Notes: generated by a model from the letters alone, not told the origin. 41,106 bases of DNA from Myxococcales bacterium (GCA_023954815.1 JAGSHB010000031.1:1-41106); one strand, 5' to 3'. Shown: positions 1 through 41,106, counted from the first letter of the stretch. Made by a program: numbers and translations.

Positions 1-35
1 AGCTTGAAGTCGCCGAGACCGCTGCCACATCACAC

Positions 36-980
36 TCACGGCAGCTGCGTCGTGCAGGGCGACTTCCCCTTCTTGGGGCACGGCGTCTTGGGCGGCACAA
101 CCAGCCGCACCGATACCTCTGACCAACTGACCACGGCCTTGTCTTTCGAGACCTCGGCCCGGACGCGCATCCAATATCCTTCCAGGGTGCAGGGGCAGTA
201 GACAAAGGCAGGAATCGCGAGACGACAGTGTTGCCCCGGATGGCCTGCCAGGGGCTTCAACTTTGTCGTCAGCACCATGAGGCCGGGCAGCACCTTCACA
301 CCCGAGTCCTGGAGCTTCAGGGTCACGCGCACCTTCGCAACATCGCCGACCGCCTTGGGCATGCAGACGCTCACCCAGACATGATGGCTGCCTTGTGGTC
401 CGAAGATGGCCTCTGCCTTTGCATCTGTGCCGCTCCAGTCCGTCCATGTTGCGGCATCTAAACTCGCGCCGCCCACAACCAACGGCCAGTCTCCGCCCGA
501 TGTGGGGGCAAGGATGACGGTGGCTGCATCGGGTGCGTCGAGACCGTCAGGGTTCCCGGCGGCGCCAGCATCTCCGCCGCCAGCATCTCCGCCGCCACTG
601 TCATCGACGCCACTGTCATCGACGCCACTGTCATCGACGCCACTGTCATCGACGCCAGCGTCTCCGGCCCCATCAACGCTCGCTACTTGGTCGGCCGACG
701 CTGTTGTGTCCATCGCCGATGCGGCGTCAGCCGTCCGGACTGCATCAGCCAGCGCGGTCGCATCACCGAACTTGTCTGCGCTGTCAGCAACGACCGTGTC
801 GTCCGAGACTCCTGCATCACCAGCGACGTCGATATTCGGCCCGGAAGCTACGGCAGCACATCCCATGACCGAGGCCACGCATGCCATGCACGTCGCCAAA
901 GTCACCCGAGTGGCAAACGCGCCCCGGCCACCGCTCAAAAGAACACCCGAGGCCGAATCTTCCGGGCCTTGCCACCGCAC
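36..980 (-). CDS. Asp/Ala-rich secreted lipoprotein, unknown function
   Basis: A 314-residue predicted lipoprotein with no family I recognise. The first possible start is a GTG whose reading overlaps the end of the upstream FG-GAP gene by 46 bp, so the two are probably co-transcribed and translationally coupled. A positively charged stretch, a hydrophobic core near residues 26-40 and a lipobox-like VMGC put the lipidated Cys at about residue 41. Residues 45-150 form a low-complexity Asp/Ala/Gly/Ser/Val tether that includes VDDSG and GGDAG five-residue repeats. The last 165 residues look like a compact beta-rich domain with several Cys, including CPCT and a CPKK tail. The tether suggests a surface display arm. 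The function is unknown. The exact start is uncertain because no strong ribosome binding site precedes the GTG. Confidence 0.75.
   Translation of the reverse strand: MRWQGPEDSASGVLLSGGRGAFATRVTLATCMACVASVMGCAAVASGPNIDVAGDAGVSDDTVVADSADKFGDATALADAVRTADAASAMDTTASADQVASVDGAGDAGVDDSGVDDSGVDDSGVDDSGGGDAGGGDAGAAGNPDGLDAPDAATVILAPTSGGDWPLVVGGASLDAATWTDWSGTDAKAEAIFGPQGSHHVWVSVCMPKAVGDVAKVRVTLKLQDSGVKVLPGLMVLTTKLKPLAGHPGQHCRLAIPAFVYCPCTLEGYWMRVRAEVSKDKAVVSWSEVSVRLVVPPKTPCPKKGKSPCTTQLP
564..653. repeat. 15-bp tandem repeat (VNTR-like) inside lipoprotein tether
   Basis: Six head-to-tail 15-bp units. The first two (564-593) read gccagcatctccgcc and the next four (594-653) read gccactgtcatcgac, each block without mismatch. 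On the minus strand they encode GGDAG and VDDSG pentapeptides in the tether of the lipoprotein. The unit is a multiple of three, so copy-number change would lengthen or shorten the tether without a frameshift. Confidence 0.95.
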
Positions 981-3607
981 GAGATGACAAAGGCGTCCTC
1001 ACCGCCGCTCTTACCTGGTCCCTGCCAGACGCGCGTACACACGCCGAGACTGCACTGCGTCTGGCCAGCAAATGTGCCCGTGCCCACGCCCTCCAGCGCG
1101 ATGGTGCAGCCCTTTGATCCCGTCGCCACCGTGCCATCAGGCCCAATGTCAGCGGCCGTGACTGTCACCGTCTGCTGCCCGCCCGGCGACCAACGGGCGC
1201 TCAGGCTGAAAAGTTTGGGCTCATTGACCGTCAGCAGCTGCACGTTCTTATTCGACAGCATCGTCGTGCTCACGTGACCGCTCGGCCACGTCACCACCAA
1301 TTTGACCGACTGTTCGCCGGGCCGCAGCGCAAAGTGACTCTCCGGTGTGGCCATAGTTTGCGATGGCGCCGTCGCTCCCACCTCAGTAAGTATCGTGCGC
1401 TGATCGGTGTGCAACACCACGCGCGCGCCGAGCCCCCAGCGATTTGAGCTCTCCCCGATGAGCTGCACACGTAAGCTAGAGCCCTTGTGTTTGATATCGT
1501 TACGATAGACCCGAGGCCCTGTCGCTTGCCCGCCGATCACCAGGTCGAGGTCGCCGTCATTGTCGAGATCGGCCGCAATCATCGCCCGGCCCGCATGCAT
1601 GTTGGGCAACCCCCAGAGCACGCTGACGTCGTTGAAGTGACCTGTCCCGTCGTGCCGAAAGGCAACCGGCCGCATGCCGCCAATGTCCGCCACAAGCCAG
1701 CTGCCATAGTGGTACCCATGACTCACCAACAGATCGAGGTGCCCATCGTGATCCACGTCCATCCAGACAGGGCTCCACGCCACCATCGTCTTGCCGCTCA
1801 GACTCAACGGCGCCCACACGCCCGCCTCTAGGCCCGCGCGGACCCGTTTGCCGTTCGGTTGGCTGAGTAGATAGGTGTTGCTCACGTAGTTGTGCAGCAT
1901 CGGATTGAGCGGATCGAGCTTCTTGACGTTACCGCCGTGCTTCTCGAGGTTCTCCAACTCAATTTCCGCGAGCAGGTAATCCAACACCCCATCGCCATTG
2001 ATGTCTGAAGCGGCCGCACCCATTGGGCTGCCCGTCGCCGGACCTTCGGGGGCGGTGAATACGGTGTCGGCCTGCACCAGTTTGTAGGGGAGCCCCGGCT
2101 GACCGTGCGGCTGTCGCTGGAACAAGGCGTTGCCCACGAGCGGCGCACACGACTCCGTCAGCACCACCAAATCCGTCAGCCCATCGCCGGTGTAATCGCT
2201 CCCCATGACGGCCCACGCGGAGGCCTGCAAATCGAGCCCCAGCGCCGCGCTCTGCTCTTGGTAATGCCCCTTGCCACGATTGATGAAAATGTTCAGGGCT
2301 TGAGATTTTGGAGCGCACGAAAACAGCCCGACCACAACATCGAGCCGGCCGTCGAGATTGACGTCGATGACCGCCAGGTGCTGCACCGTGACGTTCTTGT
2401 CACTCAGCTTCAGGCCGACCTTTGCGGCTGTGTTCACATAGGAACCGTCGAGCTGACGTTCCAGATGCGCCAGTTCACCCCCACCGGTCAGCAACTCAGG
2501 CACGCCATCATTGTCCCAATCGGTCGCTGCCAGCGCCCACACCGGGCTCTGGCTCTTGAGTAAGGTGGAAGCCTTGAACTGCCACGGTGCGGTCTGCGTC
2601 AGCAGGACCACGGTGTTCAGGCCATCGACCCAAACGAGATCCAAGTCGCCGTCCTTATCCACATCCAAGGCCATCGCTGCACTACCGTGGGGCATATCAA
2701 GCACGCCGCCCGTGTCCACTGCAAGTGCCTTCAAGGGCAGTTTCGCCGTCACATCGACGAACTTTCCAGGCGCCACCAACGGGCTTTTCTTTGCGCCTAC
2801 TTTTGCAAGATTTACACCAGGTTTATACATCTTTGGGCAGGTATCACACCACGCATATTGCGGACTATCGCAGACGACCTGTCCCCCTGGGCAGAACGGA
2901 TTCGCGCAGGACTCTCCAAGGTTTAGGGGTTTGCTGAGGTTCGGCAGGGTCAAGGTGAAGTCCTCATCCGTGTCGCCGTCGCAATCGTTGTCGACGCCAT
3001 CGCATAGCTCGGCGGAGGCCACGCACACGGTCGCGGACGAACCGACGGGCACCCCTGAGCCGCTGTCGACGACAACTAGGCCATCACTGGCAGCACCGTC
3101 GACGGCTGGGGCTGCGTCGACCCAGCCGTCCGGCGCGGCATCGGCCGCAGTACCCCCGACGCCGACTGCCCCCGCATCTATGGCGTCACCGACGTCCATG
3201 CCACCATCGGCGAGTGTCTCGTCTGCATCCGAGCCCCCGACACTCGCGGCATCCGTCAGGGCATGCCCGTCAGCACCGTCGCCATCTTGGGCGGTCGCCA
3301 CATCCAGCAGCAGCTGACCTACATCCGCCGCAGATTTCGCATCACTATACGTCTCCGCACCAAACTCGCTGCTATCTAGGGTATTTCCAGCGTCACCATG
3401 GGCGTCAACCGTGGACGACCGGCGCGTCCCATCCACACCAGCCTCACCCGCTTGAGCGGTGTCGGCTGCAATCGCACTAGCGCCATCCGCGTCGGGGGAC
3501 GGGCTGTTGCACGCCACGAACAGGCACACACTCACCATCACCCAAAGTCGCGTCGGTCGCGCAGTCGCGGAGGAGCCCAAGGGGCGCGTGGAAGCCAACT
3601 GTCTCAT
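935..3607 (-). CDS. FG-GAP/VCBS and ASPIC/UnbV repeat lipoprotein with MopE motif
   Basis: An 890-residue exported lipoprotein. The signal peptide ends near Cys33 (CLFVAC). An Asp/Ala-rich tether follows (about 35-190), then one MopE-type metal-binding motif, CDGVDNDCDGDTDED, near 205-217. Residues about 290-690 hold at least seven FG-GAP/VCBS Ca-binding signatures, for example DVDKDGDLDL, DVNLDGRLDV, DVDHDGHLDL and DLDNDGDLDL, predicting an integrin-like beta-propeller. Residues about 705-795 match the ASPIC/UnbV domain that commonly follows such propellers (GLGARV, TWPSG). The rest is a Cys-containing C-terminal domain. Family knowledge suggests extracellular Ca-dependent binding; the ligand is unknown. 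The start is an ATG with a weak ribosome binding site. The next gene on this strand overlaps its end, suggesting a two-gene unit. Confidence 0.93.
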   Translation of the reverse strand: MRQLASTRPLGSSATARPTRLWVMVSVCLFVACNSPSPDADGASAIAADTAQAGEAGVDGTRRSSTVDAHGDAGNTLDSSEFGAETYSDAKSAADVGQLLLDVATAQDGDGADGHALTDAASVGGSDADETLADGGMDVGDAIDAGAVGVGGTAADAAPDGWVDAAPAVDGAASDGLVVVDSGSGVPVGSSATVCVASAELCDGVDNDCDGDTDEDFTLTLPNLSKPLNLGESCANPFCPGGQVVCDSPQYAWCDTCPKMYKPGVNLAKVGAKKSPLVAPGKFVDVTAKLPLKALAVDTGGVLDMPHGSAAMALDVDKDGDLDLVWVDGLNTVVLLTQTAPWQFKASTLLKSQSPVWALAATDWDNDGVPELLTGGGELAHLERQLDGSYVNTAAKVGLKLSDKNVTVQHLAVIDVNLDGRLDVVVGLFSCAPKSQALNIFINRGKGHYQEQSAALGLDLQASAWAVMGSDYTGDGLTDLVVLTESCAPLVGNALFQRQPHGQPGLPYKLVQADTVFTAPEGPATGSPMGAAASDINGDGVLDYLLAEIELENLEKHGGNVKKLDPLNPMLHNYVSNTYLLSQPNGKRVRAGLEAGVWAPLSLSGKTMVAWSPVWMDVDHDGHLDLLVSHGYHYGSWLVADIGGMRPVAFRHDGTGHFNDVSVLWGLPNMHAGRAMIAADLDNDGDLDLVIGGQATGPRVYRNDIKHKGSSLRVQLIGESSNRWGLGARVVLHTDQRTILTEVGATAPSQTMATPESHFALRPGEQSVKLVVTWPSGHVSTTMLSNKNVQLLTVNEPKLFSLSARWSPGGQQTVTVTAADIGPDGTVATGSKGCTIALEGVGTGTFAGQTQCSLGVCTRVWQGPGKSGGEDAFVISCGGKARKIRPRVFF

Positions 3608-4199
3608 TGTGAATAAATGTATTCGTTTGCGTCATCGTGGGCAACTCAACGCCGGAGAAGCCGAAAACACCTCAGCTTTGAAGACAAAATGCCCGCAAAC
3701 CGGCCAAAACGCCCCGCAGGGGCCCCGCGTCGAGTCGAAGGTGTAGTAGTGGGGGGTGGGACTCACATGCTGCTCCGGCGGTCACCCGGACCGTTTGCGA
3801 GCGTTGCCGACAATGGCGCACCCAGCGAAACCCGCCATGGTCTTCAGCCAACCCACGGCCCCATCTGGATGCAGCGCCGGTTCGATGTGTCGTAGGCGAC
3901 AGGACCGTCACGCATAGCGGAGGCCATACCGTGAAGCCAGCCAGCGCCGAGCGCTGGGAAACCGCCAAAGCCTGCACATGTTCGTGGTCGAACCCGGCCA
4001 TGGTCGCCCCCCATTCGAAGCGTCACAAGGGCGATCGCCATTCAAGAACCCGGCCGACTCAAATCAGCTTGCGGCCAGCACGATTGCGGGGGAACGCGAG
4101 CGCTCCTCACGTCTGGGGTGTATCCTCCGTCGGCGCCGAGGTACGGAGGCAGACTGCAAGGCACACTGCCGCGTCCTAACCCTAAAGTGAGGAGCCCCC
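3608..4199. other. 592-bp divergent intergenic region
   Basis: This lies between the minus-strand FG-GAP lipoprotein gene and the plus-strand hybrid kinase gene, so it must hold both promoters. Short open frames on both strands have no recognisable product, no convincing ribosome binding site and no hydrophobic or domain pattern. The bases next to 3607 are locally AT-rich and could be the lipoprotein promoter, but I cannot assign -35/-10 boxes with confidence. I see nothing else in it. Confidence 0.6.
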
Positions 4200-6731
4200 T
4201 TGATTCGCATTCTCTGCATCGACGCCACCGATGACCTCCAGCTGCAGCTACAATCGCAACTCGGGCACGTGGTTGCGTGGTGTTCCTCGGGCCAAGAGGG
4301 GCTTAGACGGTGCGTCGAGATAGGCTACGATGTCGTCGTAGTCGACTACCGCCTGGAAGATGGCAGTGGCGTCGACGTCATGCGGCAACTCGCTGAATTG
4401 GAGCCGCCGCCTCGGTCGCTCATGCTCACCGCCCACGGCAGCGAGGCGATCGCTGTGGCCGCGATGAAGGCCGGTGCGTCAGACTATATCGTTCGAGACG
4501 CGGCCGGCGCGTTTGTCGACGTGCTGGTATCGGCTATCGCGACTTCATCTGGAGATTCAGACAGCGGACGTAGAGCCCCCGCGCGAGAGGAAGACGTCCG
4601 TGGCGAACAGGCCGCCCGACGGGAGCGTCAGCGTCACCAGCGGTTCTTGAAGAACCTGAGGACCATCGACGACGCCATCCACGCCTCGACGGATCTTGAC
4701 GAGATGATGGCAGCCGTTCTGCAGACCTCACTGGACGTATTTGACTGTGACCGTGCCTACCTCCTGCACCCATGCGACCCCGACGGCGATTTCTGGGGTG
4801 TGCCTATGGAGCGCGTCCGCCCGGCCTACCCAGGCGCCTTTGCCCTCGGTGAGCGCTTGCCCATGGGCGAAGAAATCGGCGCCGTCTTTCGCGAAGCGCT
4901 GCAGTTTGATGACGTCATCACCCAAGATCACCGCGAGGCCAGTCCGGTACAGGCCATCGCCCAACAGTTTTCCATCAAATCAGAAATTCGTCGCGCGATT
5001 CACGCCCACACGGGTGCCCCCTGGATCTTCGGTCTGCATCAGTGCTCGCATTACCGACAATGGACAGAAGAGGATAAGAACCTCTTCCGCGAGGTCAGTC
5101 ATCGTGTCTCGGATGCCCTGAGCAGTCTGCTCTTTATGCGCGAACTTCGGCAGAGTGAGGCGCGTTTTCGCTCGGTGCTCGATAGCTCGCGGGACGCCAT
5201 CTACCAATTCGACGTGGTCCAGGGGACCTACGACTACATGAGCCCCGCTATCGAGGTGCTGACGGGCTACAGCCCCGAGGCCTTCTTGGAAGGGGGACTC
5301 GCGTTCGTCCTCTCGCTACTTCATCCAGATGATGTGGAGCGGATACAATCGCATGTCGCCGAAATCATCGAGCAACGGCTCGAACCAGAGAATATGAACC
5401 GTGTCTCGTACCGGCTGAAGCACCGTACCCTTGGGTATCGTTGGCTAAGCGACAGCCGCATGGTCGTCTGCGACGACGCAGGAGAGGCCGTCAGCATCAT
5501 CGGCAGCAGTCGCGACATCACAGAGCGCAAGCGAGCAGAACAGCAACGACAGGCCTTCGAGCGGCAGATGCAGCAGGCCCAGAAGCTGGAGAGTCTGGGC
5601 GTGCTCGCTGGCGGAATCGCCCACGACTTCAACAACCTCCTCACCGCGATCCTCGGCAACACCGAGCTTGCGCTATTTCAACTATCCGACGACGCGCCTG
5701 TGAGGGAGCACTTGCATGAAGTGCAGCGCGCCTCCAATCAAGCGGCGGACCTAGCCCAACAAATGTTGACCTATTCGGGCAGAGGTCGTCTCACAACGGC
5801 TCCCGTCAACCTCACAGATCTGGTGCATGAACTGACCCACCTCCTCAAGGTGTCCATATCCAAGAAAGCGCGTCTGGTCTGCGATTTCGACGCCCAACTG
5901 CCTGCATTCGAAGGTGATGCCACACAGATTCGCCAAGTGGTGATGAACCTCATCATCAATGCGTCAGAGGCACTCGAAGGCGCCGTCGGCACGATTGAGC
6001 TGACGACAGGCACGCAAGCTGTGAACAGCGCCACGTTCGCGAAAGTGCCCGCAGCGATGTTGTTCGGCGCTGAGGCGCCCTTGGACGCAGGCGACTACGT
6101 CTTCCTCTCGGTGAAAGACAGCGGCGTCGGTATGAGCCAGGAGACCGTCTCTCAGGTCTTTGATCCGTTCTTTACCACCAAGTTCACGGGACGCGGGCTC
6201 GGGATGTCCGCCGTCATGGGCATCGTTCGTGGCCACGGCGGGGTCATTCGTGTGCAGAGCGCGGTCGGTGAAGGCACCACGTTCACAGTCCTGCTGCCCG
6301 CCGGTGCGACCCGCGCGCTCAGCCACGCCGAGGAGAGACCAACCGGCGGTCAACTTCCCTGGCGGGGCGCTGGTACTGCGTTGCTGGTGGACGACGTGGA
6401 AGAGATTCGCCTCGTCGGTCAACACATGCTGGAGCAGCTCGGTTTCGACGTGCTCACCGCGGCAGACGGCGCCGAAGGACTGGAGGTATTTCGAAAACAC
6501 GCCAAGGAGATCACGTGTGTGGTTCTAGATCTGACAATGCCTCGAATGGGCGGTGAGGACGCCCTCCGCGAGATGCGTTCGACCCACCCCTCCGTCGCCG
6601 TCGTGCTCTGTAGCGGGTACAGCGAGCAGATGACGACCGAACAGGTCGTTCCCGGTGCCCCGATCGAATTCCTACAAAAACCTTTCGATATGAAGACGCT
6701 CACGACCGCACTCCAGCGCATCCTCCCATAA
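4200..6731 (+). CDS. Hybrid sensor histidine kinase (REC-GAF-PAS-HisKA-HATPase-REC)
   Basis: An 843-residue soluble hybrid kinase with a TTG start, supported by a strong GAGGAG ribosome binding site just upstream. Domain order: N-terminal receiver (1-115, phospho-acceptor Asp49 in VVVVDYRLEDG); GAF-like sensor (about 155-315); PAS plus PAC (about 325-455, ending DITERKRAEQ); HisKA with His475 in GGIAHDFNNLL; HATPase with N-box VVMNLIINASEAL, G1 DSGVGM and the DPFFTTK loop; C-terminal receiver with Asp777 in VVLDLTMPRMGG and a normal FLQKPF lysine. In the first receiver the usual K-P after DYI is replaced by R-D, which may weaken its switching. There is no transmembrane segment, so it senses a cytoplasmic signal or relays from another kinase. 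No DNA-binding partner is adjacent. Confidence 0.95.
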   Translation: MIRILCIDATDDLQLQLQSQLGHVVAWCSSGQEGLRRCVEIGYDVVVVDYRLEDGSGVDVMRQLAELEPPPRSLMLTAHGSEAIAVAAMKAGASDYIVRDAAGAFVDVLVSAIATSSGDSDSGRRAPAREEDVRGEQAARRERQRHQRFLKNLRTIDDAIHASTDLDEMMAAVLQTSLDVFDCDRAYLLHPCDPDGDFWGVPMERVRPAYPGAFALGERLPMGEEIGAVFREALQFDDVITQDHREASPVQAIAQQFSIKSEIRRAIHAHTGAPWIFGLHQCSHYRQWTEEDKNLFREVSHRVSDALSSLLFMRELRQSEARFRSVLDSSRDAIYQFDVVQGTYDYMSPAIEVLTGYSPEAFLEGGLAFVLSLLHPDDVERIQSHVAEIIEQRLEPENMNRVSYRLKHRTLGYRWLSDSRMVVCDDAGEAVSIIGSSRDITERKRAEQQRQAFERQMQQAQKLESLGVLAGGIAHDFNNLLTAILGNTELALFQLSDDAPVREHLHEVQRASNQAADLAQQMLTYSGRGRLTTAPVNLTDLVHELTHLLKVSISKKARLVCDFDAQLPAFEGDATQIRQVVMNLIINASEALEGAVGTIELTTGTQAVNSATFAKVPAAMLFGAEAPLDAGDYVFLSVKDSGVGMSQETVSQVFDPFFTTKFTGRGLGMSAVMGIVRGHGGVIRVQSAVGEGTTFTVLLPAGATRALSHAEERPTGGQLPWRGAGTALLVDDVEEIRLVGQHMLEQLGFDVLTAADGAEGLEVFRKHAKEITCVVLDLTMPRMGGEDALREMRSTHPSVAVVLCSGYSEQMTTEQVVPGAPIEFLQKPFDMKTLTTALQRILP

Positions 6732-6906
6732 ACTGCATTCGACAGAGGTGGGCCGCGAAAGGGCACTGCGTCGCTTGTTTGACGAACGATCTGGGCACTT
6801 GATAGCCTCGATGTACCTTAAAAGGATACGTGAGCGGCCAACAAAAGGTGCTCCCAGTCCGGTGAACGCGGGAGCAGCGCGATCACCCCATCGTCGAATC
6901 TAAGCA

Positions 6907-7040
6907 GTGCGACCCCGTCGTGTGAGCGCCTGGCTGTCCTAGTCGCCGCGCTTGTCTTTGCCCTTGGCGGTTGCGGCGACCCCGATACCGACAACAGTGC
7001 AAAGACCCAAATTGATTCAAGCGTCTCCACGGATACGGGG
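6907..7040 (+). other. Probable displaced 5' end (signal peptide) of the Cys-rich lipoprotein
   Basis: Upstream of the first usable start at 7041, the same frame stays open back to 6834 and encodes a textbook lipoprotein signal, LAVLVAALVFALGGC followed by GDPDTD. It has no ATG, GTG or TTG in frame. One frame over, GTG at 6907 gives a typical signal n-region, MRPRRVSAWL, and stops at the TAG at 6940. Joining the two frames around the tggct at 6931-6935 would restore a complete lipoprotein leader of about 22 residues. This looks like a one-base indel, either a real mutation or a sequencing/assembly error. A non-standard CTG start at 6930 is the alternative. Confidence 0.7.
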
Positions 7041-8975
7041 GTGCTCGAAGACACTGGCTCAGGGGAAGACACCCAAGGGTCAAGCGACACGGGCGCCGCA
7101 GATCCCGACACCAGCGTTACGCCAGACACATCGGCGCTTGATACGAGCCCGAGCGACACCGCCACAAACTCCGCTTGTCCAGGCGGCGACTTCTGTGACT
7201 GCGATAAGAATGACGACTGCGACAATGGCATCTGCCTCGACACGCCAGACGGCAAGAAGTGCGGCAAAAAGTGCATCGACGCGTGCCCGGACGACTACAC
7301 CTGCAAACAATTCGGCGACAACGACTCTGTTTTCGTCTGCACAGCCAACCACCTGACCTTGTGCTCTCCATGCGAGAGCAATTCGGACTGCCAAGTCTAC
7401 GACAAGACGGCGACCTGCATCGACTACGGGGATGCCGGCAGCTTCTGTGGCAGCGCCTGTAGCAAAGACGCCGACTGCCCAGGCGACTACGCCTGCGTCA
7501 CCGCAGCCGGTAAGGGGGCTGGGAAGGCGTCCAAGCAATGCAAGCTCAAGCCCAAGGTGACAGGCGGCAGCGGCACGACCTGCACGGAGGACGCCACGTG
7601 CGGCGCGTCGGAGAGCTGCATCGACGGCACATGCCAGACCTCGTCGCCGGGCTTGTGTGAGTGCAGCACCTGGGCCAAGTCGGTCGCGACCAAGACCACC
7701 TGCTCCAACGGCAGCGGCGCTGGGGTGTGCACGGGCAGTCGCTCCTGCGGCGAAAAAGGGCTGACGGCCTGTGATGCCCCCACCGCCGTGACCGAGACCT
7801 GCAACGACGTCGACGATGACTGCGATGGGGTCACTGACGAGCTGCCTGCGGAGACCAAGTGCTCGCAGAAGGCATGGTCGACCCAAGGCAGCGGATCGGC
7901 CTGCAAGACCGACGACGATTGCGCGACCAAGGGCGAATCGTGCAACACCGACACCAACAAGTGCCAGGTGTTCATCGGCGAGTGCGCTGGCACACCTGTC
8001 TGCCTACCCGGCGGCAAGATGGAGTGCAAAGGGGTCAAGACGCCCAAGGTCGAGTTGTGCAACAGCGAAGACGACGACTGTGACGGCGCCATCGACGAGG
8101 ATTTCACCTGGAAGGACCCGTCGACCGACAAGGAATTGAGCGTTGGCGATGCATGCGGCGCAGGCGCGTGTGCTGGAGGCCAGGTCAAGTGCGAGACCTT
8201 CAGTGCGGCTGTGTGCGACACGGCAAAGAAGGCGGGCAAAGAGACGTGCAGCGGCGCAGACGAAGATTGCGATGGCAACACCGACGAAGACACCTGCGCC
8301 GACGGTGACGAGTGCACCAAAGATCTCTGCGATAGCGACAAGAAGTCGTGCTCGAACCCACCCGGCGCCACCTGCGATGACAAGAACGCATGCACTGTCG
8401 ACACCTGCGACAAGGGCAGCGGCAAGTGCGTGTTCAAGCCCTACTCGGGCACCTGTGACGACGGCAACGCATGCACGGTCGGCGACACGTGCGGCGTGGC
8501 AACCGGGGGCACCTCCGTGTGCAAGCCGGGCAGTAAACAGAAGGACTGCGACGACAACAACCTGTGCACCGACGACAGCTGCAACAAAGACAGCGGCTGC
8601 GTCAACCTCGCCAACTCCGCGACGCAGACCTGCTACGGCGGCGCCAAGAACACCGTCGGCGTGGGCCCGTGCAAGGCGGGCATTCAGTACTGCAAGAGCG
8701 GCAAGCTGGAGAGCGCCTGCGTGGGTGTCGTACTTCCGAATAAGGCTGAGAAGTGCGATGGCATCGATGACACCTGCAATGGCGTCACGGATGAGGGCTG
8801 CAAGGTCAGCGGCGTGTCCGTGGCATTTGCGGCAGCAGCCGGCACGACCACGGGCAGCAAGGGCAAGGAACTGAGAGTCGCGTTGGGCCAACAGAGCCCA
8901 ACTGGCACGGCGGTCGGCCCGAAAAAGACAGTCCTGTTTGGCTTCTGGGCGTGGCTCACCGGCGCGACCAAATAG
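7041..8975 (+). CDS. MopE-type Cys-rich repeat lipoprotein
   Basis: This is the conventionally readable part (644 residues) of a gene that probably begins near 6907. It opens with a Thr/Asp/Ser-rich tether (residues about 1-45), then a strongly Cys-rich body. Four MopE-type motifs are visible: CNDVDDDCDGVTDE, CNSEDDDCDGAIDED, CSGADEDCDGNTDED and CDGIDDTCNGVTDE. MopE motifs are linked to surface proteins, copper in the Methylococcus namesake and Ca/metal binding more generally. Between them (about 420-540) lie CDDKNACTVDTC and CDDGNACTVGDTC modules like those of the 2027-residue protein at 18509, so the two proteins share a module family. The C-terminus ends in an aromatic stretch, FGFWAWLTG. 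A secreted fibre-like gene follows after 48 bp, implying a shared transcript. The metal and function are unproven. Confidence 0.85.
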   Translation: MLEDTGSGEDTQGSSDTGAADPDTSVTPDTSALDTSPSDTATNSACPGGDFCDCDKNDDCDNGICLDTPDGKKCGKKCIDACPDDYTCKQFGDNDSVFVCTANHLTLCSPCESNSDCQVYDKTATCIDYGDAGSFCGSACSKDADCPGDYACVTAAGKGAGKASKQCKLKPKVTGGSGTTCTEDATCGASESCIDGTCQTSSPGLCECSTWAKSVATKTTCSNGSGAGVCTGSRSCGEKGLTACDAPTAVTETCNDVDDDCDGVTDELPAETKCSQKAWSTQGSGSACKTDDDCATKGESCNTDTNKCQVFIGECAGTPVCLPGGKMECKGVKTPKVELCNSEDDDCDGAIDEDFTWKDPSTDKELSVGDACGAGACAGGQVKCETFSAAVCDTAKKAGKETCSGADEDCDGNTDEDTCADGDECTKDLCDSDKKSCSNPPGATCDDKNACTVDTCDKGSGKCVFKPYSGTCDDGNACTVGDTCGVATGGTSVCKPGSKQKDCDDNNLCTDDSCNKDSGCVNLANSATQTCYGGAKNTVGVGPCKAGIQYCKSGKLESACVGVVLPNKAEKCDGIDDTCNGVTDEGCKVSGVSVAFAAAAGTTTGSKGKELRVALGQQSPTGTAVGPKKTVLFGFWAWLTGATK

Positions 8976-9023
8976 GGTGAACAGGTTAGGAATTCTGAGG
9001 CAACGGAATCAGCGAGGGAACTC

Positions 9024-11240
9024 ATGGCGCAGCAACATTGGATCAGAAAGCTGGTGCTTGGATTATTGGCTACGCTGCTCGCGTTGCCATCGGTTGCGAG
9101 CGCAGCCGCCAGTGACACCATCCGACTGCAAGGCCGGTTGACAACGAATGGCGGCGGTCCGGCGCCCGATGGCGACTACGGATTGACGGTCTCCCTGTAT
9201 GGGAACAAGACCGACACCAAAGCGCTGGCAGAATATGTCTACGTGGGTGTGAAGCTGAAAAACGGCATCTTCACCATCTCCGTCGGCAAGAACGGCAAGC
9301 TCGACACGACCAACATCGTCAACGGCAAAGTGGGCTGGGTCGGCGTCAAGGTCGGCAGCGACGCTGAACTCCCACGGATGGCGATCCACAAGGTGCCGTA
9401 CGCCATCTCCGCCAACGTCGCCAGCAGCCTCAAGTGCACCGGGTGCGTGAAGGCGTCTCAGATGGACGCTGCGATTTTGACCGGCGTCACCAAGCAGATC
9501 AACACGGTGAAGACGACCCTCGACACCAAGTTCAGCAAGGCGGATGCCGCGCACGCCGGCGCGCTGAAGAGCCTCGACACCAAGTTGACCGCCGCCACTG
9601 GCGCGAACAAGAAGGCCATTGCGGGGCTGACGACAAAGGTCGGCACCAAGGCAGACGACGCAGCCATCTCAAAGGTCGGCAAGACCGGGCAGTACGCGGA
9701 CTTGAAGAACGCCCCCAAGCCGACCCTCGCCAATCAGACGTGCGCAGTGGGCAAGGTGGTCGTCGGAATCGACGCCAACGGCAAGGTGAAGTGCGCCACC
9801 GACAAGACCAACGCGCTGTCGACGCTCGACGCCCGCTTCGTCAATGAAAAGCAAGGTAACTCGGTCACAGGCGCGATGGTGGCCAACAGCACGCTGACCG
9901 GCGCTGACATCAAGAACGGATCGGTCGGCGCGGCGGAGCTGACGCCCTGCCCCACGGGTCAAGTATTGCAATCTAACGGCAAAGCCATGGTCTGCACCAG
10001 CGTTGCAAAGACGCAAAATGCCAGCGCCAACCTGCTGCACAACCCGACGTTCAGTGACATGAACAAGGACGCACGCCCCGATGCCCACTCCCTTCGCTCC
10101 ACCACATCGAGCGCGTACTACCGCTACACCAAGCTGAGCGGCGCCGACGTAGCGGCCATGGGCGGATTCGGCGGCAAGTTCTCGAGTCCCAGCATGTGGG
10201 CCACGGACCTGCGCTCCAGCAACAAGTCCGTCGACTCTTCAATCATCCTCGGCACCGCCGTGAACGAACGCACCAGCTTCGGCGCTTGGGTCACCTGCTC
10301 GGTTTGGGTGCGGCGCCCAGACACCGTCGGTACCAACGCCATCGCGCAGCTGGAGTGCTTCGGCAAGAAGATCAAGCTCACCATCAAGAAGGGCGACCTG
10401 AAGTGGCACCGCATGGTGACGACCCAGCGCGTGACCTACCCGTTGGCGTCGAGCGCACGTCGCATGTCGATCTACGGCAGTGGCTTCGCGACCAACGGCG
10501 ATCCGGCCTATGTTCGGTACGCGCTACCGAAGCTTGAGTACGGCCCCAGCGCGACGGCTTGGAACCCGGGCGCAACCTCGATGCCGCGCGGCATGATCGC
10601 CTTCTTCGCGCACCAGTGCCCGGCCGGTTGGGCGGAGTACACGGCCCTTCGTGGTCGCGTCGCCATCGGTAGCCCATCGGGCGGCAAGATTGGTCAGACC
10701 CGCGGAACGGCGCTGGGCAACAACGGCGCCCGTGTCATCACCACAGTGCCGCGGCACACCCACTCGGTGAACCCGCCCAAAACAAGCAGCACCAGCGTGG
10801 GTAACCACACCCACAGCCACAATCACCCCAGCACGAAGTCCAACACGACGGGCAATCACCGCCACTATCACGACCACCCGAGCACCAACACGTCAACGAC
10901 CGGCAATCACCGCCACGGGATCCGCACACGCCAAGATGACTGGAATGACAGCGGCGGCGCTGGCCCAAGCTGGGGCGATGGTGACAACGGTGCTTACAAG
11001 CCCTACCACTACACGGATTACGCGGGCAATCACGCTCACTCGCTCAACCTTGGCGGTATCTACTCGAACTACCAGGGCAACCACTACCACACGACGGATC
11101 TGCCAAACATCAACTCGAGCGCGGCGGGTGGGCACTCGCACACGACCGACATTGCGCCGTTCAATGCAGCCCACACAGGCAGCGGTAGCGTCGAGGTCAC
11201 CATGCCGTACGTGCAACTGGTCGCCTGCTACGTGCTGTAG
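9024..11240 (+). CDS. Secreted fibre-like protein with His-rich tail-collar/fibre-tip domain
   Basis: A 738-residue exported protein. GAGGG precedes the ATG at good spacing. Residues 1-28 are a Sec signal peptide ending VASA. Residues 30-140 form a beta-rich N-terminal domain (IRLQGRLT, DGDYGLTVSLYG) ending in LKCTGCV, followed by a helical, possibly trimeric stalk (about 155-280) rich in Lys/Thr/Asp. A middle beta-sandwich-like domain covers about 340-520. The end, from GMIAFFAHQCPAGWAEY to MPYVQLVACYVL, matches the phage tail-collar pattern. Within it lie 11 overlapping HxH motifs, mostly as GNHxH units. In the T4 long-tail-fibre tip, HxH motifs bind iron in a trimer. There are no phage genes nearby, so this looks like a domesticated surface fibre. 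The ligand is unknown. Confidence 0.82.
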   Translation: MAQQHWIRKLVLGLLATLLALPSVASAAASDTIRLQGRLTTNGGGPAPDGDYGLTVSLYGNKTDTKALAEYVYVGVKLKNGIFTISVGKNGKLDTTNIVNGKVGWVGVKVGSDAELPRMAIHKVPYAISANVASSLKCTGCVKASQMDAAILTGVTKQINTVKTTLDTKFSKADAAHAGALKSLDTKLTAATGANKKAIAGLTTKVGTKADDAAISKVGKTGQYADLKNAPKPTLANQTCAVGKVVVGIDANGKVKCATDKTNALSTLDARFVNEKQGNSVTGAMVANSTLTGADIKNGSVGAAELTPCPTGQVLQSNGKAMVCTSVAKTQNASANLLHNPTFSDMNKDARPDAHSLRSTTSSAYYRYTKLSGADVAAMGGFGGKFSSPSMWATDLRSSNKSVDSSIILGTAVNERTSFGAWVTCSVWVRRPDTVGTNAIAQLECFGKKIKLTIKKGDLKWHRMVTTQRVTYPLASSARRMSIYGSGFATNGDPAYVRYALPKLEYGPSATAWNPGATSMPRGMIAFFAHQCPAGWAEYTALRGRVAIGSPSGGKIGQTRGTALGNNGARVITTVPRHTHSVNPPKTSSTSVGNHTHSHNHPSTKSNTTGNHRHYHDHPSTNTSTTGNHRHGIRTRQDDWNDSGGAGPSWGDGDNGAYKPYHYTDYAGNHAHSLNLGGIYSNYQGNHYHTTDLPNINSSAAGGHSHTTDIAPFNAAHTGSGSVEVTMPYVQLVACYVL
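10750..11150 (+). repeat. GNHxH repeats (HxH metal-ladder candidate)
   Basis: Coding repeat at the end of the fibre-like gene. Successive units read GNHTHSHNH, GNHRHYHDH, GNHRH, GNHAH, GNHYH and GGHSH, preceded by one RHTH. The units are separated by Ser/Thr/Asn-rich spacers of irregular length. Regular HxH placement along a fibre tip is the arrangement known to chelate a column of iron ions in T4 gp37. Confidence 0.85.
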
Positions 11241-11273
11241 CGTCGGCTAGGTCGACCCGCAGAGACGACACAC

Positions 11274-11321
11274 ACCAACCCCCGCGACCTACCCTGGCAG
11301 GTCGCGGGGGTTGGTCGTTTT
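11274..11321 (+). terminator. Rho-independent terminator
   Basis: A perfect 17-bp inverted repeat (11274-11290 and 11299-11315) encloses an 8-base loop and is followed by cgtttt. It begins 33 bp after the stop codon of the fibre-like gene, so it most likely ends the transcript of the Cys-rich lipoprotein and fibre genes. The T-tract is short, but the stem is very GC-rich. It also forms on the minus strand, although the T-run lies on the plus side. Confidence 0.9.
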
Positions 11322-11399
11322 GAGGTGGAGGCACTATGCCCTGCTCCGGCAAGCCAAACATTGCAGTGGCTGATTGGAAGCCCGCCGTCGGGCGAGAGA

Positions 11400-12209
11400 C
11401 TACGCGCTTGTCGCGCTGAGACGACCGACCCAGACGCCAGCGAGGACGAGGATGGCGCCGACGAGCAGCCCGGCGGCGAATGGCACCACTGGGCCGTTCC
11501 CCGAGTTCGAGCCTGAACCTGAACCTGAGCCCGAAGTGACTGTAGCTGCCTTGCCGGAGATGCCGCCCTTGTTGGCGTGCGCCACGATGAGCGCCTCGCT
11601 GACCACCGCAAAGCGCATGTGCGGTGCCAGCATCTTCAGAGCGGCCGCTTGGCGCTCCAGAAGGCGGAGGTCCTTCGCGGGGACGTTGCCGCAACGGATG
11701 TGCCAGCGATGGGTGTCCGACACGATGAGCGCGTCGTCACCCGATAGACCGAGCTTGTCGTAGAGCGCGGCATAATCTGCGGATGCCGTGCCTCGTGAGA
11801 GCATGATGAGATACGCGCGACCACGGAGTTTGGCCCCCAAACGTACAGCCACTTGGTAGACCGTGTCCGAGATGGCAGCCCGAATCGGCATGTTGGCCGC
11901 GATCCCGGCTCCGGAAGCTCCAGTCAAAATCGCACCGATCTGCTGGGCCGACTTTCCAACGAGTTCCTTGGCCATCATCGGCTCGTTCTTTCGCGGCGGC
12001 GGGGGCGGCGGCCGAACGCCCGAGGGCAGTGGTGCCCGACGGGCCGAAGGCTGCCCATGAGCGCCGGGTGCATGGGCGCTGTGATCATGACCGGGTGTGA
12101 CTTGCTGTGCTACGGCGATGGTCGGGCACACACCCCAACAGCCAGCCACGAACGCCAAGGAGGTGACCCATCGCCGCGGAGATAGCGGCGGCATCTTGTT
12201 GGATTTCAC
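11400..12209 (-). CDS. Exported membrane-anchored protein, unrecognised
   Basis: A 269-residue protein. I place the start at the GTG at 12207-12209 because GAGAGG sits at good spacing before it and a Sec signal follows at once (core TSLAFVAGCWGV, cleavage near AVAQQ). Opening the frame further upstream adds about 100 residues without signal or domain logic. After the signal come a His/Ala/Gly stretch (GHDHSAHAPGAHG) and a Pro-rich run, then a mixed alpha/beta domain of about 140 residues with RAYLIMLSRG and DALIVSDTHRWHIRCG, a Ser/Gly linker, and one C-terminal membrane helix (FAAGLLVGAILVLAGVWVG) ending in a short tail. A signal plus a C-terminal anchor predicts a domain facing the periplasm. 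The fold loosely recalls TPM/TLP18.3 domains, but I would not assign it. Confidence 0.75.
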   Translation of the reverse strand: MKSNKMPPLSPRRWVTSLAFVAGCWGVCPTIAVAQQVTPGHDHSAHAPGAHGQPSARRAPLPSGVRPPPPPPRKNEPMMAKELVGKSAQQIGAILTGASGAGIAANMPIRAAISDTVYQVAVRLGAKLRGRAYLIMLSRGTASADYAALYDKLGLSGDDALIVSDTHRWHIRCGNVPAKDLRLLERQAAALKMLAPHMRFAVVSEALIVAHANKGGISGKAATVTSGSGSGSGSNSGNGPVVPFAAGLLVGAILVLAGVWVGRLSATSA

Positions 12210-12597
12210 GTCTGACCTCTCGAATGTTTGGCCGAAACCAATGCAGTTCCAATCGGCCCATCTGTGTTGCCGGCCCGCGGAGGAGCCACTGACCGGTGCT
12301 CCGTCGCCTATGCATGCCAAGGCAGTGTGCCACGACAAGGAGATGGATAGGGATAGCGCGCAGTCGTCGCCCCGATCCGTAGGTCCTACAAGCCCGAACC
12401 ACGATCGCCCCACGACCGCCAGGACGGCCGTTCCTACCTCCCCCCCACTCATATGCCTTCGACGGGCGCACCCTGCTGTGCGGGGCATCCACGTGGCTGC
12501 AACGGCCAATTGACGTTCAAAAACAGGCCAAATTCGGCGCCGCCATGCTGTGGGTTATCGACAAGACGTTGGAGCGGGCTGAAGTCGCCAACACGCC
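12210..12597. other. 388-bp intergenic region
   Basis: This lies between the CotH gene end at 12598 and the start of the exported protein at 12209, both on the minus strand. A reading frame continuing from 11400 stays open across most of it but has no start signal or domain content. It probably holds the promoter of the 11400-12209 gene. I see no RNA gene or clear hairpin in it. Confidence 0.5.
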
Positions 12598-14361
12598 TCA
12601 CGGAAGCTGTGCGGTCACGACGTTGCTTGGAAGGGAGCCAGTGCCCCCCGCAATGGGCATCCACACATAGACGCGGTAGCGGTACGTTGCGCCAGGGACA
12701 ACCTGCGTATCCGTCGCCGTCTCGTGCCCCTGCCCCGGCATGCCGTGGATGTTCTGGAAGGTGTCGCAGCCCACACCCGAACAGCGTTGCAATACCGTGC
12801 CTGCGGCGCCGGTGCCGTGGTCGGTCCAGCTGAGTGTCACGCCCTTGACCGTCGCGCTGACCAGCTTCAGGCCGGTGGGGGCCGTGTCCTTGAGCGTGCC
12901 GGGCGCAGGCGCCTTGTTGTGACCGCCGCCACACTTTGGCTTGATGGGCGGCGTCGGCTTGGGCGCATCCAACTCAGCGCGGGCCTTGGCGTAGCGCTTG
13001 GCAGCAAAGTTGTTCATGTCCGCAACGATAGCCGGATACCCCACCACGCCGGGATTGGTGATACGGACGGGCGCGTGCGGGTCTTGGGCAAGATCGGTCT
13101 TGAGAAGTGCATGGGCCGTGCCGAGCCACGTGGCGATGCGCTGGGGCTTGAACCACTTCTCCAAGATACGGTCGGCATGGACACGATACCGGGCCAGCAG
13201 CGCCGGGTGGGAGACGATGCGACTGAGCAACGACCGCGGTGTCGCCGGCAATGGCCACGCCGCATTCCAGCCATCGATAACCGGAATGCACCCGAAGGCG
13301 TTGTCCGCAAAACCCACGTCGAGGTCCCACGGAAGATACGTCCAGCGGCCCACAGCCTCATCTCGGTGCAGGTAGTAGTTGTGTGCGTTGAAGCCGGTGT
13401 ACTGATCGAACGCGCCCGCATACAGCGCCACGGCGGTGAACTTGAGGAAGCCCTCCAGGTCCAGGTTCGTGGCCATCCAAGCCTCCAACTTGTCGTCAGG
13501 CACGGTGCTCAGCGCATGGGTCAAGGTGTGGAGGGGCCCATGGCCTATCTCTGCGGTATCACTGGTCTCCGGCGAGAAGGTGTTGGTGAACCCCGACGCA
13601 CTGGCCTGCGACTCGAGGCCGGCGCCGGGCCCGCCGAGGTGAACCTTGTAGAGCAGCCCCTGTGTGCTGCCATAGGTCCGCGCCAGGAAGCTCTTGTCGA
13701 TGCGCTCGACCACCACAAAAACGCCGCGATTTGTACCGTTGACAGCCACCGTGGCCCACGATGAGCGCGACGCAGGCACGCCCTCGGCAGCGAGCACCTC
13801 GCCGACGAGTCGCTCGGAAAAGACCGAACCAAACTGCACCCCATTGTCCAAGGCGAGCCGCCGCAGGCCAAGCAGACGTTGACCGGTCTTGAAACGCCCA
13901 AAATGCAGCAGCAGGCCGCGCTTGTGCTTCTGATTCGGCTGCGAGGAGCTGTTGCCCTTGTAGCGAACGCCGATCTCTTTCAGCGTCATGCCGGCCCACG
14001 AAAACGTGCCGCTCACCCAGATACGTTCCGGTAGGGCCGCGTTCATTTTCGCGATGTCGGCGGGCGCAATGGTGAGCGAGATGCGTTGCACCTCGGTGGC
14101 GCTAAAGAGGTCGTCTTGCGTCGGTCCCGCCCAGTGGGGGCCCACGTCTCGCCCAGGAACACTGTCAGTCGTAGCGGTATCAGGGGAATCGGCTGAGGTG
14201 CCTGAGGTGGCTGTCGGCGCCGGTTCCGTACAGGCCATGAGCCACAGAGATAGACAGGCTGCTGCCACCGGATGGACCGGTCCGAAACGCGCGCCGCTCG
14301 CAGGCGTCACCGGTATCAGCGTCAAGGGCTTCAGCGTCACCGTGGTCAGCATTGCGGGCAT
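12598..14361 (-). CDS. CotH-family lipoprotein kinase with C-terminal Fn3-like domain
   Basis: A 587-residue lipoprotein (LWLMAC, Cys44) with a short Thr/Asp/Ser tether. Residues about 90-430 match the CotH fold, an atypical secreted protein kinase family first seen in spore coat protein H. Visible signatures are GVRYKGNSSS, the LALDNG strand, the VVVERIDKSFL glutamate helix, the FDQYTGFNAHNYYLH region and the YLPWDLDVGF metal-binding Asp motif. A Lys/Pro linker with Cys precedes a fibronectin-III-like C-terminal domain (about 495-587, GVTLSWTDHG and GATYRYRVYVW). It is the last gene of a minus-strand run, 14 bp after the small lipoprotein gene. Family members phosphorylate secreted proteins; the target here is unknown. 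Confidence 0.9.
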   Translation of the reverse strand: MPAMLTTVTLKPLTLIPVTPASGARFGPVHPVAAACLSLWLMACTEPAPTATSGTSADSPDTATTDSVPGRDVGPHWAGPTQDDLFSATEVQRISLTIAPADIAKMNAALPERIWVSGTFSWAGMTLKEIGVRYKGNSSSQPNQKHKRGLLLHFGRFKTGQRLLGLRRLALDNGVQFGSVFSERLVGEVLAAEGVPASRSSWATVAVNGTNRGVFVVVERIDKSFLARTYGSTQGLLYKVHLGGPGAGLESQASASGFTNTFSPETSDTAEIGHGPLHTLTHALSTVPDDKLEAWMATNLDLEGFLKFTAVALYAGAFDQYTGFNAHNYYLHRDEAVGRWTYLPWDLDVGFADNAFGCIPVIDGWNAAWPLPATPRSLLSRIVSHPALLARYRVHADRILEKWFKPQRIATWLGTAHALLKTDLAQDPHAPVRITNPGVVGYPAIVADMNNFAAKRYAKARAELDAPKPTPPIKPKCGGGHNKAPAPGTLKDTAPTGLKLVSATVKGVTLSWTDHGTGAAGTVLQRCSGVGCDTFQNIHGMPGQGHETATDTQVVPGATYRYRVYVWMPIAGGTGSLPSNVVTAQLP

Positions 14362-14375
14362 TGGCGAGATGCCTA

Positions 14376-14801
14376 CTACTTGGTGTGTTCGAAGTTGTTG
14401 ACCTTCACCGATGGCACGCTGTCCACAGGGCAGCCAACGGAGAACTTCCAGCTGGTCGCGATGCCGCCGTCACAGTTCGGCGTCACGACCACGTCGATCT
14501 TGGTGCCTTTGCCGGGGCCATAGCGCACGGGAACACTGCGGCTCTCCGACACGCAGCCGCTGTCGAAGAGCAGCTCGCCCTCGTAGAAGACCTCGATGCG
14601 ATCCATGGCGTTGCGGGTCTCGTAGTCAAAATCAAAAGACCCCGAGCGCCTACCCATCTCGATAGGAATCGTGGGTGGTGGGTTGCTGCCGCCGAGGTTG
14701 AATCCGACGTCGCACTCAGAGGAACTCTGGGTCTCGCAGCTGAAGCTCAGGGCGCACATCGCGGCGACGATGCACACCATCCGGAAGGTAGGCTTGCTCA
14801 T
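14376..14801 (-). CDS. Small beta-sandwich lipoprotein
   Basis: A 141-residue lipoprotein. I choose the ATG at 14799-14801 because GGAGA precedes it at about 6 bases and the signal peptide starts directly after (VCIVAAMCALSFSC). The mature part has SFDFDYETRNAMDRIEVFYE, GELLFDSGCV and a closing SWKFSVGC strand. That pattern of a disordered polar turn, then DR-x-EV-x-Y-x-G, resembles the small P-domain-like beta-sandwich often appended to secreted bacterial proteins; the resemblance is by eye only. It sits between two CotH genes on the same strand, so it may be a partner or substrate of those kinases. Four of its cysteines could form disulfides. Confidence 0.72.
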   Translation of the reverse strand: MSKPTFRMVCIVAAMCALSFSCETQSSSECDVGFNLGGSNPPPTIPIEMGRRSGSFDFDYETRNAMDRIEVFYEGELLFDSGCVSESRSVPVRYGPGKGTKIDVVVTPNCDGGIATSWKFSVGCPVDSVPSVKVNNFEHTK

Positions 14802-14938
14802 GGTCGTCTCTCCGGGTCGCTTGTTGTGTACATCGAGCGTGAATTTCGTACGTCCTTCAGCCTCCCCCAAGATTCCGCAGTGCACGCTCAGACGCAATGA
14901 CAATCGTCAGTTGCCCCTACGAAGATCTAGAAGCTAGT

Positions 14939-16375
14939 TCACCAGCCAAACACCAACGCTGACAACAAGTGCAGCGCAGCCTGAGGGTCGCCCAGGCCGC
15001 CCTTGGGCAGCTGATCGCAAGCCGTGGCGACTCTAGGGCCCGCGGGTAGGCCCTTTGCGATGGCTGCATCCAGCTGCGCGCCGCGCTTATCTACCCAAGA
15101 CCGCAGTTCTTTGGCTTCGTCAGCAAAGTCGTCATCATCCTGTGCGGCCACGATCTGTTGGGTCAGGCGATTAATCGCCAAATGCAGTGCTTTGGGCCGC
15201 CAAACCTCGTGACGCAGACGGGCGAGTTCACTGTCAAACCGCTGCCGCATCTTGGGAAGGCGCGAGAGTCGACGGGCGAGCTCGCCATGGACGAAGGGTT
15301 GCAAGTCGCCATCATCGCTGCCACCGACCAGCACGTTATCGACACCCCAAGGGATAAAAGTTGCGCGGTCTTCATCGGTTGGATCGAAGTATACGAAGAA
15401 GTTGTTGCGCATCGTGCTGTAGCCATCGGTGTGGCCGATCAGAACTTCCATCGCCCAGTACGTAATGAAGCGATCCAGATTGACGACCTTGGACAGCGCC
15501 GCCTCCAGCTGCGCATCCGGGAGCTTCAACGCTGCAGAGACCGCCAACAGGGGCGCCCCAGTGAGATCGGTATCGGCTGTCTTGGCCTGCCACCTGCCCA
15601 GATGACCGGTGCCGAACCCAGCCACAAACCCGGGGGTGAAGTCAGCAATCGTGCCCTCATAGAGAGAGCCGGAGTCGGAACCAAAAGCCCAACGTAAGAA
15701 GCGCTTTTTCACGGCCTCGACGTGGGTGTACGCGCCCAACGACGCGCCATTGACCATGACGTTGGCGAGATTGCAGCGCGGCGCGGGATAGCCCGCGGCA
15801 GCAAAGAGCTCATAGGCCAAGCAGGTGTGCATCCGCGTCGGGTCTTGGTTGTTGTTGTTGAGCGTGATGCGCTCGGTGTCGCCGAACAATTGCTTGCCGA
15901 CCACGCGATCCGTTTTGAGCTTGAGCGAGGGTTTGAACATGCCCTGCCCCGTCACCGAACCGAGAAAACCCTTCTTGCGGATGCCGACACGCTTCAGCGG
16001 GGTGCCATCGATGACGATGTCGCTCTCAAACCAATCATAGTGCTCAGGAAATCCCGATGTGCAGTCGTCGGTGAGCTGGGAAAAGACGATGTCGATCAGC
16101 TCACCTGGGGGCACGCCGAAGCGGTTGTCCTTGCGCAGCACATCAAAGTCCTCCGGCGGCATGGTGATCTGTACGCACAGAGCGTCGGTGGATGCGAAAG
16201 AGACGGTTGTGGTCACGGCGTGGCCCAACGACGCCACTCCGTCACACGGGATGCCAGGCGGGGGTCGTTCGCCCGCTTCTTCCTCTCCCCCGCAGCCCAC
16301 AGACAGGGCAGACACTGCGAACAACAGCGTGAAAAGCGAGCGCCAAGCAGTCGGTAACGAGCGTCTACCAGCCAT
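14939..16375 (-). CDS. CotH-family lipoprotein kinase
   Basis: A 478-residue lipoprotein (LSVGC, Cys28, then GGEEEAGE). The CotH core runs from about residue 50 to 420: VSFASTDALCVQITM at the front, VGIRKKGFLGSV for the lysine-bearing strand, RITLNNNNQDPT, the HVEAVKKRFL glutamate helix, and FIPWGVDNVLVGG at the metal site. The motif here is PWGVDN rather than the PWDLD of its neighbour, a variant that keeps the second Asp. The start codon lies inside the last codons of the upstream outer-membrane-type gene (11-bp overlap), implying coupled translation. A 137-bp gap separates it from the next gene, the small lipoprotein. It belongs to the same family as the protein at 12598-14361 but is clearly divergent, so this is not a recent duplication. 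Confidence 0.9.
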   Translation of the reverse strand: MAGRRSLPTAWRSLFTLLFAVSALSVGCGGEEEAGERPPPGIPCDGVASLGHAVTTTVSFASTDALCVQITMPPEDFDVLRKDNRFGVPPGELIDIVFSQLTDDCTSGFPEHYDWFESDIVIDGTPLKRVGIRKKGFLGSVTGQGMFKPSLKLKTDRVVGKQLFGDTERITLNNNNQDPTRMHTCLAYELFAAAGYPAPRCNLANVMVNGASLGAYTHVEAVKKRFLRWAFGSDSGSLYEGTIADFTPGFVAGFGTGHLGRWQAKTADTDLTGAPLLAVSAALKLPDAQLEAALSKVVNLDRFITYWAMEVLIGHTDGYSTMRNNFFVYFDPTDEDRATFIPWGVDNVLVGGSDDGDLQPFVHGELARRLSRLPKMRQRFDSELARLRHEVWRPKALHLAINRLTQQIVAAQDDDDFADEAKELRSWVDKRGAQLDAAIAKGLPAGPRVATACDQLPKGGLGDPQAALHLLSALVFGW

Positions 16376-16994
16376 AACCCAAACTCACGTTGAGCAGCGG
16401 TGAAAAGCCACCGGCTGCCGGGCTACGCGCCTCATCTTTGCCAGCCATCACCGTGGAGTGCAGCACGCCGGAGCCGAGCTCCAGTACGAAGCCAGACCAA
16501 TTCCAGACATAGCCGATCTCAAGGCCGCCGCCGAAAATGGGCGAAGAGGCGACGGTTCGCGACGATCCTGTGCGCGCCCATCCCCAAGCGGTCAGCGCCA
16601 TGGGCAACAGGTACCAGCCAGCGAGCCCGGGTCGAGACAGGGAGATTCGGGGGCCGAATTTTGCGCCGATGACGTCGTATTGAAAGAGAAACTTAAGCCG
16701 CCCGCCCTGCAAGACCACCGTGGCCGCGATCCTGTCTGTCAGCACGTAGTGAAAGCGAAGATTGACCATGACAGATTCCAACCCGGCGGCCGATCCCAGC
16801 AAACCCGCTAGTGGGCCAAGCGGCGCGATGAGGATGGCGCGATTCAACCCAGTGACGCCGCCAGCGAGTCGCGACAGTTCCGGGCTCTCGTCCGAAGGGA
16901 TGGCGGGCGGTGGGCGCGGACTCGCTACCGCACATGGCGGCATCCATTGCACCAAGCAGCAACTCGCAATCACCAGCAAGGGCGCAATTCGCAT
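16365..16994 (-). CDS. Outer-membrane beta-barrel-like exported protein
   Basis: A 209-residue protein. The start is set at the ATG at 16992-16994, which has GGAGAAGG immediately upstream and is followed by a signal peptide (MRIAPLLVIASCC, cleavage near AVAS). The mature part contains alternating amphipathic strands (VMVNLRFHYVLTDRIAATVV, LKFLFQYDVIGAKFGPRI, GGGLEIGYVWNW) and ends in VSLGYGW, an aromatic C-terminus typical of outer-membrane barrels. I do not recognise a named family. It overlaps the downstream CotH gene by 11 bp and heads the CotH run. Its promoter region is shared divergently with the porin O/P gene (154-bp gap). Confidence 0.78.
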   Translation of the reverse strand: MRIAPLLVIASCCLVQWMPPCAVASPRPPPAIPSDESPELSRLAGGVTGLNRAILIAPLGPLAGLLGSAAGLESVMVNLRFHYVLTDRIAATVVLQGGRLKFLFQYDVIGAKFGPRISLSRPGLAGWYLLPMALTAWGWARTGSSRTVASSPIFGGGLEIGYVWNWSGFVLELGSGVLHSTVMAGKDEARSPAAGGFSPLLNVSLGYGW

Positions 16995-17148
16995 ACCTTC
17001 TCCGGGTGCTGGGCCGTTGCCGTGGGGCCATTTGCGACAGTCGTGTGAACGTCTGGCACGTTCCTGTGTCAGGCCGCGAATAGCCGGAGACACCTTGGCA
17101 AGCATACGGTATCGCTTCGCCAAAGACAGCGCAGTAGGAGAGTCAGCG

Positions 17149-18372
17149 ATGCAACTTTCAGGTGAATTGACCTTGCCTCAGACGGCCGCAGTTCGCCGCG
17201 GGATTCGCACGGCTCGGGCCCTACTGACCGTGTGCGCGGCGGTTTTACTCACCACCGAAGCGAACGCGGTCGCACCAACGGCGACCAAGGTGACGACCTC
17301 ACCCGACATCAGCCATCGGGCCGGCAAGGGCATCAAGTTCATCGCCCCGAGTGGCGCCTGGTTGTCGCTGCGTCCGCGGGTGATGTTGCTGTACCACCGC
17401 GACCAACCAGAACAAGGCAAGGCCGCCCATGCCCTGACGTTGCGGCGCGCCCGGTTCATCATCAAGAGCGGCATGCCGACGCTGCACCTGTCCTCCAAGC
17501 TGGAGTTGGCATTTTCTTCCCGAGATCTGCGTTTCTCGGGCGGACATCCCCGTCAGACGCCGGTGTTGACTTGGTCGGTGGCGTGGACCCAATGGCGCGA
17601 TCTGCGGGTCAAGGTCGGGCAGTTCAAAATTGGCTACTCCCGTCAGCGACTGATCTCCTCGGGCAATCTGCAGATGGTGGATCGTTCCGCCGTGCAGGGC
17701 GAGTTCACGCTGGATCGGGATATTGGTGTTGAGTTGTACAGCGACGACCTCGGCGGATTGGGCGTGCTGCGCTACGTGGTGGGTGTCTACAACGGCGAAG
17801 GTCGCGATGTGTATCAGCTCTCCACGTCGCCCCCCATGGTGCTCGCCCGCCTTGAGTTCCTCCCCTTCGGCAAGTTTGACGCCTACAAGGAAGCGGACCT
17901 CAAGCGGCATCGCACGCCGAAGCTGGTCATCGCAGTGGCCGGCGCCAAGCTGGATGGTGCGGCACGGGATCGCGGTGTCCTGGGCAGCGTCCCCAAAGAC
18001 GGCGAGACGACCGACCACACGATGATGACCGCCGACCTACATGCGAAGTGGCGGGGGCTGTCCCTGTTCGTCGAGGGCCACGCACGTTCTTCGAAACGGG
18101 CTGCAGGGCTCGCTCCCGGGCGCAGCGGCTGGGGCGTGGTGTCGACGTTGGGTTGGATGCTACCGCTCAAACGCGATATCGAACTCAGTGCGCGCTTCGG
18201 CCAGATCACTGGCGCACCAGATAGCGCGGTAAAGGACCTGCGCGAAATCGGCGGCGGTCTGTCGTGGTACCTGAGTGGCCACGCGAACAAAATTCAAGCG
18301 GATGTGACGCAGCTGTCCAGCGAAGGCAGTGACGACCTGCGGTTCCGGCTGCAGTTGCAAGTGTCGATGTAA
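17149..18372 (+). CDS. Porin O/P-family (phosphate-selective-porin-like) protein
   Basis: A 407-residue outer-membrane protein. The ATG at 17149 is preceded by AGGAG and followed by a long Sec signal ending EANA. An open frame extends upstream to 16762, but that part only runs antisense to the neighbouring gene. The body has the usual porin O/P pattern: WLSLRPRVMLLYH at the first strand, RRARFIIKSG, KLELAFSSRDLR, VKVGQFKIGYSRQRL with the RVGQxKxPxS-like stretch, DRDIGVELYSDDL, and a tail of beta strands ending LRFRLQLQVSM. Porin O/P members conduct anions, classically phosphate or polyphosphate. It lies divergent to the CotH/outer-membrane operon, so the two may share regulation. The substrate is not proven by sequence. 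Confidence 0.88.
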   Translation: MQLSGELTLPQTAAVRRGIRTARALLTVCAAVLLTTEANAVAPTATKVTTSPDISHRAGKGIKFIAPSGAWLSLRPRVMLLYHRDQPEQGKAAHALTLRRARFIIKSGMPTLHLSSKLELAFSSRDLRFSGGHPRQTPVLTWSVAWTQWRDLRVKVGQFKIGYSRQRLISSGNLQMVDRSAVQGEFTLDRDIGVELYSDDLGGLGVLRYVVGVYNGEGRDVYQLSTSPPMVLARLEFLPFGKFDAYKEADLKRHRTPKLVIAVAGAKLDGAARDRGVLGSVPKDGETTDHTMMTADLHAKWRGLSLFVEGHARSSKRAAGLAPGRSGWGVVSTLGWMLPLKRDIELSARFGQITGAPDSAVKDLREIGGGLSWYLSGHANKIQADVTQLSSEGSDDLRFRLQLQVSM

Positions 18373-18508
18373 CGCAGACCGCCTTCGACTATAGACTTAT
18401 CATGTATACAAATGTCTAGTTCGGATTCGAACAGAAAGCGTCATCGATGGGTGAATCGCGACGAGCGAATCTGCTAGAGTAGAGGCTCTGAGAGAGGGAG
18501 CCGCAGAA

Positions 18509-21500
18509 ATGGATCGTCTACAATCGCCATCGCGGCGGCCCCATGCCTGGGATCCGACCCGTGTAATCTTGGTCATAAGCGCTCTGATTACAGTGGCCTT
18601 GCCTGGATGTCTGCCCGACTTTGAGACGGCCGAGTCCCTAGAAGCACGCCTGGATGCGCTGGCCCAAAACGGCGACATTGTGGATCCAGACGGCAATGCC
18701 GACGCGGACGATGTCGTCGATGATGCACAAGACGCCACGGTGATTTTCGACATCAAGGCGGGTGATACCGGCCAGCCCGATACAGGCAACAATGACCCCG
18801 ACACGGATGAGGGCACTGACGTCGGGCAGGACGCGAAGGCGCCGGAGTGCGAATCCAACTTTGACTGCGCGCAGCTCTACAAGGGCCAATCGCCGTGCTC
18901 GTACTACACCTGCAATGGCCAGACCAAGCTCTGTGTGCACCAAGTGCCCGAGGAAGGGACGGCATGTCAGCTTGTTGGTCAGACCCTGAGCTCCTGCCAG
19001 TTGAGTGTGTGCGATGGCAAAGGCGCATGTGGCATCGCCAACGCCAAAGATGGCCTCGCGTGCGGTTTCGGTAAGTGCGGCAATAAGTGCGCCACGGGCC
19101 AGTGTGTTGCCGCGGGCGCGGCTGACTACGACGACGGAAACCCCTGCACACAGGATTATTGCGATCAGGGAAAGGAGGTGGTGCACAAGCCGATCACCAA
19201 CCTGTCGCTGGCCTGTGACGACAACAACGCTTGTACACAATCAGATGCCTGCATCGCTGGTAGCTGCCTCGGGGCTGCGAAGGCCTGCGACGACGGGTTC
19301 GCCTGCACATTCGACGCCTGCGACAAGGCGAAGGGCTGCATACACACCGCCAAGCCAGGGGTGTGTAACGACGGCGATCCATGCACCAAGGACGCCTGCG
19401 ACATCGCCATTGGATGCACCATCACCGGCGACGTCGTGGGTGCAGCTTGTGACGATGGCAACGCGTGCACCAAAGGCGAGGTCTGCGGTAAGGGCGGTGT
19501 CTGTGAGGGCGGCAGCTCGACCTGCACGTGCAAATCGGATGGCGACTGCAGCAACAAGGACCTGTGCAAGCCCATGGCGTGCATCAAGAGCCTGTGCCAG
19601 GTGGACCTCGCCAAGTCCGTGACGTGCACCGACAGTGGCGACACCACCTGCGCTAAGAACATCTGCGACGCCACAACGGGCAAGTGCAAACCTTCGGCTG
19701 CCAAAGACGGGGTGGAGTGCGACGACGGCGATGAGTGCACCGTCTCGGCTAACTGCAGCAAGGGCGCCTGCATCGGGACTAAGGCGCAGCAGTGCGATGA
19801 CAACAACGCGTGTACCGACGACTCGTGTGCATCGGGTCAGGGCTGCGTCAACCTGCCGAATCAGGCGACCTGCGACGACAACAACGCGTGTACGAGCGGG
19901 GATGCCTGCACCAGCGGCACGTGCGCGGCGAAGGCCAAGGTCTGCGATGACAACATCAACTGTACATTCGACGCGTGTGACGCCAAGACCGGCGCCTGCA
20001 GCCATAAGGCAGACGACGCCAAATGCGACGATGGCAGCGCCTGCACCAGCGACAGCTGCGGGGCGAAGGGATGTGTCTACTCCCCGAACGACAAGGGCAG
20101 CTGCGACGACGGCGATAGCTGCACCAAGAATGCCTGCCAGAAGGGATCCTGCGCGGTAACGTCGGTGGTGTGCGCCTGCTCGACGGCGAAGGATTGCGAC
20201 GACGGCAACCCCTGCACGACCAACGCTTGCGCCGACGGAAAATGCAGCGCAAAGCCCGGCAACAAGGGGCAAAAGTGCACGACGGGCGACAAGTGCCAGG
20301 TGGCTGATAGTGGCACGTGCGCCGCTGGCGTCTGTGTGAGTGGGAACAAACCGAAAGACTGCGGCGGCGTGGCGGACGCGTGCCACAAGGGCGTCTGTGC
20401 ACCGGCTTCAGGTGAGTGCGTCAAAGTCGCCCTCGGTGATGGCACGACGTGTGACGCTGACGGCAACGGCTGCACCGTGGCGGACGCTTGTTCAGCAGGA
20501 AAGTGCGTGGCCGGCAAGTCTGCAGACTGCGGTGCAGACGCGGATGCCTGCAACGCGACGGCGTGCAAATCGGGCGGCGCGGCGACATACACTTGCGAGA
20601 AGACGCCGCAACCCCAGGGCACCGAGTGCAGCGACGGCAAGTTCTGCACAACGGGCGATGGCTGCGACGGCAAGGGTAAATGCGCGAGCAAAGGCGTGAA
20701 AGACTGTGCCGGCTTGAACGACGACTGCAATGTGGGCACATGCAGCGACGAGAAGAAGAGTTGCGTTGCGAAGCCCAAGGCGAAGGGCCTCAAGTGCAAC
20801 GACGGATTTTACTGCACCGTGACGGACCAATGCAGCGCTGACGGCAAGTGCAAGGGCAGCGCCCCCCGCAAGTGCGATGAGAAAGCGTGTCACGACACGA
20901 GCTGCGATGATGTGAAGGACGCGTGTCTGCTGGTGCCCACCGCCATAGGCGCTGCGTGCGACGACAGCAGCCTGTGCACGGCCAACGACGTCTGTGATGG
21001 CAAAGGACTCTGCGCCGGCAAGGGTGTGGCGTGCGATGACGGCAACCCCTGCACCGTCGATGCCTGCGACAACCAGACTGGCAAGTGCACCGCCACTGCC
21101 AAATCAGGCCTGGCTTGCAGCGACGGCAATGCGTGCACGCTGGGAGAGTCTTGCGACGACAAGGGCTCCTGCGCCGGCGGCAAGGCCAAAGCGTGCAACG
21201 GAGAGGCCTGCGCGGAGGCGACGTGCAACAAGGGCACAGGCCAGTGCGGCACGCAACCCAAGGCGCCAGGCACGGCCTGTGACGACGGCGACGCATGCAC
21301 CGCTGGCGACGGCTGCGACGGCAAAGGCGCGTGCGCTGGCGGCACACCGAAGACCTGTGAGGGCGATGCCTGCAATGCGGGCGTGTGCGAGGGCAAGACG
21401 GGTACGTGCGGCAAGTCGCCGAGAAAGGCAGGAACGCCTTGCACCGACGGCAATGGCTGCACGGTGGATGATGCCTGCGATGGCAAGGGCTCGTGTGCTG

Positions 21501-24500
21501 CAGGTGGGGCCAAGAAGTGCCCGTCCGGCACGTGCACGACGGGCAATTGCGATGACAAGACTGGAAAATGCCTGGCGACACCGCTCAACGACGGCACGGA
21601 ATGCGACGACAAGAACGCGTGCACGGCCGGCGACAAATGCACTGCTGGGGTCTGCAAAGCCGGTAGCTTCACGTGCGAATGCAAGATGGACGGCGACTGC
21701 GACGACAAGAACGCGTGCACCACGGACAAATGCGTGACCGCCGGCGGGCAGACCCTGTGCAGCTACGCCAACACCAAGGACAACCCTTGCGATGATGGCA
21801 ATGCGTGCACGACCAACGACGCGTGCAGTGACGGCCAATGCGCGGGCAAGACGACCGTCTGTGATGACAACAACCCGTGCACAGCGGACAAATGCGACGC
21901 GACCAGCGGCAAGTGTGTCGCCCCGGCAACCACTGGCGCCAAGTGCGACGATGGCAACAAATGCTCAACCGAGGATGCCTGCTCCGACAAGGGAGCCTGT
22001 AAGGGCAAGGTCAAGACCTGCGACGACGGCCAAGTCTGCACCGATGATGCGTGCATCGCGTCGACGGGCGGATGTAGCAACAAGGTCAACACAAAGAGCT
22101 GCGACGACGGCAACAAGTGCACGCTGACAGACACATGCGTAAATGGGGTATGCAGCGGCAAGAAGAAGGTCTGCGATGACAAGAACCCGTGTACGTCAGA
22201 CGCTTGTGACAACAAGTCGGGCGATTGCACGAAAACGCCGTTGGTCGGGTTGAGCTGCTCCGATGGCGTTGCGTGTACGACGGGTGACGCGTGTGACACC
22301 AAGGGCGCGTGCGCAGGCAAGAAGAAGGTCTGCGACGATGGCAACGCCTGCACTGCCGACGGTTGCGACAGCCAAAGCGGTAAGTGCACGTTTGACGTGA
22401 TCAATGGTGGCGCGTGTAGCGACGGTGACGCATGCACGACGGTCGATTCCTGCAACAGCGCGGGTGTGTGCAAAGGCACGAGTCCGAAGACCTGCAATGG
22501 CGACGCATGCAACGTCGGGATCTGTGACGCGAAGACTGGTAACTGCGGGAAGAAGCCGAAGATCGGCGGCACAAGCTGCGATGACGGCGACGGCTGCACC
22601 GAGAGCGATGCGTGTGACGGCGCTGGTAAGTGCGCCGGTGGCAAGACCAAGACGTGCGTGGGTGACGCCTGCAATGTGGGCGTTTGTGTGGCTCCCCACG
22701 GCACCTGCAGCAAGCAACCGCGGAGCAGTGGGACGCTGTGCTCGGATAACAACAGCTGCACAGTCGGCGATGCCTGCGACGGCAAGGGCTCCTGCAAGGC
22801 GGGTGGGCTCAAACAGTGCGCAGCAGACGCCTGCAACGAAGCGACCTGCAACCCAACCAATGGCGCCTGCGGAAAGAAAGCCAGGCCTATCGGCGCGCCC
22901 TGCAATGATGGTGACGCGTGCACGCAGACGGATAAATGCAACGGCGCCGGGACATGTCTCGGAAGCAACGCGAAGGCCTGCGCAGGCGACAGCTGCAACA
23001 ACGGAACCTGCGATAGCAAGAGCGGCAGCTGCGGACTCAAGCCCAAGGCGTCGGGCACCACCTGCACCGATAGCAACGCGTGCACCAGTGGCGATGTCTG
23101 CGAGTCGGGCTCCTGTAAGCCCGGAAGTTGGATATGCCAGTGTCAGAAGGATGCCGACTGCAATGACAGCAATGGCTGCACCAGCGACAGCTGCATCTCG
23201 GTCTCGGGCAAGCTCGAGTGCAAGAACGCGGTGAATCTTGGGCAGTTGTGCAATGACGGAAAGGCCTGCACGACGGGGGATAAGTGTAATACCAGCGGCG
23301 TATGCACCGGTGCCGCCAAGCAATGCGACGACAGCAATCCGTGCACGGTCGATGCCTGTGTAGCCACCACTGGCGCCTGCAAGAGCACGCCCGACACGGG
23401 AAAGAGCTGCGACGATGGCAAGAAGTGCACGTTGAGCGATGTCTGCAACAGCTCCGGTGTCTGCGGAGGCACGGCGAAGCTCTGCGATGACTCCAACGGC
23501 TGTACAAATGACGCGTGCAGCACGAGTACCGGCCAGTGCTTGTTCACCAACAATTCAGCCGGCTGCGACGACAGCGACCCCTGCACCATCAACGACAGCT
23601 GCAAGGGCGGGACGTGTTCGGGCACGACCAAGGGCTGCGACGACGGAAATGCGTGCACCGTGGACAGCTGCAGCAAGGGCAGCTGTGTGCATCAGCCAGA
23701 TACTGGAGCGACATGCAACGACGGAGATGCGTGCACCAGCGAGGACCGTTGCACCTCTTCGAGCACGTGCGCGGGCACCCAGAAGAACTGCGATGACGGC
23801 AACAGCTGCACCAACGACAACTGCAGCGCGGGATCGTGCGTTCACCCTGCAAATACCGGGGCGGCTTGCAACGATGGCAACGCCTGCACGCTCAGCGACG
23901 CCTGCGGCAGCGATGGTAGCTGCAAGGCTGGCTCTGCAAAGGTGTGCTCGGCCGACCAGTGTTCGATTGGCGTTTGCAACATCGTCAATGGCCAATGCAG
24001 CACATCGCCCAAACCGTCTGGTGAGTCCTGCAGCGACAACGATGGGTGCACGGTTGGCGACGTCTGCGACGGCGGCGGCGATTGTAAAAAGGGCAAGGAT
24101 AAGGAGTGCGACGAGAAGTCTTGCAATGACGTCAAGTGCAGTAGCTCGACGGGCGATTGTGTCTACACGCCTCATAGCAAGGGCAATGGTTGCGATGACG
24201 GCAACAAGTGCACTGAAAGCGACGAGTGTGACGGGGCGGGCAAGTGCGTCTCCGGCGGTTTGAAATCGTGCAACACAAGCACGAAGTGCGCGAAATCGTA
24301 CTGTGAATTGGCGAGTGGCAACTGCGTGGTGGAGCCAGACGTGGGCGCGAGCTGCAACGATGGCAACGCGTGCACAAAGAACGACAAGTGCCAGGTCAAC
24401 TACACGTGTGCAGGCGCAAAACGTTGCGTCGACCAGTACGCTTGTACGTACGACAGTTGCTTCTCAAGCGGTACGGCCTACAAGTGCAGTCACACCAAGA

Positions 24501-24592
24501 GCGACTACTACTGTCGTAAGAAATACAGCAACTACAAGGCAGTGTGCCGGCCGGCGAGCGCCAATAAGACCGATGGCTGCAAGGTGCCGTAG
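18509..24592 (+). CDS. Giant Cys-rich CDDGNxCT-repeat lipoprotein
   Basis: A 2027-residue lipoprotein. GAGGGAG precedes the ATG. The signal ends near Cys34 (VALPGC) and is followed by an acidic Asp/Thr/Gly tether to about 110. The rest is about 50 modules that start CDDGNACT or close variants, with four Cys each. Type A reads CDDGNACTxxDxCDGKGxCxG; type B reads CDDxNPCTxDxCDxxTGxC. In a third type, B', the opening is CxGDACNxGxC. Four C-x-C hinges (near residues 340, 555, 1054 and 1541) divide the array. Modules like these, probably small disulfide-held units, occur in surface proteins of Myxococcota-type bacteria. The last 40 residues (CSHTKSDYYCRKKY onward) differ and may cap the rod. It is probably a long surface adhesin or metal-binding rod; the role is unproven. 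Confidence 0.92.
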   Translation: MDRLQSPSRRPHAWDPTRVILVISALITVALPGCLPDFETAESLEARLDALAQNGDIVDPDGNADADDVVDDAQDATVIFDIKAGDTGQPDTGNNDPDTDEGTDVGQDAKAPECESNFDCAQLYKGQSPCSYYTCNGQTKLCVHQVPEEGTACQLVGQTLSSCQLSVCDGKGACGIANAKDGLACGFGKCGNKCATGQCVAAGAADYDDGNPCTQDYCDQGKEVVHKPITNLSLACDDNNACTQSDACIAGSCLGAAKACDDGFACTFDACDKAKGCIHTAKPGVCNDGDPCTKDACDIAIGCTITGDVVGAACDDGNACTKGEVCGKGGVCEGGSSTCTCKSDGDCSNKDLCKPMACIKSLCQVDLAKSVTCTDSGDTTCAKNICDATTGKCKPSAAKDGVECDDGDECTVSANCSKGACIGTKAQQCDDNNACTDDSCASGQGCVNLPNQATCDDNNACTSGDACTSGTCAAKAKVCDDNINCTFDACDAKTGACSHKADDAKCDDGSACTSDSCGAKGCVYSPNDKGSCDDGDSCTKNACQKGSCAVTSVVCACSTAKDCDDGNPCTTNACADGKCSAKPGNKGQKCTTGDKCQVADSGTCAAGVCVSGNKPKDCGGVADACHKGVCAPASGECVKVALGDGTTCDADGNGCTVADACSAGKCVAGKSADCGADADACNATACKSGGAATYTCEKTPQPQGTECSDGKFCTTGDGCDGKGKCASKGVKDCAGLNDDCNVGTCSDEKKSCVAKPKAKGLKCNDGFYCTVTDQCSADGKCKGSAPRKCDEKACHDTSCDDVKDACLLVPTAIGAACDDSSLCTANDVCDGKGLCAGKGVACDDGNPCTVDACDNQTGKCTATAKSGLACSDGNACTLGESCDDKGSCAGGKAKACNGEACAEATCNKGTGQCGTQPKAPGTACDDGDACTAGDGCDGKGACAGGTPKTCEGDACNAGVCEGKTGTCGKSPRKAGTPCTDGNGCTVDDACDGKGSCAAGGAKKCPSGTCTTGNCDDKTGKCLATPLNDGTECDDKNACTAGDKCTAGVCKAGSFTCECKMDGDCDDKNACTTDKCVTAGGQTLCSYANTKDNPCDDGNACTTNDACSDGQCAGKTTVCDDNNPCTADKCDATSGKCVAPATTGAKCDDGNKCSTEDACSDKGACKGKVKTCDDGQVCTDDACIASTGGCSNKVNTKSCDDGNKCTLTDTCVNGVCSGKKKVCDDKNPCTSDACDNKSGDCTKTPLVGLSCSDGVACTTGDACDTKGACAGKKKVCDDGNACTADGCDSQSGKCTFDVINGGACSDGDACTTVDSCNSAGVCKGTSPKTCNGDACNVGICDAKTGNCGKKPKIGGTSCDDGDGCTESDACDGAGKCAGGKTKTCVGDACNVGVCVAPHGTCSKQPRSSGTLCSDNNSCTVGDACDGKGSCKAGGLKQCAADACNEATCNPTNGACGKKARPIGAPCNDGDACTQTDKCNGAGTCLGSNAKACAGDSCNNGTCDSKSGSCGLKPKASGTTCTDSNACTSGDVCESGSCKPGSWICQCQKDADCNDSNGCTSDSCISVSGKLECKNAVNLGQLCNDGKACTTGDKCNTSGVCTGAAKQCDDSNPCTVDACVATTGACKSTPDTGKSCDDGKKCTLSDVCNSSGVCGGTAKLCDDSNGCTNDACSTSTGQCLFTNNSAGCDDSDPCTINDSCKGGTCSGTTKGCDDGNACTVDSCSKGSCVHQPDTGATCNDGDACTSEDRCTSSSTCAGTQKNCDDGNSCTNDNCSAGSCVHPANTGAACNDGNACTLSDACGSDGSCKAGSAKVCSADQCSIGVCNIVNGQCSTSPKPSGESCSDNDGCTVGDVCDGGGDCKKGKDKECDEKSCNDVKCSSSTGDCVYTPHSKGNGCDDGNKCTESDECDGAGKCVSGGLKSCNTSTKCAKSYCELASGNCVVEPDVGASCNDGNACTKNDKCQVNYTCAGAKRCVDQYACTYDSCFSSGTAYKCSHTKSDYYCRKKYSNYKAVCRPASANKTDGCKVP
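18840..24500 (+). repeat. Alternating Cys-module array with ~490-residue super-repeat
   Basis: About 50 tandem Cys modules. From the third C-x-C hinge (about 21670) the order is B, four A-B pairs, four A-B' pairs, then A and the fourth hinge (about 23130). After that hinge the order is again B, four A-B pairs, three A-B' pairs and A, then the terminal module. Both halves also begin with the same longer B variant. The unit between hinges is about 487 residues, and the shorter last copy lacks one A-B' pair. DNA identity between copies is only moderate, so the duplication is old. Confidence 0.8.
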
Positions 24593-24792
24593 TTCCGACG
24601 GCTGTGTTCGCCGCGACCGGGGCGCTTGTAGCCCCCCAATGAACAAGAAGACCTAGCAGTGTGCAGCCATCCTGATTTTACGGCGCCCGCTGCTAGATTC
24701 AGGCTGGTGCCGCGATTCTGGTTGCTGTCAGTTGCCACCGTTGGCCGAAGAGACAGGTGCCGATCTGCAATCGCTGTCGGGATAGCGCCGCC

Positions 24793-25647
24793 CTAAAAGC
24801 GGGCACCGAGCACCAATCCGCCACCGCCGGAAGACCAGGACGGCGCGAGCCAAAGGGCCTGCGCCTTCTTCTTGGCAGGTTTGGGGAGGCCAGACTGCCA
24901 CCACTGCCATGCCGTCCAAGCGGACAGTCCCACGCCGATGACGCCGGCTCCGATGGCCAAACTACGCCACGCGACGGCGCTATCGCGGTTGGTCAGGTAG
25001 CGCTTCTTGGAGGCTTGATCCACGACTTCGTTTGAGGACATCTCCGACGCCAGGTTCCAGGCGACGCCGTACGCTGCGCCAGACAGGACCAGAACACCGA
25101 CCGACGTGCCTGCCCACCATGGGTCAATTCGGCGCTGTGCCAGCAGGGCTTTTCGACGCTTCGCCTCCGCGGTACGACGCGCGGCTGCTTGGCGAGCTGC
25201 GAGTTGGGCCGCTCGTTTCTTCTTGTCAGTCGCTAGGCGTCGTGCAACCGCTGCATCGCGCGCCTTGGCTGTGGCGGCGGCCTGTTTCACGCGCATCTCG
25301 ATACTTGTGAGGTGTTTTTTGGCCGCCATTTTGCCTGCGGCGTCCACGCCGGGCAGTGATAGATAGTGCCGGAACAGGGCAATGGCTTTCTTGTTGTACT
25401 TGCCCTCTTCGTAGGCACGTGCAGCGTTGTAGACTAGGCTTGGCGCCTGCGACAGCGCGAACGCCTCCATGAACTGGAGCGCAGCGTCCTTGTACAACTT
25501 GCTACGAAAGAAGACTTTTGCCTCGGTAGCCAATGCCTCAGCCTTGCGCATCTCGGCAGGCGTCGCGGCGGCCGCGGGCGGCGGCAACCACAACGCAGCA
25601 ACGAGGCAGCAGGCGAAAAGTACATCAATGGTGAGGTAACGCGTCAT
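24793..25647 (-). CDS. TPR/coiled-coil protein with two membrane helices
   Basis: A 284-residue protein with a Sec-like signal (residues 1-27, ending PAAAA). Residues 33-110 are TPR-like (ALATEAKVFFRSKLYKDAAL, SLVYNAARAYEEGKYNKKAI), the form common in Myxococcota exported tetratricopeptide proteins. A long Ala/Arg/Lys coiled coil follows (about 115-170). Two membrane segments come next (GTSVGVLVLSGAAYGVAW and LAIGAGVIGVGLSAW), then a short Gly-rich tail ending VLGARF. The likely topology is TPR in the periplasm and helices in the inner membrane. It is convergent with the giant repeat gene and divergent from the lipase operon. The function is unknown; scaffolding of envelope complexes is a guess. 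Confidence 0.8.
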   Translation of the reverse strand: MTRYLTIDVLFACCLVAALWLPPPAAAATPAEMRKAEALATEAKVFFRSKLYKDAALQFMEAFALSQAPSLVYNAARAYEEGKYNKKAIALFRHYLSLPGVDAAGKMAAKKHLTSIEMRVKQAAATAKARDAAVARRLATDKKKRAAQLAARQAAARRTAEAKRRKALLAQRRIDPWWAGTSVGVLVLSGAAYGVAWNLASEMSSNEVVDQASKKRYLTNRDSAVAWRSLAIGAGVIGVGLSAWTAWQWWQSGLPKPAKKKAQALWLAPSWSSGGGGLVLGARF

Positions 25648-25807
25648 TGTCTACCTGGGAGCCTAACCACATCCGCTTCATGCGGCAACGCATCGCCGTC
25701 ATGGGCCAGAGCCCTTCCCCTGGAGGCCAATTTCTGCGAGACAGATGCCCCGCACTCAAGCGAGGCTGAGCCTGCTCCTGGGCAACATCGGGCGAGGAGA
25801 GACGAAC

Positions 25808-27250
25808 GTGTGGCGACGACGGCGTCAAATCCAACGTGCCAGAGAAGCGCTCGCGAGCGTTCGATCGCAGCCTGAATGGGCGGCGGCTGCGCGCAAGCTA
25901 GATGTGATTACCGGGCGAAATGCTTGGCGCAATGACAATCGATGCTCGGCCTACGATCACAAAGTGATGGCCGATCACATCGGCCGACTGCGCACGGCTC
26001 GGCAACAGCGCGCTGCGGACGCGCTGGCCGTGTGTCTCGGCGAGACGCTGCATCGCCACCATCTCGCGATCCGTGAACCGCAAGTTTGGGATGGCGCCCT
26101 CGCGGGCGGCAAGCGCATTGTGAGTGCATGGCTCGATGAGGTCGAGGCAGCGATGCGCTGGCTGATCGGCCACGACTCGCCTCGCCTGACGTGGGACCTC
26201 AAGCTCGATACGTTGGAGCGCGCGTCGCTGGACTGGGGCCACTCCGCGTTGTTGCTCTCTGGTGGAGCCGGGCTGGGGTTCATCCATCTGGGGGTCGTGC
26301 GGACCCTGCTCCAGGAGGGGCTGCTCCCTCAGGTGATCAGCGGCTCGAGTATGGGTGCTGGCGTTGCGGCAGCGGTATGCACCCGGACAGATGAAGAGTT
26401 GACGACGCTGTTCGCGGACACGAGCCAACTTGAGCGCGTGGGGTTGCGCTGGCTGCCTCCGCGGGAAGTGTTAGCGGGTCGAGCCGCCTTCGACGTGGGC
26501 CACTGGGCCGACGCCACCCGACGCAATGTCGGCGACTACACCTTCCGCGAAGCCCATCAGCGAACAGGCCGAAAGCTCAATATCGTCGTCGCGCCATTGA
26601 CCGCCAGACAGCGCGTGCGTGTGCTCAATCACATCACAGCACCCGACGTGCTGATCGCGAGCGCGACCCTCGCAAGCAGCGCGATTCCCGGACTCTTTCC
26701 GCCTGCGACGCTGAAGGCGCGGGGTAGCGACGGCATCGAGCGCCCCTGGCTGGCTGAAGAGCACTTTATCGATGGTGGATTTTGGGGCGATCTTCCGATG
26801 CTGCAGCTGCGGCGCCTATTCGGGATCAACCACGCCATCGTCAGCCAAGCCAACGCTCACGTGCTGCCCCTGCTCGCCATTCAGGAAGGTCGTGGGCCTG
26901 TCTCCGCAGCATTTGACGTGGCGAGCGCCCTGGCATGGGGACAAGGACGCGAGCTGGCCTCCATCGCGGGTAGGCGCCTGCCGAACGCCAAGCTGCGCCG
27001 TCTGATTTTGGAGACGTGGAGCATCGCCGACCAAGTGCGCAGCGGCGACGTCACCATCGCGACGCGACTGGAGAGCAGCGATCTCCGGCAGTTGCTGTCC
27101 AACCCCTCGCAGCAGGAGCTCGATGCTATGGTGCTGCGTGGTGCACGAGCCACGTGGCGACGACTCCCAGCTATCCGAGGCCAAACGCGAATTGCCCGTG
27201 TCCTCGCTGATTGCCTCGACCAAGTGATGCAGCAGGGCGCGCAGGCCTAG
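25808..27250 (+). CDS. Patatin-like phospholipase with DUF3336-type N-terminus
   Basis: A 480-residue patatin-family lipid acyl hydrolase. I use GTG at 25808 because GAGGAG sits 8 bases upstream; an ATG at 25745 adds 21 residues without ribosome-site support. The N-terminal 120 residues (ARKLDVITGRNAWRNDN, SAYDHKVMADHIGRLR) match the DUF3336 region found in front of patatin in TGL3/4/5 and SDP1-type triacylglycerol lipases. The catalytic core shows the glycine loop SGGAGLGF (151-158), the nucleophile elbow GSSMG (Ser181) and the dyad DGG (Asp322 in FIDGGFWGDLP). There is no signal peptide, so it is cytosolic or peripheral. It leads a run with an ABC transporter gene only 16 bp downstream. The likely activity is lipase/phospholipase; the substrate is unknown. 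Confidence 0.93.
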   Translation: MWRRRRQIQRAREALASVRSQPEWAAAARKLDVITGRNAWRNDNRCSAYDHKVMADHIGRLRTARQQRAADALAVCLGETLHRHHLAIREPQVWDGALAGGKRIVSAWLDEVEAAMRWLIGHDSPRLTWDLKLDTLERASLDWGHSALLLSGGAGLGFIHLGVVRTLLQEGLLPQVISGSSMGAGVAAAVCTRTDEELTTLFADTSQLERVGLRWLPPREVLAGRAAFDVGHWADATRRNVGDYTFREAHQRTGRKLNIVVAPLTARQRVRVLNHITAPDVLIASATLASSAIPGLFPPATLKARGSDGIERPWLAEEHFIDGGFWGDLPMLQLRRLFGINHAIVSQANAHVLPLLAIQEGRGPVSAAFDVASALAWGQGRELASIAGRRLPNAKLRRLILETWSIADQVRSGDVTIATRLESSDLRQLLSNPSQQELDAMVLRGARATWRRLPAIRGQTRIARVLADCLDQVMQQGAQA

Positions 27251-27266
27251 CACCAGGGAAATAGCG

Positions 27267-28250
27267 ATGATTCGGGTCAGAGGAGTCGATAAATTCTACG
27301 GCGGACACGCTGCGGTGAGCGACCTCAATTTTGAGATTGCGGATGGGGAATGTGTGGGTTTGCTCGGCCTCAATGGCGCTGGCAAATCGACAACGCTGAT
27401 GATGCTGAGCTGCCTTCTTGAGCCGTCCAAAGGCCACATCGATATCGATGGGATCGCTGCGGACGAGCGCCCTGAACACATTCGCCAGTCCATCGGCTAC
27501 CTACCGGAGAAGCCGCCGCTCTACGGCGAGATGACCGTCCGCGGCTACCTGAATTTTGCTGGCACCCTGCGCGGTATGGAAAGGGGCATGCTTGACGAGC
27601 GTATCACCGAAGTGGCCGAGCTCTGCGACCTGGGCCGGGTGCTTGGTGTGCAAATCGGGACGCTGAGTCACGGGTTTCAGCAGCGCGTCGGCATCGCGCA
27701 AGCGATCTTGCATCGACCCAAGCTGCTCATCTTGGACGAACCGACCCAGGGTCTCGATCCCCTGCAGATCTCGGAAGTTCGAGAGCTGATCCGCGGCTTG
27801 CGCGGGCGCCATACCATCTTGCTCTCGACCCATATTCTCTCGGAGATCGAAGCGGTGTGCGACCGAATCTTGGTGCTACACGAAGGTCATCTGGCCGCCC
27901 AAGGAACCGAGCAAGAGCTGGTCACTCGCTTTTCAGGCGGCGGCGGCAGCGTTGAAATTGAGGTCCGTGGCGATGCGGCCGCGCTGTCGCAAGCCACGAG
28001 CGAGGTGCAGACCGCCGTCGGCAGCCCAGTGACACTTCACATCCACAGTACGACTGAGCACGACGGCTTGATCCGCGCGCAGGTCCGCGCGCAGACCGAT
28101 GTGCGCCCTGCCCTGTCGCGCGCCATTGTGGCTGCAAACCTCGACCTGCTCTCACTGAGGCAGTCCAGGTCGGGTCTGGAGGCCATGTTCGCCAACCTGG
28201 AGACACAGACGGGGCCGGGCGCAGTCGTCACAGTGGAGGTTTCATCGTGA
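27267..28250 (+). CDS. ABC transporter ATP-binding protein (GldA-like)
   Basis: A 327-residue ATPase. Walker A is GLNGAGKST (34-42), the Q-loop region follows (SIGYLPEKPPLYGEMT), the signature is LSHGFQQRV, Walker B is LLILDEP, and the D-loop is GLDPLQ with an H-loop in STHILSEIE. The C-terminal 90 residues form the regulatory extension typical of ABC-2/GldA-type ATPases. AGGGAAAT precedes the ATG. Its stop overlaps the start of the next gene by 4 bp (GTGA). With the permease, GldG-like and DUF4340-like proteins it forms the layout known from gliding-motility gldA/F/G sets and related exporter loci. The name is by family resemblance; transport of a polymer or lipoprotein is inference. Confidence 0.94.
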   Translation: MIRVRGVDKFYGGHAAVSDLNFEIADGECVGLLGLNGAGKSTTLMMLSCLLEPSKGHIDIDGIAADERPEHIRQSIGYLPEKPPLYGEMTVRGYLNFAGTLRGMERGMLDERITEVAELCDLGRVLGVQIGTLSHGFQQRVGIAQAILHRPKLLILDEPTQGLDPLQISEVRELIRGLRGRHTILLSTHILSEIEAVCDRILVLHEGHLAAQGTEQELVTRFSGGGGSVEIEVRGDAAALSQATSEVQTAVGSPVTLHIHSTTEHDGLIRAQVRAQTDVRPALSRAIVAANLDLLSLRQSRSGLEAMFANLETQTGPGAVVTVEVSS

Positions 28251-28987
28251 GCGGGTTCATTCGCACGACCACGGTGGTGGCCAAACGGGAGTTGAGCGCC
28301 TGGGCTAGGTCCCCAGGAAGCTGGGTTATCGCAGCCGCAGTGCTCCTCATCGATGGTCTGTTGTTCAATGGATTTGCGGTCAGCGGCGGCGCCAAGTTGT
28401 CAACGCAGGTGCTTCAGGATTTCTTCTACTTCGCAGCCGGCACCACGATGATTGCGAGCGTGCTGTTGTCCATGCGCCTCATCGCGGAGGAGCGACAGGC
28501 TGGCTCACTAGCGCTGCTGTTGAGTTCGCCCGCACCGGAAGGCGCGATCGTTTTCGGAAAGTTCATCGCTGCGCTCACTGTCTTAGCCGCACTCACGCTG
28601 TCGACCCTGTACATGCCAGCGCTGATCTTTCTCAACGGCAAAGTCAGCGTTGGGCACATCGCAGGTGGCTACCTAGGATTGCTACTCCTGGGCAGCGCAT
28701 CATTGGCCATCGGCACCCTCGGATCAGCCCTTGGGCGAAGTCAGCTGGTTGCGGGTGTATTGAGCACGGTGATGATCACGGCGCTGTTGTTGTGCTGGAT
28801 CTTGGCACGTATCAGCGACTCGCCAATCAAAGAGGTGCTGCGATCCATGGCGCTTTTTAACGCCCACTTTAAACCGTTTCAATTAGGGCAATTGCGCGGA
28901 AGCGACGTCGTGTTTTTCGTCAGTCTGTCCTGGTTTGCCCTGACTGCGGCGACGGTGGTGTTGCAGCGAGAGAGGTGGGGACGATGA
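28247..28987 (+). CDS. ABC-2 type permease (GldF-like)
   Basis: A 246-residue membrane protein with about six helices (for example WVIAAAVLLIDGLLFNGF, TTMIASVLLSMRL, IGTLGSALGRSQLVAGV). The EERQAGSLALLLSSP stretch is the cytoplasmic motif of ABC-2 permeases (EExxxGTxExLLxxPv). The start is GTG with GGAGG upstream, overlapping the ATPase stop by 4 bp. Its own stop overlaps the next start as ATGA, so the set is translated as a unit. It should form the membrane pore with the ATPase at 27267. Confidence 0.93.
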   Translation: MSGFIRTTTVVAKRELSAWARSPGSWVIAAAVLLIDGLLFNGFAVSGGAKLSTQVLQDFFYFAAGTTMIASVLLSMRLIAEERQAGSLALLLSSPAPEGAIVFGKFIAALTVLAALTLSTLYMPALIFLNGKVSVGHIAGGYLGLLLLGSASLAIGTLGSALGRSQLVAGVLSTVMITALLLCWILARISDSPIKEVLRSMALFNAHFKPFQLGQLRGSDVVFFVSLSWFALTAATVVLQRERWGR

Positions 28988-30867
28988 GTCACACCGCCCC
29001 CCGCCCGCCGTCGGGTAGCTTGCCGATGGGGCTGATGATGCTCGGCCTGTTGACGGTCTTCATCGGTGAACGCGTGGTTGTGGATGAAGGGCTGCATGTG
29101 CTGGTCGGCTGGAGCGGCGCGGCCTGCATGATTGCCGCGACGGCTTGGCGGTGCTGGCATTGGCACCGCGCCGAAGGCAGCGTTCGACACGCAGAGCGGA
29201 CGTTGGCCTTGTCCCACGTTGGTGTGTTGCTCAGCCTGGCACTCTTTGACCTGCAGGCCCCCAAGGGCTTGGCTGCGCTTGGCCTGGCGGCGGGCAGTTC
29301 TCCTGCAGTCGTACTCAAGGTCGCCTGGATTGCGGTGCTGACCCTCACGCTCGCCGCCACAGTTGCCGTGGAGCGGGCCTGGTGGACGATGCCCGTCGCG
29401 GCGTCGGTTGAGTCAAAACGCTTGCGGCTTTCGCGCTTTTCCGCCCTAAAGTTGGCCTTTGCGTTGATTTTCGTCTTCAGCATCAACTTCGCGGTGACGC
29501 AACGAGACATCAAGGTCGACGTCACCTTCTTCAAGACGACGGAGCCCAGCGGTACGACGTTGGATCTCGTCAAACGGATCGAAGAGCCGGTCACTGCCCT
29601 GCTCTTTTTTGCGCCAGTCAGCGACATTTTACCCTTGGTTCGGCCCTACTTCGATGCGCTGGCGGCGGTCTCACCCCAACTGCGGGTGCAGGTTGCGGAT
29701 CACGCCCTGGAGCCCGGCTTGGCCAAGCGCTACCGGGTGCGTAGCAATGGGTTTGTCGTGTTGGTTCGAGGTGACCCAGCGACAGCGTCGGGCGTCACTG
29801 CGAGTGAGCGCTTTGAGATTGGTGAGCAGCTCGCTCCCGCGCGCCGCGCAGTGCGAAAACTGGACGCGACCGCGCAGACACGTCTTGCCAAATTGACCCG
29901 TGCGCCAAAGCGGATTCGATTTACCGCCGGACACCGTGAACGTACGAAGAAGGGCGACAAGCGCGATCCCGCGAACGCTCGCCTGACCCAAGTCCACAGG
30001 CTGCTCGATAGGTTCAACATCGGCAGCGACGAGCTTGGGCTCGGCGACGGGTTGGGAGCGGCCGTGCCCAAGGACGCGACTGCGGTGATTGTGGCTGGGC
30101 CACGACGTCCGTTCCTACGCGAAGAATCCGAGAGTTTGCTGCGCTACGTCCGTACTGGGGGCCGATTGCTGCTGATGATCGACCCCAGGACGGCCAATCA
30201 GGACGATGGCCTAGCCGACCTGCTAGCTCAAGTTGGTCTCCGACGGCTACCGGGAACGGTCGCGAGCACTGGGCACCATATGCGGTCGAGCTACAGCAAG
30301 GCTGACCGTGCCCTGGTCTACAGCAACACTTTCGGCTCCCATCCCAGCGTGTCGTCTGCGAGTCGAAACAGCCTGCGGGTGGCCGCCGTGATGAAACACG
30401 CCACCGCATTTGAGCGAACGGCAAAGGTGCCTCGCGGCGTCACTGTGAGCTTTCCCATCCGGACGAGCGCCGACTTCTGGCGAGACAAAAACGCCGATTA
30501 TGTCCGTAACCCCAAGGGCAAAGCGCCAGAGCACCTGCAGATTCTCAACCTGATGGCGGCGGTGACCATCAAGCCTAAGACGGCCAAGGGTCGTGAGGGG
30601 CGCGTGGTGGTCATTGGCGACGGGGACTTTGCGACGGACGCGCTAGTCGGTGGCCGCGGCAATGCATTTGTATTTGTCGACTCCCTACGCTGGCTCATCG
30701 GCCAGGACAAGGTCGGCGGAGACTTGACCAGCGAAGAAGACATCCCAATTGAGCACCGGAAGGACGCAGATCGCATCTGGTTTTATGCGACGACGTTCGC
30801 GTTCCCTCTCGCGCTGCTGCTGATCGGCCTGTGGGTCGGTCGCAGGCGCCGCGGAGGCGGACGATGA
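28984..30867 (+). CDS. GldG-like ABC auxiliary protein
   Basis: A 627-residue protein. I take the ATG at 28984 (ATGA overlap with the permease) rather than a GTG nine bases upstream; AGAGAGG sits just ahead of it. The N-terminus has four or five membrane helices (MGLMMLGLLTVFIGE to LKLAFALIFVFSINFAV). The large middle domain has the GldG/ABC_transp_aux pattern: DVTFFKTTEPSG, VTALLFFAPVSDILP, the KRIRFTAGHRERTKKGDKRD stretch near 310, and VVIGDGDFATDA near 550. A C-terminal helix (FPLALLLIGLWVG) ends in an Arg-rich tail. Such proteins work with GldA/GldF-type transporters on the periplasmic side. Start and order agree with a polycistronic unit. Confidence 0.92.
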   Translation: MSHTAPRPPSGSLPMGLMMLGLLTVFIGERVVVDEGLHVLVGWSGAACMIAATAWRCWHWHRAEGSVRHAERTLALSHVGVLLSLALFDLQAPKGLAALGLAAGSSPAVVLKVAWIAVLTLTLAATVAVERAWWTMPVAASVESKRLRLSRFSALKLAFALIFVFSINFAVTQRDIKVDVTFFKTTEPSGTTLDLVKRIEEPVTALLFFAPVSDILPLVRPYFDALAAVSPQLRVQVADHALEPGLAKRYRVRSNGFVVLVRGDPATASGVTASERFEIGEQLAPARRAVRKLDATAQTRLAKLTRAPKRIRFTAGHRERTKKGDKRDPANARLTQVHRLLDRFNIGSDELGLGDGLGAAVPKDATAVIVAGPRRPFLREESESLLRYVRTGGRLLLMIDPRTANQDDGLADLLAQVGLRRLPGTVASTGHHMRSSYSKADRALVYSNTFGSHPSVSSASRNSLRVAAVMKHATAFERTAKVPRGVTVSFPIRTSADFWRDKNADYVRNPKGKAPEHLQILNLMAAVTIKPKTAKGREGRVVVIGDGDFATDALVGGRGNAFVFVDSLRWLIGQDKVGGDLTSEEDIPIEHRKDADRIWFYATTFAFPLALLLIGLWVGRRRRGGGR

Positions 30868-31853
30868 AGATGGACCGACATCTACGACAGGTTGTTGGCT
30901 ACGGAGTTCTGGCTACGATTGGCCTCGCGCTGGCGGCTTGGGTGTGGCAGACGGAGGACGCGCAAGAAGTACGAACTGGCTCGGTTGCGTTTGCCGACTG
31001 CTCGGAGTCCAACTTGAAGGCTGTCGCGCTGGAGGTCGGCGTGCGAAGAGTAGCGATTTCCTTCATGGACGAACGCGCGAGCGTGTCGCTCACACGGCGC
31101 GTTGCGGTGACGATTCCAGGCAAGGCGACGGAGACGCAGACCCTGGTCATGGCAGCTAGTCAAAGCGCGAGGCGGCTGCGAACCCGCTATGCGCCGGCGA
31201 TGGCATCACGAAACCTGGGAAAGGTGACCGCCGCGCGCCTGAAGACGTTGGGGCTCACAGACTCGAAAGAAGCGCTGGTGATCACATGCGGTCCAAAGGT
31301 CTCGCGCTTTTCGGTCGGGACGACGAGCTACGGCGGAGCCGGGCGCTACGTGCAGAATCAAGGCGACAAACAGACGTGGCTAGTTGACCCGACCCTCATC
31401 AGCGATGTGCGCCTCGCAGACAGTCGATTTGTGGAGCGGCGTATCGTGGCGACCGCCCAGCGCAAGCTCGCCGAGGCCAAAATCTCCGCACAAGGGCGTG
31501 AGGTCACCCTGGTTCAACGTAATCGCACCTCTCAAGGACAATGGGTCAACAAAGCCACGCCAAATCGCCGGGACGAGCTCTACGGCAACTGGATTGCCAA
31601 ACTGCTACGGCTGCGCGCGGTGACGTGGCTCGCTGGAAAGCCAGGCGAGGACGGTGCGCCAGCGACAGACATACGGACCGTGGTCAGCGTGAAGTTCGAC
31701 GGACGTGCGCCCATCGTGTTGTCCCGTGGCGTTGGTGCCAGTGGAAAGCCCGCATTTTGGGCCAAATCGCCCGCAAGCGGCGGGTGGGTGACAGTGTCGG
31801 CCTCCTTGGCGGGGCAGCTCGCAGCAGATGTCGGCGCGGTGGTGGAAAAATAG
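30864..31853 (+). CDS. DUF4340-like membrane-anchored protein
   Basis: A 329-residue protein with one N-terminal membrane helix (VVGYGVLATIGLALAAWVW) and a large periplasmic domain. The ATG at 30864 overlaps the GldG stop as ATGA, and GGAGGCGG precedes it. The body (TAARLKTLGLTDSKEALVI, RYVQNQGDKQTWLVDPTL, FVERRIVATAQR) follows the DUF4340 pattern of proteins encoded directly after GldG in many bacteria. The partner role in the ABC complex is by context. The gene directly downstream starts only 2 bp after this stop. Confidence 0.85.
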   Translation: MKMDRHLRQVVGYGVLATIGLALAAWVWQTEDAQEVRTGSVAFADCSESNLKAVALEVGVRRVAISFMDERASVSLTRRVAVTIPGKATETQTLVMAASQSARRLRTRYAPAMASRNLGKVTAARLKTLGLTDSKEALVITCGPKVSRFSVGTTSYGGAGRYVQNQGDKQTWLVDPTLISDVRLADSRFVERRIVATAQRKLAEAKISAQGREVTLVQRNRTSQGQWVNKATPNRRDELYGNWIAKLLRLRAVTWLAGKPGEDGAPATDIRTVVSVKFDGRAPIVLSRGVGASGKPAFWAKSPASGGWVTVSASLAGQLAADVGAVVEK

Positions 31854-31855
31854 CG

Positions 31856-32314
31856 ATGGCTGAACTGACGCGTCCGACGCAGACAGCAGCAGTGTTGGAG
31901 AGCGCGCGAGTTATCGCGGTGCTGGGGGCTCACGCTTCGACGTGGAAACCGGCGCACGATGTACCGGCCTATTTGGCGGAGCAGGGATATCGCATCCTGC
32001 CGGTCAACCCGAAATTCGCAGGCCGTGAGTTATTCGGCCAAGTCGTCGTGGCGACGTTGTCGGACGTCACTGAACCCGTTGATATCTTGAACGTCTTTCG
32101 CTGCGCCGCTGAGATTCCAGGGCATGTCGACGAGATCCTCGCCATGACCCCGCGGCCACGCGTGGTGTGGCTTCAGCTCGGAATTCGTCACGATGAGGCA
32201 GTTCGCACGCTGATGGACCACGGCATTGTCGTCGTCCAGGACCGGTGCACGTTAGCCGACCATCGCAGCGCGGGACTGCCGCCGGTGTCGGGTCAGCCGT
32301 CAACGGCCCCCTGA
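31856..32314 (+). CDS. CoA-binding Rossmann protein (YccU-like)
   Basis: A 152-residue cytosolic protein. The start is the ATG at 31856; a longer open frame to 31541 just overlaps the upstream gene. The fold is the CoA-binding domain: VIAVLGAHASTWKPAHDVP for the Rossmann loop, YLAEQGYRILPVNP, LSDVTEPVDILNVFR, and VVWLQLGIRHDEAVRTLMDH then VVVQDRCTLADH, with the Cys and His of the family. Members bind CoA and are otherwise uncharacterised. It ends the lipase-ABC run and is convergent with the PhoD gene 34 bp away. There is no signal peptide. Sitting at the tail of an envelope operon, its role there is unclear. Confidence 0.9.
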   Translation: MAELTRPTQTAAVLESARVIAVLGAHASTWKPAHDVPAYLAEQGYRILPVNPKFAGRELFGQVVVATLSDVTEPVDILNVFRCAAEIPGHVDEILAMTPRPRVVWLQLGIRHDEAVRTLMDHGIVVVQDRCTLADHRSAGLPPVSGQPSTAP

Positions 32315-32348
32315 CCGAACGGTCAACCCGCGTGACATGGAGGAGCGC

Positions 32349-33932
32349 TCACGCACCTTTAGGAGCCGACGCTTTCGATTTGGCGGGATCGGTGACCTTG
32401 GTCAGGTGGCCACTGCCGTGCGGCGACATGAAGCTCGCGCCGTGAAACGACTTGGTGCCGGGCGTGTCGACTGTCTCGAACAAGAACCAATCGCATTGCA
32501 CGCGCTCGTGGGTGAGATCGAGCAGGCAGTATCCGCGCCGCGTCATGTCGACCCAGCGAATGTGACTGTTGAACTGTTGAGCAATATCACCGATGCCGCC
32601 GCCTGCCCCAAATGTCGTGGATGTGATTCCCGGCACAACGAACTCCACGCCAAGCGCCCCCTTGCCGGTCGTCTTGTCGTAGGTCTTGTCGTCGCTCGAG
32701 TCCTCGACAAGATCATTGGCCCAGGAAGAGTGAATGTCACCCGTCAGCACGACCAGCCCATCCACGCTGTTGTCGCGCGCTGTCTTGTACAGACGATCTC
32801 TCGTCGCCGAGTAGCCGTCCCATTGGTCGGTGTTGATGACGATCCCGTTCACCGCAATGGTCGCGACCATCACCTGCTGACCCAGGACCTTCCAGCGGGC
32901 TTTGCTCTCGGATAGGCCGGTATGCAGCCACTTCTCCTGGTCCGCTCCGAGCAGGGGACGGTTCGGGTCCGCCAGAGCGTCCTTCTGTGTTGCCGTGACC
33001 TGCTCGGCTCGTGCCCACAGGCGGGTGTCAAGCATGAACAGGTCCACCAGGTCGCCCCAAGCGTGCTTGCGCCAGATGCGACCGTCGTCACTCTCACGCA
33101 CCGGGAGCCACTCGCGCCACGCCTGGGTCGCCGCCGCCTTCCGGTCCGACCACATGCCGTCCTCTTCGAGTTTGTGGGCGCCAGCACCGTCTTTGTAGCT
33201 GTTGTTGGCCGTCTCGTGATCATCCCAGACGCAGATAAATGGGTGCTGACGGTGCGCTTCCTGGAGGTCCTTATCGGAGCGGTAGTGGGCGTAGCGGATA
33301 CGATAGTCGGAGAGCGTGATGGTCTCCTTGTCCTGTTTATTTTGGCGCACTTTGCCGTCATACTGGGCTTCGTAGATGTAGTCGCCGAGGTGCAAGATGG
33401 CGTCGAGGTCATTGTGATTGGCGAGCTCTCGATAGCCCGTGAAGTAGCCGCGCACGTAGTTCGCACAGGAGCAGAACGCCAAGCGAATGTGGGCGGTTGC
33501 GCCGACATTTGTCGTGCGGGTGCGCCCGATCGGCGAGCCACGCCCCTGGGTGAAAAATCGGTAGTAGTACGTCGTTTGCGGGTCGAGTTCTTCGGCGACA
33601 ATCTTGACCGTATAGTCCCGTGTCGCGGCGGTTGTGACCTCCCCTGCCCCAACCCGATCAGTGAAGGCGATATCGGTCGCAATTTCCCAGAAAACCCGGG
33701 TCTCCTTGCCTTCGAGCGCTGTGCCATCGACCGTCACGCGGGTCCACAGCAGCACGCTGGTGCTGAGCGGATCGCCGCTTGCGACGCCGTGGCTAAATAG
33801 CGTCTCTGGCCCCGCTGTGCCCGTCCAACTGTAGGTGGGAAGGGCTGGCTCGCCCGGTTCTGCCTCACAGCTCGGCAGCAGCGGCAGGGTGGCGAGGAGC
33901 GAGCTGCGTTGGATAAATTTGCGGCGGTCCAT
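32349..33932 (-). CDS. PhoD-like alkaline phosphatase, Tat lipoprotein
   Basis: A 527-residue secreted phosphatase. The start is the ATG at 33930-33932, with GAGGAG at good spacing; an upstream start at 33986 adds 18 residues without value. The leader MDRRKFIQRSSLLATLPLLP has the twin-Arg motif and ends in LPSC (Cys22), so it is probably exported folded by Tat and then lipidated. Next comes an Ig-like N-terminal PhoD_N domain (HGVASGDPLSTSVLLWTRVT). The metallophosphatase core shows LGDYIYEAQYDG, WDDHETANNSYKDGAG and GDIHSSWANDL. PhoD enzymes use Ca and Fe to hydrolyse phosphodiesters or phosphomonoesters. The substrate is unknown. The upstream flank is divergent to the TPR gene. Confidence 0.94.
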   Translation of the reverse strand: MDRRKFIQRSSLLATLPLLPSCEAEPGEPALPTYSWTGTAGPETLFSHGVASGDPLSTSVLLWTRVTVDGTALEGKETRVFWEIATDIAFTDRVGAGEVTTAATRDYTVKIVAEELDPQTTYYYRFFTQGRGSPIGRTRTTNVGATAHIRLAFCSCANYVRGYFTGYRELANHNDLDAILHLGDYIYEAQYDGKVRQNKQDKETITLSDYRIRYAHYRSDKDLQEAHRQHPFICVWDDHETANNSYKDGAGAHKLEEDGMWSDRKAAATQAWREWLPVRESDDGRIWRKHAWGDLVDLFMLDTRLWARAEQVTATQKDALADPNRPLLGADQEKWLHTGLSESKARWKVLGQQVMVATIAVNGIVINTDQWDGYSATRDRLYKTARDNSVDGLVVLTGDIHSSWANDLVEDSSDDKTYDKTTGKGALGVEFVVPGITSTTFGAGGGIGDIAQQFNSHIRWVDMTRRGYCLLDLTHERVQCDWFLFETVDTPGTKSFHGASFMSPHGSGHLTKVTDPAKSKASAPKGA

Positions 33933-34189
33933 AGCGACTCCTCGACGGCTAGGTGCGAATTTGTCGAATCTTCGGTGCAAGAGCATGCTGGATCACGGGC
34001 CTTGGGTCCAACCATCCGCAAGCCAACGGTCACCCCGACACTCACGTGCAGTGTCCCTGTTGCCACCGGCCGGCCACGTAGTCGACGCGGCGCAACAATC
34101 AACAAATTCGTGAATATCTGCCTACACGCCCGGCAAATGTGCTATCCATTCGCGGCATTTCACACACCTGCATGGCCCCAGGAGTCCTC

Positions 34190-35572
34190 GTGCGTATCGT
34201 CCCCTCCCTCGTTGTCTTGCTTCTGCTATCGGTGCCGCACGGTGCCATGGCCTGCTACTGGGACTCCGACACCCTATCCATGGAAAAGCGTCGATTTCCC
34301 GGAATGTTGGACCTGCTGCACGAGCGTGTTTTGCGTCGTTCCCCAGCGCTGTACGAATGGCGAATCAAGGACGTCACGCGGCGACTGAAGACCGCCCCCA
34401 AGGACCTTCGCTTGCTCGATGAACTGGCCGTCGCTCACGACAAGCTGGGACACCATGCAGTGGCTATTTCGGTGGCCCAGAGAGCCATGCGAATTCAGCC
34501 ACAACGCTATGAAACCCATGCAAACCTCGGCACATTTCACTTGCATGCAGGAGAGTTGGACGCTGGTGTCGCACACATCGAAAAGGCGCTAAAAATCAAT
34601 CCGAACGCGCACTTTGGGCGGGAGATTGTGCAGCTGGAACTCGCTCGGTATCTCATCAGCAAGCGCGCCAAGGGCGCCAAGGTGCCCACCTTGCCGGTCG
34701 CGCACGACATGTACTCCGAGGGCGGCGCCGGGATGGATCCGTTGGTGGACAAATTGCTCGATGGGTACGCTGCCGTCGCCAAAACAGTCATCGAACCGAA
34801 AGCGCCTTGGCTCGACGGGCTACCCAGACCGATCGGCTTTGCCGCGTGGTTAAAGAACAAGCAGCCCAAGCTCCTGAGTTCTGGCGCGGCTGCCCGCGGT
34901 CTGGCGGGCATGCTCTACTTCGGCAACCCGCGGTCGCCCTATCTGCTCGAGGCGACGGCGGACGTCCTTCGCTACAATGCGCGACCGAAGAAGGGATCGA
35001 CTGCGCTTGCTGCAGCCGCCTATTTGAAGGCTGGCGAGCAGTTGAAGGACAACTACGCAAAGATGGGATTTTTCGCGAAGGCCGGACGCTCTCTGGCGGG
35101 TATCCGCGGCGCGACGCTCGCAGCGCACTTGAAGCGGTTGCAGGCAGGCGTGAAGCGCGGACGGACCATCCAAGACAAGATCGCGAAAGACGAAAAGAAG
35201 TGGATCGCCGCAGGGAAGAGCCCAGATGTGCAGTTCGCGCGGGCATGGTATCGGGCCGGCGGAAAGGAGCTCAATCGCATCGTACTGTTCGCGACGCCTG
35301 CGTGCGATGCGTCGGTGTGGGGCAATCTGCGGAAGCGAGTTCAGGTGCCGCGGGCCGAGATGCTCAAGCTCCTCCCACGCCCTGAGTGGACGGGCCAATC
35401 GCTAGCGTCGCTCATCGATCGACACGGCGCGCCGCTGTGCCACTTCCGCGGCCAGTGGCTCTTGCCCTTACGGACCGAGAAATCAGGCTCCCCGCGCGGC
35501 GTCTGGCTAAAAGTCGCCAAACGTGGGGGCAGCGCCGTCGTCAGACTGCTTGAGCCGCCGACAGTGAAATAG
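34190..35572 (+). CDS. Exported TPR-repeat protein
   Basis: A 460-residue protein. GTG at 34190 follows AGGAG at good spacing and leads straight into a Sec signal (PSLVVLLLLSVPHGAMA, mature CYWDSDT). An ATG further upstream gives a longer but weaker start. Two or three TPR motifs cover about residues 60-150 (DLRLLDELAVAHDKLGHHAV, YETHANLGTFHLHAGELD, HIEKALKINPNAHFG). The long remainder has Lys-rich helical and basic segments (RLQAGVKRGRTIQDKI) and a C-terminal region with a few Cys; I recognise no family there. The first mature residue is Cys, but the preceding GAMA is only partly lipobox-like. It is convergent with the ion-channel gene, whose end is 9 bp away. Confidence 0.8.
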   Translation: MRIVPSLVVLLLLSVPHGAMACYWDSDTLSMEKRRFPGMLDLLHERVLRRSPALYEWRIKDVTRRLKTAPKDLRLLDELAVAHDKLGHHAVAISVAQRAMRIQPQRYETHANLGTFHLHAGELDAGVAHIEKALKINPNAHFGREIVQLELARYLISKRAKGAKVPTLPVAHDMYSEGGAGMDPLVDKLLDGYAAVAKTVIEPKAPWLDGLPRPIGFAAWLKNKQPKLLSSGAAARGLAGMLYFGNPRSPYLLEATADVLRYNARPKKGSTALAAAAYLKAGEQLKDNYAKMGFFAKAGRSLAGIRGATLAAHLKRLQAGVKRGRTIQDKIAKDEKKWIAAGKSPDVQFARAWYRAGGKELNRIVLFATPACDASVWGNLRKRVQVPRAEMLKLLPRPEWTGQSLASLIDRHGAPLCHFRGQWLLPLRTEKSGSPRGVWLKVAKRGGSAVVRLLEPPTVK

Positions 35573-35581
35573 GGGGCGTAG

Positions 35582-37534
35582 CTACCGGTCCGTCGCGACG
35601 GACGACGCGGCCGCGATATCCTGGGGCCCCCGCAGCACGACGAGTCGGTCCTGTGGATCCAAATCGAGCTGACAGTCATGCCCCGGGTTGAGCTGCAGTC
35701 CGCCTCGGTCTGCGCTCTGGAACACGCCAAGCAACACGGCCCCGTCGGCTCTCAACTGCGCGGCCAGCGCCCCAAACGTCATCGGAGCGAGCGCGCCTGC
35801 ATCGGGCAGCGCGAGCGAGGGGCCGCCGGCACTCAGAAGGCTCGAGAACACCTCGGCGAGCGCGGGTCTAAGAAGCAGCTGACCAAGCACATGACTCACC
35901 AGCAACGGGGTGACGATCACCTCGGTCGGCGTGCCTGCGTAGAGACTGGCGTTGCTCTCGTGAGTCAGCTCGACCAAGACGTTGGGCGGCGTGTCATGCC
36001 CACGCAGGGCCCGACGCACCAACAATTCGGTCACCACAGTGCGAGCATCTGTCTCCTCTCCAGGGTCGGCGTGCACGCCAGCGACGATGATGACCCGGTC
36101 GACGTCCGCCCAGTCGATGGCTGCAATTGTGGCAGGCAGCGTCGGCTCGCCGGTGTGAATCTCAAGCTGTACCCGCGTGCTGACCGGCTGAGTTTGCAGC
36201 GCGTCGGCAATCGCTTGCTGTCGCTTGACGTCCGACTGTGGCGAAGCCTGCAGCACGTCCAGGTGCTCACCATCGTTCGCTGCCGCCAACGACAACTCTG
36301 TGACCACAATCGGCACACGGTCACTCCATCCCAAAATGACAACCCGACGAACAGAGCGACGGGCCTGATGCACGAAGGCCTCAATCGCTTCGACTGGCGC
36401 GCTGTCAGCGACGAGATCGTTCTGCGGCGCGAGCACGACCAATTGGTCAGACCCGGCGATTCTTCGGGCACGAGGTGGCGCCAAAGCGACACTTGTGTGG
36501 TCGCCATTGTGTTGCAGCAGGCCAAGCAAGACGCCACCCTCAAAATCGGCCGCGGCCTGTTCGAATGTTTTGCCCGCGTGGTCGCTGTTGGCGCGCTGGT
36601 AGAGCTCGTTTCCGTGGCCATGGGTCAGCAGCTCGGCGAGCACGCTGCTGAGACCGGGATTTCGGACGGCCTGCGCAAGGACTCTGCCCATGAGGCGGTT
36701 GCTGGCCAACACAACAGCCGGACCCGCGTAGGCTTCGCGTGCCACTTCTGCACGGCGCGGGTCGAATATCTCGGCAACCAACGGCGGCAGCTGCTGGTCA
36801 GTGTCCGCCGCACGTCGCGAGATGGCCAATAGGGCCTTGATGGTGGTGGTATCCCGATCGGCCTCACCTGCCTCATCCCTGTCTTCGCCGGGTAGAAGGA
36901 TTCCGGCGGCATGTAGATGCCCCACACGGTCGAGATCCCTGGCCACGAGTCGATCGCCGCGGCGCACCGTCAGGCGACTCTCGTCCCAGAGTTCGCCAAG
37001 GTCGCGCTTGATCTTGGCTTGGAGCTGGGGGCCAAAGTCCTCCGCGAGCAGTACGACGTGCAGGCGACGGAGCGCGCCACGACGAAGGATGCGACGAGTC
37101 CGCTCTTCGCTGAGGAGTAGCTCGGAGATGATCGCGGCGGTGCGGTTGGTCCAGCCGACGACCAGCAGGTGACCTTGGCGGCGGGTGGGAGTTTCCCCTC
37201 GTTCGAGGCGTTCGACGGTCTCGCCGAGCCATTGGGTCATGATGGCCATGAGGGTGCCCATGAATAGGACGGACCCCATGACGGTGACGACGACGGAGAT
37301 GCTACGGCGCGCCGAACCTTGGTCATTGCCGAGATAGCCCGCGTCGGTGAGGCGTAGGAAGGCCCACCAAGTGGCCTCGCCGAGGGTATCGAAGGAGCCG
37401 GTGGCGTGGACTGATAGCCCAGCGATGAGCGCGATCGTTGCAGTAACGATTGAAAATAGAAGTAGGCGGTACCCCGTACCTCTCAGTAGGAGACGTTCGA
37501 CCCAGAAACGCACTCGGAGAAGGATGTCGCTCAC
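35582..37534 (-). CDS. CASTOR/POLLUX-like ion channel
   Basis: A 650-residue protein of the CASTOR/POLLUX (DMI1)-related channel family. It has membrane helices at about 22-45 (RLLLFSIVTATIALIAGLSV) and about 80-100 (VVVTVMGSVLFMGTLMAIM), with the pore loop between them (WWAFLRLTDAGYLGNDQG); TDAGYLG lines up with the ADAGN filter of the plant channels. A tandem pair of Rossmann RCK-like domains follows (HLLVVGWTNRTAAIISELLL, VVILGWSDRVPIVVTEL). I prefer GTG at 37534; an upstream GTG at 37603 is inside a short CCGGCA/TGCCGG inverted repeat and has no ribosome site. Plant relatives are K/Ca-linked nuclear envelope channels; the bacterial ion is not established. The nitrobindin-like gene lies just upstream on the same strand. 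Confidence 0.88.
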   Translation of the reverse strand: MSDILLRVRFWVERLLLRGTGYRLLLFSIVTATIALIAGLSVHATGSFDTLGEATWWAFLRLTDAGYLGNDQGSARRSISVVVTVMGSVLFMGTLMAIMTQWLGETVERLERGETPTRRQGHLLVVGWTNRTAAIISELLLSEERTRRILRRGALRRLHVVLLAEDFGPQLQAKIKRDLGELWDESRLTVRRGDRLVARDLDRVGHLHAAGILLPGEDRDEAGEADRDTTTIKALLAISRRAADTDQQLPPLVAEIFDPRRAEVAREAYAGPAVVLASNRLMGRVLAQAVRNPGLSSVLAELLTHGHGNELYQRANSDHAGKTFEQAAADFEGGVLLGLLQHNGDHTSVALAPPRARRIAGSDQLVVLAPQNDLVADSAPVEAIEAFVHQARRSVRRVVILGWSDRVPIVVTELSLAAANDGEHLDVLQASPQSDVKRQQAIADALQTQPVSTRVQLEIHTGEPTLPATIAAIDWADVDRVIIVAGVHADPGEETDARTVVTELLVRRALRGHDTPPNVLVELTHESNASLYAGTPTEVIVTPLLVSHVLGQLLLRPALAEVFSSLLSAGGPSLALPDAGALAPMTFGALAAQLRADGAVLLGVFQSADRGGLQLNPGHDCQLDLDPQDRLVVLRGPQDIAAASSVATDR

Positions 37535-37657
37535 GGAGTTCAAGATCTCCCAATTTTTGTGCGGAGCGCCCTGAATTACGGGTTTTCGCAAAACGCCCGG
37601 CACTTGCCGGAGTCTGATGCTTTCAGGGGAATACCCTGTCCCTGGTGTCCCGCGCTG

Positions 37658-38230
37658 CTAGGATACGCGACGAAGGCGATTGCTGTCTGTGTGGTGAAAG
37701 ATCTTGTCATCAGCCAGCTGCATCTGGGTGTCCTCAGCGTAGGACCAAGACCCGTCGTCGTGGACCTCAACTGACAGCTGATAGCGCACAGTGCGAAATT
37801 CGCGGTCCAAAAAGGGATTTGAACAGATACCAAAGGTAGCGGATCCGACGTTGGCCTCCAGTTCAAAGCTTGACGCATCCGCCTTAGCGTGACCTCCCGC
37901 GATGACGCTAATCCCTCGCGGCACGATGAAACAGCGCATCACCTGTTCGGTTGCGGGCTCCCACAGCCAGTAGCCGACCTCCTCGTGAAACGACTCATCG
38001 GCGCCAATTCTGTACGCGGTCGTTCGATAGCGTAGCCCAAACAGCTTCTGAGCGTGATTGTCCACGCGGCCAATCGGCTCAAAAACAAGTCTCTCCCTGT
38101 AGGCGCTGCGAGCTGTGCCTCGGTCATCCGGGCCTTCTGCATCAGAGGGCGCAACATCGGCTCCCTTGTTGCCCTCCCATGTGCCAATGAGAGCACCGAG
38201 CGGCCCGAGTTGTTTCGCGTGATCGTCCAT
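37658..38230 (-). CDS. Nitrobindin/FABP-like beta-barrel protein
   Basis: A 190-residue soluble protein. The opening LGPLGALIGTWEGNKG matches the start of the heme-binding/FABP-like barrel family (nitrobindin, DUF1794, THAP4 C-domain). Typical signatures continue with LVFEPIGRVDNHAQKLFGLR, FHEEVGYWLWEPATEQV, MRCFIVPRG and a closing FHHTDSNRLRRV. Nitrobindins hold heme on a proximal His in the C-terminal part; this protein has His in FHHT, but many members of this branch lack heme. A GGGGGG purine run precedes the ATG. It is followed on the same strand by the channel gene, suggesting a two-gene unit. The role is uncertain: heme, NO or fatty-acid binding are all possible. Confidence 0.87.
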   Translation of the reverse strand: MDDHAKQLGPLGALIGTWEGNKGADVAPSDAEGPDDRGTARSAYRERLVFEPIGRVDNHAQKLFGLRYRTTAYRIGADESFHEEVGYWLWEPATEQVMRCFIVPRGISVIAGGHAKADASSFELEANVGSATFGICSNPFLDREFRTVRYQLSVEVHDDGSWSYAEDTQMQLADDKIFHHTDSNRLRRVS

Positions 38231-38451
38231 ATGCCAGCCCCCCTAAGAAGATAGCCACGAGTATCCGGTAGGGACTCAAGCTTGTCACCCGTACGAAATG
38301 TCCCGTGTGAAATCTGGGGTACGGAGCGCGGGTTCGAGCGTTGGGCCACCGCATGGTCCATCAGCCGGAAGATACTCAAGTACACAAGAATATGTTTGAT
38401 CGAACGTTCCCGAGGAGGCAAACTACCTGCACCGATTGGCTGGAGAAGTGT
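38231..38451. other. Divergent intergenic region
   Basis: This lies between the nitrobindin-like gene (minus) and the second hybrid kinase (plus). It must contain both promoters. In-frame starts for the kinase at 38341, 38353 and 38392 lie here, but they have no good ribosome site. No RNA or hairpin is obvious. Confidence 0.5.
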
Positions 38452-39921
38452 ATGGAAGTGGTGCTGCATAGTGCAGACGGCGACCCTCGTTTGCGTGAGT
38501 GGAGGCGACCTCTCGGCATTTTTGTTGCCACCGTGGGCACGGTACTTGCTTTGGAAGCGTTCCACCGGACGATACTGTTGGGGTTGTTCTTTGACGCAAG
38601 CTGCTTGACGACGCCATCGCTGGTTGGAGCGGGCGCGGCACTGATGCTGATCTGGGTCGATCGACTCAATAGGCAGCGGGTTGCCCTAGGTACGGAGCTT
38701 GAACGCCGCCAACGCGAGTTCGCAAATATCAGCGCGACGCTGGAATCACGGATCGCCGAACGGACGAATGAAGTCAGAGATCGTGACCGTGCGCTGGAAC
38801 AGGTGCAGCGGATGGAATCCGTGGGACAGCTCGCCGGTGCGGTCGCGCACGACTTCAACAACATGCTGACAGCCATCTTAGGCTCGGCCAACTACCTAAA
38901 ATATAACGAGCTTGACCGACAGGAATCCGTCGAAATAGCTCAGGAAATCTTAGATGCGGCCCACAGATCTGCTGCCTTGACCCGACAACTCTTGGTGCTC
39001 AGTCGCAATCGAAGTCAGGGCGACGAGGCGTTTGACCTCAGAACCGCCGTTGGTTCGATTCGCCCGATGATCGAGCGCGTTTGCGGCGAGGGAATCAACC
39101 TGACCATCGACGTAACGGCCGCAGAACTACCCGCGACGGGCCCTCGAGACCAGTTCGAGCAGGTCGTCCTCAACCTCATCGTCAACGCGACCCACGCAGT
39201 CGGTCGGCGAGGGAATCTCTCGGTATCGCTGAAGCCATGCGAGCACGGCGCGCTGCCCGAAGTGCTATCAGCATCCATGAAGAAGAGATTCGCCGAGCTT
39301 AGGGTGACAGATGACGGCTGCGGAATGGACTCTGCTACGCTGCAGCGTGCATTTGATCCATTCTTCACAACGAAGCCCATCGGCAAGGGAACGGGGCTTG
39401 GCCTCGCCGCAGCACGTCAGACGCTTCGGCAATGGGGGGGAGAAATTACGCTTGAAAGCTCGCCCGGTAAGGGGACGACAGCCCGTGTTTTTGTGCCAAT
39501 CGGAGGAAAGGCTGCGGCGCCGAGGGCTCGCCGGCGTAGCGCGGCCGCTTCGGTGCATGCGGGCCGGGAAAGACTACTCATCGTTGATGATGAAGCATCG
39601 CTGAGAAAGAACATGCGGCGAACGCTCAAGCAATGTGGGTACGAGATTACGGAGGCGTCGAGTGCAGAGGAAGCCCTGGGCGTGCTTCGTGGCGGTCAAC
39701 CGTTCGACCTTGTCGTGACGGACGTTGTCATGGGGGGGATGACGGGCGCTGAAATGGCGACCGAGATTGAGGAAGAGTTTCCTGATCTTAAGGTTCTTTT
39801 TATCTCTGGATACGCCCCCGATGATCTGTTTGAAGCGCTCGATGCGCCGGTCGAGATGCTCTCCAAGCCGTTCAGCCCAAAGCAGCTCACTTTGAGAGTC
39901 CGAAAACTGTTGGAGGACTGA
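38452..39921 (+). CDS. Membrane hybrid sensor histidine kinase with receiver
   Basis: A 489-residue kinase. I choose the ATG at 38452 because GGAGAAGTGT precedes it; earlier in-frame starts reach back to 38341. Two N-terminal helices (LGIFVATVGTVLALEAF, PSLVGAGAALMLIWV) anchor it, followed by a short coiled coil and HisKA with His133 in GAVAHDFNNML. The HATPase has VVLNLIVNATHAV, DDGCGM and DPFFTTKPIGKGTGLGLAA. The C-terminal receiver has the acidic pair in LLIVDDEA, phospho-acceptor Asp424 in VVTDVVMGG and a normal LSKPF lysine. The sensor part is very short, so the signal may come from the membrane helices. No response regulator lies next to it. It is a different type from the kinase at 4200, which has GAF and PAS sensors. 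Confidence 0.93.
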   Translation: MEVVLHSADGDPRLREWRRPLGIFVATVGTVLALEAFHRTILLGLFFDASCLTTPSLVGAGAALMLIWVDRLNRQRVALGTELERRQREFANISATLESRIAERTNEVRDRDRALEQVQRMESVGQLAGAVAHDFNNMLTAILGSANYLKYNELDRQESVEIAQEILDAAHRSAALTRQLLVLSRNRSQGDEAFDLRTAVGSIRPMIERVCGEGINLTIDVTAAELPATGPRDQFEQVVLNLIVNATHAVGRRGNLSVSLKPCEHGALPEVLSASMKKRFAELRVTDDGCGMDSATLQRAFDPFFTTKPIGKGTGLGLAAARQTLRQWGGEITLESSPGKGTTARVFVPIGGKAAAPRARRRSAAASVHAGRERLLIVDDEASLRKNMRRTLKQCGYEITEASSAEEALGVLRGGQPFDLVVTDVVMGGMTGAEMATEIEEEFPDLKVLFISGYAPDDLFEALDAPVEMLSKPFSPKQLTLRVRKLLED

Positions 39922-40322
39922 GTTGGAGGCCTGAGCCGCCGGCCCTGCCCGCAGCGCCCTCCACAACCGCATTCTGTAAGTGCCATGCATTTCACGAACA
40001 GGGTTGTCAACGGCGCAAAAGAGTACAGCTTTCCGGCCGCAAACTGAGTTGCTTCGCGAAGCAGAGAACCCTGGGAGCAACCTCAAGCTGGGGCAGGCCG
40101 CAAAAACAGGTTTCATGCGAATCGCAAGTGATCATGCGTGTTGATGGCGCCAAAAGATCGCCGGAAGACAAGGCGCGGAATTGAAGGCACGGTCGTAGTC
40201 ATGCCGAGTTCTCGCGACGCAGCATTCCCAAGGTAGGGGCCAATGATGTCTCCATGATCCCACCGTTTGCGCGAGTCAAACGCAGGGCCAACCAATCGTC
40301 TGGCACCTATTTGGAAGCACGG
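39922..40322. other. 401-bp convergent intergenic region
   Basis: This lies between the kinase and the formylglycine-type gene, which run toward each other. It holds a 14-base palindrome, tgcttcgcgaagca, at 40050-40063, without a T-tract. Small open frames here resemble nothing I know. No gene is supported. Confidence 0.5.
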
Positions 40323-41106
40323 TCAACGAATCGCGCATCGGCATCCATACTGCTGGCGAAATAGGGTTGGCGTGCCAAAATACAACCGTTGGTGGGTGCG
40401 GAGGTCCTTGGGCGCGCTTAACCAGGACCCGCCACGAACCCCTCGATTGCTATTCGCTGGATCAGCGAGATAAGGATCGTACGGCGATAGATCCTTCAAC
40501 GCCGTCGTCGAGTAGGCGTCTAGCACCCACTCCGACAAGTTGCCAGCGAGCCCTTCGTGGCCCGTCACGCTGCTGGTGGCCGGTAGCAGCTGCGTGTCCC
40601 GCGGCCCGTTGGTGCAGACCTTGCCCGCAAGGGTCGCATTCGCCTTCGTGCAGGTTGGGGCGTCGTTCCCCCACGGGTACAGCTGCGGCGCGATCTTCAG
40701 GCAGGCAACGTCGGTGGCGTTCGGAGCACAGGGAACGGAGCCAGCGCGGGCCCACTGGGCCTCGGTCGGCAGGTCTCCGCCGGCCCAGCGGCAATAGTCT
40801 CGACACTGCTGCCAGGTCACGGCGTTGACGGGCATCGTAGGGCCCCCAGCTTTGTACGTGCCGCCTGAGATGTCCGCCGGCGTCGTGCAAGACTTGGCGG
40901 TGACGCAGTCCTTGTACTTTGAGACCGTTATCTCCGAGTAGCTCAGACCGAATTGGCTCAGCCAGGTCAGCGTCGGCGGCCCTTCGGCTGCGGCGCACGA
41001 CTTGTAATTGGCCGCGCTGCAGCCGCGCACGTACCGGCCTCCCGGGATGACCGGGTAGTCGCCCGCGGCCCAATGCGGCGCGGCGACCGCAGGGACTTGG
41101 TGCATG
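40323..41106 (-). CDS. Formylglycine-generating-enzyme (SUMF1)-like protein, partial
   Basis: The C-terminal 260 residues of a gene that continues past the right edge; the ATG near 41105 may be internal. The fragment shows the FGE-sulfatase domain: VIPGGRYVRG, MPVNAVTWQQCRDYCRWAGG, DLPTEAQWARAGS, LYPWGNDAP, LAGNLSEWVLDAY, RGVRGGSWLS and a final YGCRCAIR. True formylglycine-generating enzymes convert a sulfatase Cys using two active-site Cys in the last strands; GCRC is close to that place, but the pair is not certain. Many relatives are only carbohydrate-binding or structural. The Cys content is high, in keeping with the exported proteins of this window, so a signal or lipobox may lie off the edge. 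Confidence 0.87.
   Translation of the reverse strand, partial: MHQVPAVAAPHWAAGDYPVIPGGRYVRGCSAANYKSCAAAEGPPTLTWLSQFGLSYSEITVSKYKDCVTAKSCTTPADISGGTYKAGGPTMPVNAVTWQQCRDYCRWAGGDLPTEAQWARAGSVPCAPNATDVACLKIAPQLYPWGNDAPTCTKANATLAGKVCTNGPRDTQLLPATSSVTGHEGLAGNLSEWVLDAYSTTALKDLSPYDPYLADPANSNRGVRGGSWLSAPKDLRTHQRLYFGTPTLFRQQYGCRCAIR

Follow-up and report, generated by a model that had tools for sequence, protein, structure and literature searches.

A giant cysteine-rich lipoprotein of a Myxococcales bacterium is built from 65 four-Cys modules in a fixed order, and its organization is best explained, with about an even chance of this account being right, as that of a lipid-anchored surface rod whose super-repeat arose from extra copies of a hinge-spanning unit. 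The window examined here is the whole 41,106-nucleotide stretch in which the gene lies (GCA_023954815.1 JAGSHB010000031.1:1-41106). With it, an ordered repeat hierarchy on several levels, as known from titin, would extend to bacterial Cys-rich surface lipoproteins, in a form so stable that no module has been gained or lost across three species at ~36% divergence. Additionally, it offers a concrete candidate disulfide topology for the PF00526 repeats, as well as a connection, at the level of the fold, to an amoeba adhesin whose structure was solved recently, and it points to one myxobacterial family with a huge expansion of such proteins.

The gene, its protein and its genomic setting

The open reading frame occupies positions 18509-24592 of the plus strand and encodes 2027 amino acids, 287 of them Cys. 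A profile match places the protein in PF00526 (Dicty_CTDC; E 1.8e-36, 124 bits against a curated cut-off of 27, 17 stretches), while an NCBIfam search of the protein returned no family match. The N-terminal signal peptide (18509-18610) ends in the lipobox ALPG-C34, called by direct reading of the sequence, and the presence of ALPGC in the query and both orthologs, where it continues as ALPGCLPDFE, marks the product as a predicted bacterial lipoprotein. Next come an Asp-rich low-complexity tether (aa 35-113; 18611-18847), which varies in length and sequence between orthologs, and an irregular N-terminal Cys region (aa 114-235; 18848-19213) common to the paralog family. The last part of that region is a B-type module without Cys4 and with Tyr207 in place of Cys1 (aa 207-235; 19127-19213), a condition found in all family members read. 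The opposite end is a small Cys/Tyr/Lys-rich cap, delimited by ortholog comparison (aa 1973-2027; 24425-24592).

Two full-length orthologs from the same genus (L049, the same as L021, and L050, the same as L022) are 63-64% identical to the query, and both retain every hinge, every module and 286 of 286 comparable cysteines; the lipid Cys is left out of this count because one of the three sequences, from a metagenome-assembled genome (MAG), has it in a different frame. In that copy, L050, the N-terminus is in a second frame and the lipobox is still there; the downstream gene is kept next to both orthologs. Given this identity of Cys, hinges and modules, the array is not an assembly artefact and is instead real, old and fixed.

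The source genome is itself a 6.4-Mb MAG whose named relatives are uncultured Myxococcota. Within the host family, PF00526 repeats are expanded to 1150-2412 first-look candidates per genome; elsewhere in the phylum the number is usually <110, with class-mates (notably f5 and f8) intermediate. The 150 scored matches in the query's own genome are spread over ~55 contigs. An ORF neighbouring the query gene carries a weak MopE-like metal-binding motif.

Module types, order and hinges

Parsing by cysteine spacing divides aa 236-2012 into 31 A, 15 B, 14 B', four post-hinge B (hB) and one terminal B module. The spacing is C-5-C-5-C-4/5-C-6/7 in A, C-5-C-4-C-4..8-C-8..10 in B and mostly C-4-C-4-C-6-C-10 in B', which is without the CT motif. 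The original prediction had recognized these three types, while its count of about 50 modules was too low. It was also right that the array has four C-x-C hinges, which lie at aa 339, 555, 1056 and 1543. They are not modules, as it had held, but short inserts (CxCxxDxD), ~8 residues long with two Cys, that separate an A from a B module. Hinge 1 is CTCKSDGD (aa 339-346; 19523-19546) and hinge 2 is CACSTAKD (aa 555-562; 20171-20194), both placed by the spacing parse, and behind the latter lies the segment-3 head (aa 563-841; 20195-21031).

Behind hinge 3 the order is hB(AB)4(AB')4A, and behind hinge 4 it is hB(AB)4(AB')3A, both in full agreement with the original prediction; a B-like module then ends the array. 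Both segments likewise open, as foreseen, with the same longer B variant, having a C-x8-C interval in the post-hinge B. The chance of this sorting of B and B' in both segments is 4e-4 under random order, assuming no tandem clustering.

A repeat unit that spans the hinge

The array from aa 842 onward can be written as two kinds of block, T = B(AB')nA and Hd = hinge + hB(AB)3A, laid out as T1-Hd1-T2-Hd2-T3 for ~2.5 copies. T1 is B(AB')3A (aa 842-1055; 21032-21673), and Hd1 starts with hinge 3 (CECKMDGD, aa 1056-1063) and ends at aa 1274 (21674-22330). T2, B(AB')4A (aa 1275-1542; 22331-23134), is followed by Hd2, which starts with hinge 4 (CQCQKDAD, aa 1543-1550) and ends at aa 1760 (23135-23788), and then by T3, B(AB')3A (aa 1761-1972; 23789-24424), a partial and the most diverged copy. 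The T blocks were delimited by module order and block tests (T2 by paralogs as well), and the Hd blocks by module order, pairing and paralogs.

T1-Hd1 (842-1274) and T2-Hd2 (1275-1760) share 52.7% identity, or 44% without cysteine, with T1 and T2 the most similar pair at 58.4%. The blocks of the original prediction, which ran from hinge to hinge, share 47.3%, or 38% without cysteine. When all T and Hd modules formed the permutation pool, the T-Hd frame gave p 0.0004 by type and 0.019 by context, and the hinge-to-hinge frame gave 0.30 and 0.66; when the second block alone was permuted, both frames gave p 0.0004-0.0007 by type and 0.06 and 0.013 by context, all of these values being descriptive since both frames were chosen after the module order had been seen. 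As expected for a tandem repeat, the frames are not fully separable. The better-fitting unit is B(AB')nA-hinge-hB(AB)3A, which spans the hinge and includes T1, the copy at 842-1055 that the hinge-to-hinge division had missed.

Positional evidence for block duplication

Segments 4 and 5, i.e., the modules behind hinge 3 and behind hinge 4, were paired in order. Within the query alone, the two blocks pair weakly by position (p 0.03-0.3 overall; p 0.03-0.04 with BLOSUM), and not significantly by identity or by DNA. With module scores averaged over the three species, the pairing reaches p 0.0002 under permutation within type, and p 0.01 once the A modules are stratified by their neighbours on both sides as well. 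Modules at equal positions are therefore more alike, as in a super-repeat and as the original prediction had supposed, with the likeness weaker under other stratifications. A hinge-blind scan of all module offsets favoured 18 modules, at p 0.0045 for the best of all offsets; once A modules were divided according to the module that comes after them, 14 became the best offset, and 18 had p 0.04.

The predicted periodicity also appears in a profile self dot-plot, in which peaks recur every ~54 residues and decay from 2010 to ~1240 at offset 265-319, then rise a second time to 1465 at offset 490, followed by 1166 at 544. In shuffles of segments 3-5 within type, the score at 489 was reached in 3/120 and that at 436 in 2/120; with neighbour stratification, these became 15/120 (p 0.13) and 2/120. 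Segment 3 shows no positional pairing with segment 4 in hinge register. A search for tandem repeats at the DNA level found none left, so the duplication must be old. A block-level signal exists, although module type and context account for much of it. We conclude, with moderate support, that a multi-module block was duplicated and not only single modules; the predicted duplication of a ~490-residue block is thus partly supported, with a different frame.

Paralogs and the history of the hinges

The paralog survey covered the query genome plus 17 others of its family, with strong matches in 16, and 20 paralog loci were drawn from the strong-match genomes. These loci have a common grammar, N-term-ABBA/H1/../H2/hB(A,B')nA/H3/... 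Each of the query modules 557-733 (7/7) ranks first among same-type query modules for the equal position of paralog segment 3. For the three modules that precede paralog hinge 3, the best matches are A1519, B'1491 and A1465, i.e., those at query hinge 4, where the paralog modules T-2 and T-3 score 72 and 80, vs 55 and 69 at query hinge 3. From this match, query hinge 4 is the likely counterpart of the ancestral hinge 3, and the block at query hinge 3 is probably an extra copy inserted upstream of it.

The paralogs carry the unit hinge-hB-A-B-A-B-A-B once, behind hinge 3, and its positions have recognizable signatures, in that 37/48 leave-one-out assignments were correct vs 1/3 by chance. For the register of this paralog unit, query segment 4 was the best of 36 arrangements and segment 5 the fifth. 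The number of hinges varies between orthogroups, which means that hinges must in any case have been acquired or lost as whole units. A large multi-module block was probably copied more than once. Among other giant proteins of the genome, the offset scan found significant local multi-module duplications in L078, L090, L084 and L085, and none of significance in L079, L088, L089 and L094; other hinge-divided giant arrays have block sizes of ~518 aa (L078), ~140-150 aa (L084) and ~95-120 aa (L085 and L094). Many paralogs end in larger, non-Cys-rich C-terminal regions; that of L060 includes an RCC1-like propeller (E 3.8e-51), and that of L076 gives a weak MAM-like domain match below its cut-off.

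Predicted structure and disulfide bonding

AlphaFold2 (AF2) models, made from the query and ortholog rows only, have a pLDDT of 90.6 for an A-B/A-B' fragment (aa 1222-1436) and 88.2 for a hinge fragment (aa 1465-1685), and predict one beta hairpin in each module, with a short helix at the hinge. By DSSP, each modelled module is a hairpin of two strands together with one isolated bridge, to be set beside the three-stranded antiparallel sheet that characterizes HgL-type pseudo-domains (see below). The pTM of 0.44-0.50 is what an elongated chain would give, and it also makes the relative placement of modules uncertain. In a Foldseek search of the PDB, the sole significant match was the Entamoeba Gal/GalNAc lectin heavy subunit HgL (9gjc_H, E 1.5e-4, prob 0.97), and the top four matches were all HgL, with the hinge fragment at E 9.5e-4. 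The fold match is local (TM ~0.2 over full length), and PDB searches with the protein sequence and two profiles detected no sequence similarity to HgL and no meaningful relative, yielding weak fibrillin and scytovirin matches. The HgL arm fold and bonding scheme had been reported as novel.

The Cys-rich pseudo-domains of HgL comprise 20-35 residues with four Cys, of which Cys1 pairs with Cys4 inside the pseudo-domain, and Cys2 and Cys3 link it to its neighbours on either side (PMC12948311). Four Cys per beta module of that length are found here also, by spacing and in the AF2 model. Joint absence of Cys1 and Cys4 with Cys2 and Cys3 kept occurs in the family-wide module at aa 207-235, in three L052 modules and in one L087 module, and the other apparent single-Cys losses among the modules read are register shifts of the search pattern. 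This coupled loss fits a Cys1-Cys4 bond inside the module; as the family-wide case is one ancestral event, a Fisher p overstates the evidence, which amounts to ~5 separate cases. By analogy with HgL, Cys2 and Cys3 are predicted to form the inter-module bonds; the protein may also be a stiff rod displayed at the surface.

Proposed role and alternative explanations

In the mechanism that we propose, the conserved lipobox is followed by the Asp-rich tether and then by the ordered modules, each predicted to be a small antiparallel beta unit. A Cys1-Cys4 bond would close every module, and bonds from Cys2 and Cys3 would join it to the previous and next ones in a covalent daisy chain and so a stiff rod, with the CxC inserts interrupting the regular stacking to give bend points. 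An ancestral lipoprotein of the family may have gained extra B(AB')nA-hinge-hB(AB)3A copies via unequal recombination or slippage, each of which would have added a complete bendable segment to the length of the rod. The protein most likely serves as a long spacer or adhesin stalk presenting the C-terminal cap; several paralogs would have the same stalk with a larger C-terminal region in place of the cap, as with the RCC1-like propeller.

A rival account, which we consider possible and clearly weaker, holds that no block was copied and that the array grew by tandem addition of single A-B or A-B' pairs, with likeness at similar distances from a hinge reflecting shared structural context under selection and not descent. 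Neighbouring pairs do resemble each other beyond expectation (offset-2 diagonal z 3.6; offset 58 above 120/120 shuffles), and the A modules directly before the hinges are all alike, those of hinge 1 included (A314-A1032-A1519). Furthermore, context stratification removes part of the block-pairing signal, and a tree of the hinge-3 and hinge-4 blocks with paralogs does not group the query copies as sisters (AU p 0.47), two results that hold the evidence for block copying at moderate. However, the pre-hinge context leaves unexplained why paralog T-2 and T-3 prefer query hinge 4, the context-stratified pairing still stands at p 0.01, and hinges must in any case have come or gone as whole units, given their differing number between orthogroups.

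The copying of hinge-spanning blocks bears on how the rod grew; two further alternatives concern what the protein does. It is somewhat unlikely that it is a cross-linked coat protein of the Dictyostelium spore-coat SP75 or CREMP eggshell type, forming an insoluble disulfide layer and not a free adhesin stalk. PF00526 is named after Dictyostelium repeats, the CREMP proteins have alternating four-Cys modules and an SP75-like annotation (PMC3068167), the query is without a head domain, and its genome has very many such proteins; yet lipobox anchoring and the even number of Cys that remain once the lipid Cys is set aside (286) agree with intramolecular pairing, and several paralogs end in larger C-terminal regions. 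Quite improbable is a metal- or calcium-binding protein whose repeat number sets its binding capacity, a notion prompted by Asp-rich CDDGN motifs, by an Asp that is invariant at Cys1+2 and ahead of Cys3 in most modules, and by the MopE-like motif next door. Against it, a profile search matched no known metal-site family to the array, the Cys pattern fits disulfides, and capacity needs no fixed module order.

Extending the preferred surface-rod reading, we put forward, rather tentatively, that one GTDB family within the Myxococcota has massively expanded disulfide-daisy-chained surface rods with the fold and bonding of the HgL arm, tuning length and bending by copying hinge-spanning blocks.

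Comparison with known systems

A literature search for giant Cys-rich repeat proteins in the Myxococcota found none; the nearest known systems lie elsewhere. Dicty_CTDC, from Dictyostelium spore-coat and related proteins, belongs to the same sequence family as the query modules, whereas its Pfam model is one 24-residue unit without A/B/B' types, hinges or super-repeats, and the query is a bacterial lipoprotein. The arc/arm of Entamoeba histolytica HgL resembles the query in its small four-Cys beta modules in elongated tandem; however, its Cys-rich region is ~800 residues, no report of a super-repeat in HgL was found, and its flexible points are missing bonds, in contrast to the extra CxC insert (a candidate hinge) here. 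This link between an amoeba adhesin and bacteria may reflect homology or gene exchange.

Hierarchies of this kind have been described before, contrary to the original prediction. Nebulin has super-repeats. Those of titin are likewise repeats of repeats, in which equal-position modules are more alike (PMC10665226), and in the CREMP eggshell membrane proteins four-Cys modules of two types, a and b, each of ~25-30 residues, alternate over long arrays (PMC3068167). The CREMP modules are near-identical, with no hinge-divided blocks described, and their spacing of C-x4-C-x5-C-x8-C-x6/11 is not that of the query's A (C5C5C4-5C6-7) or B (C5C4C4-8C8-10) modules. The titin A-band and nebulin, for their part, are made of Ig/FnIII or nebulin modules in eukaryotic muscle, whereas the query would be a bacterial disulfide-rich rod with hinges. 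What is new here is the known 'repeats of repeats' architecture in a bacterial Cys-rich lipoprotein.

C-terminal ends of the paralogs

Two paralogs of the Cys-rich lipoprotein carry a domain C-terminal to their Cys-rich stalk, namely an RCC1-like propeller in that encoded at L060 (E 3.8e-51) and a weakly matched, MAM-like domain in that at L076. In three others, at L069, L070 and L072, the last module near the array end lacks Cys2 alone and retains three cysteines, which might be what is expected of the terminal link in a covalent daisy chain, in which Cys2 and Cys3 would bond to neighbouring modules. In L050 (~9950–10250), one of the two same-genus orthologs, the lipobox-bearing N-terminus and the remainder are read in different frames, reflecting either a sequencing error in the MAG or a real frameshift.

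Related ORFs and gene neighbourhood

Four other giant Cys-rich ORFs in the window's own genome also have hinge-divided arrays, their blocks being ~518 residues long in L078 (G000:C279), ~145 in L084 (G000:C197), ~95 in L085 (G000:C67) and ~95–120 in L094 (G000:C225). Upstream of the lipoprotein gene, the window's second Cys-rich ORF (7041–8975, +) has two repeats of the PF00526 family, along with a weak MopE-like metal-binding motif, and a secreted-looking ORF of 738 aa (9024–11240, +) has no Pfam matches and a His-rich C-terminal repeat, GNHRHxHDHPST. The immediate upstream neighbour (16762–18372, +) is Porin O/P-like, by a weak Pfam match (E 6.7e-5). Also nearby is an adjacent pair of genes (12598–14361, −; 14939–16375, −) for CotH-type kinases, a family known to phosphorylate secreted coat proteins.
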